The notes beneath the pieces were generated by a model, which searched no databases, was not told the DNA's origin, and was given only the letters and a program-made list of their open reading frames with translations. Shown one piece after another: positions 1-54,010 of a DNA stretch of 54,010 nucleotides. Made by a program: the position numbers and the translations under genes. Positions within the stretch are counted from its first letter, which is position 1. Each line of letters begins with the position of its first letter. Origin of the DNA: an uncultured Candidatus Saccharibacteria bacterium (GTDB lineage Bacteria > Patescibacteriota > Saccharimonadia > Saccharimonadales > Saccharimonadaceae); the NCBI GenBank assembly GCA_947304395.1, contig CAMZBA010000007.1, positions 1-54,010 of the forward strand. The letters are read 5' to 3'.

Positions 1-51
1 ACGACACCCTGCTTAAAAGGCAGGTGCTCTAACCAGCTGAGCTACGGACCC
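1..51 (-). tRNA. tRNA-Lys(UUU), 3' part cut by window edge
   Basis: Read on the minus strand this gives a 7-nt acceptor strand GGGTCCG, a D arm with AGCTCAGCTGGTTAGAGC, and an anticodon stem CCTGC/GCAGG closing the loop CTTTTAA, so the anticodon is TTT (Lys). The variable loop starts at the window edge; the T arm and 3' acceptor strand lie outside. Confidence 0.93.
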
Positions 52-140
52 AATGCACTTATTATACGCCAAATTGAGATAAAATCAAGCTTAGGAATAA
101 TCTAGCATGTGTGGCGCGCGGAAAATAGTATAATTGTGAT

Positions 141-1313
141 ATGAAAACACTTTCTTTTTCTAGTTTTAGACGTTATGGGGCGATGGTGCTCCGGGTATTA
201 TGGATGACCGTTTTGGGTTTTGCGATTTTTTGGTTATATGAGATTCAATCAACTAAGAATGCAGCAATGATTCGGCGGGGTGCGTCAACCTTATTTACGC
301 CGATGACGGTTATGGTTGTGTTGTCGATTTTGTTTGTAGTTAGTCTGTTTAAATTAATAGTGGGGCTATTTGGCAGAGTTATTGTATTTGAGGATCTTTT
401 GCGTGATAAAGAAGTGAAAGTTGTAACGGATACAGACGATAATGGTCGTACGAGAGAAACTTATTATTACTATTTGTACTTTGAGCAGATTTATGGCAAA
501 TACGCAAAAAGGATGGAGGTTCCGGAGAGGGTCTATGATTCTTCGGTTGAGGGTGAGAAATATTATGTTGGAATCATTAATGGCAAATTAAGTACACGGA
601 TATATTCCGTAAAGTCGTATGAATTAGCGAGTGCTGTTCAGCGGGCTGTCGTGACGGATGTTCGCGCTTTGGGTAAATCTGCGCATTGGCGTTGGCGTGC
701 GCCCGAGGAGAAGCCGGTGAAGGTCCACGATGGCGTAAAACAAATAACCCCCGAGCAAATAGTTGAAGACATGTATATTTACGAGGAGGGGGAGGGGGAG
801 AAGAAAAGAAAATATTTCCCAATCATTTTTACGCTGGCGGTATTAGCGGTGATTTTAGTGCTGGTTTATATGGCATTGTCGGAGGATGGCGCTTCGTTGG
901 AGGAGTTCCTTTCTACGGCACCTACGATAGTTACGGGATATGTGATAATGATTTTAGTGGCATGCTTGCCAACGGTCTTGATTCATTGGCTCTCAACGAT
1001 GGGTGTTCGAAGAAAAAAGAAGGAGATTTTAGCGAGGCATTATCGGGTGGTTCTGGAAACTGTTGAGGCTACGGAAGATTACGATAATGGTCTTAGCTTT
1101 AGGGATATACATAGATTGATGCCGATTCGTCTCGCGAGCGGTCGTGCCGTTAACCTTAATCGCGCAAGTTTTAATAATGTGAAGCCGGGCGACAAGCTTT
1201 ACGTTGTTTATTTGGAATCTAATAATACACTCGATAATAATAGCGTAGTGGCGGTTTATCAGGAGAAGCTTGGCAAGCTGGACTTCGGTTTTGAAGTTGA
1301 GTGGGCGAGCTGA
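141..1313 (+). CDS. Four-helix membrane protein, unknown family
   Basis: I do not recognise the family. The 390-residue product has two hydrophobic segments near residues 15-35 and 50-78 and two more near 227-248 and 262-285, each pair followed by a soluble domain. The two soluble parts look loosely similar (an acidic strand, then a Tyr- or Arg-rich stretch, then GEKYYVG versus GDKLYVV), which suggests an internal duplication of a helical hairpin plus a beta-rich domain. A TATAAT box at 129-134 lies six bases before the ATG, so the mRNA is probably leaderless. It stands alone, with tRNA-Lys divergent upstream. Real coding is supported by length and start context; function is unknown. Confidence 0.75.
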   Translation: MKTLSFSSFRRYGAMVLRVLWMTVLGFAIFWLYEIQSTKNAAMIRRGASTLFTPMTVMVVLSILFVVSLFKLIVGLFGRVIVFEDLLRDKEVKVVTDTDDNGRTRETYYYYLYFEQIYGKYAKRMEVPERVYDSSVEGEKYYVGIINGKLSTRIYSVKSYELASAVQRAVVTDVRALGKSAHWRWRAPEEKPVKVHDGVKQITPEQIVEDMYIYEEGEGEKKRKYFPIIFTLAVLAVILVLVYMALSEDGASLEEFLSTAPTIVTGYVIMILVACLPTVLIHWLSTMGVRRKKKEILARHYRVVLETVEATEDYDNGLSFRDIHRLMPIRLASGRAVNLNRASFNNVKPGDKLYVVYLESNNTLDNNSVVAVYQEKLGKLDFGFEVEWAS

Positions 1314-1356
1314 TTTCTATTTCGTAAAGTTACAGAAATAAGGTAGGATTAGAGTA

Positions 1357-2425
1357 ATGAGCCACGCAGAGAGTTTTAGTCGTAGCGAAGTCGAATCTTC
1401 GGGAGAGGATTTACATAAGAGCTTTGTAGATTATCTGGTTGGCGTGGGGGAGGAGCCGAAATGGCGAGACGAAGAGCAGTTGGGTTCGGTTTTTGATGAG
1501 TTGATGAGTAGCAGGGATGCTAGAGATAAATTGCGGGAAGAATTAGCGGAGTTTACTAGTAGTCCTGAAGGAAGTGCTTATGTAGAGGACAGTGTCGCTA
1601 AGTATATTGGTGGCGAACGTGACTCGCTGTCGTTGAGACAGGATGTTTTGCGTTATTTGGTTATAGATATAATCGATAAGAAATGGGCAGATTTTTTAGC
1701 TCAGAAGAGGCCGGATATCTATAGGCCGGATGAACAAGCCGTAAAAAATGGAGTAAAACTGGATGTCGTAAATCTACTGCGCGACCCAGAGAAGCCCGGG
1801 TTGGATAGAAGAATATTCGATGCTTTGCCTGAGGGGTCGATAGATTTTGCCTATTTAGACGTAGAAGAGGTTACGCCAGTTATAGAGAATTTCGTAAGAG
1901 TGGTTGCGGAAAAGATGGGGCTGGAAAGCGTTCCCGAAGTAAGCGTAACTGTATCGAATGATGTGCGTCGTAAAGTTTATTGTCACAACGAGGGGTCGGC
2001 ATCGATGGTTGATAACGCAATTAAGGTAGACATAAATAGTCACACGTCTTTGTCCGAGGTTGCAAATACGGTCACTCATGAATTATGGCATCGTAGGCAG
2101 GCCATGGATAAAGACTACGACGGTGACGAATTGGCGCAGCAACTATATATTATATAATACTTACTACATACGTGGCAAAAATGATTTTGCGGGGTACGAA
2201 TCTCAGCTAGTAGAGCGGCAAGCTCAGTATGTGGGGAATCAGATGGGAGCGTTCTTTAGGATGGACTATCTAGATAGGCATCCAGAAAAAGTTGCAGAGA
2301 TGGCCGAGATGTATGCGAAGATCGAAAATGGCGAATACGACCCGGCAAAAGTTGAGGATGGGCTAGATGCGGCGTATTATCGAGATGCTAGAAATATGCT
2401 AGCGCGCTTGCAGAAGCAAGAGTAA
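1357..2425 (+). pseudogene. HExxH metallopeptidase-like gene split by a frameshift
   Basis: Frame 1 runs from 1357 and carries the zinc-binding motif THELWHRRQAMD near residue 240, then stops at 2155-2157. The reading continues without a gap in another frame to 2425, with a segment containing YESQLVERQAQYVG. HELWH gives two His ligands; the Glu of the downstream ERQAQ helix is a plausible third ligand, as in IrrE/ImmA or SprT-like gluzincins, and it lies after the break. The junction is an AT-dinucleotide run at about 2146-2157. One lost base (or two gained) would restore a protein of about 355 residues. It may be a true frameshift, slippage or a sequencing error. A TAGGAT box seven bases before the ATG suggests a leaderless start. 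The family assignment is an inference. Confidence 0.6.
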
Positions 2426-2451
2426 TATGCTAAGATAGGTGCAGACTTTAT

Positions 2452-2528
2452 GGGCGGTTAGCTCAGTTGGCTAGAGCGCGTCTTTGACGTAGACGAGGTC
2501 ATAGGTTCGAATCCTATACCGCCCACCA
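2452..2528 (+). tRNA. tRNA-Val(GAC) with encoded CCA
   Basis: The acceptor stem GGGCGGT/ACCGCCC is perfect. The anticodon stem CGTCT/AGACG encloses TTGACGT, giving anticodon GAC (Val). The T loop GGTTCGAATCC is standard, and discriminator A is followed by encoded CCA. Confidence 0.95.
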
Positions 2529-2734
2529 TATTCAGAGATTATGATTGCCTATCTCGGCATTTTTTTCTGCCATAGCTCGGTCAATAACCGCGCTAGGCAT
2601 AAAGAAAGTACCAAGCTAGACAACCCTAATTCTCTGAATAGAAAAGAAGAAAGCACCAATTTCGACGATTTTAGCCGTATCGGAAAGAGGCAAAGTCTTC
2701 AATAGAAAACCTGAACATGGGTGAGGAAATATAT
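2529..2734 (+). promoter_or_regulatory. Structured spacer between tRNA-Val and typA
   Basis: A short hairpin TGCC/GGCA followed by seven T at about 2548-2569 can end the tRNA transcript. Next comes a better hairpin at 2570-2601 (TGCC-TAGC-GGT pairing with ACC-GCTA-GGCA). Both are enclosed by a long inverted repeat: ATTCAGAGA at 2531-2539 with TCTCTGAAT at 2631-2639. The nested arrangement just before typA could be a folded leader. No promoter for typA was found with confidence. Confidence 0.4.
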
Positions 2735-4555
2735 ATGAAAGATAAGAGTAAAATTCGTAATGTGGCGATTATAGCGCACGTTGATCATGGCAAAACTACT
2801 TTGGTAGATGCGCTTTTGAAGCAGAGCAATACCTTTCGCGAAAATCAGGCTGAAATGGGTCAGACTTTGATTATGGACTCCGGCGACCAGGAGCATGAGC
2901 GCGGTATTACGATTACGGCAAAACAGACGGCAGTTTTTTATAATGGCTACAAGATTAATATTATCGATACGCCGGGGCATGCAGATTTTTCGGGGGAAGT
3001 GGAGCGTACGCTAAATATGGCGGATGGCGTGCTTTTGATTGTGGATGCTCAGGAAGGGCCGATGCCGCAGACGAAGTTCGTATTACAAAAGGCTTTGGAG
3101 CTATCCTTGACTCCGATTGTAGTCGTAAATAAAATTGATAAGCCAGCAGCGCGCTTGGGTGAAGTTGAAGATGAAATTGGCGATCTTTTCTTGGAGCTAG
3201 CGACTAATGAAGAGCAATTGAAGTATCCAACCTACTATGCGGTTGCGCGTGATGGCAAAGCAGGCAAAACGCCAGAGTTGGATAACGATTTACACGTAAT
3301 TTTTGATGCAATTATTAATGAGATTCCAGAGCCGCAGGTAGATACGGATAGCTCGAAGGGTGCGCAGCTTTTGGTGGCGGCTTTGGCGGCAGATAGCTAC
3401 CTTGGAAAATATGCGATTGGCAAAATATTTCGTGGCAAGCTAAAAAAGAATGAGGCTGTCACGATTATGAAGACAGACGGTTCGACCGTGAGGGGTAAGA
3501 TTGATAGTTTGTATACTTATCGCGGCCTTGGGCGTGAGGAAACCGCTGAGGCGATTGCGGGCGATATCGTAGCGCTAGCTGGCCTTGGTGCGGCTTCGAT
3601 TGGCGATACGATTGCAACGGGCGATAATCCTGAAGCTCTGCCGACGATTGAGCTTGAAGCGCCAACATTAAGTATTTATATTGGGCCAAATACCTCGCCA
3701 CTAAAGGGGCGCGAAGGCGAGTTCACAACTTCCCGCCAGATTGGCGATCGCTTGAAGCGAGAGTTGGAAACAAATATTGCCTTGCGCCTAGAGCCACAAG
3801 GGCTTGGTTATAAAGTATCTGGACGTGGCGAGCTTCATTTGTCGGTTTTGATTGAGACAATGCGCCGTGAGGGTTACGAGATGGAAGTCGGTCGTCCAGA
3901 AGTTGTCTATAAGGTGGAAGACGGCGTAGAAATGGAGCCAGTTGAAGAATTAACGGTCGAGGTAGCGTCAGAGTTTGTAGGTGCAGTTTCACAGGAGTTA
4001 GGAGTACGTAAGGCGGAATTAATTGAGCAAGAAATGACCACGACTGGCGCGGTGCGTTTCCGCTATAACATTACAACTGCAGCTTTGATTGGTTTACGCA
4101 ATAGCCTATTGACCGAGACTAAGGGGACGGCAATTATGAACACGTTACCAAAAGGGTATCAGCCCGTAACGTCGCATTATCGCCAAGAACGGAATGGTGC
4201 TTTGGTGGCATCAGAGGCGGGCCAGAGCACGGCTTATGCACTTGACGCAGCACAGGCGCGAGGGGTGCTTTATATTCCGCCGCAGGTTGATGTCTACATG
4301 GGAATGATTGTTGGTTTGTCGAAGAAGGATGAGCTAGACATTAATGTCTGTCGCGAGAAGCAGCTGACAAATATGCGCACGCATGCGTCGGATGGAGCAA
4401 TTCAACTAACTCCGTATACGCAATTATCGCTAGAGCAGTGTTTGGACTTCTTGATGGAGGATGAGCTTCTTGAGGTTACTCCAAAATCTTTGCGCCTACG
4501 CAAGAAGGAACTGAATCCAACTATGCGCAAGCGCCAACGTAATCATCAGATGTAG
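2735..4555 (+). CDS. typA: Translational GTPase TypA/BipA
   Basis: Ribosome-associated GTPase of the EF-G family, involved in ribosome assembly and stress adaptation. The product has about 606 residues, the usual length. The G domain is clear: AHVDHGKTT (G1), RGITI (G2), DTPGHADF (G3) and NKID (G4), followed by EF-Tu-like domain 2, EF-G domains III and V, and the TypA-specific C-terminal domain. I place the start at the ATG preceded by GGTGAGG, not at the ATG 18 bases upstream, because that earlier ATG lies just before the ribosome site. It follows tRNA-Val and a structured spacer. It is a core gene with no sign of damage. Confidence 0.95.
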   Translation: MKDKSKIRNVAIIAHVDHGKTTLVDALLKQSNTFRENQAEMGQTLIMDSGDQEHERGITITAKQTAVFYNGYKINIIDTPGHADFSGEVERTLNMADGVLLIVDAQEGPMPQTKFVLQKALELSLTPIVVVNKIDKPAARLGEVEDEIGDLFLELATNEEQLKYPTYYAVARDGKAGKTPELDNDLHVIFDAIINEIPEPQVDTDSSKGAQLLVAALAADSYLGKYAIGKIFRGKLKKNEAVTIMKTDGSTVRGKIDSLYTYRGLGREETAEAIAGDIVALAGLGAASIGDTIATGDNPEALPTIELEAPTLSIYIGPNTSPLKGREGEFTTSRQIGDRLKRELETNIALRLEPQGLGYKVSGRGELHLSVLIETMRREGYEMEVGRPEVVYKVEDGVEMEPVEELTVEVASEFVGAVSQELGVRKAELIEQEMTTTGAVRFRYNITTAALIGLRNSLLTETKGTAIMNTLPKGYQPVTSHYRQERNGALVASEAGQSTAYALDAAQARGVLYIPPQVDVYMGMIVGLSKKDELDINVCREKQLTNMRTHASDGAIQLTPYTQLSLEQCLDFLMEDELLEVTPKSLRLRKKELNPTMRKRQRNHQM

Positions 4556-4647
4556 CTCTTACGCTTGACGCAAGTGTGCGTTTTTAAGACAATAGATTAG
4601 ACACGGCTAAGTAGTTTTTTGATGGAAAGGGGGTGACTGGCGTGTTG

Positions 4648-5238
4648 ATGCTTAAAACAGGTGTAAGTGTAGTTGGTGTGTTTTCGGCTTGTGGAATTAT
4701 CTCATGGGTGGTAGCAGATCTGTCGGGCAAACTTATAATGTTGTTGCGGTTTTACGGATATTCTGTAGGCGTCGTAGTGTCATATCTGAGAGAGGATGGC
4801 ATGGGGCGTGGCCATTATGAGAGATACAACAAGCGAGCGTGTGAATTAAACGCAATGTTTCGTACGGCGATAAGTTTTATATTCTATTTGGTAGGGTATA
4901 TATTATTATTCCTGCTCTTAACTAAAATACTACCAATGGCTTCACTCCCGTTGCACATATATCACGCGATAAGTTATGGCTGCCAAACTGGGTGGCTAAT
5001 AGGTGGCGTTTTTAGAGTGCTGTATGAGAAGAGCGTTGCGCCAGTGATTGGCCGTTTCGATCGAATAGATGAGAATAGTGAAAGCGGTGAGAAGCTGGCA
5101 ATTTTCGTACAGCCGAACGGGGACGAGTATAGATTTGATTTGGAAGACTGGAAGAAAGAGGAATATCCTAGTGAGAAATGCTATCATGTAGTATTTTGCA
5201 CTAAGAACTATTGGGTCTTTTGTCCACTGGGCCAATAA
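4648..5238 (+). CDS. Small membrane protein, unknown
   Basis: Not recognised. About 196 residues with hydrophobic segments near residues 3-35 and 70-95 and a weaker one near 105-125, then a soluble tail of about 60 residues ending near the motif YWVFCPLGQ. The start is uncertain: AAAGGGGGTGA at 4626-4636 can serve ATG 4648, TTG 4645 or GTG 4642, and a GTG at 4633 sits inside the site itself. A strong terminator follows. The G-rich ribosome site places it with the accessory gene class. Likely expressed, function unknown. Confidence 0.6.
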   Translation: MLKTGVSVVGVFSACGIISWVVADLSGKLIMLLRFYGYSVGVVVSYLREDGMGRGHYERYNKRACELNAMFRTAISFIFYLVGYILLFLLLTKILPMASLPLHIYHAISYGCQTGWLIGGVFRVLYEKSVAPVIGRFDRIDENSESGEKLAIFVQPNGDEYRFDLEDWKKEEYPSEKCYHVVFCTKNYWVFCPLGQ

Positions 5239-5260
5239 AAAAGACACTTACATGAAAGAA

Positions 5261-5288
5261 GGCCCGGATATGCAATCCGGGCCTTTTT
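5261..5288 (+). terminator. Intrinsic terminator
   Basis: A 9-bp stem GGCCCGGAT/ATCCGGGCC is followed by five T. It ends the membrane protein transcript; the facing minus-strand gene ends just beyond it. Confidence 0.9.
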
Positions 5289-5330
5289 GCGTTGAAGGTG
5301 CGTTTTTTGTCTAGCGGTGGGTGCAGTTTT

Positions 5331-6116
5331 TTAACGCCTGTTTCTTTTGCTTCGGCGTCTCAGCATTCTGAGCTGGCGCCATCTTTTGGTCTTTTTTCGT
5401 TTACTCCTGACTCTGCTTTTTGGAGAGCTATCTTTAAACAATGCGGCCGATGTATCATTTGCCACGATCATCGTGGTTGCGGTGGCGTCTTTCTGCTGAC
5501 CCAGATATGTGATTGCGTTGGGGGCTACGGAGAATTGGCCGTCATCTTCTGTGCCGACTGCGGCGTCACTCTGCTGCTGGCTTTTATCCAGATAAGCATA
5601 CGTCAGTATGTAGCCAGAGAGAATGCTTAAAACATGTATGTTCGAGTTGGTAAATGTGTTTGCGAGGGGGAGAACCAGCAGGAATGATGCGCGATAGATG
5701 TTGCGAAATAATGTTTCTCTTTCGGCGAACTTGCGCAGAACCGTGGCCGTTATAGCCCCGACGATAACCATCTCTATTGCGGCAATAGCTGAAGTTAGTG
5801 ACATTACGGAGCGCAGATTGAGTGTGTCTGTTATCTTGATGTAAGTCCATAAGAATGACATGGCCATAAATCCCATGGCTGCATCTGATACCATTGCCGT
5901 CGTACTATTAACGACAATCAATAATGAAATAATGCTCGCGGCTAAAAACATGACAAGCACCTTGATCGTAGATGGCGTAGCGGTAGTCGTGGCGACATGG
6001 CTGGTGGTTGTTCCGAAGAGGAAATGTATGCAAATGGCAGCGAATAATAACCCGGCCGCGAAGCCTATGATGTTGGCGATAAGGCGATAGATGAAAGTTT
6101 TACTATTATCTCGCAT
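5331..6116 (-). CDS. Multi-helix membrane protein with basic tail
   Basis: Not recognised. 261 residues with about six hydrophobic helices between residues 10 and 190, then a soluble stretch and a strongly basic C-terminal tail (KSRVRSKRKKTKRWRQ, then RRRSKRNRR), which would be cytoplasmic and could bind nucleic acid or acidic lipid. An AAGGAGGT site lies eight bases before the ATG, and a TTGACA/17/TAAAAT promoter sits upstream. This makes it a typical accessory cassette gene in a stretch whose core neighbours use leaderless starts. Function unknown. Confidence 0.7.
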   Translation of the reverse strand: MRDNSKTFIYRLIANIIGFAAGLLFAAICIHFLFGTTTSHVATTTATPSTIKVLVMFLAASIISLLIVVNSTTAMVSDAAMGFMAMSFLWTYIKITDTLNLRSVMSLTSAIAAIEMVIVGAITATVLRKFAERETLFRNIYRASFLLVLPLANTFTNSNIHVLSILSGYILTYAYLDKSQQQSDAAVGTEDDGQFSVAPNAITYLGQQKDATATTMIVANDTSAALFKDSSPKSRVRSKRKKTKRWRQLRMLRRRSKRNRR

Positions 6117-6170
6117 GTAAGTACCTCCTTACAGATAGACAAAAAATGTTTAGGTGCAATGTATCTTTCT

Positions 6171-6199
6171 ATTTTATCATATATTAATATTTATGTCAA
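6171..6199 (-). promoter_or_regulatory. Sigma70-type promoter for the minus-strand membrane gene
   Basis: On the minus strand TTGACA (6194-6199), a 17-bp spacer and TAAAAT (6171-6176), about 55 bases before the ATG at 6116. Confidence 0.75.
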
Positions 6200-6307
6200 T
6201 TTTGAAGAATAGTGTCAGGGACAGGAATAATGTCGCTGCGCGGGACAATATGAAGGACTATATCTTTGCCATATATACTGTCCATAGCATCTTAATTATT
6301 ACTATCA

Positions 6308-6485
6308 TATAATGTTTGTGGCGACTAGTCAATGGAGGGGAGTGCACATGTTTTAAAATAAAATGCACAAAAATGCAATAGCTTGAATGTTCGGTTATTA
6401 AAGAATGCAATATGATAATGCGCAAGTGTGGAAAAACATGAGCGGAACAATTTTTTTGTTCGGTTTTTTCTCTGTTATGGTGGGT
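6308..6485 (+). other. Short transcript candidate with a Met-Phe mini-ORF
   Basis: TATAAT at 6308-6313 is followed by GGAGGGG at 6334-6340 and, seven bases later, ATG TTT TAA at 6348-6356. A hairpin CGGAACAA/TTGTTCG with a T run follows at about 6443-6470. No larger ORF uses this ribosome site. It resembles the SD plus two-codon ORFs of the repeat RNA near 15 kb. Expression is inferred only. Confidence 0.35.
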
Positions 6486-6976
6486 AGTTTTGCACCGGAA
6501 TGTGGAAAACTGTGTAAAAATGGGTCTTGCAATATATGAATTTGTTGTCTAAACTAAGGACAAGTGGAAACAACATAAAAACCACGAAACAAAAATAAAA
6601 CCAAAGAAACGATTGGAAAAGCAAAAATGAAAAAGAAGATCGAACTAAAAGACCAGTCGCAAGGCTACCAAATTATTACGTTGTCAAAGAAATAATTGGT
6701 ATTTATTTTAAGCACGTTAAAAACGTTCGAATCCGAACATCTAGGAGTTTTGGGCGCGTTTAGGATACGCGAAACAGAAACCGCAGGCACATTCATTAAA
6801 ATACACACCTCCCAAACATATAACTCACCTCACACAAATTAAGTCTCTCAACTCCATAATTAATGTGTTGGCTAAATGCTAGCAGTAATTGTGGATTCTT
6901 AAATGTGTTAAGGACAAAATAAACAACAAAAAACACAAAAACCTGAAATTTCTAGATGCTCGGGTTCGAACTAAGA
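6486..6976 (+). other. Gene-free stretch upstream of rsmH
   Basis: There is no convincing gene. It contains TGTGGAAAA at 6503 (a similar TGTGGAAAA lies at 6427), a possible 22-codon ORF at 6627-6695 beginning MKKKIELKDQ without a good ribosome site, and an inverted repeat CCAAATTATT...AATAATTGG at about 6671-6702. A hairpin CGCGT/ACGCG lies at about 6756-6772. The rsmH promoter is at its right end. No mraZ is present where it often sits. Confidence 0.4.
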
Positions 6977-6988
6977 TATAATGAAGAA

Positions 6989-7864
6989 ATGAATGAAGTT
7001 CATATTCCAGTGTTATTATCGGATGTATTAAAGTATCTACAGCCGGCTGAAGGTGAAACATATTTAGACCTTACGGCGGGATATGGTGGGCATGCTGATA
7101 AAATTTTGGAAGTAACTCGGAACTATAATGGTGCGGTCCTGAATGACCGTGATCAGAATGCGATAGATTTCTTGGAGGCGAAGTACCAAAAGGTGAAGCC
7201 GAAATTGATGCATGATGATTTTTATAGTACTGCGCTACGACTTGTGGAGAGTGGAATTAGCTTCGATATGATTCTGGCGGACTTTGGAGTTTCTTCACCG
7301 CAACTAGATAGACCTGAAAGAGGATTTTCGTTTACTAAAGAGGCGCGGCTCGATATGCGAATGGATGAGTCGCAAGATTTGGACGCTTGGACGATTGTTA
7401 ATAGATGGAGTGAACGAAAATTAGCGGATATTTTTGAGAAATACGCAGAGGAACGACGTGGTCGTGCTGAATTGCTAGCCCGCGAAATCTGCATGAATCG
7501 GCCAGTCGAAACAACTACCGAACTCGCTGATTTAATAAAGTCAAAATCACCGTACTCGCATGCACATCCGGCGACACGGATTTTTCAGGCGATAAGGATT
7601 GTTGTTAATGATGAATTGGGGATCATCGAAAGGACATTGCCTTTATTGCCGAAGTTATTAAATCCGGGCGGAAGGGTAGCGATAATTACTTTTCATAGTC
7701 TAGAAGATCGACTCATTAAGAATTATTTTAGGGATGAGAGTAGCAAAGGATTAGAGTCGACATTAAGTATAGTAACTAAGAAACCGATTGTTGCGGATAA
7801 TACGGAAATTGTTAATAATCCACGCGCACGCAGCGCAAAGCTAAGAGTGGCAAAAAGGATCTGA
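6989..7864 (+). CDS. rsmH: 16S rRNA (cytosine-1402-N4) methyltransferase RsmH
   Basis: S-adenosylmethionine-dependent methylation of C1402 in 16S rRNA; the gene conventionally heads the division cluster. 291 residues, near the usual 300-315. Visible motifs are HIPVLL at the N terminus, the SAM-binding LDLTAGYGGHA, LADFGVSSPQLD, RGFSF and the C-terminal ITFHSLEDR. I start at ATG 6989 (MNEVHIPVLL), not at a longer in-frame ATG at 6956, because TATAAT at 6977-6982 sits inside the longer version and six bases before 6989, giving a leaderless mRNA. Downstream genes of the cluster follow on the same strand after a spacer. Confidence 0.95.
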   Translation: MNEVHIPVLLSDVLKYLQPAEGETYLDLTAGYGGHADKILEVTRNYNGAVLNDRDQNAIDFLEAKYQKVKPKLMHDDFYSTALRLVESGISFDMILADFGVSSPQLDRPERGFSFTKEARLDMRMDESQDLDAWTIVNRWSERKLADIFEKYAEERRGRAELLAREICMNRPVETTTELADLIKSKSPYSHAHPATRIFQAIRIVVNDELGIIERTLPLLPKLLNPGGRVAIITFHSLEDRLIKNYFRDESSKGLESTLSIVTKKPIVADNTEIVNNPRARSAKLRVAKRI

Positions 7865-7943
7865 CCAATCTTTGATGGCGCTTAAAGCGGAACGGGCGGG
7901 CGTCATCGTAATAAAAATAAAAAACAAAAAAGGAGTAAACAGT

Positions 7944-8006
7944 ATGGCGAAAATTATCGTTACGAATAGAAGCCGTGCACAACAGGTAAAAGTTCACTTT
8001 CGCTAA
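7944..8006 (+). CDS. Possible 20-residue basic peptide
   Basis: AAAGGAG eight bases before an ATG opens a 20-codon ORF beginning MAKIIVTNRSRAQQ and ending in a basic HFR tail. It lies between rsmH and the FtsL-like gene, a region with no larger ORF. The good ribosome site and the A-rich upstream sequence favour translation. No family is recognised and the length is too short for certainty. It could be a leader peptide for the folded region just downstream. Confidence 0.4.
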   Translation: MAKIIVTNRSRAQQVKVHFR

Positions 8007-8090
8007 ATAATCGGCAATATTTTGACCAATTAAAGATTTTTATTTTGACCGGTAAATATCTTTTTAATGCTTATTATTTAATACGCAGAG

Positions 8091-8237
8091 ACTAACCTAT
8101 ATGCCCCGGTCTCGGGGTGCCTCTACAGTAGGTGTAGTTAGTGCGGAGTGTGTAAGACCTAAAAAACATTTTTGACCTTCTTTGGTGAGACTGGGCGTTT
8201 CTTCTCTTGGCGCTCAGTCTACCACCAAAGCTTTTTG
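8091..8237 (+). promoter_or_regulatory. Folded leader ending in a strong terminator, before the FtsL-like gene
   Basis: The 5' part forms a closed multi-stem element: ACTAAC 8091-8096 with GTTAGT 8137-8142, enclosing CCCCG/CGGGG (8104-8117) and a small stem (8120-8132). The 3' part is a long terminator: CTTTGGTG-AGACTG-GCG paired with CGC-CAGTCT-CACCAAAG over 8180-8230, then CTTTTTG. The next gene starts 49 bases further on. An aptamer-like fold followed by a terminator in front of a division gene has the layout of a riboswitch or attenuator, but I match no known class. Confidence 0.5.
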
Positions 8238-8285
8238 CATGTAGAGATAAAAACAAAGAATAGTAAAAACAAACAGGATATTTTG

Positions 8286-8651
8286 ATGCCAGCATATTAT
8301 GCAACTAGGAGAATGACAGGATCGAGCAGTGCATCGTCGAGTACGTGGGCGCGTAATCGTAATGCAGTACGCCATAACTCGAAAATTGTCCTGGGGCCAG
8401 TTAATCATACAATTGCGATTGTTCTAATTGTGTTACTGACCGGCTTAATCTTTCTGACGCAGAGTACGAAAGTTACGAACTATGACGTCGAAATAGCCAA
8501 GGTAGATAGTGAGATAGTAGACCTCGAAGCGCAGCGCGATGCTTTAGCGGTGGAAAATGCGAAAATAACCGCGGCGGCGGCTGATGAGGACAAGAATAAA
8601 GTTGCGGCAACAATGGTTGACGCAAATAGTGCGGATTTTGTAAAAGAATAA
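8286..8651 (+). CDS. FtsL/FtsB-like bitopic division protein
   Basis: 121 residues with a basic, Ser-rich cytoplasmic N terminus, one membrane helix near 38-58 (TIAIVLIVLLTGLIFLTQ) and an extracellular coiled coil (residues about 65-95, including EIVDLEAQRDALAVENAKI). This bitopic layout and the position between rsmH and ftsI match FtsL, which with FtsB and FtsQ activates the septal synthase FtsW-FtsI. Sequence similarity alone would be weak, so the call rests on topology and synteny. I start at ATG 8286, after AGGAT; a longer ORF would begin inside the terminator hairpin. A terminator follows, and ftsI then has its own promoter. Confidence 0.65.
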   Translation: MPAYYATRRMTGSSSASSSTWARNRNAVRHNSKIVLGPVNHTIAIVLIVLLTGLIFLTQSTKVTNYDVEIAKVDSEIVDLEAQRDALAVENAKITAAAADEDKNKVAATMVDANSADFVKE

Positions 8652-8673
8652 TCTATTTTTCTTGTATAAAAAT

Positions 8674-8698
8674 TCCGGCGGGCGAGCCGGAGTTTTTT
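8674..8698 (+). terminator. Intrinsic terminator after the FtsL-like gene
   Basis: Stem TCCGGC/GCCGGA with a 6-nt loop, followed by GTTTTTT. The ftsI promoter follows at once. Confidence 0.8.
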
Positions 8699-8724
8699 GT
8701 TTTTAAGTGTAGTATAATCTTCTT

Positions 8725-10470
8725 ATGTTTATGTCGCGTAAGTCGCGTTATTTGTTGATATATGTCGCATTGTTTGTGCTGTTTTTTATTGCGGTCGCTA
8801 GGCTGTTTTTAGTACAAATTATCGACCATCGTAAATATGTCGATGCGGCTAGTGAGTTGCGTATTTCTAAATATTCTTTGCTGGCAAAAAGGGGTGAGGT
8901 ATATATGATGGATGGCAAGAATTCGACGACTCCAGTCGTGATGAATGAAAGGACTTGGCTGATTTTCGTAGACCCGAGCTATGTGGCGGATAAAGATAAA
9001 GTGCAGGCGCAATTAACCAATATACTTGGTGACCAGATGATTACGACTTGGAAAAAAGTTTGGTCGAATATGAAGAGTGGGTATGTTGAGGTTGCGAAGC
9101 ATGTTAATTATGAGACGGTTACGAAAGTCAGGGAAGCAAATTTGCAGGGCGTTGGTCAGAAAGAAACCTCGCGACGTGTTTATCCAGCAGGGCAGTTGGG
9201 AGCGCAAATTTTAGGCTTTATTAATGCGGAAAATGTAGGTACGGGGCTTGAGGGCGCTTTAAATGATCGGCTATCTGGCAAGGATGGGCTATTAAAGACC
9301 GTAACTGACGTGCATGATATTCCGCTCTCGATTGGTGATGATAATGTAGAAATACCAGCGCAAGATGGCGAAAATATCGTGTTGACGATAGATGAAAACG
9401 TACAAAGGAAGGTTGAGAAGATTCTAAAAACGCGGATGGACAATAACAAGGCAATAACAGCCGCCAGCGCCCTCGTGATGGATCCAAATACAGGAAAAGT
9501 CTTGGCGATGGCGAATTATCCGACATTTGATCCGGAGAAATATTATCAGGTAAAGGATGCGAGTTTGTTTACTAATCGCGTAGTTGAATCGCCATATGAG
9601 CCAGCATCGGTATGTAAGACTTTTACTTATGCGGCGGCAATCAATGAGGGGGCGATGGTCCCAACCGACACCTATTACAATAAGGGTTACACGTACGTCG
9701 AAGATCGGCGAATGCAGAATGCGTTAACAAATACGGCTTTGGGCGAGATTACTTTTCGAACGGCTTTAGACTATTCATTTAATACTGGTTCTATTGAAGC
9801 GTTGCGCCGTTTGGGCGGGGGTAAGATTACTAAGGCTGCGCGAATGAAGCTGTATGGTTATCTGACGGACAATTTTGGCCTGGGGAAGCGTACTGGTATC
9901 GAGCTAAATGATGCGCCGGGGATAATTATTAGCCCAGAGGAAGATGAAGGTAATGCGGTACGTTATGCAAATATGACTTTTGGGCAGGGGATGAATCTAA
10001 CGATGATCCAGGTGGCAGCGGCATTCTCGTCGTTAGTAAATGGTGGCGATTACTATCAGCCAACCATAATCGCGGGAACAATGAAGAATGACGCATTCTA
10101 CAAGGACGAAAATAAGAAGGCTCTGCGCCAGACTGTATCGGAGAATACTAGTGAGCAAATGCGTTCGATGTTAGAAGAGGTGCGTAGTAAGGAAGTGCCA
10201 CGGTCTGGCGATAAGGCTGGCTATAAGATTGGGATCAAGACTGGCACTTCGGAGACATATGATGCGAGTGGCAAATATACATCTGATGCGACAATAGCTA
10301 GCGTGATTGGGTACGGGCGCAAAAACCAGCAGGGTTCAATGCCGGAATATGTAGTGATGGTGCGCCTGGACGGCAGTAGCTTGCTGTGGGGGTCGCTTGA
10401 TGCGGTGCCAGTGTTTACTGAGATTAGTAATTATTTGTTAGAATATTTAAGGATAGAGCCGATAAAATAG
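8725..10470 (+). CDS. ftsI: Septal peptidoglycan transpeptidase FtsI (class B PBP)
   Basis: Membrane-anchored class B penicillin-binding protein that cross-links septal peptidoglycan with FtsW. 581 residues: a membrane anchor near 10-30, a pedestal domain, and a C-terminal transpeptidase domain with the three active-site motifs SVCK (nucleophile Ser near residue 295), SFN (near 351) and KTG followed by TS (near 505). TATAAT at 8713-8718 lies six bases before the ATG, so translation is probably leaderless; a second ATG two codons later is an alternative. mraY follows after 16 bases. A core gene with nothing missing. Confidence 0.93.
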   Translation: MFMSRKSRYLLIYVALFVLFFIAVARLFLVQIIDHRKYVDAASELRISKYSLLAKRGEVYMMDGKNSTTPVVMNERTWLIFVDPSYVADKDKVQAQLTNILGDQMITTWKKVWSNMKSGYVEVAKHVNYETVTKVREANLQGVGQKETSRRVYPAGQLGAQILGFINAENVGTGLEGALNDRLSGKDGLLKTVTDVHDIPLSIGDDNVEIPAQDGENIVLTIDENVQRKVEKILKTRMDNNKAITAASALVMDPNTGKVLAMANYPTFDPEKYYQVKDASLFTNRVVESPYEPASVCKTFTYAAAINEGAMVPTDTYYNKGYTYVEDRRMQNALTNTALGEITFRTALDYSFNTGSIEALRRLGGGKITKAARMKLYGYLTDNFGLGKRTGIELNDAPGIIISPEEDEGNAVRYANMTFGQGMNLTMIQVAAAFSSLVNGGDYYQPTIIAGTMKNDAFYKDENKKALRQTVSENTSEQMRSMLEEVRSKEVPRSGDKAGYKIGIKTGTSETYDASGKYTSDATIASVIGYGRKNQQGSMPEYVVMVRLDGSSLLWGSLDAVPVFTEISNYLLEYLRIEPIK

Positions 10471-10486
10471 AAAGGATTATGTCGGA

Positions 10487-11518
10487 ATGTTAGCGGATAT
10501 AAATTCTAATATTGGATACGAGCTAATTTTGGCGTTGGGGGCTTTCTTGCTGTCGATGTTTTTAACGCCGATTTATACGACTTTTGCGTACAAGCATAAG
10601 CTTTGGAAGCGGCAGAAGAGTGTAGATGTGACTGGCGCGGAGCTGACAGTAATGAACAAGCTCCACAAGGATAAGATAAAGCGTCATTTCCCGACGATGG
10701 CGGGGATGATTATGCTAGTGACGGTGCCAGTGGTACTAATTGCTTGCAATTGTCTGAATCGTGGTCAGACTTGGCTGCCGATTGCGGCGTTTGTGGGCGG
10801 TGGGCTAATTGGCTTTATTGATGACGTAATTAACTTATTTGGCAAGAACGCAGCTGCGGGTTTGCGGGCGCCGGTAAAATTTGCAATGATTACGGCCTTA
10901 GGCGCGGCTTTGGGGTGGTTCTTTGCGGTAAAGCTCGGCTGGACGTCGGTGACGGTGCCATTTATGGGCGCAATTAATATTGGCGTAGTTGGGATGATAG
11001 TATTGTTTGCGTTTGCGGTGGTGGCGACGGGCAATGCGGTTAATATCTCGGATGGGCTAGACGGTTTGGCTGGCGGTTTAGCGATGTTGGCATATGGTTC
11101 TTACGGTGTAATTGCCTTATTGCAGGAACAGTGGTTCTTGGCTGGTTTTTGCTTTATTGTGCTAGGGGCGTTACTGTCGTATATTTGGTTCAATGTTTAT
11201 CCGGCGCGCTTTATGATGGGGGATACTGGTTCGTTTGCGCTTGGTGCGGGATTGGGGGTCGTTGCAATGATGACTAATTCGTTCTTGTTGCTGCCGGTGA
11301 TTGGCGTACTATTTGTGGTTGAGGCGGGTAGCTCACTGCTTCAGATTTGCTCAAAGAAATTCTTCCATCGAAAAATCTTTGTTTCGGCACCCTTGCACCA
11401 CCATCTGCAGGCGAAGGGTTGGGAAGAGAGTAAGGTTGTGATGCGTTTTTGGATTATTGGTGGCGTGACGGCGATGCTTGGGATATTTTTGGCAATGGGT
11501 GGGGGCATTATTAAGTGA
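10487..11518 (+). CDS. mraY: Phospho-MurNAc-pentapeptide translocase MraY
   Basis: Integral membrane enzyme that transfers phospho-MurNAc-pentapeptide from UDP to undecaprenyl phosphate, forming lipid I. 343 residues with about ten helices. Family motifs visible: FPTMAGM in place of the usual PTMGG, GFIDDVINL, NAVNISDGLDGLAGG, MMGDTGSFALG and the HHHLQ loop. It lies 16 bases after ftsI. Its TGA overlaps the ftsW GTG start by four bases, so the two are probably translationally coupled. Confidence 0.93.
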   Translation: MLADINSNIGYELILALGAFLLSMFLTPIYTTFAYKHKLWKRQKSVDVTGAELTVMNKLHKDKIKRHFPTMAGMIMLVTVPVVLIACNCLNRGQTWLPIAAFVGGGLIGFIDDVINLFGKNAAAGLRAPVKFAMITALGAALGWFFAVKLGWTSVTVPFMGAINIGVVGMIVLFAFAVVATGNAVNISDGLDGLAGGLAMLAYGSYGVIALLQEQWFLAGFCFIVLGALLSYIWFNVYPARFMMGDTGSFALGAGLGVVAMMTNSFLLLPVIGVLFVVEAGSSLLQICSKKFFHRKIFVSAPLHHHLQAKGWEESKVVMRFWIIGGVTAMLGIFLAMGGGIIK

Positions 11519-12699
11519 GAAAGCATCGGCCCGATTTTTCAATTCTATTGATAACGCTAGGCCTGATGGCGGCGGGGTTGATTATCGTCTATGCAATTGG
11601 TCCGCGCACGGCGCAGTCCGAGGGCTTCTCTAGTGATTATTATTTTTCTGGGCACTTAAAAGCGATTTTTGCATCGTTGGCGGTTTTGTGGATTAGCGCT
11701 TTTTTGCCGTATAAGTTGATTGGTGCATACAGCAAATGGCTGACAATTATTGCGTTTGCGCTCTGTTTTCTGACGGCGGCATTGGGGCGCGCTGGGATTG
11801 GGGGTAGTTTTGTTATTTGCGATGAGGGCGCATGTAGGGCTTTAAATTTTCCGTTACTGGGAAGTTTCCAGCCGGCCGAGTTCTTGAAGATTGCGGTGCT
11901 TTTTTACGGTGCCTGGTTGATTTCGGACCGGCGCAAGAAGAAACAGCTGGCAAAGAGTGAGTTTTGGCTTCCGATGGGGGTAGTAATTGCGGCGGTGGCT
12001 TTCGTGGTGGCGTTTCTAGAGAAGGATTTGGGGAGTACGGCAGTAATTTATTTAATGTTGGCGGCGATGATGTTTGTGGGGGAGATGCCGTGGAAGCAAC
12101 TGGGTATTTTTGCGTTAGTTATTCTTGCGTGCGTTGTAGTATTGATTAAGGTGGCGCCACACCGATTGGATCGTCTAGCAAGCTTTAGTGGCAAAGGGGA
12201 TGATTTCCATATTATGAATTCATTGATTGGTTTCGGTACGGGTGGAGCTTTTGGTGTGGGTTTGGGCAACAGCGTTCAGACTACTGGTTATTTACCAGAA
12301 GCACCGAGCGATTCGATATTTTCGGTAGTGGGGGAAGCGTGGGGCTTCTTTGGGGCGGTATTTATATTGATTGCTTATGCGGTGATGTTGGTACGCATTC
12401 TAAATGTCTCTCGTTGCACGGAGGATGATGAGCAGAATCTGTTCACGGTAGGTGTTTTTACCTGGATTTTTGCTCATGTTATAATTAATGTAGGTGGAAT
12501 GCTAGCGCTGATGCCGATGAAGGGTATCACGTTGCCGTTCTTAAGCCACGGCGGTACGAGCATGATGTTTGTTTCGTTTGCTGTGGGTATGACATTACAA
12601 ATATCTAGATGGACAAAGAGAGAGGCAATCGATGAGGATTCTAGTAGTAGGCGGGGGCAGCGGGGGGCACGTTACGCCGGTAGTCGCCGTCGTACGTGA
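11515..12699 (+). CDS. ftsW: SEDS glycosyltransferase FtsW
   Basis: Polytopic SEDS protein that polymerises lipid II at the septum with FtsI. 394 residues, about ten helices. Typical segments: GSFQPAEFLKI, FLEKDLGSTAVI, GFGTGGAFGVGLGNSVQ, YLPEAPSDSIFSVVGE and LPFLSHGGTSM. The last two with the cluster position favour FtsW over RodA. The start is GTG, overlapping the mraY stop. The 3' end overlaps murG by 68 bases in another frame, an unusually long overlap for adjacent essential genes. The C-terminal tail is basic. Confidence 0.92.
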   Translation: MRKHRPDFSILLITLGLMAAGLIIVYAIGPRTAQSEGFSSDYYFSGHLKAIFASLAVLWISAFLPYKLIGAYSKWLTIIAFALCFLTAALGRAGIGGSFVICDEGACRALNFPLLGSFQPAEFLKIAVLFYGAWLISDRRKKKQLAKSEFWLPMGVVIAAVAFVVAFLEKDLGSTAVIYLMLAAMMFVGEMPWKQLGIFALVILACVVVLIKVAPHRLDRLASFSGKGDDFHIMNSLIGFGTGGAFGVGLGNSVQTTGYLPEAPSDSIFSVVGEAWGFFGAVFILIAYAVMLVRILNVSRCTEDDEQNLFTVGVFTWIFAHVIINVGGMLALMPMKGITLPFLSHGGTSMMFVSFAVGMTLQISRWTKREAIDEDSSSRRGQRGARYAGSRRRT

Positions 12700-13807
12700 G
12701 ATTTGGAAAATTCGTCCGCGGGCGAGGATTGATTTTTGGACTGACAAAAAATATTACAAGAATGCTCGCAAAATCACCATTGAAAATGGGATGGATGTAG
12801 ATATCAAGAAAGTCGCTTCGGGTAAGTTGCGTCGCTATGCAGGTTTTAAATTCATCGATTATTTGAAGCATTTTGATATAGTTTTGCATAATTTTGCGGA
12901 TCTTTTCAGGACTATTGGTGGCTTTTTCCAGAGTTTTTTCCGATTGGTTGCGCATCGTCCGGATGCAATATTTCTAAAAGGTGGTTATGTGTGCTTGCCG
13001 GTAGGTCTGGCGGCGCGGATTTTGCGAATTCCATACGTGATCCATGATAGTGATTCGGTGCCAGGTTTGACGAACCGATTATTGGCGAAAAAAGCCGTAA
13101 AGATAGCGACGGGGATGCCGCTTAGTTACTACTCTTACCCAGAAGAGAAGGCGGAATGGACAGGGATTCCAATTGGTGAGGAGTTCAGGCCAGTTTCCGA
13201 GTCAAAGCAGAAGCGCCTAAAGAAAGAATTGGGATTCGATCCTGAGAAAAAGCTCGTCTTAGCGACGGGCGGTAGTTTGGGGGCGGAGGATATCAATTTG
13301 ACCATGCGAAAGATTCTCCCAGAGTTGCTCAAAAAGAGCTCAGCTATGCTGGTGGCGGGGCGCGAACGTTACCCAGAGATGATTGATTTGAAAGATTACG
13401 AAGTGTGGGAAGACGGCGTATTGAAGTCTAATTTTCGAATGGTGGAGTTTTCGAGCGAAATGTGGAAATTGTTTGGGGCGGCGGACATTGTGATTTCGCG
13501 GGCGGGCGCCTCTACGATGACCGAGCTATCTAGCATGGCAAAGACGGTTATTATGGTGCCGAATGAAGAATTGCCAGGGCATCATCAAGTAAAGAATGCG
13601 AAGGCTTATGAAAAGGCGGAGGCTGCCGTGGTAGTGTCGGATTCGAAAATGATGAAGAAACCAGAGCTTTTATTGGATACGATTGTGCATTTATTAAAAA
13701 GCGAACGCGAGTGCGAGCGGTTAGCGGTGAATCTGCATAGCTTTACAAAAGAGCGTGCGGCTGAGAACTTAGCGAAGATGGTGATTGGAATTGCGGGCGG
13801 TAATTGA
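12632..13807 (+). CDS. murG: Lipid II synthase MurG
   Basis: Peripheral GT-B glycosyltransferase that adds GlcNAc from UDP-GlcNAc to lipid I. 391 residues, slightly longer than the usual 355-365. The N-terminal GGGSGGHVTP loop, GGYVCLP, the central ATGGSLGA and the donor-site segment ISRAGASTMTEL with NEELPGHHQVKNA are all visible. It starts inside the ftsW coding region, 68 bases before the ftsW stop, with no clear ribosome site, so coupling to ftsW is likely. No murC or ddl follows; the next 1.6 kb has no large gene. Confidence 0.93.
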   Translation: MRILVVGGGSGGHVTPVVAVVREIWKIRPRARIDFWTDKKYYKNARKITIENGMDVDIKKVASGKLRRYAGFKFIDYLKHFDIVLHNFADLFRTIGGFFQSFFRLVAHRPDAIFLKGGYVCLPVGLAARILRIPYVIHDSDSVPGLTNRLLAKKAVKIATGMPLSYYSYPEEKAEWTGIPIGEEFRPVSESKQKRLKKELGFDPEKKLVLATGGSLGAEDINLTMRKILPELLKKSSAMLVAGRERYPEMIDLKDYEVWEDGVLKSNFRMVEFSSEMWKLFGAADIVISRAGASTMTELSSMAKTVIMVPNEELPGHHQVKNAKAYEKAEAAVVVSDSKMMKKPELLLDTIVHLLKSERECERLAVNLHSFTKERAAENLAKMVIGIAGGN

Positions 13808-13857
13808 CGGTCGGTGTCAATTTGAGCGTTTTTGAGTTAATATGGACGTGCGTACTA

Positions 13858-13886
13858 TTGACTAATTGTAATCCCTGTGGTATAGT
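13858..13886 (+). promoter_or_regulatory. Promoter for structured RNA A
   Basis: TTGACT (13858-13863), a 17-bp spacer and TATAGT (13881-13886). No ORF with a ribosome site follows. Confidence 0.7.
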
Positions 13887-13892
13887 TCTCTA

Positions 13893-14316
13893 TAAGAGCG
13901 TCTTCGCGGTGCGATGATGCTAATGCACTTTTATGCTATGCGTACTAGGCAACCCCTCTGCGGACGCGTAGGGGGTGAGCTAGACCATATATGAGTCTCG
14001 GAGGCGAGCTCATTGGTCTTAGCTGCAAAAGAGTCGACGCTTTTGCGGCGAACGTATGTAAGCGCACATTTGGTGCGTTGAGCTGGATACTTATTGGCTT
14101 CTGTACGATAAGGCAGAAGTTGGCTAAAATCTTTCGCCGCCGGTTCGGTAGACGAAAGATAGGCCTGTACGGTTAGTCACACGCCTCCGTTTGCGATGCG
14201 CGGAGGGGAAAACGTGTGGCTAAGCGTGCACAATGTCTGGCTCGTAGCATAATTATTTGAGGAGGACCGTTCTCCTCATTCTCGGGCGCCCTCTTGGTGG
14301 GGCGCCCTATTTTTAT
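13893..14316 (+). ncRNA. Large structured RNA candidate A, about 420 nt
   Basis: Bounded by a promoter and a terminator GGGCGCCC/GGGCGCCC plus TATTTTT (14284-14316). Internal helices: ACCCC/GGGGT at about 13951-13976; a long hairpin at 13978-14023 (AGCT-AGACCA-ATGAG with CTCAT-TGGTCT-AGCT) whose tip exposes GGAGG; CAAAAG/CTTTTG at 14026-14045; CTTCTG/CAGAAG at 14098-14119; ATCTTTCG/CGAAAGAT at 14129-14160; a two-part stem at 14174-14221; and GAGGAG/CTCCTC at about 14258-14277. TTATGCTA (13931-13938) can pair with TAGCATAA (14246-14253), closing the molecule. Marks of tmRNA (tRNA-like 3' end), RNase P RNA (GGAAAGTCC and ACAGAA cores) and SRP RNA (GGAAGGAAGC) are absent. Probably a lineage-specific RNA. 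Confidence 0.6.
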
Positions 14317-14387
14317 TTAGCAAATTGAAGAATGCGATTTTTAAACGACTTGCTAAAAAGCAGAGAACTTGTTAAAATAGTGGCACT

Positions 14388-14463
14388 GGTCACGTCGTCT
14401 AGTGGTTAGGACTCCAGGTTTTCATCCTGGCAATCGCGGGTTCGAATCCCGCCGTGATCACCA
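14388..14463 (+). tRNA. tRNA-Glu(UUC) with encoded CCA
   Basis: Acceptor GGTCACG/CGTGATC with one G-U pair, anticodon stem CCAGG/CCTGG around TTTTCAT (anticodon TTC), T arm GCGGGTTCGAATCCCGC, and CCA at 14461-14463. TAAAAT lies just upstream. Confidence 0.95.
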
Positions 14464-14480
14464 AGTTTAGATTTTGAGAA

Positions 14481-14503
14481 AACACCCGAGAGGGTGTTTT
14501 TTT
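14481..14503 (+). terminator. Terminator after tRNA-Glu
   Basis: Stem AACACCC/GGGTGTT with a GAGA loop, followed by a T run. Confidence 0.9.
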
Positions 14504-14524
14504 GTATTAAAATAGAAAAAAGTG

Positions 14525-14553
14525 TTGACAAATAGTCAAATGTATGATAATAT
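14525..14553 (+). promoter_or_regulatory. Promoter for the mini-ORF repeat RNA
   Basis: TTGACA (14525-14530), a 17-bp spacer, TAATAT (14548-14553). Confidence 0.7.
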
Positions 14554-14605
14554 AGGGGTATTGGTGAACAAAAAACCTGCACTTTTAGATAAGGAGGAGT
14601 AAAAC

Positions 14606-14650
14606 ATGAAGAAGCATGGCATATTACTCGCTCCGGAACACCCGGAGTAA
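14606..14650 (+). CDS. 14-codon leader ORF of transcript B
   Basis: AAGGAGGAG ends five bases before the ATG; the ORF encodes MKKHGILLAPEHPE. Its last codons form the hairpin CTCCGG/CCGGAG, so translation would melt that stem. It is the first ORF of the transcript. Whether the peptide itself matters is unknown. Confidence 0.45.
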   Translation: MKKHGILLAPEHPE

Positions 14651-14865
14651 CAATTAATTCCTGATCCCGAGACCGTCCAACCCCGTCTGCCCGTGTGCGC
14701 TTCGCCGCTTTGCGGCCGCCGATCGAGAGGGCCACGAGGGTTTAAAAAATCTGTGAAAGGAGGCTGCTTTGAAGAATTATAGCGAGAGGCCGCCCAACAG
14801 GTGAGCTTTTAAATGCCCTCGGGCATTTATTCGCGGAAACTGCTTTAGCCCGAAAGGGGAGGGAA

Positions 14866-15156
14866 GGAGGCATTTATGCTCTAGATGGGGCCACGCGCAA
14901 CGCGTGGCGAATGACGCGATTAACCGCTCGCCGGAAGTCATATGCGCCTTTGCGTCGTCTGCGACGCCGGCCGGATCCAGGACTTCGCGAGCTATCTCTT
15001 TCGTAAGGAAAGGAGGCGCTCATGCTCTAGATGGGGCCACGCGCAACGCGTGGCGAATGACGCGATTAACCGCTCGCCGGAAGTCATATGCGCCTTTGCG
15101 TCGTCAGCGACGCCGGCCGGATCCAGGACTTCACGAGCCGTCTCTTTGAAAGGAAA
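14866..15156 (+). repeat. Two 145-bp tandem repeats, each with SD and ATG CTC TAG
   Basis: Units 14866-15011 and 15012-15156 are nearly identical. Each runs GGAGG, ATG CTC TAG, a CCACGCG/CGCGTGG hairpin, ATGACGCGATTAACCGCTCG, a CGTCG/CGACG hairpin, GCCGGCCGGATCCAGGACTT, then the next ribosome site. Differences cluster in the hairpin loop and in the tail just before the next site. Confidence 0.85.
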
Positions 15157-15165
15157 GGAGGCACC

Positions 15166-15240
15166 CATGCTCTAGATTAAGCCGCCAATGGCGGCCACAC
15201 TCATGCTTTAGATCAAGCCGCCAATGGGCGGCCGCACTCC
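15166..15240 (+). repeat. Two short repeats with ATG CTN TAG and a GCCGCC hairpin
   Basis: CATGCTCTAGATTAAGCCGC and CATGCTTTAGATCAAGCCGC begin the units, 36 bases apart. Each ends in a GCCGCC/GGCGGC hairpin. The second mini-ORF (ATG CTT TAG, 15203-15211) has no ribosome site of its own. Confidence 0.75.
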
Positions 15241-15360
15241 AAATCTGATCATTGGAGCGGCGACAATTCTTGCGCAAGTAAGCACAGCAGTCAGACTGCA
15301 CCGCCGAAAGCTCGTCGTCCGCTCCAAAATTTTAGGCGCCGGTTATGGCGCATCTATTCC

Positions 15361-15394
15361 ATCCCCCCTTTCACGAAAGGGGGGATTCTTTTTG
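15361..15394 (+). terminator. Terminator of transcript B
   Basis: Stem ATCCCCCCTTT/AAAGGGGGGAT followed by TCTTTTT. pyk starts from its own promoter downstream. Confidence 0.9.
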
Positions 15395-15452
15395 TTCTTT
15401 TCATTGATTAAAGAGCTTATGTCGCAAGTTATCTAATGGTATAATTAAAGAT

Positions 15453-16889
15453 ATGAGTACAAAGTTATTTAAACGCACTAAAATCTTGGCAACGGTAGGC
15501 CCATCCGTATTTGCAGAAGAGAAGTTGAAAGAAATGGTATATGCGGGCGTAAATGGTTTTCGCTTAAATTTTAGTCATGGCACCTATGATGAGCGTGATC
15601 AGCAAATTGCAACAATCAGGCGCTATGCTGCAGAGCGTGGTAAGTCAGTAGCGATTGTACAAGACTTGCAAGGTCCAAAGATTCGTTTGGGAGATTTAAA
15701 GGATAACCATTTAGATGTGAAGACTGGCGATGAATTAACTTTGGATTATGCTTGCAAAGAGCATGATGGTGGGAAGATTCTGCCTGTACAATATAATTTA
15801 GCCGAAAAGGTAAAGGTTGGTGAGCCGGTGCTTTTATTTGATGGGAAAGTAGAGGGCATTACTACTGAGATTGTGTCCCCGACTGCGATTAAGATTAAGG
15901 CGCAGAACGACGGTTTCTTGATGAGTCGCAAGGGTATCAATTTGCCAGATACGGATATGGGTGGTGACATTATTACCGAGAAGGATTTGGCGGATATAGA
16001 ATTTGGTGCAAGCCGCGATTTTGATTATGTGGCAATGAGCTTCATTCAAAGCGCGGACGATATCGATAAATTGCGTCAAATTTTGGTTTCACATGGTTCA
16101 ACGGCGCAGATTATCGCGAAGATTGAGACTAAAAAAGCAGTAGAGAATGATGAGACGATGGAAGCGATCGTGAAAGCGACTGACGGTATTATGGTAGCGC
16201 GTGGCGACTTAGCCTACGAAGCGGGCGCAGAAATTGTTCCGATTGTGCAGCGTAAGCTTATTGCGCTCTGTCGCCAGTATTCGAAGCTTTGCATTGTAGC
16301 AACACAAATGCTAGGTTCGATGGTAGACAATCCGCGTCCAACTCGTGCTGAGGTTTCAGATGTTGCCACGGCAGTATTGCTTGGCACTGATGCAGTGATG
16401 CTTTCGGACGAGACTGCAAACGGCAAGTATCCGATTGAGGCAGTCAAGGAGATGAAGAAGGTGATTCTTTACACACAGGATAATTCACGTATTCTTCCAA
16501 TCGAGAAGGAAACGACGGGCAACTACAAGAATTATGATGCGATTTCGCGTGCGGTGGTGCGTTTGGCGGAACAAATTGACGCTGACCTAATTGTAACGGC
16601 CACCAAGAGTGGTGCAACCGCCGAGGCGATTGCGGCACAGCGTCCGAATATTCCGATGGTGTCGATTACGAGCAATCCGCGCGTGGCGGGGCAATTGGCT
16701 TTGACGTATGCAAACTCGGCGTATGTGCGCGAATATGGCGATAATTATGCCGTAGACGCGGCTCAAGAGTTGAAGGCGAGCGGCTATCTAAAAGTACCAG
16801 AAGGTAAAGACAGTCTCACTGTAGTGGTGGTGTCTGGCTTGCGCGACGAAGAGGGCGGTACAAACCAGATTCAAATTCGTAAGATTTAA
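15453..16889 (+). CDS. pyk: Pyruvate kinase
   Basis: Converts phosphoenolpyruvate and ADP to pyruvate and ATP, the last glycolytic step. 478 residues, normal length. Visible: TKILATVGPSV and NGFRLNFSHG at the N terminus, IVQDLQGPKIRLG, the catalytic-lysine region IIAKIETKKAVEN, IMVARGDLA and the metal/ADP segment TQMLGSMVDNPRPTRAEVSD, then the C-terminal alpha/beta domain. TATAAT at 15440-15445 is seven bases before the ATG, so the message should be leaderless. pgk follows after 28 bases with a normal ribosome site, so the two form a glycolytic operon. Confidence 0.96.
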   Translation: MSTKLFKRTKILATVGPSVFAEEKLKEMVYAGVNGFRLNFSHGTYDERDQQIATIRRYAAERGKSVAIVQDLQGPKIRLGDLKDNHLDVKTGDELTLDYACKEHDGGKILPVQYNLAEKVKVGEPVLLFDGKVEGITTEIVSPTAIKIKAQNDGFLMSRKGINLPDTDMGGDIITEKDLADIEFGASRDFDYVAMSFIQSADDIDKLRQILVSHGSTAQIIAKIETKKAVENDETMEAIVKATDGIMVARGDLAYEAGAEIVPIVQRKLIALCRQYSKLCIVATQMLGSMVDNPRPTRAEVSDVATAVLLGTDAVMLSDETANGKYPIEAVKEMKKVILYTQDNSRILPIEKETTGNYKNYDAISRAVVRLAEQIDADLIVTATKSGATAEAIAAQRPNIPMVSITSNPRVAGQLALTYANSAYVREYGDNYAVDAAQELKASGYLKVPEGKDSLTVVVVSGLRDEEGGTNQIQIRKI

Positions 16890-16917
16890 TAACAGAGAAG
16901 ACAAAAGAGGAGGTAAA

Positions 16918-17994
16918 ATGGATTTTCGCAAAAAGACGGTTCGTGATATTGACGTAGCAGGGAAGACGGTGTTAGTGCGCGTCGATTACAACGTGCCTAT
17001 AAAAGATGGGCAGATTACGGAAGATATGAGAATTCGCGCCAGTTTGCCGACTCTTGAGTACTTGCTTGATAATGGTGCAGGGAAGATTGTAGTAATTTCG
17101 CATTTAGGTCGTCCAGAAGGGAAGCCGGCGGAAGAGTTTTCGCTGGCGCCATGCGCAAAGCGTCTCGGCGAATTGCTGCCAGGGAAGGATGTGCGTTTTG
17201 TTAATCAGACAGTTGGCGATGAAGTGAAGCGGGCGATAGCGGAGTTGCCAGTGGGTGGCGTTGCGGTATTGGAAAACTTACGCTTTTCGCCAGATGAAGA
17301 AGCGAATTCGGACGAATTTGCCAACCAAATCGTTGAAGCCACAGGCGCAGAAGTTTTTGTCCAGGATGGATTCGCCGTAATTCATCGTGCGCATGCTTCT
17401 ACGGATGCAATTGCAAAGAAACTTCCTGCCGTGGCTGGTTTTCTGGTCGAGAAAGAGGTCTCAAATCTAGAAGGCGTAATGACTAATCCGGAGCATCCGC
17501 TCTTGGTTATTATTGGTGGTGCTAAGGTTGAAGACAAGCAACCATTGATTGATAAATTTTTGCCGATTGCCGATCGCATCGTAGTGGGTGGCAAAATTGC
17601 GGCCGATGGTTACACTTCGGATAATGAAAAAGTTTACGTGGCGAAAGATTTTGAAGTAGACGAGAATGGTAATAAACTTGACGTGTCAATGATGGACGCC
17701 GCCGAGATAGCTGCGATGATTTTTAAATCGAAGACAGTTATCTGGAATGGTACTTTGGGCATGGTTGAAGATCCTCGCTTTGCGAAGGCGTCGCAAATGA
17801 CCGCCATGGCTCTCGGTAAACGAAAGGATTGTTTCACGGTGATTGGTGGTGGCGATACGGCTGGATTTGTTGAATCGGTTATGAAGAACAATGAGGGGTT
17901 AGAGTATAACTTAATATCTACTGGCGGTGGTGCTAGTCTAGAGTTGTTGTCAGGCAAGAAGTTGCCAGGCCTGGAAGTGCTACAAGATCGCTAA
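16918..17994 (+). CDS. pgk: Phosphoglycerate kinase
   Basis: Transfers phosphate from 1,3-bisphosphoglycerate to ADP. 358 residues, some 30-40 shorter than most bacterial enzymes. Clear motifs: VRVDYNVPIKDG, ISHLGRPEGK, ENLRFSPDEE, VQDGFAVIHRAHAST, WNGTLGMVE and the C-terminal GGGDTAGF with STGGGASLELLSG. AGAGGAGG sits six bases before the ATG. It lies in the pyk operon, and the next gene starts nine bases after its stop. Confidence 0.95.
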   Translation: MDFRKKTVRDIDVAGKTVLVRVDYNVPIKDGQITEDMRIRASLPTLEYLLDNGAGKIVVISHLGRPEGKPAEEFSLAPCAKRLGELLPGKDVRFVNQTVGDEVKRAIAELPVGGVAVLENLRFSPDEEANSDEFANQIVEATGAEVFVQDGFAVIHRAHASTDAIAKKLPAVAGFLVEKEVSNLEGVMTNPEHPLLVIIGGAKVEDKQPLIDKFLPIADRIVVGGKIAADGYTSDNEKVYVAKDFEVDENGNKLDVSMMDAAEIAAMIFKSKTVIWNGTLGMVEDPRFAKASQMTAMALGKRKDCFTVIGGGDTAGFVESVMKNNEGLEYNLISTGGGASLELLSGKKLPGLEVLQDR

Positions 17995-18003
17995 GGAGCG
18001 TAG

Positions 18004-18618
18004 ATGAAGCTACTGGGTGGCAGAAAAAAGCAGATTGAGGAGATAAAACCCGTTCCGGCGCGCCGCCAGGGGCGTCAGAACGAGAGTTTTCGAATTGGGC
18101 GTACGATTGCGGGCGAAGCTTTTTCTGACGAGCGAAAAAACAAGCTAGAACGTTTAAAGGAGCGCAAAAAGACGAAGCGTAAAAATGTTACGGTCGTGTT
18201 TGGCGTGATTGTGCTAGTAATACTGGTAGCGATTGTAATTGGCCATTATGTTGCGGACATAATTGCCGAAGAAGAGGCTAAAAGATATGTAGCCCCTAAA
18301 CCTGAGCCGACCGTAGATATCTCGGACGAGAATGCCGACACGGAGATTAGCCCACGCGTGAAAGAGTTTGTGGCGCGTCTAGAAGACGATGCGCAGTCGG
18401 AGGGCTATCAGGTTGATCATGTGATATTGCCGTTAAATAAGGTGCGCGAAATACATATATTTATTAAAGAGCGTGAAGAGTATTATAAGATGACAATAGA
18501 TCGCAGTAGTGCTGTGCAAGCGGAAGATATGGCGCGAATGATTCGCTATCTTGATAAGAAAAAGGTTAGGGCTACTTACGTAGATTTGCGCGTAGAAGGG
18601 AAAGCGTTTTATAAGTAA
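18004..18618 (+). CDS. Bitopic membrane protein, possibly FtsQ/DivIB-like
   Basis: 204 residues: a basic cytoplasmic N terminus of about 60 residues, one membrane helix near 62-84 (VTVVFGVIVLVILVAIVIG), and an extracellular domain of about 110 residues ending in TYVDLRVEGKAFYK. That ending resembles the close of FtsQ/DivIB beta domains (IDLR...), and the topology agrees, but a full POTRA domain is not evident and the gene sits with pyk-pgk rather than in the division cluster. GGAG lies close before the ATG. Treat the FtsQ idea as tentative. Confidence 0.55.
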   Translation: MKLLGGRKKQIEEIKPVPARRQGRQNESFRIGRTIAGEAFSDERKNKLERLKERKKTKRKNVTVVFGVIVLVILVAIVIGHYVADIIAEEEAKRYVAPKPEPTVDISDENADTEISPRVKEFVARLEDDAQSEGYQVDHVILPLNKVREIHIFIKEREEYYKMTIDRSSAVQAEDMARMIRYLDKKKVRATYVDLRVEGKAFYK

Positions 18619-19667
18619 ATAAATCTAAGTCGGCGGTTTACTCCCCCGAGTTCCCTAAGTGTTCGGTTTTTGTTCGGTCGAAAAAATGGCGGATTCTCAA
18701 AGGGGGTGCGTTGATTAAGCTCGCGATATTTGAAAAATGGGTAGGTAAGGGGAGTAGGGGGAGTAAAAAATAAAACCGTGAAAAAGTCAAATAAATAGAG
18801 ATTTCACGGGCGTAAAATGCGGATTTTGGCGACAAGATATGTTGTAATATGTGAATTTACAGGGGTCGTGGCGCATAAGTTGTCGATATATTGTCAAAAT
18901 CGTATTTTTGGCTGCGCTCCCCCGGATGATTTTTTCGGGGGAGCCCCCCCTATTTTCCGCTATTTATGATCAGGGGTAGCTTCGTCTTTATGAATATGCG
19001 TAAAGGCAGAGACGTCTATTTAGCAGGGTTTTGTGTACGTTATCGTGTGTCTGGCTACGATTATTTATATAACTGGCATTTAAATATGCATACGTCGTAA
19101 AATATACATTGTGCGACATTAAGAATACGGCGAAAAGTTGATTATACACCCGTCTCGTTTATGCTTAGTTTTTGAGGCTGTGTGATTTATTTGCCGTATT
19201 TACGCCCTATTTTGCGCTGTATGACCTTTTTGGCCCCCAAAGACGCTAATGTATACTATTCCAGCACTTTTACGGCTCCTGGTGCGTCTCATGACTTTGT
19301 ATATATTCTAGTGTTGAAAGGCGCTCACTATAGAGGTGTGCGTTGATGTAACAGGGGTAGGAGAGGAGTGATTAATCTGTACAACAGGGGTAGGGGACTA
19401 GTTTTTTGAAATTTGCGCTCCCCCGTCGATTTTCGGAAGTTTTTGTGAAAAAATTATGTGAAAAAAATTTCACGATTTTTTATTTCCACTTTCATCCATC
19501 CGTTATTTCGAGGTCGAGATTATCGCAAGAGTATCTTGATGAATGTCTGTGTGAGTATTTAAGAATCCTTAAAGAGCTCCTAGCGGCCATTTTTTCTACT
19601 TCCCCTACCCTTTTTTACCTCTGTTGGACCTCTGTTAATTTTGACTAAAAATGGCAAAAGGCCAGCC
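18619..19667 (+). other. Gene-free putative replication-terminus region
   Basis: No credible gene. Contents: CAGGGGTAG or CAGGGGTCG four times on the plus strand (18860, 18971, 19352, 19386); TGCGCTCCCCCG twice (18913-18924, 19414-19425) followed by similar text; a hairpin CTCCCCCG/CGGGGGAG at 18917-18943; and an inverted repeat CCGTGAAA/TTTCACGG at about 18776-18809. A dif-like site lies at 19092-19119. Left of it, core genes run right; right of it, they run left, as expected where forks meet. Confidence 0.55.
19092..19119. other. dif-like XerC/D recombination site candidate
   Basis: 28 bp in an 11-6-11 layout: arm ACGTCGTAAAA, spacer TATACA, arm TTGTGCGACAT. The arms are inverted repeats at 8 of 11 positions. 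The minus-strand spacer TGTATA is the same as in E. coli dif, and the CGCA.AA core of one arm also agrees. It lies in a 1.1-kb gene-free stretch at the switch of coding strand. No recombinase gene is in the window. Confidence 0.5.
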
Positions 19668-19692
19668 AAAAAGCCCCGCGCGGGCGGGGCTT
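19668..19692 (-). terminator. Terminator of the VirD4-like gene
   Basis: On the minus strand AAGCCCCGC/GCGGGGCTT followed by TTT, 40 bases beyond the stop codon. Confidence 0.85.
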
Positions 19693-19732
19693 AAAGCGTG
19701 GTCGATAAGTTCTAGAAGCTGTCCATATTGCG

Positions 19733-22591
19733 CTAGGCGTTGTTTTTATTCTTATTGCGGTTACGATTGCGGTTTTTCTTTTTATAGCCATTAGAGTGTG
19801 AATTAGGAGCTTCTGTGACCTTTGCTTTGCCGTTATTGGACGAGGTAATCATTGGGCGGCTGCTGAGAGATTCTTCTACGCTTTTATCCTGAGCTGCTTC
19901 GTTTTCGACGACGGCATTTTTAATATTAGGGCTAACTAGAGGCTTGACCTCTTTCTGCTGTTCGGCTTCGACTTTGCGGGCTTTTTCGCCGAGAAGTTTG
20001 CCGAGATCCTTCAGGCCATTGCCAGAGCTTTCTTCGCCTTGAGCGGCATTAGGGGAGATCTTTTGCTTGCGGAAGTCAGCCTGTGGGGTTGGCACGAATG
20101 AATAGGTGGTTTTTTCTTTTTCTTGCGCCTGTGAGCCACGCATTCCTGCCTCGCGACCAGAATCGGATAGATCTTTCTTCCACTTCTCTGCCGCTTCGAT
20201 GCTGGCGCTGATTTCTTTTTCAACTTCTTCGCGCGTGCGCGAGTAAACTAGGCGCGAATTGCGAATAATGCGTGGAGTTAAATCATTCGGCGGTTTCGGA
20301 ATGCTGAGAGTAGTAGCAGAGAAGGCCGGAGTCTTCTCGCCATTAATAATCATCGAAAGGACGAAGTGGCGATTATTAAGATTTAGTAAATCCTGAGCTT
20401 CAAAGATTGGCTCGAATTGCTTAGAGAGAATAGGCGCGTCGTCGGCGGAAACGCGGAAGCTAATAGTGGTACCGACGTTGCCGAAAACGGCGTCGCGGAC
20501 AGATTCTGTCATCTGACTAGTGTACTGGTTGGCGACAGTTAGATTAAGACCATATTTGCGCGCCTCGGAGAGGATGACCGCAAAAGAGTCGGTGGCAAAG
20601 TTTTGGAACTCGTCTACGTAGAGATAGAATGGTCGGCGATCTTCGACGTTCGGGATATCAGAACGACTCATGGCTGCTAGCTGTACTTTTGTGACGAGGA
20701 AGGCGCCAAGAATAGCGGCGTTATCCTCACCGATGAGACCTTTGGACAGGTTAACAACGAGAATTTTGCCTTCGTCCATAATTTTGCGTACGTCGAAGCT
20801 AGATTTTGGCTGGCCGATAATATTACGAATGATCGGGTTGGCCGTAAAAGCACCGACCTTATTAAGAATAGGCGCGACAGATTCGGTAACTTGTTTGTCA
20901 CCCCATGAGCCGAACTCTTGTTTCCAGAATTGTAGGACCGTAACGTCTTTACAATATTCGAGAGTCTCTTTGCGGAAGTCTTTATCGGTCAGCATGCGCG
21001 AGATATCAAGCATGGTTGTTTGAGGGCGATCAAGAAGAGCAAGTAGGGTGTAGCGCAAGATATGCTCGAGACGTGGACCCCAAGATTCGCCGAACATACG
21101 CTTTAATACGCCAATAACCTCAGAGGAGATATTTGGTTTACGTTCTGGGTCGTAGACCTCAAGTGGGTTAAAGGCCATTGGGTATTGTGTGTCGGCAGGG
21201 TTGAAGTAGACAACGTCCTTGATGCGGCTTTCAGGGATAAACTTTAGATTATCCATTGCAAGATCGCCGTGTGGGTCAATAATACAATAACCTTGGTTGT
21301 GATAAATATCGCTAAGCGCGAAGAGGGTTAGGAGACCAGATTTACCAGAACCAGTCTGACCAATAATATAAACGTGACGGGAACGGTCGCGGCGATACAT
21401 GCCAAACTGATGCTTGATACCGCGGAAATCCGTGAGTCCGAAGGCGGAGATATTCTCGTCGAAGCTAGGATCGCCAGTGAGCATTGGTAACTTTGCGGGA
21501 GGCTCAGCGGTCTTACTGGACGCCCAAACAATATTCGGCGTTTCGACGTTCGTGTGCGGCAAATGATAGACGGAGGCAAGCTCGGAGATATTTAGAATAA
21601 AGCCGTTATCGGTGAATTGACGCTCTTTGTATGCGTCGAGGGCGGCTTTCTCAAAAGTGCCACCGAGCATCTTGAAGCCGTTAAGGTTGGTAGAGTTGAA
21701 CTGTTTAAAGGTGCCGACTAGAGCTTGCATGTTTAGCTTGGCATTAACCTCATCTTGGCCAACATAGGCTAGACGGATTTTGACTTCGTAGCCAAGTTTA
21801 GTGGCTTTTTCTTCTGCTTTTGCAACGCGGGTTTTGTCGCGCTCGGATAGTTCTACTTTAATGGGTTGTTCGCTTCCGCCCTCTGGTGGCCGCCAGAGTG
21901 CGGCGATGATTTGCGCAAACCATTGCCAATCTAGATGGAAGAAATCCCAAGTCTTCCCTGCTTTGACAGATTTTACCCATGCATCGGTTTTTTGATGCCA
22001 GCTATCAGCGACTGGCCTGGTTAAGATTTGGATCCATAGCTCTTCCCCGCCATTTGGATTTAATTTTGCGAGCGTACCGGTAATGCCAGCGAGGGGGTCC
22101 ACTTCGAAGGACTCAAAGGTCTTAATCGGAAGTGCTTCATTTTCGGTGAGGGCTACTTCGGCGCTGTAGGCGACGGGATATTTGGCGCGACGATCGACGT
22201 AATCTTCTTTCATGCGATAGATTTGTACGCTTGGATACTGGGAATATATCTGGCCTTCTACGAATGATTGCAAGACTTTTGGTACCCATACGAAGAAGCG
22301 GATTTGATTGCCGCTAGAAGCAATCTCGAAAGACAGATGCTCTTGGACGCCACCCGAATTCTTTAACTCGTTGGCGTCGCGTAAGATGCCGTGTAGTGAT
22401 GCGAAAAGCTGTTCGGCGGCTAGTTCCTTTTTGTCGTTGTCTTTAGGTATTTCCATCATTAAAAGGACGCTATCGACATTAAGGACTTGCAATCGATTAA
22501 CCTTGCGGTAATTACGAGCGGTCAAAATAATTAGGATGATGACGATTGGAATCCAGACGATTGGCATCATAAAAAAGCGAAGAATTTCCAT
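19733..22591 (-). CDS. VirD4/TraD-like membrane ATPase of the CPR type
   Basis: 952 residues. A membrane helix at 10-25 is followed by a basic stretch, a family-specific domain to about 360, then a P-loop ATPase: Walker A GQTGSGKSG near 410, IIDPHGDL, and Walker B FYLYVDEFQNF near 660, followed by ANQYTSQM. The last 150 residues are low-complexity and end in a Lys/Arg/Asn-rich tail. Such type IV coupling-like ATPases are widespread in Saccharibacteria and are associated with surface filaments or DNA uptake; the exact role here is inferred. The ATG lies six bases after TAAAAT, so it is leaderless. It stands alone with its own terminator. Confidence 0.85.
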   Translation of the reverse strand: MEILRFFMMPIVWIPIVIILIILTARNYRKVNRLQVLNVDSVLLMMEIPKDNDKKELAAEQLFASLHGILRDANELKNSGGVQEHLSFEIASSGNQIRFFVWVPKVLQSFVEGQIYSQYPSVQIYRMKEDYVDRRAKYPVAYSAEVALTENEALPIKTFESFEVDPLAGITGTLAKLNPNGGEELWIQILTRPVADSWHQKTDAWVKSVKAGKTWDFFHLDWQWFAQIIAALWRPPEGGSEQPIKVELSERDKTRVAKAEEKATKLGYEVKIRLAYVGQDEVNAKLNMQALVGTFKQFNSTNLNGFKMLGGTFEKAALDAYKERQFTDNGFILNISELASVYHLPHTNVETPNIVWASSKTAEPPAKLPMLTGDPSFDENISAFGLTDFRGIKHQFGMYRRDRSRHVYIIGQTGSGKSGLLTLFALSDIYHNQGYCIIDPHGDLAMDNLKFIPESRIKDVVYFNPADTQYPMAFNPLEVYDPERKPNISSEVIGVLKRMFGESWGPRLEHILRYTLLALLDRPQTTMLDISRMLTDKDFRKETLEYCKDVTVLQFWKQEFGSWGDKQVTESVAPILNKVGAFTANPIIRNIIGQPKSSFDVRKIMDEGKILVVNLSKGLIGEDNAAILGAFLVTKVQLAAMSRSDIPNVEDRRPFYLYVDEFQNFATDSFAVILSEARKYGLNLTVANQYTSQMTESVRDAVFGNVGTTISFRVSADDAPILSKQFEPIFEAQDLLNLNNRHFVLSMIINGEKTPAFSATTLSIPKPPNDLTPRIIRNSRLVYSRTREEVEKEISASIEAAEKWKKDLSDSGREAGMRGSQAQEKEKTTYSFVPTPQADFRKQKISPNAAQGEESSGNGLKDLGKLLGEKARKVEAEQQKEVKPLVSPNIKNAVVENEAAQDKSVEESLSSRPMITSSNNGKAKVTEAPNSHSNGYKKKNRNRNRNKNKNNA

Positions 22592-22650
22592 ATTGTTATT
22601 TTAACATAAATGCAATAAAAACGGTGGTGAGATTATGATAGAATGATGAT

Positions 22651-23256
22651 ATGATAACACTCTTTGGTGCTCCTGGTAGTGGCAAAAGTCTGCAAGGCGA
22701 GCTGCTAGCCCGTCGGTATGGTTGGGCGTGGTACTCCTCGCGCGATATGCTTTCGAGCATGCATAACAAAGATATTATGTATAAGTTAGATCACGGCATG
22801 TTTGTCGATGACGATACGATGAATTCCTTGATGAGCGATGTGATGCGAAGAGCGCATGCGCGCGGTACGAATCGGGTAGTTCTAGATGGCTTCCCTTCTA
22901 GCTATCGTCAGGTGCGTTGGATGATTGATAATAAAGAGATATCTAACTTAACTGGTGCAATTATCTTGCGTGTGCCCCATGGCGAGCTTTGGAAACGATT
23001 GATGGAACGTAAGCGCGTTGATGATACGCGTGCGGCAATTGAGCGGCGTGAGGATCTTTACGACCGATCGATTACTGGCATGATTCGTGCATTGAGTATG
23101 GAGGACGTATTGGTCCGCGAAGTGAATGGTATGGGTACGCCGGAAGATGTACTGGAGCGTATTTCGGAGATACTGGGTGAATGGAACTTGGTTCCTCGCA
23201 AGCAATACAAGGATATTTCGAAGAATATTAAGATTAATTACACCAGCCAAGTCTGA
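22651..23256 (+). CDS. Adenylate kinase-like nucleoside monophosphate kinase
   Basis: 201 residues, close to the short-lid form of adenylate kinase. P-loop GAPGSGKSLQGELLA at the N terminus, NMP-binding region YSSRDMLSS, VVLDGFPSSYRQVRW (the usual LDGFPR with Ser for Arg), and a lid region RKRVDDTRAAIERREDLY containing the conserved D-D-x-x-x-x-I-x-x-R pattern. It should equilibrate AMP, ADP and ATP. The Arg-to-Ser change in the FPR motif leaves the substrate base open. TAGAAT lies six bases before the ATG (leaderless). It faces the sigma4/HARE gene across a shared terminator. Confidence 0.82.
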   Translation: MITLFGAPGSGKSLQGELLARRYGWAWYSSRDMLSSMHNKDIMYKLDHGMFVDDDTMNSLMSDVMRRAHARGTNRVVLDGFPSSYRQVRWMIDNKEISNLTGAIILRVPHGELWKRLMERKRVDDTRAAIERREDLYDRSITGMIRALSMEDVLVREVNGMGTPEDVLERISEILGEWNLVPRKQYKDISKNIKINYTSQV

Positions 23257-23262
23257 AGCTTC

Positions 23263-23298
23263 AAAAAACCGACTAGTTTTTGCTACTAGTCGGTTTTT
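23263..23298. terminator. Bidirectional terminator
   Basis: Stem AAAACCGACTAGT/ACTAGTCGGTTTT flanked by A on one side and T on the other; it serves both convergent genes. Confidence 0.92.
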
Positions 23299-23300
23299 GC

Positions 23301-24332
23301 TTAATTTGTTAATTTGTAGCCGTCGCGGCCAACTTTAGTGAAGAGCTTTTTGTTCTGAAGATTTAATAGGACTGTGGTCTCTTTTACCTTACGCTCTTTG
23401 AGGACCTGTTTGACGATTTCTTTGCGTGAAAGACCCTCTTCGCCAGCTTTTCTAAGAATTTTGGTAATAATATCCGATACGGTTCCCTTTTGATAGCCCC
23501 AACTATCTAGTGCGTAGATGCCGCGGCCGATTAGGACAAAGCGCGAATCTTTAATGAGTTCGTTATGGATAGCTTGCACAGTAACGTCTTTGCGCTTGAA
23601 GTCTGAAGAGCTAATTGCTCTGGCGATATCGTTAAAATGCATTGGCTCTTTATGCTCTTCGAGCACAACGTAGATTTTGTCGCGGATATTCTTTGGATTA
23701 ACGGTTGGCCATTTCGTAAGTCCCCATTGGCCATTAAGAGTGGAAAGTAGCTTACTAACATGTGCAACCGCCTCAATGTGACTCGGATGTTCGTAATTGA
23801 GTTTTTCGTCTAGCTCATCGATGCTCATCGGCTTTTTATTGCTTTTTACGAGCGCAACGATTTCGTCAACTTTGCCGCGAATGGCTTTTTCGTCGCCGTA
23901 TTCCGCGATGCCAATTGCGTTGTGGTATTTGTCGTTTTCGGAGACGATAGTCAAGACTGGCGAGATTTCGCCGAGGAAGCTAAAGTTGGCTTTTTCGACA
24001 GCGCTAGCTTCGTGGTTGAGAATTTTTTGCGCTAGATCAGAAGCGCGAGCGATGCGACCCATTTCAGTTAAGTTTCGCACGATTAGTTTTTCGGCTGGTG
24101 CTAGGTCGCTAATCTTGCCTTCTTCTGCAGCGATGCGGAGACGGATAAGAATTGCTTTTTCGAGTTGGCGAACGCGTTCGCGCGTGATTGAAAGCATTTC
24201 GCCAATTTGTTCTAATGTTTCTTTGTGCCCGTTTAGGCCGAATCGGCGAGAGATGATTTCCCTTTCGCGCTCTTGTTCGATGATGCTGAGGCTACTAGAA
24301 ATAGCCTTAGTAATTGTTTCCGCATTATTCAT
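23301..24332 (-). CDS. Sigma-region-4 / HARE-HTH transcription regulator
   Basis: 343 residues. Residues about 15-70 match sigma70 region 4, with RRFGLNGHKETLEQIGEML and the recognition helix SITRERVRQLEKAIL. No region 2 is present, so it cannot act as a complete sigma factor. The remainder contains HARE-HTH-like modules (VYVVLEEHKEPMHFNDIA, and a C-terminal LSRKEIVKQVL unit) as in the RNA polymerase delta subunit. It probably modulates RNA polymerase at -35 regions. It has a ribosome site AAGGA and a TTGACA/17/TATTAT promoter whose -10 flank shares AGTCATGTT with two accessory promoters nearby. Confidence 0.85.
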   Translation of the reverse strand: MNNAETITKAISSSLSIIEQEREREIISRRFGLNGHKETLEQIGEMLSITRERVRQLEKAILIRLRIAAEEGKISDLAPAEKLIVRNLTEMGRIARASDLAQKILNHEASAVEKANFSFLGEISPVLTIVSENDKYHNAIGIAEYGDEKAIRGKVDEIVALVKSNKKPMSIDELDEKLNYEHPSHIEAVAHVSKLLSTLNGQWGLTKWPTVNPKNIRDKIYVVLEEHKEPMHFNDIARAISSSDFKRKDVTVQAIHNELIKDSRFVLIGRGIYALDSWGYQKGTVSDIITKILRKAGEEGLSRKEIVKQVLKERKVKETTVLLNLQNKKLFTKVGRDGYKLTN

Positions 24333-24389
24333 GCTGCTGTTTTTCCTTACTTCTCCGTCTACTTAGGTTTAATATCTTGACTTTTAAAT

Positions 24390-24418
24390 ATAATAACATG
24401 ACTATCACACGTTGTCAA
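24390..24418 (-). promoter_or_regulatory. Promoter of the sigma4/HARE gene
   Basis: Minus strand TTGACA (24413-24418), 17 bp, TATTAT (24390-24395). AGTCATGTT overlaps the spacer end and the -10. Confidence 0.75.
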
Positions 24419-24587
24419 CAAGTAAAATGACTTTCACTTAGAAATAATTGTACCATATTTTTGGCATCATTTCGAAAAAAGTATATAAAACTATAAGCTT
24501 GAGCTTAATTATGATGAAAAGCTTGCGCTTTTTGATTTTTGAGATATGGTTTAATGACTAAAACTGAGCAATAAAAGAGGCTATTAC

Positions 24588-24615
24588 TTGCATTTTTTAT
24601 GTTTTGTGATATAAT
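24588..24615 (+). promoter_or_regulatory. Promoter of the 166-residue accessory gene
   Basis: TTGCAT, 16 bp, TATAAT (24610-24615), with AGTCATGTT at 24616-24624 directly downstream. Confidence 0.7.
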
Positions 24616-24660
24616 AGTCATGTTGCACGATGCAAAGTAGTTTAGGAGGAAAACAAAGCT

Positions 24661-25161
24661 ATGTTTGATATTATTAACTTCTTCAGGCCGCGTAAGCCGG
24701 TGATGTTCGCGTTGGATACTTCGAGCAGCCACGTGGCGAAGCTGACCTATAAGGTTCGCGGCGATGCATGTGGGAATACTGTCCTCAGGACCGTATATGG
24801 GATTCCGTGCTCTTCAACGGCATTCGGAGCTCCGTGCGAGACTGTGATCGGGCTTGCGAGTTATGGCTTCGTGCGCGCCTACAGGAAAGGTAGGCGCATC
24901 GTGATCGAGAGGAATCCGTCAAAAACTCCTCCGGCAGAGGTGGAGAGCTGGCTCGTATGCCCCGATATGGCTCTCATGATTCCGGAGTACTACGGCAGCA
25001 ACCCTAAATCCGTATGCCCTTTCGGTGACGTCGAGGATCACTATGCGGAAGAGCATGAGTGGCCTCGGTACTATCTCGGCGATCTGGTTGTTTCGGATGG
25101 CGTTGAGGGGCGGAGGAAATTCTTCGAGGAGGTGGTAAAAAAGGTCTATAGCCCTAGTTAA
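24661..25161 (+). CDS. Accessory protein, paralogue of the next gene
   Basis: 166 residues, no known family. It shares a core with the following 243-residue gene: an aromatic-Gly motif then VR.YR (YGFVRAYRKG here), IER, PP....S.LV, PEYYG...KS and RYYLGD.V. No signal peptide or membrane helix is seen. It has its own promoter, an AGGAGG site about 12 bases before the ATG, and its own terminator. Five Cys residues are spread through it. GC content at third positions is higher than in neighbouring core genes. Confidence 0.7.
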   Translation: MFDIINFFRPRKPVMFALDTSSSHVAKLTYKVRGDACGNTVLRTVYGIPCSSTAFGAPCETVIGLASYGFVRAYRKGRRIVIERNPSKTPPAEVESWLVCPDMALMIPEYYGSNPKSVCPFGDVEDHYAEEHEWPRYYLGDLVVSDGVEGRRKFFEEVVKKVYSPS

Positions 25162-25180
25162 GCATAGCCCAGCAGTCACG

Positions 25181-25204
25181 GCCACGCAGTAGCGTGGCTT
25201 TTTT
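25181..25204 (+). terminator. Terminator
   Basis: Stem GCCACGC/GCGTGGC, AGTA loop, six T. Confidence 0.9.
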
Positions 25205-25227
25205 ATGGTTTCTAAAAAGTGTTTTAT

Positions 25228-25256
25228 TTGACTACTAGCGATATTTATTGTATAGT
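25228..25256 (+). promoter_or_regulatory. Promoter of the 243-residue accessory gene
   Basis: TTGACT, 17 bp, TATAGT (25251-25256). Confidence 0.7.
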
Positions 25257-25300
25257 CGAAACTATTGTAACTTTATTGCATGCTCTTTAGGAGGTAAAAA

Positions 25301-26032
25301 ATGGATAGAAAACGATTGGCATTGTTTATTTTGCCTCATTCTTGCGATTTGGATGAGGATATTGGCCCTGAATTAAGGCGGGACTGGGCGGCTATTCACT
25401 ATGTAAGTCCGAATATAACTTCGGCGATAGAACTGCTCGGCACTGCTCAGAAGCGAGCGAAAGATGGTAAAAATGAAGCAAGATGGAGTTTTGATGAGGT
25501 TGCTTCTATGAGCCTGCCGCCTACGGTGTCGCCGGATATTATATTTGGCGTAACTCCTATAATGGTTGAGCGAAACCACATTAAGCGCCCGCTTCTCTTT
25601 GAAGATCTAGACAGCGTTTATGGCGAGGGAGCGAAGGGGCGCTTTTGTTGTAGTCTTTCGGATTTTGGCTACGTCAGGATTTATCGCGCGCGTGGCGCAA
25701 CTGGAAGAGTCGACCCTTACGACAAAGATGCAATACGGCGCCAGTTTCGGATTGAGCGCGATTTGAGCTATATGCCGCCCGAAGATTGCGTAAGCTTCCT
25801 TGTGCGAATCGGGGTAGACGCGAATGGTGTGGAAGCGACAGAGTTTTACCCCGAGTATTATGGTATTGACTGGAAGAGCCATACGTGGACCGGTTATAGA
25901 AATGCATATCCATATTTATGCCGTAGTAGCAAAAGATATATGCTTGGCGATACGGTGTATTATGAGTACTTTTTATACTCCGATGACTTTGTTGTCGGCG
26001 TGGCAAAAATATTGATGTCTTCCGGCGAGTGA
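25301..26032 (+). CDS. Accessory protein, longer paralogue of the preceding gene
   Basis: 243 residues, no known family. Its C-terminal two thirds carry the same ordered motifs as the upstream gene (FGYVRIYRARG, IERDLSYMPPE, SFLVRIG, FYPEYYGIDWKS, KRYMLGDTV). The N-terminal 70 residues are extra and look helical. No signal peptide. AGGAGG sits six bases before the ATG. The unit is closed by a terminator at 26066. The pair probably arose by tandem duplication followed by strong divergence. Confidence 0.7.
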   Translation: MDRKRLALFILPHSCDLDEDIGPELRRDWAAIHYVSPNITSAIELLGTAQKRAKDGKNEARWSFDEVASMSLPPTVSPDIIFGVTPIMVERNHIKRPLLFEDLDSVYGEGAKGRFCCSLSDFGYVRIYRARGATGRVDPYDKDAIRRQFRIERDLSYMPPEDCVSFLVRIGVDANGVEATEFYPEYYGIDWKSHTWTGYRNAYPYLCRSSKRYMLGDTVYYEYFLYSDDFVVGVAKILMSSGE

Positions 26033-26065
26033 TAGGTGAATTGCTGTTTGTTTATCTATTCAAGC

Positions 26066-26095
26066 AAGCTGCGCGTGCGATGCGCAGCTTTTTTA
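26066..26095 (+). terminator. Terminator
   Basis: Stem AGCTGCGC/GCGCAGCT followed by six T. Confidence 0.9.
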
Positions 26096-26140
26096 TACTT
26101 TGACAAATATTGCAAGAATGCTCCAGATGATGCATGAGCA

Positions 26141-26169
26141 TTGCCTGAGCGCTGAAGTCATGTTATAAT
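26141..26169 (+). promoter_or_regulatory. Promoter of the helical-repeat gene
   Basis: TTGCCT, 17 bp, TATAAT (26164-26169). AGTCATGTT (26156-26164) abuts the -10. Confidence 0.7.
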
Positions 26170-26248
26170 ATTCGGGATTCATAGGTTTGAGTTGCTCATT
26201 AATAGTACTTATATGTTTTTGAGGAGCTTCATTTTTTATTGGAGGTAC

Positions 26249-28135
26249 ATGATGGGACTAATGGAAGACTATAGGGAACTAAGGTATAACGAAGGTCGAC
26301 GGGCGATGTTCGTTAGTCAGTGCTTACAGACGGACCCCGGTTTTAATGTTGTAATTCTTGCGGCATTGCGGGATTATGATGAACAAGTGCGAGGCGAGGC
26401 TGTGATGAGGTATCTTGACTGCGATATTGTGCAGCGAAAGGCTATTGTTCCGACGGACATGTTGCGCTCGTTAATTTTATCTGCGAGCGTAGACGACGGC
26501 CTGCTTGCTGTACAACTTCTTCCTGGTAGAGACGATATCGAGATCAATACCGTAAGGGCGCTTTTTAAGGATGGCGAATACGAAATCCTCCAAAGAATGG
26601 CTAGCTATTACAGGAAGCTGTCTCTGCCCGATAAGGAGGCGCTCTTCTCTTTAGGTGAGATTGAAGAAGAGATTTCCGAATCAAGAGGCCGTAGCGACGT
26701 TGAAGGAATATGGTCGAGTATGTTCTTGGCGCTTTCGTCGGAAAAAGGTGGCGAGGCAACGGAACGTACGAGGCGGGCTGCCGGTATCTATATCATGGCA
26801 TCTAGTAGCTTGAGTGATTGTACTGGTGTGGTCGTCGAATATGACGTGAGACTCGACTACGAAATGACAGAAAAGATAGCGCAGCTGTTCATGGAGTCTG
26901 ACGATAAGGGCAACATTAATTCTCGTAGGAGAATCATGACGATTCTTTGCGAACATGTCGATGAGTCGTCAATAACGAGCGACGTGCTGCAGGAGTGGCT
27001 GAGCGATTACTCTAGTAATGATTATATTCTGACGGAGCTGGCTGTTACTTTGATAGCGGATAAAAAGGTTGATGGGGAGAATATATGTTACGATGAGTTT
27101 TATTGGCCGTATTTGCGTCATATAGTCAATTTTATCGTGGACGAGAAAGATAAGAATGTCCGGCTAGATTACGAACAGCGCTTCAAGAAGGCTTGTGAGC
27201 TGTATGAAATGTTTTCTTTAAGCCAAAAGATGGCGGTTGCGCCGGAAAGACATGACAATACTTATGATGCTATTCGATACCGAATAGACGAAGGGGTCGT
27301 GTGTCAGTACATGATTGCCCATTTGTGTTATGGCCGGATAGACCTGGAGGACGATACGCTGGCTCTCGTTTCGAAATATATTTCAAGAAAGGCTCACTTC
27401 AATATCTTCCGTCGATCGCTAAATTCAATATATGTGGCGAAAATCGATAATAATATTGATAAAGAATGTATTTCGAAAGCGGATGACGACCCCGAAAGAG
27501 AAAAAGAACTTGAAAGGCTCGTTGATATAATTCGCCGGCTAATTGTGTTGGATCGTTCTGTGGTTTCAGAATCAAAACACGGAAACGTAAGCGATACTGA
27601 ACGCAATGTGATGTACGCGGTGCTCGAAAGTATTCCCTCTTGTGTCGATAATATTGTTGAAATTGCGAACATGGCGAATATTGATGCTGCAAGCATCCTT
27701 CAGTTGCCTCAGATAAAAGGACATCAGAAGATAATCGCCGCCCTTCAGTTAATTGCTGCAGGAAAGGTTTGTAAAGGTGCGATTGTTTTATTGAAAAGGA
27801 ATAAAAGCACTTGGGCACAAATTACTAATAATATGATTCTCAATATGAGCAAAAGCGATTGCCCTGAGGCGATTCTTTTTGCGGTTGAGATCAGCGAAAT
27901 GTTCGGGCGCGATGTTGCCTTCCGCGAGGAAGTAATCTTCTATGCTATTAGCGGTAGTGATGTGACGGTAAGGGGGCAAGTTATTGCTCCGGTGATTGAA
28001 AAAATCGTCAATGATGATGAATTGCGTCAAAGCGCAAGGATGTATTGGGCGCTCCTGTTTGGGTTACAAGGATTGGATTGCGATAGTGTGGAAAGGGCGA
28101 GAGATACAGTTGCCTCCATGCTTTTCGTAAAGTAA
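26249..28135 (+). CDS. Large alpha-helical, HEAT-like repeat protein
   Basis: 628 residues. No catalytic motif is recognised. The sequence is almost wholly helical, with recurring 30-40-residue helix pairs (for example AALRDYDEQVRGEAVMRYL and SGSDVTVRGQVIAPVIEKI), typical of HEAT-like scaffolds that bind proteins or nucleic acids. The start at ATG 26249 follows GGAGGTAC; an in-frame ATG 57 bases upstream lacks a site. No membrane segments. It is the largest accessory cassette, has its own promoter and terminator, and lies next to the end of the ubiquitin-like operon on the other strand. Confidence 0.7.
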   Translation: MMGLMEDYRELRYNEGRRAMFVSQCLQTDPGFNVVILAALRDYDEQVRGEAVMRYLDCDIVQRKAIVPTDMLRSLILSASVDDGLLAVQLLPGRDDIEINTVRALFKDGEYEILQRMASYYRKLSLPDKEALFSLGEIEEEISESRGRSDVEGIWSSMFLALSSEKGGEATERTRRAAGIYIMASSSLSDCTGVVVEYDVRLDYEMTEKIAQLFMESDDKGNINSRRRIMTILCEHVDESSITSDVLQEWLSDYSSNDYILTELAVTLIADKKVDGENICYDEFYWPYLRHIVNFIVDEKDKNVRLDYEQRFKKACELYEMFSLSQKMAVAPERHDNTYDAIRYRIDEGVVCQYMIAHLCYGRIDLEDDTLALVSKYISRKAHFNIFRRSLNSIYVAKIDNNIDKECISKADDDPEREKELERLVDIIRRLIVLDRSVVSESKHGNVSDTERNVMYAVLESIPSCVDNIVEIANMANIDAASILQLPQIKGHQKIIAALQLIAAGKVCKGAIVLLKRNKSTWAQITNNMILNMSKSDCPEAILFAVEISEMFGRDVAFREEVIFYAISGSDVTVRGQVIAPVIEKIVNDDELRQSARMYWALLFGLQGLDCDSVERARDTVASMLFVK

Positions 28136-28167
28136 GCCGCTCTAGGCAAAAATAAGTACAAAAAAAT

Positions 28168-28193
28168 AACCAGCCCTTTTGGGCTGGTTTTTC
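28168..28193. terminator. Terminator of the helical-repeat gene
   Basis: AACCAGCCC/GGGCTGGTT with T on the plus side and A on the other, so it may act in both directions. Confidence 0.9.
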
Positions 28194-28206
28194 TTTGGAG
28201 TAAAAG

Positions 28207-28230
28207 CCGGCCCCGCGGAGGGGGCCGGTA
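28207..28230 (-). terminator. Terminator of the Ubl gene
   Basis: On the minus strand CCGGCCCC/GGGGCCGG followed by CTTTT, about 30 bases after the Ubl stop. Confidence 0.75.
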
Positions 28231-28257
28231 GGAATTCATGGCGGTGGCGGTCGGGGC

Positions 28258-28692
28258 TTATCCGTTTCTGGGACGATTTCCGACCTTGATCTCGTCTCCG
28301 TCTTTCAGGAGATAATTGTCACTGATTGCCTCTCCGCCAATCAGGGCAACCCAGCCGGGATTCAGAGCGATCTTGTTCTGACTTGCGAGCTGTGACCAGG
28401 TTGTGCCAGGAGTGAAGGCGAATGATCTCCTCTTCTTTCCGGGGAGCAGCACGGTAACTGATCCAGACGATCCTGTTGCCTTATTCTCTGCAGGGGTCTT
28501 CGCCGCTGCGGGGGTCTCTGCTGCTGCGGGATTCGTCGCGGGAGCTTCGGCTGCTTCTGTCGTTGTAGGATTTTCTGCAGGAGCCTCCGTTGTCGGGGTG
28601 GTTTCTGCTGCTTCAATTGCCGCTGCTGCAACGGGCTGTGCGGGTGTTGCTTTCTTAGCGGCGGTGCTTCTGGTGCCTTTCTTTCTTGCCAT
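28258..28692 (-). CDS. Ubiquitin-like beta-grasp protein with disordered N-terminal arm
   Basis: 144 residues. Residues 1-10 are basic; about 11-77 are an Ala/Pro/Thr/Glu-rich low-complexity arm; 78-138 fit a ThiS/MoaD-type beta-grasp fold, starting SVTVLLPGKK and ending YLLKDGDEIKV, a standard last strand of such folds. The protein ends in Asn-Gly, so a terminal Gly is exposed without processing; there is no Gly-Gly. AAGGAGG lies seven bases before the ATG. It has its own strong promoter and is the last gene of the E2-JAMM-E1-Ubl set. Best explanation: the modifier conjugated by the upstream enzymes. A sulfur-carrier role is an alternative. Confidence 0.72.
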   Translation of the reverse strand: MARKKGTRSTAAKKATPAQPVAAAAIEAAETTPTTEAPAENPTTTEAAEAPATNPAAAETPAAAKTPAENKATGSSGSVTVLLPGKKRRSFAFTPGTTWSQLASQNKIALNPGWVALIGGEAISDNYLLKDGDEIKVGNRPRNG

Positions 28693-28771
28693 ATGCTTTC
28701 CTCCTTTTTAAAGGTGCCATGCCGGGATAAAACCGGCACATGTGTAGAGCCTGTCTTGATAGACTTTTCCT

Positions 28772-28800
28772 ATTATAAATTATTATTGGCTAAGTGTCAA
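28772..28800 (-). promoter_or_regulatory. Separate promoter for the Ubl gene
   Basis: Minus strand TTGACA (28795-28800), exactly 17 bp, TATAAT (28772-28777). A hairpin TGCCGG/CCGGCA (28720-28738) follows in the leader, before the ribosome site. A separate promoter fits a modifier needed in excess over its enzymes. Confidence 0.8.
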
Positions 28801-28817
28801 TAGTAATTTATTTTTCA

Positions 28818-29498
28818 TTAGGCAAATGGTTTTTGCTCTGCGAAATAAAAAGTTTCTTCAATTCCGTCACTATACATATCACGAAGAGTGTCGTTAGTGT
28901 AGCATGCGACTATGTGCCCTGCCAGGGCTGCTGCCGCAAAGGCAATATACGGTATATTTCTCGCTCCGCATACTTCCTGCACGGCTTCCTCATCGGAATA
29001 AAGCCATGTACTCTCGTAGATGTCGACGGCCTTATCGTCAAGCGGGTCGACTATGAGCACGGTCAAGCTTGTTCCAGACGATCTCAAGTCTACGTATAGG
29101 GGGACCATAGGACTATTCTTTACGGCAGTCCATACTTTTTTTCTGGCTCTCATGCTGTCGAGCCCAGAAATTACGATGCCATCAAACTCGGCGGTCTCGT
29201 CAACAAATACTTCGTGTTTTTCGATATGCGCATCGCTTGAGGAACGTAAATATGCGAAGGTATTCGCCGCAGCCTCGACTTTGGGCTTCCCTATATCTCT
29301 ATCGCTATACATGGGTTCTCCGGGGCCGTTGTGATCTTCCAGAACGTCCTTATCATAGACATGGATGTCCTGTACGCCCATAGTGGCGAGGCAGATAATC
29401 ACGGCATTTGTTGCGCCGCCTGCTCCGACTATATGGATGCTTGGGCAGTTGTTTCGATTGAAAAGCTGCGTTTGATCTGCGTAATTAAAAATCTCCAT
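28818..29498 (-). CDS. E1-like ThiF/MoeB-family adenylating enzyme
   Basis: 226 residues, a single ThiF-fold domain. Visible: nucleotide loop IHIVGAGGATNAV (Gly25-x-Gly27-Gly28), acidic turn VYDKDVLEDHN (Asp49, Asp51, Asn57), DIGKPKVEA (Lys71, Lys73) and GLDSMRAR (Asp114, Arg117). Late in the domain VCGARNIPYIAF carries Cys177, a candidate thioester cysteine. The Zn-binding CxxC pairs of MoeB/ThiF are absent, and there is no fused E2 domain as in Cap2. It would adenylate the C-terminal Gly of the Ubl. It overlaps the JAMM gene by 14 bases and is preceded by AGGAGG, so they are co-transcribed. Confidence 0.82.
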   Translation of the reverse strand: MEIFNYADQTQLFNRNNCPSIHIVGAGGATNAVIICLATMGVQDIHVYDKDVLEDHNGPGEPMYSDRDIGKPKVEAAANTFAYLRSSSDAHIEKHEVFVDETAEFDGIVISGLDSMRARKKVWTAVKNSPMVPLYVDLRSSGTSLTVLIVDPLDDKAVDIYESTWLYSDEEAVQEVCGARNIPYIAFAAAALAGHIVACYTNDTLRDMYSDGIEETFYFAEQKPFA

Positions 29499-30306
29499 CG
29501 TTATTTACTGCGACCTCCTCTTCTTCGAACAGTCGCGGGTCGTACCCGCCGTCATAGTCAGTATAATCATCGTCGTTAAAGGGTACGCCGTAACCATAAT
29601 AATTGCGGTCGTCCGCGGCGTCTCCTTCTTTTTGGCGACTGCTTTTGATCAATGCCGGAAACCCTGCAGCTCTTTTAGCGTTAGTGGCGCCCGTGAATGC
29701 TGAAACTCGTCGTATCTGTTTGAGTAGCTCAGAATAACTACTTGCAAATTCCTCCGAAAATTCGAGTTCAACTCTGACGTTTGCGGTTCCGACCCGAATA
29801 TTCTTGCCACAGACATCTGAGAAAAAATCGATTCTGGCCAGCATCTTGCCATAGTTGTTTATGACGAGATTGATCCTGTACGGACCAAGCCAGTCTTCGA
29901 TGTCTTGTTCGTCTACCGCCGACCAACACGCATCCATATTCGCGTGGCTGTGGCCGTGGAGCGTTAAGAATTCAAGCTCTTCATCGGAGGCAATCTCGCA
30001 GACTGGCATATCGTATTGCACGCCGCAATGTGAAGCGGTCTGGGATGGTATGTAGATTTTTTTCAGACGAAAAGTCGTTTCGTCGCCGATTATCTCTACT
30101 ACGCCCTCGAAGGCAAATTCATATGGATGTACCTGTTGCCGGATATATAAAAGGATAGCATATATAGACATGGGTATTTTCAGTTTAAAGTCCGGTACTG
30201 GTCCATACTGGTCTCGGTTGGGCGATGACATAGTAAACGGTTCGCTGACCGGCATTTTTGATGCGATGCTCCGCTGTTTGGTAGTATTAAAATACTGTTT
30301 TGCCAA
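29485..30306 (-). CDS. JAMM (Mov34/MPN) metallopeptidase
   Basis: 273 residues. The JAMM signature is complete: His119-Ser-His121, seven residues, Ser129, two residues, Asp132 (HGHSHANMDACWSAVD). The Glu partner is probably Glu63 or Glu67 in HPYEFAFEGVVE. Such zinc enzymes cut isopeptide or peptide bonds after a ubiquitin-like C terminus, so it would remove or process the Ubl. The C-terminal 50 residues are acidic and Tyr-rich. The start appears to be TTG, two bases after the E2-like stop, with AAGGGGG lying inside the preceding gene; an internal ATG (residue 18) is an alternative. Confidence 0.85.
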   Translation of the reverse strand: MAKQYFNTTKQRSIASKMPVSEPFTMSSPNRDQYGPVPDFKLKIPMSIYAILLYIRQQVHPYEFAFEGVVEIIGDETTFRLKKIYIPSQTASHCGVQYDMPVCEIASDEELEFLTLHGHSHANMDACWSAVDEQDIEDWLGPYRINLVINNYGKMLARIDFFSDVCGKNIRVGTANVRVELEFSEEFASSYSELLKQIRRVSAFTGATNAKRAAGFPALIKSSRQKEGDAADDRNYYGYGVPFNDDDYTDYDGGYDPRLFEEEEVAVNNDGDF

Positions 30307-30308
30307 TT

Positions 30309-31163
30309 TTAAATTAACCCCCTTTCTGTCAGATAAGCATTTAATGCTCCAATAGCTTCATCGTTTGCCTCGGCTTCTTTGAAGCAGTTCGGTATGTCCT
30401 TGAAGTGTTCCTCCCTTATGGAATGGAAGCAATGATCCATGCGAATGAGTGCCTCTACGAAGCGGCGCTCGCCTATTAGGTCATGGATTTCTGCATTTAA
30501 ACTTCCGAAGCAGAAGCTGTCGTCGCCGTATGTGTAGTAAGGATACCTGCTACCCCAGCTTCGGGGGGTTGTTTTTCTTACTCTTTGTGCGATATCGGCG
30601 GACCCTATATCGAAATCAGGATTAAATCGAACCTCGACATCACCCAAATCGTATATCTTTCCTTCGTATGGATAATATACTCTGAAAAGCAATATAGGAT
30701 ATAGTTTTTCTGCATCGCTGACCTCATACCGAATGGATCTTAGCCCCCTCAATAGGACAAGATTCCTCCAGTCTTGCTGAAGATCATTGTCTTGCTCTAT
30801 GTTCTTATTGCGGATGAATGTGGTTATGCGCCGAATTTCGTTATTGAAATGCGCATAATCTCTATGAGCCTGAGAGATTTGTTGTCGTAGCTGATTTCGT
30901 TCTTCGCAGCTAGCTTTATTCAGTCTAGGCCTGAGCTCAACAGACTGTCTCCTAGCCTCATTGGCGCCTTCTCGAGCGTTCTGGAGACTTTCTTCGAGTG
31001 GAATCATGTCGTAATATACTCGAAAATACTCTTCGCGCTTTTCTGGCGTGTCAATCACTTCGCGCCCGTATTCGGCGAGGAATTGTGCGGCGACCTCAAG
31101 AGTCTTCCGACTATTCTTGTCGTTGGGGTTGATGATTGATCCCAAATATTCTTTTAATGCCAC
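30309..31163 (-). CDS. E2-like conjugating protein with coiled-coil N terminus
   Basis: 284 residues, GTG start after AGGGAGGGG. Residues about 55-125 form a charged coiled coil. From about 150 on it resembles prokaryotic E2-fold proteins: beta strands around YPILLFRVYYPYEG and VEVRFNPD, then RYPYYTYGDDSFCFG, which matches the E2 pattern of HP(H/N) followed a few residues later by a Cys next to Leu/Phe-Gly, and a helix RRFVEALIRMDHCFHSI. Cys218 is the candidate active cysteine. The usual HPN is YPYY here. The assignment relies on this pattern plus its neighbours E1, JAMM and Ubl. First gene of the operon. Confidence 0.65.
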   Translation of the reverse strand: MALKEYLGSIINPNDKNSRKTLEVAAQFLAEYGREVIDTPEKREEYFRVYYDMIPLEESLQNAREGANEARRQSVELRPRLNKASCEERNQLRQQISQAHRDYAHFNNEIRRITTFIRNKNIEQDNDLQQDWRNLVLLRGLRSIRYEVSDAEKLYPILLFRVYYPYEGKIYDLGDVEVRFNPDFDIGSADIAQRVRKTTPRSWGSRYPYYTYGDDSFCFGSLNAEIHDLIGERRFVEALIRMDHCFHSIREEHFKDIPNCFKEAEANDEAIGALNAYLTERGLI

Positions 31164-31210
31164 TATTGTTTGCCCCTCCCTTCTTGGAATTGAAAAATGT
31201 AAAGAAACTA

Positions 31211-31272
31211 CACGCCGTGCATTAATGCAGGCGTGCTTTCAATATAATAATATAATTATGTAGTGAAGTCAA
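31211..31272 (-). promoter_or_regulatory. Operon promoter with a palindrome at the transcript start
   Basis: Minus strand TTGACT (31267-31272), 17 bp, TATTAT (31244-31249). The expected start, near 31237, is followed at once by the inverted repeat CACGCC-TGCATTAATGCA-GGCGTG type (31211-31235, one unpaired base). It could be an operator or a 5' stem-loop that protects the mRNA. Confidence 0.7.
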
Positions 31273-31297
31273 TAATTAACGGGGGCGGTGACGAATG

Positions 31298-33574
31298 CTA
31301 TTTCTTTGCAGCGCTCTTTTTGGTGGCCGTTCGGCGTTTGGTTGGGCGGCGCGTCTTCTTGGGCTTGTTGGCGAGGTATTCCTCTGCCTGCTCTTTTGTG
31401 ACGGTTTTTGGATCGACGTCCTTGGGGATACGCACAAAATTGCGGCGGCCAGGGCCTTTGACGTATGGTCCGTAGGCGCCTTCTATGATTTGAATTTCTC
31501 CCCAATCGGCTATATAAGAGTCGCGTTTTTTCTCATAGAGCGGTTCGGCTTCTTCTAATGTAATAGTGTATGGATCAAATTCTTTGCCGAGTGGGATATT
31601 ATATTTGCCACCTTTTAGATATGGACCGAATGGGCCGGCGGCGGCAATAATCTCGGCGCCATCTTTTGCTTTGCCGAGTAGCCGTGGTAATTGTGGCAGG
31701 TCGAGTTGCTTGAGGGCTTGCTCTAGGGTGACAGTCTTGACGCTTTTGCGTTTTGGCAATGGCGCAAAGACAGGTTTTTCGCCGGATTCTTTTTCGTTTT
31801 CGCCTAGTTGGATAAAACCACCGTTTTTGCCTACTTTCGCGTAGATGGCTTTGCCGGTTTTAGGGTCATGTCCAAGTAGGCGAGCATTATTGTAGCGCTC
31901 GATGCCTTCACTGGCTAGAACCTCGTCATTAAAAGGACCGTAGAAATCGCGAAGCATTTTGACGCGGTCGAGCTTCGCGTCGGCGATTAGGTCGAGGTCT
32001 TTTTCGATATTGGCAGTAAACTTGTAGTCGACAATATTTTTGAAGTTATCGGTCAGGAAGCCTGAGATAAGTTCGCCAATTGGCGTTGGCAGCAATTTGC
32101 CTTTGTTGGCGCCGAACTTTTCTTTGACGGTCTCTTTGCTGATTTGGTTATTCTCGAGCTTTAATTCGGCGACTTCGCGTTCTTCGCCCTCGCTTTCGCC
32201 CTTTACGACGTAGCCGCGGGCCTGAATTGCGGTCATGATGCTAGCGTAAGTACTTGGACGGCCAATGCCGAGCTCTTCAAGCTTCTTGACCAGTGAGCCT
32301 TCAGTATATCGCGCTTGTGGTTTAGCAAAGCTTTGGCGAGCGATGATACTGTGGGCTGTGAGCTTGTCACCGACTTTGTAATGTGGGAGTTCATTCTCTT
32401 TAATGCGGCCATAGACTTTCAGAAAGCCGTCGAAGGTTACGATTTCTCCCTTTCCGATAAAGTTGTATTCGGTCGGTGTAGCTATGGTGATGGTAGTACT
32501 TTCGATGCGAGCGTCGGCCATTTGCGTAGCAAGTGCGCGGCCACGAATTAAAGCGTAGAGGCGCTTTTCGTAATCGTTTTTGCCAGCAGTTTCACGGTTG
32601 ATGTCGGTTGGGCGAATGGCCTCGTGCGCTTCCTGAGCGCCAGCGGATTTAGTCTTAAAGTTGCGTACTTTGACGTATTCTTTGCCAAATGTAGATTCGA
32701 CATAGCTAGCCATGCTAGCGATAGCTTGCTTGCTAAGGTTAAGACTGTCGGTGCGGTGGTAGGTAATAAGGCCGGCTTGATAAAGAGATTGAGCGGCCTG
32801 CATAGTCGTGCGCGTAGAATAGCCAAGCTTACTGTTGGCCTCAATCTGCATCGAGGCGGTCGTGAAAGGCGGGGCGGGCTTGCGCGTACCGGGGGTAGTC
32901 TCGACGGCGCTAGCGGTAAAGTTTGCATTGATCAGTTTTTCGAGGAAAGCGCGCGCTTCGTCTTCGGTCTCGAATTCATGATTAAGCTTAGCATCAAATC
33001 CGAAATCGCCAGAAACCTTATAGGTAAACTTGCTAGCGAATTTTTCGATCGCCTGTTCCCTTTCGACGATTAGGCGGAGGGCGGGGCTTTGGACGCGTCC
33101 GGCCGAAACGGCGCCAGGAACTTTCTTGCGTACGACGCCCGAGAGGTCGAAACCGACTAGCATATCGAGAGTTTGGCGTGCCTGCTGCGATGAAACCATG
33201 TTCATGTCGACAGTGCGGGGGTTTTTGATAGCTTCTTCGAGTGCGGACTTGGTGATTTCATGGAAAGTAATACGAGCAGTATCCTTTGGCAACTTAAGAA
33301 CTTCACATAAGTGCCAAGATATAGCTTCTCCTTCGCGGTCTTCATCCGTCGCGAGCCAGATTTTGTCTGCAGATTTAGCGGCCTTTTTAAGGTCAGTAAT
33401 AACACTCTTGTGCCCAGGGTCAACTTCATAGGTGACGTCAAAAGTATTCTTATCGACCTTCGTGTCTTTGCGAATATGTCCAACAGAAGCTAATACGACA
33501 AAATCTTTACCGAGATATTTCTCGATGGTATGAGCTTTAGCTGGGGACTCTACGATAACTAAGTTTTTACTCAT
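31298..33574 (-). CDS. topA: DNA topoisomerase I
   Basis: Type IA topoisomerase that relaxes negative supercoils. 758 residues. TOPRIM domain with LVIVESPAKA and DEDREGEAISWH; the catalytic Tyr is in GLITYHRTDS; the remaining type IA domains follow. The C terminus has two or three TopoI repeat units (GPFGPYLKGGKYNIP, GAYGPYVKGPGRRNF) and a Lys/Arg-rich tail ending KKSAAKK, with no cysteine zinc fingers. TATTAT is seven bases before the ATG (leaderless). It follows the accessory operon on the same strand but has its own promoter. Confidence 0.96.
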   Translation of the reverse strand: MSKNLVIVESPAKAHTIEKYLGKDFVVLASVGHIRKDTKVDKNTFDVTYEVDPGHKSVITDLKKAAKSADKIWLATDEDREGEAISWHLCEVLKLPKDTARITFHEITKSALEEAIKNPRTVDMNMVSSQQARQTLDMLVGFDLSGVVRKKVPGAVSAGRVQSPALRLIVEREQAIEKFASKFTYKVSGDFGFDAKLNHEFETEDEARAFLEKLINANFTASAVETTPGTRKPAPPFTTASMQIEANSKLGYSTRTTMQAAQSLYQAGLITYHRTDSLNLSKQAIASMASYVESTFGKEYVKVRNFKTKSAGAQEAHEAIRPTDINRETAGKNDYEKRLYALIRGRALATQMADARIESTTITIATPTEYNFIGKGEIVTFDGFLKVYGRIKENELPHYKVGDKLTAHSIIARQSFAKPQARYTEGSLVKKLEELGIGRPSTYASIMTAIQARGYVVKGESEGEEREVAELKLENNQISKETVKEKFGANKGKLLPTPIGELISGFLTDNFKNIVDYKFTANIEKDLDLIADAKLDRVKMLRDFYGPFNDEVLASEGIERYNNARLLGHDPKTGKAIYAKVGKNGGFIQLGENEKESGEKPVFAPLPKRKSVKTVTLEQALKQLDLPQLPRLLGKAKDGAEIIAAAGPFGPYLKGGKYNIPLGKEFDPYTITLEEAEPLYEKKRDSYIADWGEIQIIEGAYGPYVKGPGRRNFVRIPKDVDPKTVTKEQAEEYLANKPKKTRRPTKRRTATKKSAAKK

Positions 33575-33626
33575 GTGCTATATAATATCATATAAAATTT
33601 CGCAAGAAAGCATAAGCTCGATTTCG

Positions 33627-33698
33627 TCAGTTTTCGTTGATTGGATAGGCATAGTGTGTGCGGATGTGGAATGGGTTGCCTACTTCGCTAATGCTCAT
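33627..33698 (-). CDS. Possible 23-residue peptide upstream of topA
   Basis: A minus-strand ORF beginning MSISEVGNPFHIRTHYAY lies 53 bases upstream of topA. GAGGTGG is about 14 bases before the ATG, longer than ideal. It is too short to be sure; it may be chance. Confidence 0.25.
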   Translation of the reverse strand: MSISEVGNPFHIRTHYAYPINEN

Positions 33699-33860
33699 AT
33701 TAATATATTACCACCTCGCAAGGGATGTAGTTTCGCTCGATGACGTTTTTTATTCCTTCAGTGATTTTTGAAAGAGTTTTACCTAAAGTAGCATTCTGCA
33801 TATCTTTTTAGCATAAGAGTACCGCTGCTTTGATGGGGTTGTAGGGGTTATTAGAACACC

Positions 33861-34158
33861 AAAAAGCCCCAGGTAAGGGTGGGCATCACCTGGGGCTATT
33901 TGGCCCTACAACACACCTCCTAAGGCATCCGGAGAACTCCGGAAGCGTGACCCACCTCACACATGGGGTCCGCCGGTTATAGGGATTGCTAGCTTTAGAA
34001 AGGATCTTTCTAAGTGGAGGTAATACTTTTCACTTCAAACTATAGGAGAAATTTGAAGGCCGAAAGGGTTTCTAAAGCACGCAACGATTGCTAAAATAAA
34101 TTTAGCAACGTTTCTAAAATTTTTAGGTGCGGTTTTTTGGCCCTTTCAGACCAAAACT
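33861..34158 (-). ncRNA. Structured RNA candidate C, about 300 nt
   Basis: Minus-strand transcript bounded by a canonical promoter (34165-34193) and a terminator with stem AGCCCCAGGT/ACCTGGGGCT and a T run (33861-33897). An outer helix GTTGTAGGG/CCCTACAAC (33839-33847, 33903-33911) overlaps the terminator. A hairpin AACG-TTGCTAAA/TTTAGCAA-CGTT lies near the 5' end and CCGGAG/CTCCGG near the 3' end. The RNA holds both TTAGGAGGTGTG and ACCTCC, which are complementary. No ORF, tRNA-like end, RNase P or SRP core is visible. Confidence 0.5.
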
Positions 34159-34164
34159 GTTTTG

Positions 34165-34193
34165 ATTATAGCACGGATTTGCAATTTATGCAA
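34165..34193 (-). promoter_or_regulatory. Promoter for structured RNA C
   Basis: Minus strand TTGCAT (34188-34193), 17 bp, TATAAT (34165-34170). Confidence 0.75.
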
Positions 34194-34540
34194 TAGTTTT
34201 CACATCTTTTTTTGTAAAAACTACGGCAAAGTGGCCATTTTGCAACAGATTAGCAGGTAAATTACAGGGGTGAAAATGCTTATTGTTATTTTGTGAAAAT
34301 GTGGTATAAATTTCGTTATTTTCAAGCGATTTTGACAGGTTTTTACATTTTTTACATTTTTTGCAAAGCACGATTGCTCGTTGGGAGATAATTGTTCGGA
34401 CGGCGCAGTATTTGGTCACTATTTGTAGAGAATACTACTTTATGTTATTTTATCTCTTGAACCCACGAGGTTTTAGGATCTACACGGGTGGGTTAGTTGC
34501 GACGGAACAGCTGTGCAATACGTATTTAGGAGGTGGAAAA

Positions 34541-35434
34541 ATGATTCGATTATTGCGAAATCAAGGCTGTGATGCGGTATTAAGTTGGCGCGCCACGAGC
34601 GATGGGTACGGATTTGATGATGGTTGGCCTGTTTTGCGAACGGATGGCTTTAGGCCAGACCCGATAACGACGAGTGCCGATGTGTTTGGGTGTTGTCGAC
34701 ATCAGTATATGGATACTCATCCCTGCATGCTAGTGTCGAAAAGTTATGGGAAAACGTATGATCTGGTTTCTTGCGGCGCCAAGCGGGACCAGCTCATTAT
34801 GTTAACAACGGATCGATTCGATATCGGGAAGGATAACGCTCAGATTACTGCGGAAGGAGCCGATATTCCCCTCTTTGCATTCACGGATAGAACCAGAAGT
34901 AGTGGATGGAAGGATCAATGGGGACGCTCGGTTATTCGGTTCGATGATCCAGATGGTTATGTCTTGGTTAAGATCCAGCCTAAGACGTGGAGCTCTCCAT
35001 TCGGGTATGCCTATTCGTGGCGTTTTGGCCATCTTCATATTGGTGGGGCGGAGCGTCTAGAGGAGTTCGAGAAGGATCCGATGGCATACTTTGAGAAAAA
35101 AGTGCCGGAGGGAGAGAGGTTTGATGCTGTCCTTGCTCGCTACCGTGAACGAAAGAACCTCAGGAGCAGGTTCGAACGGATTGTTGCGGAACATACTTTC
35201 GCGTCGCTTCCCGTAGAGGGCATTTTTACGTTTGGCCCAAACGCGGTATCAGTGTTCTTCGGAGACAAGAAGATTAACTTTTATTATCACAAAGATAGTC
35301 TGAAGTCGTTCAAGAAGTGCGTGGAGCAAATCGATGACATTTATCGCATCAGCTTTGCGCCCGTTTGGCACCATGGCGGAAATCTCTGTGCGGAAGCAAT
35401 ATCTGGCTCTAAGTATTGTCGTCTTTGTGATTAG
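34541..35434 (+). CDS. Accessory protein of unknown family
   Basis: 297 residues, no family recognised. The start is ATG 34541, preceded by AGGAGGTGG; an in-frame ATG 180 bases upstream has no site. The product is soluble and rich in Trp, Asp and Cys, with HLHIGG near 175, a charged helical part near 185-235, and a C-terminal CRLCD that may bind metal with nearby Cys. The leader contains an inverted repeat AACCCAC/GTGGGTT (about 34459-34495). A terminator follows that can also end pth. Confidence 0.65.
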   Translation: MIRLLRNQGCDAVLSWRATSDGYGFDDGWPVLRTDGFRPDPITTSADVFGCCRHQYMDTHPCMLVSKSYGKTYDLVSCGAKRDQLIMLTTDRFDIGKDNAQITAEGADIPLFAFTDRTRSSGWKDQWGRSVIRFDDPDGYVLVKIQPKTWSSPFGYAYSWRFGHLHIGGAERLEEFEKDPMAYFEKKVPEGERFDAVLARYRERKNLRSRFERIVAEHTFASLPVEGIFTFGPNAVSVFFGDKKINFYYHKDSLKSFKKCVEQIDDIYRISFAPVWHHGGNLCAEAISGSKYCRLCD

Positions 35435-35459
35435 TTGTTTTTTTCAAAATCGCGCCAAA

Positions 35460-35491
35460 AGGGTTGCCCATTATGGGTGGCCCTATTTTTT
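35460..35491. terminator. Terminator between accessory gene and pth
   Basis: AGGGTTGCCC/GGGTGGCCCT with three wobble pairs, then ATTTTTT. It overlaps the pth stop region. Confidence 0.7.
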
Positions 35492-36004
35492 GCCGATAAA
35501 GCTTTCTGCTTCGTGAAGAATTTTCGGTAGCTCTGCGTACTCCTGCTCGTTGAAGCGTGATAAAACGAAGTCCGTATCGCCAATTTTGCTACGGAGGTTG
35601 TCGTTGGCGGTGCCGATGCGAAGACGTGGAAAGTCTTCCGTACTGAGGTGTGCGATGAGGGATTTTAAGCCATTATTCCCGCCTGCGCTTCCCCGTTCGC
35701 GAAAACGAATTTTGCCGAATTCTAAATTAAAGTCATCGCAGATTACTAAAATGTCTTGCGGTGAGAGTTTGTAGAAATCAAGGACCGATCGGACACTTTG
35801 GCCAACTTCGTTGTAGTAGGTTTGGGCTTTAACTAACAAGATATCGTGCTCGTCATCTTTGGCGATAAGTGCATTAAACTTAGGCTTATTTTGCCAGTTC
35901 AGCTTGTGAATTTTGGCATAAAAATCGAGTGCCAAAAAACCAAGATTATGGCGCGTAAAATTGTATTTACTGCCAGGATTGCCAAAACCGACAATGATTT
36001 TCAT
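35483..36004 (-). CDS. pth: Peptidyl-tRNA hydrolase
   Basis: Cleaves peptidyl-tRNA released from stalled ribosomes. 173 residues. Motifs: VGFGNPGSKYNFTRHNLGF (catalytic His in TRHN), KAQTYYNEVGQSV (usual TYMN), ICDDFNLEFGKIRFRERGSAGGNNGLKS (Asp and the GGHNG loop, with Asn for His) and FPRLRIG. The start is the ATG seven bases after TACAAT, giving MKIIVGFGNPG; the ORF extends further upstream but without a promoter. Notable beside the minimal-ORF RNA near 15 kb, because such ORFs load this enzyme. Confidence 0.93.
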   Translation of the reverse strand: MKIIVGFGNPGSKYNFTRHNLGFLALDFYAKIHKLNWQNKPKFNALIAKDDEHDILLVKAQTYYNEVGQSVRSVLDFYKLSPQDILVICDDFNLEFGKIRFRERGSAGGNNGLKSLIAHLSTEDFPRLRIGTANDNLRSKIGDTDFVLSRFNEQEYAELPKILHEAESFIGKK

Positions 36005-36076
36005 AAGATAGATTGTAGCATAGTATGACGGCATAGATTTAGCCTAGCTTGCTATATTTATGGAAGTTGTTCAGCC

Positions 36077-36105
36077 AAAAAATTACCCCGACTGTTAGGT
36101 CGGGG
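36077..36105 (-). terminator. Terminator of the PhoH-like gene
   Basis: Minus strand CCCCGAC/GTCGGGG followed by TAATTTTTT. Confidence 0.88.
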
Positions 36106-36137
36106 TAGTCCAGAAAAAAGGGGTGAACAAATGTTTT

Positions 36138-37805
36138 TCATCCGAGAGGCGGAAACGTAGGCATGCCAAACATGGCTGCCTTAGCGCCAGGTCGAACAAT
36201 AGCATTAACGTCGTCGTACGGCCAGATGACGATGGCGGCCTGCGGATTTCTGGCGTGGCGAATGCACTCTCTTATGACTGCGGCTTTGTGCCACTCGTAT
36301 CTGTTCTCGCGTTGAGTTGAATCGGCCGTAAATATCGCTTTTCCGTCAACGGCTCGACTCTCAATATTCCTGATTATGGCTGCGCTCTGGAACTGAGCTT
36401 CCTCCACGATGATGTTTCCGCTCAGGCTTTCGCCGGGTATCTCAGAAGCTGGTTTTATCGTCATTCGGGCCACTATTGTTTTCGCCCTATCGTTGATTTC
36501 CCAATCTTCTAGCTTTTTGCCTTCTGCTCCTTTGTCTCCGTGCTCTGCAATCATGGTGCGCGCGCATTCGAAGCACTGTGTTACCATCCCGGCGTACTTT
36601 TTGTCGTTGTCGCCGGGCAGGGTCAGATGGTCTATCAGAGTTCTATCTGGCGGAACGAGTGTTGTATGCTTGATGTGTGGCAATAGGGATTGTTGCTTAT
36701 TATCTTTCTTCTTTCTCTTCCCCTCATAGAAGAGCGTTGCCTCTGCGCGCTGCGCCGTTTGCTTACGGGCATTTTGCGTACGATTATTATCGCATTCTTT
36801 TCCGACGATATTTTCTTCAATTTCCGCTTCATGCCGACGATCGTCTTTGGCGTTGGCCTTTCTTCCGTTGCGTCCTTGCCTTCTTTTTTTGCTACGATTT
36901 GTTTCTGGCCTAGAACTGTAGCAATTGGCAAGAAGCGCGGGGTTAATGGCGCCCATAGCCTCAATGGATGTGCCTGTAGCTATGTATGTTTTGCCACATC
37001 CTGCAGGGCCGACGAAGAAAACGATTTTGCAAGATGGAATACTCATTGATTCCATTGCGATTGCCTGGTATCTATTATGCGGTTTAATGTACTGATACTG
37101 TGCATAGTATTTTAGCGGGACGATTGCCCTCTCGTCTGCATCGTATCTTCCTATCATATTGTAGTCATCCGTTTCCGTGAAGAAGAAGTATTCGTTTGGG
37201 TACGGAGTATCTGCAAGATAGGAGTGCAATTCCTCTAGGGACAGGCGCTTTTGCCTACGCCACATCGCGCAAAGCTCGGGGATATTTGTGACCGAGTGCC
37301 AGCCCTTGTAGATCTCTGGATCATAAAAGGTTATTGGGCACTTTGTCTGTCCCTGAGCGGCCAAGGGTAATGATTGATCGGCGGTAAGAATTTCGTTTCC
37401 TCGGCCATGCTCTGGATCGTACCAGCGATTCGCTAAGTGAAACAGATCTCTAACAGCGTCTCGCTTGATATTTTCAGAGATTGCGCCACTGTTATGTTTG
37501 CCATGGTCGACGATAATGCTGATATTACCCTTGTTGTATCGAGTTGCATCGTCGATTTCTTCCGATTCGCCCGTTCTCAAGATGTCAACAATGTAACCGA
37601 GAAGTTCTGCGGCTAATTCACCGTTGTCGCTGGATTGCCCGATATACTCGTTGGCCATTTCGGCCCAGAGCGTAGAGATGATAAACTTACGCCCGGGCAG
37701 TTCTGCATTCGGACTGAATAATTCCGGTGATCTGAGTGCGGTCATGAAATCCAGTATGTAATATTTGTCATCCTGGAATATGAAGCGTTTCGGTCGTTGT
37801 TGCAT
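36138..37805 (-). CDS. PIN-PhoH-like ATPase with a basic insertion
   Basis: 555 residues; start ATG after GGAGGGAAG. The N-terminal half fits a PIN nuclease domain (acidic YILDFMTALRSPELF at the start, ILTADQSLPLA near 165). The C-terminal half is PhoH-like: NRYQAIAMESM, Walker A VGPAGCGKTYIATG, LPGDNDKK, Walker B NIIVEEAQ and sensor FTADSTQRE. This is the PhoH2 layout, an RNA-directed NTPase/RNase. Between Walker A and the LPGD motif lies an unusual insertion of about 75 residues very rich in Lys, Arg and Asn. Accessory-style ribosome site and terminator. Core metals of the PIN domain look partly replaced. Confidence 0.8.
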   Translation of the reverse strand: MQQRPKRFIFQDDKYYILDFMTALRSPELFSPNAELPGRKFIISTLWAEMANEYIGQSSDNGELAAELLGYIVDILRTGESEEIDDATRYNKGNISIIVDHGKHNSGAISENIKRDAVRDLFHLANRWYDPEHGRGNEILTADQSLPLAAQGQTKCPITFYDPEIYKGWHSVTNIPELCAMWRRQKRLSLEELHSYLADTPYPNEYFFFTETDDYNMIGRYDADERAIVPLKYYAQYQYIKPHNRYQAIAMESMSIPSCKIVFFVGPAGCGKTYIATGTSIEAMGAINPALLANCYSSRPETNRSKKRRQGRNGRKANAKDDRRHEAEIEENIVGKECDNNRTQNARKQTAQRAEATLFYEGKRKKKDNKQQSLLPHIKHTTLVPPDRTLIDHLTLPGDNDKKYAGMVTQCFECARTMIAEHGDKGAEGKKLEDWEINDRAKTIVARMTIKPASEIPGESLSGNIIVEEAQFQSAAIIRNIESRAVDGKAIFTADSTQRENRYEWHKAAVIRECIRHARNPQAAIVIWPYDDVNAIVRPGAKAAMFGMPTFPPLG

Positions 37806-37886
37806 AAAGCTTCCCTCCCTCCATTTTTCTGATTGTAAGTAGCTACAATAAAAGGGCCCCAATATAAGGCCCACCTTGTTGGCTTT

Positions 37887-37902
37887 ATTATAGCATATTA
37901 TA
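37887..37902 (-). promoter_or_regulatory. Tandem -10 boxes upstream of the PhoH-like gene
   Basis: Minus strand TATAAT at 37897-37902 and again at 37887-37892, ten bases apart. No good -35. The leader then has GGGCC/GGCCC followed by TTTTATT (about 37848-37870), an attenuator-like hairpin. Confidence 0.45.
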
Positions 37903-38002
37903 GGGCTGTCGTATTTTTGATTTTAACCTAGCAATGTGATGTAATAATGACTAGAAACTGAAACTGTTAAACTGTTTAGCACATTTTTTATGGAGGTGAA
38001 AG

Positions 38003-38659
38003 ATGAGTTTGTCAGAAGTAATGGATGTTTCCGAGCTGTCTCTTGCTAGGATGGACGAAAAAGAATGCTTGGATAAGTTAAGGAGAATTGGACTTATTCC
38101 GGGTTGGCCAAATCCTGACGATGAGCGCGACAGGAAGCGATTAAGCTATTCGGGAGGTTTCTCGATAGATAGCTATTGTGCTGCGCAGATACAAAATATG
38201 CTGCGTGTCGCAAAGAAAGAGAGTCTCGATCAGATAATCGTTGGCCTGATAGTGGACGCTGTTGCGCCGGTGGTTGATTTGACGGTGTTGGCAAAGAGGT
38301 TGGCCGAGGAAATGAGTGTTGGCGGCAATATTGATTGCGGCGACGTTCCAGACGGTCTTCTTATGGCTATTACTAGCGAAGAATTCCAGCCAGTAGTTGC
38401 TTGCGCAATTGCAAACTTGGAGAGCGAGCAGCTTAAGGCGTTGGTCGCCAAACTCGCTCGGAGTAGCATTCGGCTAATTGGTGGGTATCGCGCAGAAATC
38501 GTGCGCGCTATCTACTGTTGCAATATCGTAGACGATGGCGTGTTACTGGGCTGTCTAGCCGACAGTATGTTTGAGGTCGTAGACGACGGCGAACATTATG
38601 TCATATGGGGCTCGGATCGCATTCCTGTTTTGCCTATTGCGATTAACGAGGCAAGATAA
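38003..38659 (+). CDS. Accessory helical protein, unknown
   Basis: 218 residues, not recognised. Mostly helical, no membrane segment (the Val/Ala-rich stretch near 80-95 is too short), with paired helices such as LKALVAKLARSSIRLIGGY. TGGAGGTG lies five bases before the ATG. An upstream TTGATT/17/TGTAAT may be the promoter, and a strong terminator follows. It sits between divergent PhoH and convergent der, as a single-gene cassette. Loosely resembles the helix-pair pattern of the large repeat protein at 26-28 kb, but I see no clear homology. Confidence 0.65.
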   Translation: MSLSEVMDVSELSLARMDEKECLDKLRRIGLIPGWPNPDDERDRKRLSYSGGFSIDSYCAAQIQNMLRVAKKESLDQIIVGLIVDAVAPVVDLTVLAKRLAEEMSVGGNIDCGDVPDGLLMAITSEEFQPVVACAIANLESEQLKALVAKLARSSIRLIGGYRAEIVRAIYCCNIVDDGVLLGCLADSMFEVVDDGEHYVIWGSDRIPVLPIAINEAR

Positions 38660-38701
38660 TATCTTCGTAAAACACGAAAAATGAAGCACTCCTTTTCACT
38701 G

Positions 38702-38727
38702 AGACCGTACGACGTACGGTCTTTTTT
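38702..38727. terminator. Terminator, possibly shared with der
   Basis: AGACCGTAC/GTACGGTCT with a 3-nt loop and six T. Confidence 0.9.
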
Positions 38728-38735
38728 GCAAAAAC

Positions 38736-40037
38736 TTAATCACGGTTACGGAAACTAAAGAAGATTGGCGTGCCGGTAAAATCAAAAGCCTCGCGCAGAC
38801 GGCGTTCGAGGTAACGTTTATAGCTCCAGTGCAGGAGGCTAAGATCACTACCATATACAACAAACCATGGCGGACAAGTATCGGTCTGCACCATATAGCG
38901 AAGTTTTGGGTGTGTATTCTTGAGACCGGCTGGCGGATGTGAACGCACGGCATCTTCGAGGAGCTTATTAAGGTCGGAAGTTTTAAGCTCGGCGTGGCGG
39001 GCTTGGTCGATTTTTTGCGCTAACTCAAAGATTTTAGTAACATTTTTGCCGGTAAGGCTAGATGTCATGATGACGGGTGCATATGGAATGAAGTTAAAAT
39101 CATACTCGAGGTTGTCGAGAATTTCGTCGGACTCTTTATGCTCGAGGTCGGTTTTTGTAACTACAAGAATAATACCTTTACCAGCTTTGATGATTTCGCC
39201 AGCAAGCGATTGGTCGAGTTTGGAGTGTGGCTCGGTGCTATCTATGAGTAAGCAACAGACGTCGGCTTCTTCGATGGCGGCAAGGCTACGTAGGGCGCTG
39301 AATTTTTCGATGCCCACTTCCCTTTTGCCAGGCTTGCGCAGGCCGGCGGTGTCGAGCAATTCGATGGTTTGGCCTTTATATTTGAGCTCGGTGCGGTTAA
39401 TGTCGCGGGTGGTGCCAGAAAGATTTGCCACGATAGCTTGCTGTTTTTTAGCTAAGGAATTAAACAGGCTGGATTTACCAACATTTGGGCGGCCGATGAG
39501 AGCAACTTTTAATGCGTTGGAATCTGGCTCTTTCTTGCCAAGATTGAGGTTAAGAGCTTTGAGCTCTTGTTCGATATTGTCGCGCAACTCATTGAGGTGA
39601 AGCCCGGTTGTTGCGGAGACGCGAAGCGGGTTTTTGATGCCGAGACTATAGAATTCTTCTAGAGGAAGGGCTTCGCCCATATCGGACTTGTTTAGCAGTA
39701 GCAGGACTGGTTTGTTGGACTTGAGGGCTTTCTTGGCGATAAGCTTATCGTCTTGGTTTGGATATTTAGTGGAATCCATGGCGATTAAGATTAGGTCTGC
39801 AGAGGTGACGGCGTCATCGATTTGGTCTTGAATGTGCGTCTCGAACTCGTCGTCTGGATCTTTGAGGCCAGCAGTATCAATGAGGACATATTTGCCCTCT
39901 ACTTTTCCGACTACGTTATCGCGAGTGGTGCCAGCCTCACGCGCGACGATTGCCTGAGGTTTGCGGACGAGTCGATTGAACAAGCTAGATTTACCGGCGT
40001 TAGTTTGGCCGATGATTGCTACTACTGGTAATTTCAT
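38736..40037 (-). CDS. der: Ribosome-assembly GTPase Der (EngA)
   Basis: Double GTPase for 50S subunit maturation. 433 residues. First G domain: GQTNAGKSSLFNRL, DTAG, NKSD; second: GRPNVGKSSLFNSL, DTAGLRKPGKR, TKTD; then the C-terminal KH-like domain ending FFSFRNRD. TAAACT is six bases before the ATG, so the mRNA is probably leaderless. Standalone core gene between accessory cassettes. Confidence 0.96.
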   Translation of the reverse strand: MKLPVVAIIGQTNAGKSSLFNRLVRKPQAIVAREAGTTRDNVVGKVEGKYVLIDTAGLKDPDDEFETHIQDQIDDAVTSADLILIAMDSTKYPNQDDKLIAKKALKSNKPVLLLLNKSDMGEALPLEEFYSLGIKNPLRVSATTGLHLNELRDNIEQELKALNLNLGKKEPDSNALKVALIGRPNVGKSSLFNSLAKKQQAIVANLSGTTRDINRTELKYKGQTIELLDTAGLRKPGKREVGIEKFSALRSLAAIEEADVCCLLIDSTEPHSKLDQSLAGEIIKAGKGIILVVTKTDLEHKESDEILDNLEYDFNFIPYAPVIMTSSLTGKNVTKIFELAQKIDQARHAELKTSDLNKLLEDAVRSHPPAGLKNTHPKLRYMVQTDTCPPWFVVYGSDLSLLHWSYKRYLERRLREAFDFTGTPIFFSFRNRD

Positions 40038-40055
40038 AGCCTTAGTTTAGCAAAA

Positions 40056-40084
40056 TTGACAAAAACGCGCAAGTGTTCTATAAT
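40056..40084 (+). promoter_or_regulatory. Promoter of the 258-residue accessory gene
   Basis: TTGACA, 17 bp, TATAAT. The last eleven spacer and -10 bases, AAGTGTTCTATAATAT in context, recur in the promoter of the paralogue at 40969. Confidence 0.9.
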
Positions 40085-40136
40085 ATATAAGTTACCTATC
40101 AACAATGGTTTGTACTTTTGAAGGGAGGCAAGAAGG

Positions 40137-40913
40137 ATGTGTCGCTACAGAATAGCCACATTGGTACGAAGGGTCGTTCGAGTACGAGATGGGGTGAGAA
40201 GATATCGATCTTCGGCGCCCGGTCTGCCTCTGGCGACGTATGAGCTCCTTGAGGAGGTGTGTGACAAGATTGGATTTGCGCCACGCAAGACTCAGGATCT
40301 CTTTGCCAGAGAGATGGCCGAAGCAATTGAGCGACTCTTTGCAAAAGAGCACGATTCAAGATATGATGAACGCCCAACGGAGAGCAACTTCATGATAAGA
40401 GTGTACACGTATAGCGAGGGGTGCGCTTTTCGGGCTATCGACATTGCCACGGCGACCAATCATTTATATGAGCTATTGTTGGCGTTAAGCAACGACGATA
40501 GCTTTTGTTTGTCGGTATGCAAAAAAATTAAGGCATACGGGGCAAACGGTTGCCACGGCGGTTATTGCTTGACCAACTACGGCTACAATAATGTTTCTGC
40601 TCGCGCGATCGTGCCAGACGAGATCGTCGAGGTGTCGAAGGATTGGTGCCTTCAATTAAAGAACGTAAACACCCAATTGCCTGCCGATTGGCTGCGGCAT
40701 TTGGAGGTGGCCATCGAGAGGCGCATTGTTCAGGTGTTATGCTATTATCTCGATGACGGGGCAAGTTCAACCTCTGTGATTGTCGATGACGCGTTTGTCT
40801 CGAGTGTGATTTATGAGATTGTGCCGAGTGGGCACAAGCTGACAATGCCGACTCCGCCGCTTCGGAAGGTTGTATACTATTCTCGGGTTGCAGGCTGCTC
40901 CCTTACCTGCTAA
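40137..40913 (+). CDS. Accessory protein, first of a paralogous pair
   Basis: 258 residues, family unknown. It aligns along its length with the next gene: R.YR.S.PGLP..TY near the N terminus, then AREMAEAIE, VP.E..E.....W...LK, W..HLEVAIERRI and VDDAFVSSVIYEI. Mostly helical, no signal peptide. GGGAGG lies eight bases before the ATG. It has its own promoter and terminator. The basic N-terminal segment (MCRYRIATLVRRVVRVR) is absent from the paralogue. Confidence 0.7.
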   Translation: MCRYRIATLVRRVVRVRDGVRRYRSSAPGLPLATYELLEEVCDKIGFAPRKTQDLFAREMAEAIERLFAKEHDSRYDERPTESNFMIRVYTYSEGCAFRAIDIATATNHLYELLLALSNDDSFCLSVCKKIKAYGANGCHGGYCLTNYGYNNVSARAIVPDEIVEVSKDWCLQLKNVNTQLPADWLRHLEVAIERRIVQVLCYYLDDGASSTSVIVDDAFVSSVIYEIVPSGHKLTMPTPPLRKVVYYSRVAGCSLTC

Positions 40914-40920
40914 AAATACG

Positions 40921-40946
40921 GCCGCCAGTTGAACTGGCGGCTTTTT
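40921..40946 (+). terminator. Terminator
   Basis: GCCGCCAGT/ACTGGCGGC with a TGA loop, then five T. Confidence 0.93.
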
Positions 40947-40968
40947 ACTGCTCTCGAGTTTCTATCTA

Positions 40969-40997
40969 TTGACAAGAAAGCATAAGTGTTCTATAAT
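40969..40997 (+). promoter_or_regulatory. Promoter of the 244-residue accessory gene
   Basis: TTGACA, 17 bp, TATAAT; shares AAGTGTTCTATAATAT with the promoter of the upstream paralogue. Confidence 0.9.
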
Positions 40998-41040
40998 ATG
41001 AAGATAGATTCATTGTTGAATAGATCTTTCGGAGGTGATT

Positions 41041-41772
41041 ATGCACTATATTTCAGAACGCGTATGGCGTGGTCTTATGCAGGGAAATTTCGAGTATCGA
41101 AATTCCGTCCCCGGATTGCCGATAATTACGTACTGGATTTACGAGCTGGCTTGCTCGAAGTTTGACGAATACGAACAATCCGAGGAGGGGTTCGCATATG
41201 CAATAGCGGATGCTATTAAGCAATACGTAGATATTGTTGACGAAGAGTCCCCCTCGAGTTATCGGGTAAGACGCTCTGATGGCGAGATGTGGCCCTGCCA
41301 TAAGCGCACCCTTGAGTTTGCTCGCTATATCGGGCAGATAATCAAGGTTCTGGGTAGCTTCGACCGAGAAAAATCTGATCAGGAAAAGGCGGAGCAATAT
41401 CAGAGGATTGTCGATTTGGTGAAGGAACGTGGATTTAATATTGATCCTCGTCATCAGTTTGTGCCGCAGGAGCAGTGGCCGGAGTATGTTTCTGAGGCCG
41501 CTGAAAAGTGGCGAGACCACCTGAAAGAGCTCTGTGTTGACGATTATATGACACTGGGCGACGAATGGTTTCTGCATTTCGAGGCGGCTTTGGCCAGACG
41601 GATAATCGAGCGCACGAGGAGTCGCGAGAGGGTATCCTTCGCCGTCGATGAAGCCTTCGTGATGGATGTTATGGCGGAGATTGACTGCACTTTTATGTTT
41701 GGTTACGATGTGAAATTGCAGGCCTTCTCCGTGTTGTTAACGAAAACGAAGAGAGGGTACGTTGTCGCCTAA
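41041..41772 (+). CDS. Accessory protein, second of a paralogous pair
   Basis: 243 residues, family unknown. It matches the upstream gene at EYRNSVPGLPIITYW, FAYAIADAIK, VPQEQWPEY, WRDHLKEL, WFLHFEAALARRI and VDEAFVMDVMAEID. I start at ATG 41041, five bases after GGAGG; the ORF opens two codons earlier with a GTG that overlaps the site. Duplication included the promoter, since the two -10 regions match. A terminator closes the unit. Confidence 0.7.
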   Translation: MHYISERVWRGLMQGNFEYRNSVPGLPIITYWIYELACSKFDEYEQSEEGFAYAIADAIKQYVDIVDEESPSSYRVRRSDGEMWPCHKRTLEFARYIGQIIKVLGSFDREKSDQEKAEQYQRIVDLVKERGFNIDPRHQFVPQEQWPEYVSEAAEKWRDHLKELCVDDYMTLGDEWFLHFEAALARRIIERTRSRERVSFAVDEAFVMDVMAEIDCTFMFGYDVKLQAFSVLLTKTKRGYVVA

Positions 41773-41779
41773 CAAAAAG

Positions 41780-41804
41780 GCCACCGCTTTGGCGGTGGCT
41801 ATTT
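41780..41804. terminator. Terminator between accessory gene and vanZ-like gene
   Basis: GCCACCGC/GCGGTGGC with a TTTG loop, then TATTTT. A-rich on the other side. Confidence 0.88.
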
Positions 41805-41815
41805 TCATGGTTTTG

Positions 41816-42265
41816 TTATCGGGAGACTTTTTTGATTTGTCGGCGGATGCGCCAGCGGCGCCAGAAACAGAAGATAGCTATATAGACTAGAGTGCCAAAT
41901 ATGCCGGCAATAAAATCTAGGAATATGTCACTAATTGCCCCATTGCGCCCCATGATGGTGAGCTGATGAACCTCGTCAATGGCGCCATAAGCGACGCAGA
42001 GGATGATTGGATATAGTAGTAGAGTAAAATTTGGAAATTCTGCGGAATGCAAACCTTTGACGAAGCTAGAGATAGAATAGCCGAGCGCGCCAAATAGCAC
42101 GAAGTGCGCAAGTTTGCGAGCTAGTGTGTTAGAAATACCGAGCCATGCGGAAAAGATGCTCGATTGATTGTTGGAATTTTCTCCGTTAGCTGCCGAAAAA
42201 TGCCAGATAAGAATGACGAAGAAAATCGGAAAGATAATGCGCCAATAACGGCGGATGATTTTCAT
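41816..42265 (-). CDS. VanZ-like family membrane protein
   Basis: 149 residues with four membrane helices. The VanZ-like signature is present: RKLAHFVLFGALGY, then AYGAIDEVHQL and GRNGAISDIFLDFIAGIFG. Function of this family outside teicoplanin resistance is unclear; lipid-carrier or envelope roles are proposed. I start at the ATG of MKIIRRYW; the ORF extends upstream through a tRNA gene and cannot be coding there. A TATAAT box about 50 bases upstream and GGGAG near the start fit this. The tail is basic (RRWRIRRQIKK). Confidence 0.88.
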   Translation of the reverse strand: MKIIRRYWRIIFPIFFVILIWHFSAANGENSNNQSSIFSAWLGISNTLARKLAHFVLFGALGYSISSFVKGLHSAEFPNFTLLLYPIILCVAYGAIDEVHQLTIMGRNGAISDIFLDFIAGIFGTLVYIAIFCFWRRWRIRRQIKKVSR

Positions 42266-42376
42266 TATGATAGTAACTCCCAATTCGTCGCGGTTGATTC
42301 CGCTAGACGTTATATATATTATACCATGTTTTTTCGGTTTGCAAAAGAGCAATGTTTCTGTTAGAATACAGGTATT

Positions 42377-42453
42377 GGTCCCGTCGTCTAGTGGTCTAGG
42401 ACGTCTGGTTCTCATCCAGAAAATCGAGGGTTCGACTCCCTCCGGGATCACCA
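42377..42453 (+). tRNA. tRNA-Glu(CUC) with encoded CCA
   Basis: Acceptor GGTCCCG/CGGGATC, anticodon stem TCTGG/CCAGA around TTCTCAT (anticodon CTC), T loop GGTTCGACTCC, CCA at 42451-42453. TAGAAT lies upstream. Confidence 0.95.
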
Positions 42454-42465
42454 CGAGATAAGCTA

Positions 42466-42488
42466 AAAATGCCCGTAGGGTATTTTTT
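42466..42488 (+). terminator. Terminator after tRNA-Glu
   Basis: ATGCCC/GGGTAT with GTA loop, then a run of T. Confidence 0.8.
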
Positions 42489-42564
42489 GTTTATCTTTGA
42501 GTGGCGCCCCGGGGGAGAAGAACCCGAGGGTTCGTCCGAAGTAGGAGCCGAGCGAGATAGGTTT

Positions 42565-42593
42565 TTGCGCATCCTGTGCTTATTTAATATAAT
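42565..42593 (+). promoter_or_regulatory. Promoter of folA
   Basis: TTGCGC, 17 bp, TATAAT (42588-42593). Confidence 0.65.
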
Positions 42594-42657
42594 TATTGCC
42601 AGTCGAAGTATTCGATGTAGTTTTTGTGTTTTTGGTTTAAGAAAGGGGGGTGGATAT

Positions 42658-43164
42658 ATGAATGTAATTGTTGCGGTTGATCAAAACTGGGCTATAGGTA
42701 AAAAAGGTCAACTACTCTTTCGTATTCGGGAAGATCTTGAGTATTTTCGTGCACTTACTACTGGTAACTGTGTGATATATGGTCGTAAGACTCTTGAGAC
42801 TTTTCCGGGCGGAGAGCCGCTTCCGTACAGAGACAATATAGTCCTTACGGAAAACGAGAGTTTTGAGGTGGATGCCATGGTTGCTCATAGTCTTGACGAG
42901 CTTCGTCGGATTATCCATGATTATCCAACCGAGCAGGTGTATGTTATCGGCGGAGCTAGCGTCTATAGACAGCTGTTGTCGTATTGTGATACGGCTTATG
43001 TTACTAAGATCGATGCCAGCATTGAGGGGGCTGACGCTTTCTTCCCGAATCTTGACATTGACCCAAATTGGCAAATGGCCGAGGAGGGAGAAAATCGGCA
43101 AAGTGGTGATGGCGTTCGGTTCCGGTTCGTTAAGTATCGAAACGAGAGGCCGAGTGACTTTTAA
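42658..43164 (+). CDS. folA: Dihydrofolate reductase
   Basis: Reduces dihydrofolate with NADPH. 168 residues, normal. Motifs: VAVDQNWAIGKKGQLLF (LLF in place of the common LPW), EDLEYFRALT with the catalytic acid, VIYGRKTLETF, LPYRDNIVLT and YVIGGASVYRQL. I start at ATG 42658, after GAAAGGGGGG; a longer in-frame ORF reaches back into the tRNA terminator. The G-rich ribosome site, spaced promoter and own terminator make it look like the accessory cassettes, so it may have been acquired. Confidence 0.93.
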   Translation: MNVIVAVDQNWAIGKKGQLLFRIREDLEYFRALTTGNCVIYGRKTLETFPGGEPLPYRDNIVLTENESFEVDAMVAHSLDELRRIIHDYPTEQVYVIGGASVYRQLLSYCDTAYVTKIDASIEGADAFFPNLDIDPNWQMAEEGENRQSGDGVRFRFVKYRNERPSDF

Positions 43165-43194
43165 AATGTTGGAGTACCAAAAACGCGTAGATTG

Positions 43195-43220
43195 GCCAGG
43201 CCTAAACAGCCTGGCTTTTT
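43195..43220 (+). terminator. Terminator of folA
   Basis: GCCAGGC/GCCTGGC with a 7-nt loop, then five T. Confidence 0.9.
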
Positions 43221-43300
43221 ATTGAACTATAAGTATGGAGCTTCGCTTGCGATGAGATATGCATGCTATCATATACGTATAGGCTAATATAGGAGTCAAA

Positions 43301-43594
43301 ATGTTTAATATCGCGGACAACCACGAGTTTCTTAGTGCTATTGGCATAGAAAATGCGCCGAATCGTGATGAAATTGTCGCTAATCTGGAAAAGATTGCCC
43401 AGCAAAAGCTTACTATTAAGATTTCCGAGAGACTGACTACTGCTCAAATGGAAGAATTCGATAATATAGCCGACGAAGAACAGGCTGCTAATTGGCTGAT
43501 TACCAATCTTCCCGATCTTACGAATCTCGTTACTGCGTCTCTGTCTGAAATGAAAGATGAAATATTATCAACTAAAGCAGCCGTACTAGGCTAG
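43301..43594 (+). CDS. DUF5663-like small helical protein
   Basis: 97 residues, all-helical, acidic. The layout (an N-terminal short helix, then KIAQQKLTIKISERLTTAQM, then WLITNLPDL and a C-terminal helix) resembles DUF5663 proteins of CPR genomes, function unknown. GGAG sits seven bases before the ATG. First of three closely spaced genes: the next starts ten bases after its stop. Confidence 0.7.
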   Translation: MFNIADNHEFLSAIGIENAPNRDEIVANLEKIAQQKLTIKISERLTTAQMEEFDNIADEEQAANWLITNLPDLTNLVTASLSEMKDEILSTKAAVLG

Positions 43595-43604
43595 AAAAAG
43601 CGAT

Positions 43605-43871
43605 ATGGAAATAGAAAAAGGTGAGGTCATTACATTAACAGACAATAAAGAATATGTCTGCCTTAGTATTATTGTGACAGAAGACAATAAGAAGTTTCTC
43701 TACTTGGTAACAACTACGGAGCCTGTAAGCTTTTGTTTTGCCGAAGAGACTATAGAAAACGATGCTATTAAATTGCGAAAAGTTGGCGGTAAAGATGAAA
43801 AACATAAGTTATTTGATTTGCTAAAGAGCCAGGTACAAACGAATTCTAATCGAGGTGAGCAACATGTCTAA
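43605..43871 (+). CDS. Small beta-rich protein, unknown
   Basis: 88 residues. The N-terminal half alternates short strands (EVITLTDNKEYVCLSIIV, KKFLYLVTT), similar in style to DUF1292/YrzB-type proteins, but I would not assign it. It ends inside the start of the next gene, overlapping by eight bases after ATG 43864, so translation is coupled. Confidence 0.65.
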   Translation: MEIEKGEVITLTDNKEYVCLSIIVTEDNKKFLYLVTTTEPVSFCFAEETIENDAIKLRKVGGKDEKHKLFDLLKSQVQTNSNRGEQHV

Positions 43872-46116
43872 TCCTGATCGGCTATCATCGACTAGCTATA
43901 ACAACGAGCCCACAGAATGGGATAGTCTTAGTGGCGTAGAGGTCACGCCAATTTCTGTGCCAAAAGATGAAATATCCAAGATTGAACTCTCGGACGATCC
44001 GATGGGTGAAGATAGACAAGATAAACGGGTGGATGTTACAGATGCTTCAGGGATGGAAAAAAGAACCTCGAACTTAATGCTTGGCTACAATAAGAAAGGT
44101 GTCGAAATTGGAAAAACTTATCTTAGTCTTGAAGAATTTCGGGAGAAAGCGCTAGAAAGTCTCGAAGAAGACACTGAAGATGAGGTGGTTTATTTCATTA
44201 GAAAAGATGAAGGTAAGCGTTTTGCTGAGCCGCGCGAAGTTATTGATGATATGTTGGCGGCTATTGTTGGTGCTGGGCCAGAAGCTACCTTTGCGAACGA
44301 CGATAGATTCCCGAATCAGGATGCTCGTTCTGTGAGGTTTGGCGGACCTAACGGTGAAGTTCAACGCGGGGTTTTTATGCTCGGCAATGAAGGTATTCAG
44401 ATGCCAAATGGAGTTTATGCCGAAGTTGGAACTATTGATTCCGCAATGGAAAATTATGCAAAGGTTACAAAAAAGGAAGTTCCAGTACCGCCGCCAGGTC
44501 CGTCAGAAGACGACCCTGAACCGCCAAGAGAGATACCGTTGCCGCCAGAGCAAACTTCTGACACGAAAGAAACGGAAGGTGCCTCTAAAAAAGACCTACA
44601 CCAGGCTACTGTTGACTTGGCGGAGCTGTATGCTAGGAGTCGTCGACTTGTCGCTGGGCCAGGTACGCGTGAAAGGTTTGAAGAAGCCAGAAAAGAATAC
44701 CAGCAACTTCTTGCTGAACACTTATCTAATTTGGGCCGCACTGAATACTCTGCTGGATATGAGTCTCTATCTGCCGAGATTCAGGGCGAGGCTGACAAGC
44801 TAGCGGCTGAGAATGTCGAAAAACTAATCGATTTTGTGGGTGGCGACCTAGAACACCCGACTAAGACACCTGAAGAAATTGAAGCTAAACGCGAAGAGCT
44901 TCGTAGAGAGGCTGAGGCCAAGATGAAGGAACGGTATCCAGGTATGGTGGGCGAAGTTGAAACCGCTGTTACTTCAAAAGTGATTGAAGAATATGCTAAA
45001 GCACGTACCGAACTAGAAGAGGCTACGATAGATGCTCTTGATAATGGATCTATTTGTCGCAAAGTAGTTAGTAAAATCATTACCAACAAGTGGGTAAAAC
45101 GTGCCTTAGTGGCCGCTGCCGCGGCCGGCTTAGCTGTCGCTGCGGTTGGTATCGGTCACGGTATTGCGGCTGGAACATTAGCCGTCTCTCTTGGCTATAC
45201 GACTGGAAGTGCTATAGCTGGAGCTGTTCGTGGTGGATTGGCGGGTTTCTTTATGTCTCGCCAGGATTCTAAAACTAGCGCAATCCGTGGCTATGGCGGC
45301 AATGTTGGCGAAAGTGTAGAAGGAAGAGTTGAGTCTGGTGAACATATTACGGCCGAGACTCTTGCTTCGGAAGCTATGTCTGATTACGCTGCTGCTAATC
45401 GGGCAGATCTTCGCAGCAATAGGCTCAAGACGGCCGTATCTACTGGTGCTGGAGCTGCTATTGGTGCTGCGGCTAGTGGCATCCGTGTAGATAACATAGC
45501 TCGCTCTACTGCTAAACCGGATCAAATTGGAACTAAGCGCGCGCTAGAAATAACCGATACTAAGGTCGATCAGGTCCAGGTAGGAACTACGCCAGTAAAA
45601 TACGAAGTTGACCTTGGCAAAATTGATGTTCATGAGGGGGCCGGTTTGGGCGAAGCGTTTACAGATCTTGGCGGGGATCCTTCTAAAATATCTGAAGCCG
45701 TTAAGATTGCAAACCAGTTTGATGCATCATATGGCATGGTGCCGGGTAGTAATGGCGTTATCCCTGGTGTCGGAGGGCAAGTTGGTGAATTTGCTCACAC
45801 CTACCCAGGTACTATTGATACGTGGCCACAGCAAGCTCGCGAGTATATTACCCAAGTTGCGCAGAAATGGGCCGAAAGTGGGCTCATAGACGCTACCAAA
45901 ATTGGCGGCGATCCATTATATCTTGATGTTCCAAAGCCGGTTTTCTCCGTCGTAGAGACGCCAATTTTCTCAGATGTTGAAAAGACAGTGATTAGTTACC
46001 TTCCAAATCTGTTTTATCGAACCCTTGTCCAAGCCGAAGCGGCTGCTGTTTCTGGTATTATTGGCGGTACGGCTAGCCTGACGAGAGAATCGGAGCCGCA
46101 ACAACACGATAGTTAG
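43864..46116 (+). CDS. Large acidic coiled-coil protein with a glycine-zipper membrane segment
   Basis: 750 residues. Start ATG after GAGGTGA. About 1-400 are acidic and helical with a Pro-rich linker near 215-240 (VPPPGPSEDDPEPP). A Gly/Ala-rich hydrophobic stretch near 415-465 (AAAAAGLAVAAVGIGHGIAA, then GSAIAGAVRGGLAGFF) could form a membrane hairpin of the glycine-zipper type. The C-terminal 280 residues are soluble, followed by a second weakly hydrophobic part. Not recognised. Third gene of the operon with the DUF5663-like and small beta proteins, so probably acts with them at the membrane. Confidence 0.72.
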   Translation: MSNPDRLSSTSYNNEPTEWDSLSGVEVTPISVPKDEISKIELSDDPMGEDRQDKRVDVTDASGMEKRTSNLMLGYNKKGVEIGKTYLSLEEFREKALESLEEDTEDEVVYFIRKDEGKRFAEPREVIDDMLAAIVGAGPEATFANDDRFPNQDARSVRFGGPNGEVQRGVFMLGNEGIQMPNGVYAEVGTIDSAMENYAKVTKKEVPVPPPGPSEDDPEPPREIPLPPEQTSDTKETEGASKKDLHQATVDLAELYARSRRLVAGPGTRERFEEARKEYQQLLAEHLSNLGRTEYSAGYESLSAEIQGEADKLAAENVEKLIDFVGGDLEHPTKTPEEIEAKREELRREAEAKMKERYPGMVGEVETAVTSKVIEEYAKARTELEEATIDALDNGSICRKVVSKIITNKWVKRALVAAAAAGLAVAAVGIGHGIAAGTLAVSLGYTTGSAIAGAVRGGLAGFFMSRQDSKTSAIRGYGGNVGESVEGRVESGEHITAETLASEAMSDYAAANRADLRSNRLKTAVSTGAGAAIGAAASGIRVDNIARSTAKPDQIGTKRALEITDTKVDQVQVGTTPVKYEVDLGKIDVHEGAGLGEAFTDLGGDPSKISEAVKIANQFDASYGMVPGSNGVIPGVGGQVGEFAHTYPGTIDTWPQQAREYITQVAQKWAESGLIDATKIGGDPLYLDVPKPVFSVVETPIFSDVEKTVISYLPNLFYRTLVQAEAAAVSGIIGGTASLTRESEPQQHDS

Positions 46117-46156
46117 GGCTTAAGAATCGAGTCTTAAAAATGCTTTTTTGATAGCA

Positions 46157-47764
46157 TTATTTAAATTTAAATAGTCCTTTAATACTCTTCGAGATAGTGC
46201 TCGAGATAGCATTGGTTACCCCACGCTGAACGCCAGTGGTGACAGTCTTTTCGATTTTGCCGCCAATACTATTAGCTTTTTTCTTTGCTTCGAGCGCTTC
46301 TTGTTGCTTTTTGATAGCAAGTTGTTGCTTTTCTTCGAGAGTTCTAGCACGCTCCTCGGCTTTGGCTTGTTTTTCTGCTTCCTTTGCCTGTTTTTCTGCC
46401 TCTTTAGCTTCGGCTAGCTTTTGCTTCTCTTCTTCTATGCGTTGTTTTTCCGCTTCGGCGGCGGCAGTTTTTTCTTCGTTGTGTTTAGTAATCTTTTCGT
46501 GGGCAGATTCGTTGTCAATAGCTTCGTCGTATTTGCCGCAAAGTGGGCTGTTATTGATAACCTTCATGCGGACCATATCGTTGATAGCACCCATGGAGCT
46601 TTGGGGCGGTAAGATGGTAACGCGTTCGACGATGGTTGGAGCACCTTTCTCGTCTTGAAAAGAAACAAGCGCTTCGCCAGTGCCGAGCTCGGAAATAGCT
46701 TTTTCCGTGTCGAAAGCTTTGTTGGCACGGAAAGCGCCAGCGGCTGCTTTAACGACCTTTAGTTCGCTAGGCGTGTAAGCGCGCAGAGAGTGTTGGACGC
46801 GATTGCCGAGCTGCGAGAGGATGTCATCTGGAATGTCGGTTGGCTTTTGCGAGATAAAATAGAGACCAATACCGCGTGAGCGGATAAGTTTTACGACTTG
46901 AATAATTCGCTTGAGGCGATAAGAAGGCATGCCGTTGAAAAGAAGATGTGCCTCGTCGAAGAAGAATACCATCTTCGGCTTATCTAAGTCGCCAACTTCT
47001 GGCGAGGTAGTAAAGAGAGTGTTTAGTAGCCACAGTAAGAATGAGGCATAAAGGTCGGGACTTTGGAACAATTCGACGGCGTGAAGAATATTGATAACGC
47101 CGCGACCGTCCGTACCGTTTGCAAAGAAGTCTTTAATTTCCAGTGCAGGCTCGCCGAAGAATTTATCGGCGCCCTGCTTTTCTAGCGCAAGGAGGCTGCG
47201 TTGGATTACGCCAACACTTTGAGTGGTGATATTTCCATACTTGGTGATATATTTGTCTTTATTTTCAGCTACGTATTGCAAAGTTGAGCGGAGATCGGCG
47301 AGATTAATAAGTTGAAGACCTTCGTCTTTTGCGACTTCAAAGACGATATCGAGATTTCCCTCTTGTGCTTCAGATAGACCAAGCATCATAGAGAGAATGT
47401 CGGCACCTACCGCTTCTACGGTAGCGCGAATGGGGTGACCGTTTTGTCCGTAAAGATCCCAGAAGCGGACAGGAAAGTTTTTGCATTCGAAGCCGTACTT
47501 CTCTAGACCAAGCCTATCGATGCGTTTTTGGATATTTTCGTTGATTTCACCCTCAATGGCGGTGCCAGCTAGGTCCCCTTTGACGTCTGCGAGAAAAACT
47601 GGCACACCAGCATCGGAAAAACTTTCGGCCATGACTTTTAGTGTGATGGTTTTGCCGGAGCCGCTTGCTCCCGTTATGAGACCATGGCGGTTTGCCATAT
47701 TGAGGAGGATTGATGATTCTTGTTTGTCGGATTTGCCGACGAGGATTTTGTCGTTAGTGTACAT
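46157..47764 (-). CDS. HerA-like (DUF853) DNA-translocase-type ATPase
   Basis: 535 residues. FtsK/HerA-fold ATPase: Walker A TGASGSGKT near residue 35, LADVKGDLAG, Walker B MVFFFDEAHLLFNG near 265, and sensor segment GIGLYFISQKPTDIP. This set defines the DUF853 helicase-like family. The C-terminal 120 residues hold a long Glu/Lys/Ala coiled coil with repeated EAEKQAK units and a basic tail. The role in bacteria is not settled; DNA processing is likely. TATAAT lies 19 bases before the ATG, a short leader rather than leaderless. Confidence 0.88.
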   Translation of the reverse strand: MYTNDKILVGKSDKQESSILLNMANRHGLITGASGSGKTITLKVMAESFSDAGVPVFLADVKGDLAGTAIEGEINENIQKRIDRLGLEKYGFECKNFPVRFWDLYGQNGHPIRATVEAVGADILSMMLGLSEAQEGNLDIVFEVAKDEGLQLINLADLRSTLQYVAENKDKYITKYGNITTQSVGVIQRSLLALEKQGADKFFGEPALEIKDFFANGTDGRGVINILHAVELFQSPDLYASFLLWLLNTLFTTSPEVGDLDKPKMVFFFDEAHLLFNGMPSYRLKRIIQVVKLIRSRGIGLYFISQKPTDIPDDILSQLGNRVQHSLRAYTPSELKVVKAAAGAFRANKAFDTEKAISELGTGEALVSFQDEKGAPTIVERVTILPPQSSMGAINDMVRMKVINNSPLCGKYDEAIDNESAHEKITKHNEEKTAAAEAEKQRIEEEKQKLAEAKEAEKQAKEAEKQAKAEERARTLEEKQQLAIKKQQEALEAKKKANSIGGKIEKTVTTGVQRGVTNAISSTISKSIKGLFKFK

Positions 47765-47848
47765 AATTAATCTCGCTTAATTGATTATATTGTACCAAAA
47801 ACACCGAAAACTAGCGCATGCTACAATAGAAATAGACGAGGAGGTTTT

Positions 47849-48292
47849 ATGAAAGAAGATAAGAAAGTTATAGGCATCATTGGGCTAGCGGCCGTTGTCG
47901 CGTTGGTAGTTATAGCTGTCGTGACTGCAATTAATCTAAATAGGCCTGCGGAAAGTGGCGTCGAACGAGACCCCAAGATTGGCAGCTTCGTACTAGAAAC
48001 GAGCGGCGGCGTAGCATATGAGTGGCGATGTACTATAGATGACGATACGGTTGCTAAATTTGGGAATGTTAAGAGCAGAAACCTAGATGCTAATAGCGAC
48101 GGTGGGCGAATTGAGGAAGTGCATGAGGTTATTGCGCTCAAAAAAGGTAATGCAAAAATTCATTGCGATTACAGTAATATGGTTGAATATGATGGTAAAA
48201 CAATTGAGAATAGAGATTATTTAGTTAATGTTGATGACGATCTGGATATTAATATAACTGATATTACGGCCGAGCTCCACGAAGATGAATAA
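47849..48292 (+). CDS. Membrane-anchored or secreted chagasin-like (I42) domain protein
   Basis: 147 residues: Lys-rich start, one membrane helix or signal anchor at 8-28 (IGIIGLAAVVALVVIAVV), then a beta-sandwich-like domain. GGVAYEWRCTIDDD and VIALKKGNAKIHCDYSNM resemble the GYxW and GxxxxxxxY segments of peptidase inhibitor family I42 (chagasin). A cell-surface inhibitor or adhesion domain is possible. GAGGAGG lies five bases before the ATG and TACAAT further up. The two Cys may form a disulfide. The family call is tentative. Confidence 0.55.
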   Translation: MKEDKKVIGIIGLAAVVALVVIAVVTAINLNRPAESGVERDPKIGSFVLETSGGVAYEWRCTIDDDTVAKFGNVKSRNLDANSDGGRIEEVHEVIALKKGNAKIHCDYSNMVEYDGKTIENRDYLVNVDDDLDINITDITAELHEDE

Positions 48293-48317
48293 AAAATCCC
48301 CTTTACGGGGATTTTTT
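48291..48317. terminator. Bidirectional terminator
   Basis: AAAAAATCCCC/GGGGATTTTTT with a TTTAC loop between convergent genes. Confidence 0.9.
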
Positions 48318-48329
48318 GATGGCTATTTC

Positions 48330-49454
48330 TTAACCATAGATTGCGCGTTGATTGGATAGGTTTTCGTTGGTTGCGGCGGCAGCTTTAATTTGTTCTTCGT
48401 TGTTGATCAGAGCTTTCTTGGCGTCGTTATCTTCTGCGCCCTTCTTTGTTATGTTTGCTAATGTATTCGGATCGATCGGTTCGGCGCTATTTAATAAAGC
48501 TTCGTTGACGGCGTTTGGAGTAGTTGCGGTTTGACCAAAGATCATTTCTGCAATGGGGGCGCTGTCGTCTGTTTCTTGGTTGGCTGGATTATCTGAACTG
48601 TCTTGTTCTTCGTCGGTCTCGGATTCCTCGGTTGCAATCCTATCCGCTTCGCTTAGTAAGCCCTTAGACTTTTCCAATTCGGCTGTAATATCGGAGGCTC
48701 CTTCTCGCATTTTTGCCATTAATTCGGGGTCTTGTACTTGTTGAGCTGCTTGGCCAAGACTCTCTCTGAGGCTATCGGCTTTTTCGATAGATTCTTCAGC
48801 CTTTCTTTTGTCTATCGTGGCGTTTGGATGGTCGGTAGTCATTTCGATGGCGGCTTTTTCGGCCGCTACGCTGGCACCAGCGGCGGAGACCATTGCGGCG
48901 TTAAGAATATTTTCGCTTTCGATCTTGCCATTAGACTCCCCGGCGGCAATTTTCGTAGAGAGGCCATCGGCGGCGCGTTGTGCTTGTTCTGCGTTAGTGG
49001 ACGCAGCGTCAGCATCGCGAAGGATGGCTTCTTTGCCGCCAGGGGCGTCACTAGAGACGTCTTGCACTAAATTGCTGACGTCTACGTTATTATCCTTGAT
49101 TTGTTGTTCGGCGGCTAGTTCGGTGGCGTTTAGGGTAGTCCGCTGGTTTTTATTATCGGCATCTGGCGTACCGTTTACGATTTGCTCTGTTGGCGCGATG
49201 GCGTCTGCTATTCCAACTGTTGCGGCGGCAGCTACGGCGGCTTCTTGGCTGGCGACACCAAATTCTGGTACGTCAGCCATCGCGGCGGCGAAATCTGGTT
49301 CCGCTTCTGGTTCTGCGCCGACTTTTTCTTGCCATTCGGCGGCAGCTTGTTCGCGCGCGGCGATTTCTTCTGCGCTTAATTCTTTTTCAACTCTTTTTCC
49401 TTCGAGTGATTCATGGTTTTCTAGTTGACTATCGCTTGTGTAGGCTGCATACAT
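48330..49454 (-). CDS. Acidic, Ala-rich helical protein
   Basis: 374 residues, very acidic, rich in Ala, Glu and Asp, with no membrane segment and no known family. Helical stretches alternate with disordered acidic linkers (for example EESETDEEQDSSDNP near 280). It may be a scaffold. AAGGAGG is ten bases before the ATG, and only 14 bases separate it from the DUF3048 gene upstream, so it is the third gene of a gltX-DUF3048 group. Confidence 0.7.
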   Translation of the reverse strand: MYAAYTSDSQLENHESLEGKRVEKELSAEEIAAREQAAAEWQEKVGAEPEAEPDFAAAMADVPEFGVASQEAAVAAAATVGIADAIAPTEQIVNGTPDADNKNQRTTLNATELAAEQQIKDNNVDVSNLVQDVSSDAPGGKEAILRDADAASTNAEQAQRAADGLSTKIAAGESNGKIESENILNAAMVSAAGASVAAEKAAIEMTTDHPNATIDKRKAEESIEKADSLRESLGQAAQQVQDPELMAKMREGASDITAELEKSKGLLSEADRIATEESETDEEQDSSDNPANQETDDSAPIAEMIFGQTATTPNAVNEALLNSAEPIDPNTLANITKKGAEDNDAKKALINNEEQIKAAAATNENLSNQRAIYG

Positions 49455-49468
49455 TTTCGTGTTCCTCC

Positions 49469-50809
49469 TTATTTTTTCCAGCTTACTCGGCCGCCGACGG
49501 TGTTACTATAGATACTTACCCAGGTGTGGCCACGGTTTAATTCGATTTCGTTATTTTGACTATCAAAGAATTTTAGCTCATCGGTAACATTAGCGCGACG
49601 CCAAGTGGCGGGTTGCACGGTGCCATTTTGAAAGATATAAGCTTCGCCGGAGCCGGTAGTTTTATGATCGTAGTACTTTGGCTCACTTGCGCGAGGAGTA
49701 GTGCTAACTTTCATGGCGACTAGTACGTCTGTGACGATTTGGGATTGCTGATTATTCTTTTTGCGGTCCATATGTGCACCACCATAGGCATGTGAGCGAT
49801 AGTATTTGTTCGTATTGACATCGTATTTCCAGATTGTGTTATAGCTGTCGTCTCCCGACATGACAATTGTAATATTTGTAGCATTGCGCTCCTGTGGTTC
49901 GACAATCGTGTCGGGTTTAATGCGCTTGAAGCCGGAAAATTTTGATTCACGATAGCCCTTAGCAATATTCCACTTATCTACATCAGAGAAACCCGTATAG
50001 ACATTGTGCGGCGCCCAACGATCGGCGGTGCGAAATACATAAGTGCCCTCAAACCATCCGCCATCAAGATCGCGATAACCACTTTGTTTTAGGGTATTAA
50101 TAGCGTTGGTGGCTCCGCCCACGTGAATGTAGCCGCAGTTATATGGACGAGCGAGTTCGACGAAGGTTTGGCGCGCCGAGCGGATTGGGCCAATCCAAGT
50201 TGGTTTTTCGTCTTGATAAAGCGCCATAAAGCGCGTAATGCCGCCTTCGGCAACGGCTTCATATACAACACCCGCTTCGCTGAGACCAGATTGTGGGCGC
50301 GCATCGACGCTGTTTTCGATCATAATGCAAGTTACTTCGGCGATGGTGGCGTTCTTATCCTTTGACTCTAGACCAGTAAGAGTGGAATAGTATAGTTCGT
50401 CAGCAACGGCGTTTTCTTGTTTAATGTCGCCGAGATCATTTGTAGTTAAAGATGGCTTGAAGAACCATAACCCACCAAAAACTACGACGGCCAGGATGAT
50501 AATGGCGGCGAATATTTTAGCAACAGTCCGCTTGATTGATTTATTGCGAACATCTCTTTCGTGCTCTTTTTTGCGTGCTTTTTGTACAGACTTTTTGACG
50601 GGTATTTTTTCTTCGTCAATACCTTCAGAATCGTTGATGAAGTCGTCAATATCTTGATTACTAGAGTCGTCATCATCAAGTGCGTCAGAAGCGGCGTCTT
50701 CTTTCGTAAACTCGCTTTGTTTGTAAAGCTTTACAAGCGTATCGTCTTCTTTGTCCTTTTTGCGAACGTAAATTTTTGAGCCACGATACGGCCGCTTATA
50801 ACTGTCCAT
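49469..50809 (-). CDS. DUF3048 (YerB-like) membrane-anchored protein
   Basis: 446 residues: about 100 cytoplasmic residues with acidic and basic blocks, a membrane helix near 98-120, then an extracellular DUF3048 domain recognised by MIENSVDARPQSGLSEAGVV, YEAVAEGGITRFMALY and IGPIRSARQTF. In other bacteria such proteins are lipoproteins; here a transmembrane anchor replaces the lipobox. Envelope role, exact function unknown. TAAACT is six bases before the ATG (leaderless), so it has its own promoter despite lying 27 bases after gltX. Confidence 0.88.
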   Translation of the reverse strand: MDSYKRPYRGSKIYVRKKDKEDDTLVKLYKQSEFTKEDAASDALDDDDSSNQDIDDFINDSEGIDEEKIPVKKSVQKARKKEHERDVRNKSIKRTVAKIFAAIIILAVVVFGGLWFFKPSLTTNDLGDIKQENAVADELYYSTLTGLESKDKNATIAEVTCIMIENSVDARPQSGLSEAGVVYEAVAEGGITRFMALYQDEKPTWIGPIRSARQTFVELARPYNCGYIHVGGATNAINTLKQSGYRDLDGGWFEGTYVFRTADRWAPHNVYTGFSDVDKWNIAKGYRESKFSGFKRIKPDTIVEPQERNATNITIVMSGDDSYNTIWKYDVNTNKYYRSHAYGGAHMDRKKNNQQSQIVTDVLVAMKVSTTPRASEPKYYDHKTTGSGEAYIFQNGTVQPATWRRANVTDELKFFDSQNNEIELNRGHTWVSIYSNTVGGRVSWKK

Positions 50810-50836
50810 AGTTAAAGTTTAGCATAAGCTAGATAA

Positions 50837-52282
50837 CTAGTCACGTGCAAAAGCAGTAATCACGGCGTTGAGGCGCGAAATACTGGTATTTTTGCCCAAT
50901 ACGGCAAGCGTATCGTGAAGGGCTGGGCTGAACGGTGCAAAGCTAATGCTAAGACGAATAAGACCAAATAACACCATTGGTTTTTGCGAGTTTTCGGCAA
51001 GTAAATCATTTAATGCGTTCTGTAGGTTGTCGGTGGTCCAATCCTTAATATCGCTGAGTTTTGCGGTAGTCTTTCGGAGAAGATCGCAAACTTCATGTTC
51101 GGATAGTTTCTTGAGAGCTTTATTTGTCGTAATCATATCCATGTCGACTTTGGGATCTTCGAAGAAATAAGTGGTCATGGTTTTGAGGTCGCCTAGCGTT
51201 TTGAGGCGATCGTAGATAATGCTGAAGATTTTAAAGCGATAGTCTTCGTCGTAGTTTGCGGCGGATGCTGGCCAAAAATCGGCGGTACGTTCAAATAATG
51301 CTTTGGCGTCTTCTTCGAATAAGCGACGAATCCATTGGCCATTGAGCCAGAGAAGTTTTTGCTCATCGTAGCGGGCGCCGGCGCGTTGAATACGGTCAAG
51401 TCTGAATTTTTCGATTAAGTCTTGCTTGCTGTAAAGTTCCTGTTCGGTGCCGTCGTTCCAGCCGAGACAGGCGAGGAAGTTTAGCATGGCTTCTGGCAAA
51501 ACGCCATCAAGGCGATAATCGTTGGCAGACTTGGCGCCATCGCGTTTGCCGAGTTTCTTGTTCCCCGTTGGAGCTAGGATGTGTGGTAAGTGGACGAATT
51601 TTGGGCGCTCAAGGCCAAAAGCCTCGTAGAGCTCGAGGTAATTACCCATGCTAGGGAGGTATTCTTGACCACGCATGACGTGAGTAACGCCCATGGTGGC
51701 GTCGTCGATAATGTGTGCGAAATTGTAGGTTGGAAGACCGTCGGCCTTGATAAGAATGATGTCATCTTGAGTTTCGGGGCCTAAATGCAAATCGCCATAA
51801 ACTTCGTCGTGATAATCGTAAGCCTTTGGCTCAGCCTTGAGGCGTAGCGGAAGGCCAACTTTCCACTCTGGCGTGTCTTCTGGGCGATAATTGCGATATA
51901 AGAAAGCCCGCTTGTTCTTATTGGCCTCTTCGCGATATTTTGCAACCTGTTCACTAGGGGTAGGGTCGGCGTAGGCGCGACCTTTCGCGATGAGCTTTTG
52001 CGCCCATTCGTAATAGATTTCTTTGCGTTGGGTCTGATAATATGGGCCATGTTCCCCGCCCCGATCTGGACCTTCGTCCCAATCTAAACCTAGCCAAAGA
52101 AGAGTATCTTTTATTAAATCTGTAGCGCCTTCAACATAACGGGCTTGATCGGTATCCTCGATGCGCAAGATAAATGTGCCATTGTTTTGCTTGGCGACTA
52201 GGTATGGATAGATTGCCGAACGAACGTTCCCTATGTGTATATAGCCGGTCGGCGACGGCGCAAATCGAGTTACTGCTTTCAT
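50837..52282 (-). CDS. gltX: Glutamyl-tRNA synthetase
   Basis: Class I synthetase that charges tRNA-Glu. 481 residues. HIGH motif variant HIGN in RFAPSPTGYIHIGNVRSA; the KMSKS loop is KLGKRDGA; other marks are RIEDTD and YNFAHIIDD. The C-terminal anticodon-binding helical domain is complete. TATAGT is seven bases before the ATG (leaderless). Two tRNA-Glu genes (UUC and CUC) lie elsewhere in the window. Whether the enzyme also charges tRNA-Gln cannot be judged here. Confidence 0.95.
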   Translation of the reverse strand: MKAVTRFAPSPTGYIHIGNVRSAIYPYLVAKQNNGTFILRIEDTDQARYVEGATDLIKDTLLWLGLDWDEGPDRGGEHGPYYQTQRKEIYYEWAQKLIAKGRAYADPTPSEQVAKYREEANKNKRAFLYRNYRPEDTPEWKVGLPLRLKAEPKAYDYHDEVYGDLHLGPETQDDIILIKADGLPTYNFAHIIDDATMGVTHVMRGQEYLPSMGNYLELYEAFGLERPKFVHLPHILAPTGNKKLGKRDGAKSANDYRLDGVLPEAMLNFLACLGWNDGTEQELYSKQDLIEKFRLDRIQRAGARYDEQKLLWLNGQWIRRLFEEDAKALFERTADFWPASAANYDEDYRFKIFSIIYDRLKTLGDLKTMTTYFFEDPKVDMDMITTNKALKKLSEHEVCDLLRKTTAKLSDIKDWTTDNLQNALNDLLAENSQKPMVLFGLIRLSISFAPFSPALHDTLAVLGKNTSISRLNAVITAFARD

Positions 52283-52332
52283 GATTCATACTATAACATT
52301 TTTTTGTCCGCATAGCTATAGAGTGCTTAGTA

Positions 52333-52361
52333 TTGACAAAATTAGCGTTTGGTGATATAAT
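52333..52361 (+). promoter_or_regulatory. Promoter of the terminal accessory group
   Basis: TTGACA, 17 bp, TATAAT. Confidence 0.9.
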
Positions 52362-52408
52362 TCCCTTTTAGGAAGTATTTTCCGAAAAAACATAAAGAGG
52401 GGGGTGCT

Positions 52409-52549
52409 ATGAGTACTATTAAAATTGTAAGTTTTTCGCTAGATGGACTCTTCCTGCATGGTTGAGTTGTAGTTGAAAGTACTGACATTTATGGAGTTCC
52501 TTGCAACTGCAGGGAGAACTCTTTCATATATATAGTAACAATGACATAG
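52409..52549 (+). pseudogene. Truncated third paralogue with an in-frame TGA
   Basis: AGAGGGGGG precedes ATG 52409. The ORF reads MSTIKIVSFSLDGLFLHG, then TGA, then in the same frame VVVESTDIYGVPCNC and on to TAG at 52547. The readthrough product lines up with the N termini of the two following genes (MSKVYLTG...CGNSVVMES and MSVIYLTE...GDALVMAS): MS, a strand, a G-x-(S) turn and VVVES. The rest of the gene is missing. It is either a decayed first copy or a leader ORF; the TGA falls in the turn before VVVES. Confidence 0.5.
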
Positions 52550-52576
52550 TATTTGTTCTTTAAAAAGGAGAAACCT

Positions 52577-53284
52577 ATGAGCAAAGTATATCTTACTGGC
52601 AATCTGCAGATGGACAACGAAGGCCGCATTTGCTGTGGCAATTCCGTCGTGATGGAGAGTGCGCGCAAGCCCTTTGCGTTAACGGCGGCTCGCTATGATT
52701 GCGAGGATGGAGCAGGACTTACGCTCGTCAAAGAGAGCGTAGTGATCTTCAATAATCCGCCCGTGCTTACCTCGTCACGTCAGATGAGCGAAGCTCTCGG
52801 CGACCATGTCTTTGTCGTATTTGCGGCAAGACATGACGGCTTCAGACGTGATCACGTATTCTACGAGAGGTCTGCCGACTTCGTAGACATGGCATGCATG
52901 AATATCGGTAAATCCGCGGGAGCTGATCTGGTTATTGTCCGCACGGACATGAGCGCAAGCAAACCCGTCATGTTCCTCGTAGACAGAATGGACGGTTCGC
53001 AAGAGTTGTATGTCGTAAACGGCGCTAGCTGTAAGCGACTGGAGGGGGAGGATATCGACGATTTAGCGTCTGGCGTAATGTCGGTCTCCGGCATTAGTAA
53101 GACGGACGCAGATGGTCTTGTTGCAGCTCTGAGAAACCCCGGCGAATGGGGTGAGTTTGGGGTCGACATTTCTTTCTACGAGCATAATCGTGCTAAATGG
53201 GTAGAGACGTTGTGGGGGCGCAAGCGTCCCGGAAATGCCAGAACATGGCAAGAGGTCCCTTTTAGGGCATTTATGGGGAGGTGA
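52577..53284 (+). CDS. Accessory protein, tandem paralogue 1
   Basis: 235 residues, unknown family. AAAGGAG lies six bases before the ATG (a longer ORF lacks a site). It shares with the next gene VMES/VMAS near the N terminus, HVFVVFAARHDGFRRDHVFYE against DVYAMFVARHEWLNRDRVFF, ADLVIVR, FLVDRMDG, ...DIDDLASGVMSVSGISK and the closing EFG. Alternating strands and no membrane segment. Same promoter as the truncated copy upstream. Confidence 0.72.
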   Translation: MSKVYLTGNLQMDNEGRICCGNSVVMESARKPFALTAARYDCEDGAGLTLVKESVVIFNNPPVLTSSRQMSEALGDHVFVVFAARHDGFRRDHVFYERSADFVDMACMNIGKSAGADLVIVRTDMSASKPVMFLVDRMDGSQELYVVNGASCKRLEGEDIDDLASGVMSVSGISKTDADGLVAALRNPGEWGEFGVDISFYEHNRAKWVETLWGRKRPGNARTWQEVPFRAFMGR

Positions 53285-53290
53285 AATACT

Positions 53291-53917
53291 ATGTCAGTTA
53301 TTTACCTAACGGAACCGCTCACAGTGAAAGCAGACAGCATTGATCCTATTAAGCACTGCTTTTACTATGGCGACGCGCTCGTCATGGCGTCGTACGGTCT
53401 CAAAGGTGTGTCTGAATGTAATGCTCTCGGGATTATTGAGGGGGCAGGAATAAGTATGCATGAGGCTCTACCTCGTATTCGGTGCGATCGCCGTAGTGAT
53501 GACGTGTATGCTATGTTTGTCGCACGGCATGAATGGCTCAATCGTGACCGCGTCTTCTTTAGAGCAGAGACCGACTTTAGCGGGGCAGTATGTACGGATG
53601 TGTATTATGGCGTAGACGATCACGGTTGTTGCTGCTATTGCGATCTGATCATTGTGCGCGTACGCGCATCTGATCTTCCGGCCTTGTTTCTCGTTCGCGA
53701 GCTGGAGGGGACTTATGCGGCTCATGTGCTTCATAGGGCTGGCGTAGAAACGTTGAGGGGGAAGAAAGATGTAGACGATATAATCGCGTCGGTATGTTCA
53801 TTGTCGTGCCTTAGTAAGGAAGAGGCGGAGTCCTTAACCTCATACCTGTTCCCTCCCTCCTTGGCAGAATTCGGGAGATCTAAAGCATCGACGTGGGCGC
53901 CGGTAGTGAATTGGTAA
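53291..53917 (+). CDS. Accessory protein, tandem paralogue 2
   Basis: 208 residues, unknown family. It starts seven bases after the previous stop; GGGGAGGTG spans the junction, so it is translated from the same mRNA. Shared motifs with paralogue 1 are VARHEWLNRDRVFF, CDLIIVR, LFLVRELEG, DVDDIIASVCSLSCLSK and LAEFG. It carries a Cys-rich insert (HGCCCYCD) absent from its partner, perhaps a metal site. A strong terminator follows. Confidence 0.72.
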   Translation: MSVIYLTEPLTVKADSIDPIKHCFYYGDALVMASYGLKGVSECNALGIIEGAGISMHEALPRIRCDRRSDDVYAMFVARHEWLNRDRVFFRAETDFSGAVCTDVYYGVDDHGCCCYCDLIIVRVRASDLPALFLVRELEGTYAAHVLHRAGVETLRGKKDVDDIIASVCSLSCLSKEEAESLTSYLFPPSLAEFGRSKASTWAPVVNW

Positions 53918-53935
53918 CTCCTAGAAAGTGTAGCT

Positions 53936-53963
53936 CTCCGCACAGTAGTGCGGAGGCTTTTTT
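53936..53963 (+). terminator. Terminator of the paralogue pair
   Basis: CTCCGCAC/GTGCGGAG, AGTA loop, then six T. Confidence 0.92.
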
Positions 53964-53972
53964 GTGATGTAA

Positions 53973-53995
53973 AACCACTGGCTAGGCCAGTGGTT
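53973..53995. terminator. Second palindromic hairpin near the window end
   Basis: AACCACTGGC/GCCAGTGGTT with a TAG loop and a weak T stretch. It may serve a minus-strand gene beyond the edge. Confidence 0.6.
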
Positions 53996-54010
53996 CTGTT
54001 TAGGTTTACC

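Follow-up and report, generated by a model that had tools for sequence, protein, structure and literature searches.

Enzymes of the E1, E2 and JAMM type are found in several bacterial systems. In type II CBASS, Cap2 is an E2-E1 fusion, it is the CD-NTase that becomes conjugated, and a gene encoding a ubiquitin-like protein (Ubl) is lacking. The Bil system (BilABCD) combines the four functions Ubl, E2, JAMM and E1; BilA contains two Ubl domains, BilD has two adenylation domains, one active and one inactive, as well as a Cys domain, and BilB carries a CEHH motif (PMC11354881). Bub operons, another group of bacterial ubiquitination-like operons, are often preceded by genes for the CapW, CapHP or CapKS regulators (PMC13373217). 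PRTRC (the ParB-related, ThiF-related cassette), which by an equation made in this analysis is probably operon type 6d of Iyer et al. 2006 (PMC1779556), has the core order E2 (B)-JAMM (A)-E1 (ThiF) with a stand-alone, single-domain E1, an E2 candidate with the motif P..N...G.xC.G, and a nearby Ubl (C) that precedes the E2 and ends with Gly in about half of the C proteins as annotated. PRTRC cassettes also include genes for ParB, E and F, and those compared here were on plasmids. Literature searches combining PRTRC with ubiquitin, Patescibacteria with ubiquitin-like, or crAss-like phages with ThiF or ubiquitin gave nothing of use.

The DNA analysed here (called the window) is a stretch of 54,010 nucleotides from an uncultured Candidatus Saccharibacteria bacterium. 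Four ORFs lie on its minus strand between positions 28258 and 31163 and encode, in this order, an E2-like (UBC-type) protein (30309..31163, 284 aa, GTG start), a JAMM/JAB metalloprotease (29485..30306, 273 aa), a single-domain E1 of ThiF fold (28818..29498, 226 aa) and a Ubl (28258..28692, 144 aa). The E2 and JAMM genes are separated by 2 bases whereas the JAMM and E1 genes overlap by 14 bases. The original prediction of a compact four-gene operon is thus borne out for the gene set, its order and its gaps but requires two amendments. Firstly, the Ubl gene is 125 bases away from the E1 gene and has its own consensus σ70 promoter, TTGACA-17-TATAAT (28772..28800, minus strand, 12 of 12 consensus positions), and it is therefore not simply the fourth cistron; a counterpart, TTGACA-17-TACAAT, is found in the sister copy. 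Secondly, the genomic island that carries the module holds a fifth gene. Upstream of the E2-JAMM-E1 genes lies a promoter-like site, TTGACT-17-TATTAT (31244..31272, minus strand, 10 of 12 positions), and the Ubl gene is followed on its 3' side by a terminator-like hairpin with 8 GC pairs and a T-rich tail (28207..28228, minus strand). No RNA family was found in the Rfam search.

The order E2-JAMM-E1-Ubl, with short gaps or overlaps, was found in about 20 other loci, mostly from Saccharibacteria. Among 394 genomes of the family to which the host belongs, the E1 is encoded in 25 and the E2 in 24, all of which have the E1, while the JAMM peptidase is encoded in 21, 20 of them with the E1; the JAMM gene is missing from some modules. 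Between two relatives, dN/dS values are 0.06-0.17 for JAMM, E1 and Ubl. Because the same order is conserved, co-occurrence is near-perfect and dN/dS is low, the gene set is not due to chance, and the homologues do occur together, as would be expected if the original prediction was right. The residues that it had named (Cys218 in the E2, Cys177 in the E1 and HSH-x7-S-x2-D in the JAMM peptidase) are all present and invariant among homologues.

The E1 matches PF00899 with 54.8 bits, a score over the cut-off, and consists of one ThiF domain. The GxGG loop, D49/D51, N57, K73, D114 and C177 are invariant in its homologues, and its profile matches UBA3, MccB and ThiF. The absence of CxxC zinc pairs, already noticed for this stand-alone E1, extends to every E1 of the set. 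The closest relative has an E1 duplicated in tandem; one of its two nearly identical halves has lost the catalytic Cys, as if the step by which eukaryotic E1s acquired an inactive and an active half had recently been taken again. The JAMM protein, which carries extra tails at both ends, possesses the motif residues E63, H119-S120-H121, S129 and D132; the E...HxH-x7-S-x2-D signature is invariant in 18 members, 16 of which are matched by the Prok-JAB model, and the profile matches Rpn11, AMSH and archaeal JAMM1.

In curated libraries, the nearest models to the E1 are ThiF/MoeB/UbaA, and the Ubl is SAMP2/ThiS-like. These likenesses would be compatible with a sulfur carrier system in which the E1 makes a Ubl thiocarboxylate for the thiolation of a cofactor or tRNA, Cys177 acts as the ThiF persulfide cysteine and the JAMM peptidase only trims. 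We consider this quite improbable: the module includes a UBC-like protein with an invariant Cys and no known sulfur-transfer role, the E1s are devoid of CxxC and, apart from local synteny, the modules have no recurrent neighbouring gene family.

The E2-like protein is composed of N-terminal helices and a coiled coil (residues ~1-120) followed by a UBC domain (~124-284). In the AF2 model, a helix, four strands, the Cys loop and further helices reproduce the UBC topology, that is, a predicted α-β4-α E2 fold with the Cys after the fourth strand; in this block, pLDDT is ~79-90 over the strands and 53-69 in the loop preceding the Cys. When the profile was searched against PDB, 12 of 15 matches were named ubiquitin-conjugating enzymes, UBE2A and UBE2L3 among them, with individually weak scores (E 0.09-0.9) and from an alignment of 27 rows, one of which (L075) was trimmed at the wrong Cys; in the displayed alignments the candidate catalytic Cys is in register with that of the PDB enzymes. 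The E2 fold expected for the 284-residue protein is thus predicted by the model and suggested by the profile. A Foldseek search with the full-length model yielded nothing significant, its match list being taken up by the N-terminal coiled coil, although the TSG101 UEV is among the weak matches; the coiled coil likewise dominates VIA-align, where no E2 is among the matches listed. No Pfam or NCBIfam E2 model matches any family member.

Cys218 sits in the sequence YPYY-x5-FCFG, and the HPN motif of UBC-fold enzymes is not present in the window E2. This replacement, noticed at the outset, is real and is a feature of the family, [YH]PxY..GFCFG, with [YH]PxY in Saccharibacteria and HPH in relatives. 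The E2 family is tied to these HPHxxxxGxxCLG proteins by hhalign (probability 98.4, E 1e-14). At least two membrane helices are predicted ahead of the UBC domain in 14 of the 16 complete canonical E2s, and conjugation by these enzymes would therefore be at the membrane. The modules could then tag proteins of the membrane or the cell surface (or lipids, in an ATG8-like manner) in the service of the epibiotic lifestyle, for example in the control of pili or host contact, rather than in defence. We regard this as rather unlikely, since no membrane helix is predicted in the window-type E2 or in the non-Saccharibacterial E2s compared, and a patchy distribution (25 of 394 genomes) is a poor fit for a core lifestyle function.

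The Ubl consists of an unstructured Ala/Thr/Pro-rich arm (residues 1-75), in line with the disorder first proposed, and a domain (77-144) whose predicted model is the anticipated β-grasp, with Caldiarchaeum ubiquitin and SUMO1 as best structural matches; the profile matches SAMP2 at 3e-5. Its C-terminus is R-P-R-N-G. The native Asn-Gly end is confirmed, in that Asn-Gly is found near the end of the Ubl in all Saccharibacterial loci. Residues beyond it (NGC, NGR, NGQI, NGQ) occur only in loci with a JAMM gene and the Ubl of JAMM-less modules always ends at Gly. It should be noted that most JAMM-bearing modules likewise end at Gly, so that a link between absence of the JAMM gene and a mature Ubl end is consistent with these data and no more.

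Taken together, the gene set, its order and co-occurrence, the invariance of the catalytic residues, the predicted Ubl and E2 folds and the nature of the island lend support to the conjugation reading, and it is likely that the accessory island carries, in these four genes, a self-contained system for the reversible conjugation of a ubiquitin-like protein. By analogy with the established chemistry of E1, E2 and JAMM enzymes, the Ubl, probably produced in excess from its own promoter and requiring no trimming here as it natively ends with Gly, would be activated by the E1, which would bind ATP, adenylate the Gly carboxylate and take the Ubl onto Cys177. The Ubl would then move to Cys218 of the E2, which would attach it to amino groups of targets, and the JAMM peptidase would remove it and, in relatives with residues after the Gly, may also trim it.

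The original prediction had placed the locus within the logic of Bil and Bub. The pairing of Ubl, E2, JAMM and E1 functions stands, but the closest named system is PRTRC. Compared to Bil, the window Ubl has one β-grasp domain, the E1 has one ThiF domain and no Cys domain, and there is no CEHH motif. Citrobacter BubCD (9ea4) is a modest match of the E1 profile (2.9e-7), and no CapW, CapHP or CapKS gene was seen at the window locus, the comparison with Bub being limited to the E1 match and these regulators. Type II CBASS shares the E1, E2 and JAMM chemistry of Cap2/Cap3, but the window E2 and E1 are separate genes and no CD-NTase is found among the neighbours.

With PRTRC, the window module shares the core order, the stand-alone single-domain E1 and a nearby Ubl with a C-terminal Gly, and profile comparison pairs its JAMM with PRTRC A and its E1 with PRTRC ThiF. 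In one E1 tree PRTRC adjoins the window-family clade, weakly (95/45). The module might thus be a chromosomal offshoot of PRTRC serving the maintenance or partition of mobile elements instead of defence. This seems unlikely. The Ubl follows the E1 instead of preceding the E2; no ParB, E or F gene accompanies the modules of the window family; the window site is chromosomal, beside topA; and the NCBIfam cut-offs are missed by far (PRTRC_A 19 versus 101.8 bits; PRTRC_ThiF 30.2 versus 144.75 bits), with no PRTRC_B or PRTRC_C match in the window proteins. The Ubl gave no match to PRTRC C, and in the hhalign comparison the E2 and PRTRC B did not match significantly; the Cys residues do line up over a short segment, but homology is not claimed on that basis. 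In E1 trees, the PRTRC clade (100/99) is separate from the window-family clade (91/98; 99/94 with phage E1s). The core order and the Gly-ended Ubl would fit PRTRC, but the module cannot be counted as a member in view of the cut-offs, the accompanying genes and the E1 clade.

The window module belongs, as one sub-type, to a larger family found in Patescibacteria and phages. E2-JAMM-E1 clusters in the same order were found in IMG/VR contigs (L132-L142) with an alignment as query, whereas single-sequence viral scans found nothing. These phage clusters are uncatalogued. Their E1s fall in one clade with those of Patescibacteria (support 99/94), the JAMM motif is present and several E2s carry HPHxxxxGxxC[LFW]G; they differ from the window module by HPH instead of PxY and by a Ubl found in only one (L132). 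The crAss-like phage DAC15 carries E1 and JAMM, and its DAC15_90 is an E2 candidate by motif only. Whether all these modules form a distinct Ubl conjugation family, common to Patescibacteria and to phages (crAss-like gut phages among them) and apart from Bil, Bub, CBASS and PRTRC, with a Saccharibacterial branch with membrane-anchored E2s and one sub-type that comes or goes as an island of five genes, HEAT-like partner included, is in our judgement evenly balanced.

The island itself, of ~5.2 kb (26097..31316), is bounded by the terminator of a 243-aa gene on one side and the 3' end of topA on the other, and relatives with 98-99.7% identity in the flanks lack it. Besides the module, it contains a convergent gene (26192..28135, plus strand) encoding a 647-aa protein with HEAT-like motifs recognised by eye. 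Of 45 genomes in the genus, 2 have this gene, and these are the two with the window's module sub-type; we propose its product as a fifth component. A search for a fifth gene present in every module found none. The 647-aa protein is fast-evolving; as a guess, it could be a sensor, adaptor or effector.

A role in conflict or stress is most likely, given that the module is patchily distributed, is either wholly there or wholly missing, evolves fast and has counterparts in phages. Anti-phage defence proper, in which the Ubl would be attached to phage or host proteins upon infection, is the first guess, although slightly less probable than not. It would account for the presence or absence of the island between near-identical genomes, for the patchiness and for fast divergence beside conserved flanks (module 43-64%, flanks 93%), and it has precedents in Bil and type II CBASS (PMC11354881, PMC10449767). 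On the other hand, the modules do not adjoin known defence genes, none of which recurs beside them, defence libraries gave no match beyond generic E1-E2 models and no PADLOC system was matched; furthermore, the phage-borne relatives suggest that phages put modules of this kind to uses of their own.

New here are the accessory island with its 647-aa gene, the Ubl with its own promoter, the membrane-anchored E2 in most relatives, PRTRC as the nearest system and the phage relatives. Saccharibacteria have genomes among the smallest bacterial ones, and the bacterium studied here is very small and probably host-dependent. The presence of a full E1-E2-Ubl-JAMM set in such an organism shows that a 3-kb cassette whose parts have one domain each can hold what ubiquitin-like tagging needs. 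Bacterial E2s anchored in the membrane, a self-promoted Ubl and clade-mates in phages offer direct tests of the role of tagging in bacteria and of its movement between viruses and cells.

The four genes that the original prediction had read as a ubiquitin-like conjugation set are present as open reading frames on the minus strand (28258-31163), in the order E2-like (284 aa), JAMM peptidase (273 aa), E1 (226 aa) and ubiquitin-like protein (Ubl, 144 aa). A gap of 2 bases separates E2 and JAMM, JAMM and E1 overlap by 14 bases and 125 bases lie between E1 and Ubl. ThiF, in the E1 (54.8 bits), is the sole Pfam family above cut-off in this module. Profile comparisons matched the E1 to UBA3, UBA7, MccB and ThiF, the JAMM protein to Rpn11, AMSH and archaeal JAMM1, and the Ubl to SAMP2. 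The anticipated beta-grasp was recovered by AlphaFold (22 natural sequences) at Ubl residues 77-144 with a pLDDT of about 95, the first 75 residues being unstructured, and the best PDB matches of this model were Caldiarchaeum ubiquitin and SUMO1.

Regarding the E2-like protein, the AlphaFold model comprises a long helical and coiled-coil region, a helix (124-136), strands at 141-148, 154-166, 169-179 and 192-196, the Cys218 loop and helices at 220-231, 235-246 and 251-260. This predicted order of elements is that of a UBC domain, in line with the E2 fold proposed earlier. Foldseek returned no significant match for the whole model, its matches being mostly coiled coils with the TSG101 UEV, an E2 relative, among the weak ones. 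A profile of the E2 domain gave 15 matches among PDB sequences (E 0.09-0.88), 12 of them named ubiquitin-conjugating enzymes; these are individually weak and carry weight through their agreement.

Alignment of homologues showed that the candidate catalytic residues, E2 Cys218, E1 Cys177 and the JAMM HSH-x7-S-x2-D motif, are invariant. In 23 E1 sequences the invariant positions are C177, D49, D51, N57, K73, D114 and two glycines within the GxGG loop; in 18 JAMM sequences they are E63, H119, S120, H121, S129 and D132, and in 19 Saccharibacterial E2s C218. The motif of these E2s is [YH]PxY..GFCFG; in the relatives from Rubrobacter, Methylomirabilota and further Patescibacteria it reads HPHxxxxGxxC[LW]G. 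Since the two groups align by profile with the Cys in register (probability 98.4, E 1e-14), the YPYY seen in place of HPN is, judged from these alignments, its counterpart.

E2 homologues were found in 8 other genomes, one holding two, in a search of 101 relatives, and the remaining module genes adjoin them. An E1 profile scan of one genome per species (84,980 species) retrieved at least 23 loci, a lower bound because the search pattern was narrow. By the depositors' labels, on bins that may be mixed, most of these belong to Candidatus Saccharibacteria; the others are one Rubrobacter, two Methylomirabilota and a few bins assigned to Nomurabacteria or Adlerbacteria. The E1 occurs in 6 of 380 genomes sampled across the phylum and in 25 of 394 from the window's own family. 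In this family E2 is always accompanied by E1 (24/24 genomes), 20 of the 21 genomes with JAMM also encode E1, and 4 have E1 and E2 without JAMM. The order E2-JAMM-E1-Ubl is nearly constant across loci, neighbouring genes overlapping or lying a few bases apart, and E2 comes last in one locus. Six loci (L037, L039, L040, L041, L113 and L116) have E2, E1 and a Gly-ended Ubl without JAMM. One genome carries the family JAMM (G670:C10:16538-17083) and no E1 or E2 match.

The original prediction had compared the module with Bil and Bub systems. The architecture fails for Bil, and likewise for CBASS, and the closest relative among the systems compared is PRTRC (ParB-related, ThiF-related cassette). 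In 13 plasmid PRTRC cassettes the usual order is (ParB)-E-C-F-B-A-ThiF, that is Ubl, F, E2, JAMM and E1, so that the E2-JAMM-E1 core is common to both. In profile comparisons the module JAMM matches PRTRC A (probability 95.3, E 2e-8) and the module E1 matches ThiF (probability 98.6, E 9e-16), whereas the E2 and Ubl profiles gave no significant match to PRTRC. The module proteins miss the NCBIfam PRTRC cut-offs, and ParB, E and F are absent. In E1 trees the PRTRC sequences make up a separate clade (100/99) next to the module E1s, the sister relationship being weakly supported. Membership was therefore rejected: by sequence, the module appears to share part of the PRTRC workings without belonging to that system.

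An alignment query identified 14 E1 relatives in viral contigs, and viral E1s are interleaved with cellular ones in the E1 tree. JAMM precedes E1 in most, as in the module, an E2 with HPH..C[LFW]G lies ahead of JAMM in many, and one contig encodes a Ubl ending in GGD. E1 and JAMM also occur in crAss-like and related phages (Bacteroides phage DAC15, Dulem virus 41); the E1s of these phages and of the viral-contig clusters (L132-L143, L146 and L147 together) fall in one clade with the Saccharibacterial E1s. In the crAss-like phages the gene ahead of this pair has a CLG motif and is an E2 candidate only. We found no literature tying crAss-like phages to ThiF, one ubiquitin mention being unrelated; such absence is no proof of novelty.

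The module lies in an island. In two relatives (G036 and G005), topA directly follows a 243-aa gene; topA and the conserved gene next to it share 98-99.7% identity with their window counterparts. Homology ends at 26096 and restarts at 31317, the missing 5.2 kb holding the four module genes and a convergent plus-strand gene (26192-28135) for a 647-aa protein with HEAT-like motifs discerned by eye and no library match. Within the genus, 2 of 45 genomes encode this protein, and both are also the ones with the window-type module. Flanking genes are 93% identical between the window and the second of these, G021, as against 43-64% for E2, JAMM and E1 and 33% for the 647-aa protein. Given this absence and this contrast, the module and its neighbour look like an accessory, fast-evolving cassette, gain and loss being indistinguishable. 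The 166-aa and 243-aa proteins ahead of the island (24661-26032) are mutually related (about 32%) and variable among relatives, and the stretch from topA to a 343-aa gene is a variable site.

In G021 a canonical module lies on one side of topA and a window-type module on the other, and in E1 trees the window and G021 copies group on a long branch within the Saccharibacterial clade. By hydropathy only, at least two membrane helices are predicted ahead of the coiled coil in 14 of 16 complete canonical Saccharibacterial E2s, and none in the window or G021 sister E2. The G021 sister E1 (L012:6459-7757, minus strand) is a tandem duplication with halves 90% identical in DNA; the catalytic Cys is missing from the first and present in the second, an arrangement like that of eukaryotic E1s, with one inactive and one active half. 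Another E2 (L028:2402-3727, equal to L019:6120-7445) has two UBC-like units and no membrane helix, the second unit having seemingly lost its Cys (..DSGFGKDYR..).

Asn-Gly stands at or next to the Ubl end in all Saccharibacterial loci, most ending in NG and five in NGC, NGR, NGQ or NGQI. JAMM is present in all five of these, as expected, on small numbers, if JAMM also matures the Ubl. A further Ubl (L075:4384-4995, minus strand) shows two stretches resembling a beta-grasp, and its NG is followed by a tail carrying the Cys-rich motif CHNCG. The window-type Ubl is served by a promoter of its own, which reads TTGACA-17-TATAAT in the window (12/12) and TTGACA-17-TACAAT in G021, pointing to a modifier that may be made in excess over the enzymes.

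Taken together, these results uphold the four-gene finding, with a changed closest relative and an added island context. By the established chemistry of the E1, E2 and JAMM families, the module likely constitutes a ubiquitin-like conjugation mechanism, for which we rank a role in conflict or stress highest, ahead of membrane tagging and then PRTRC-like maintenance.
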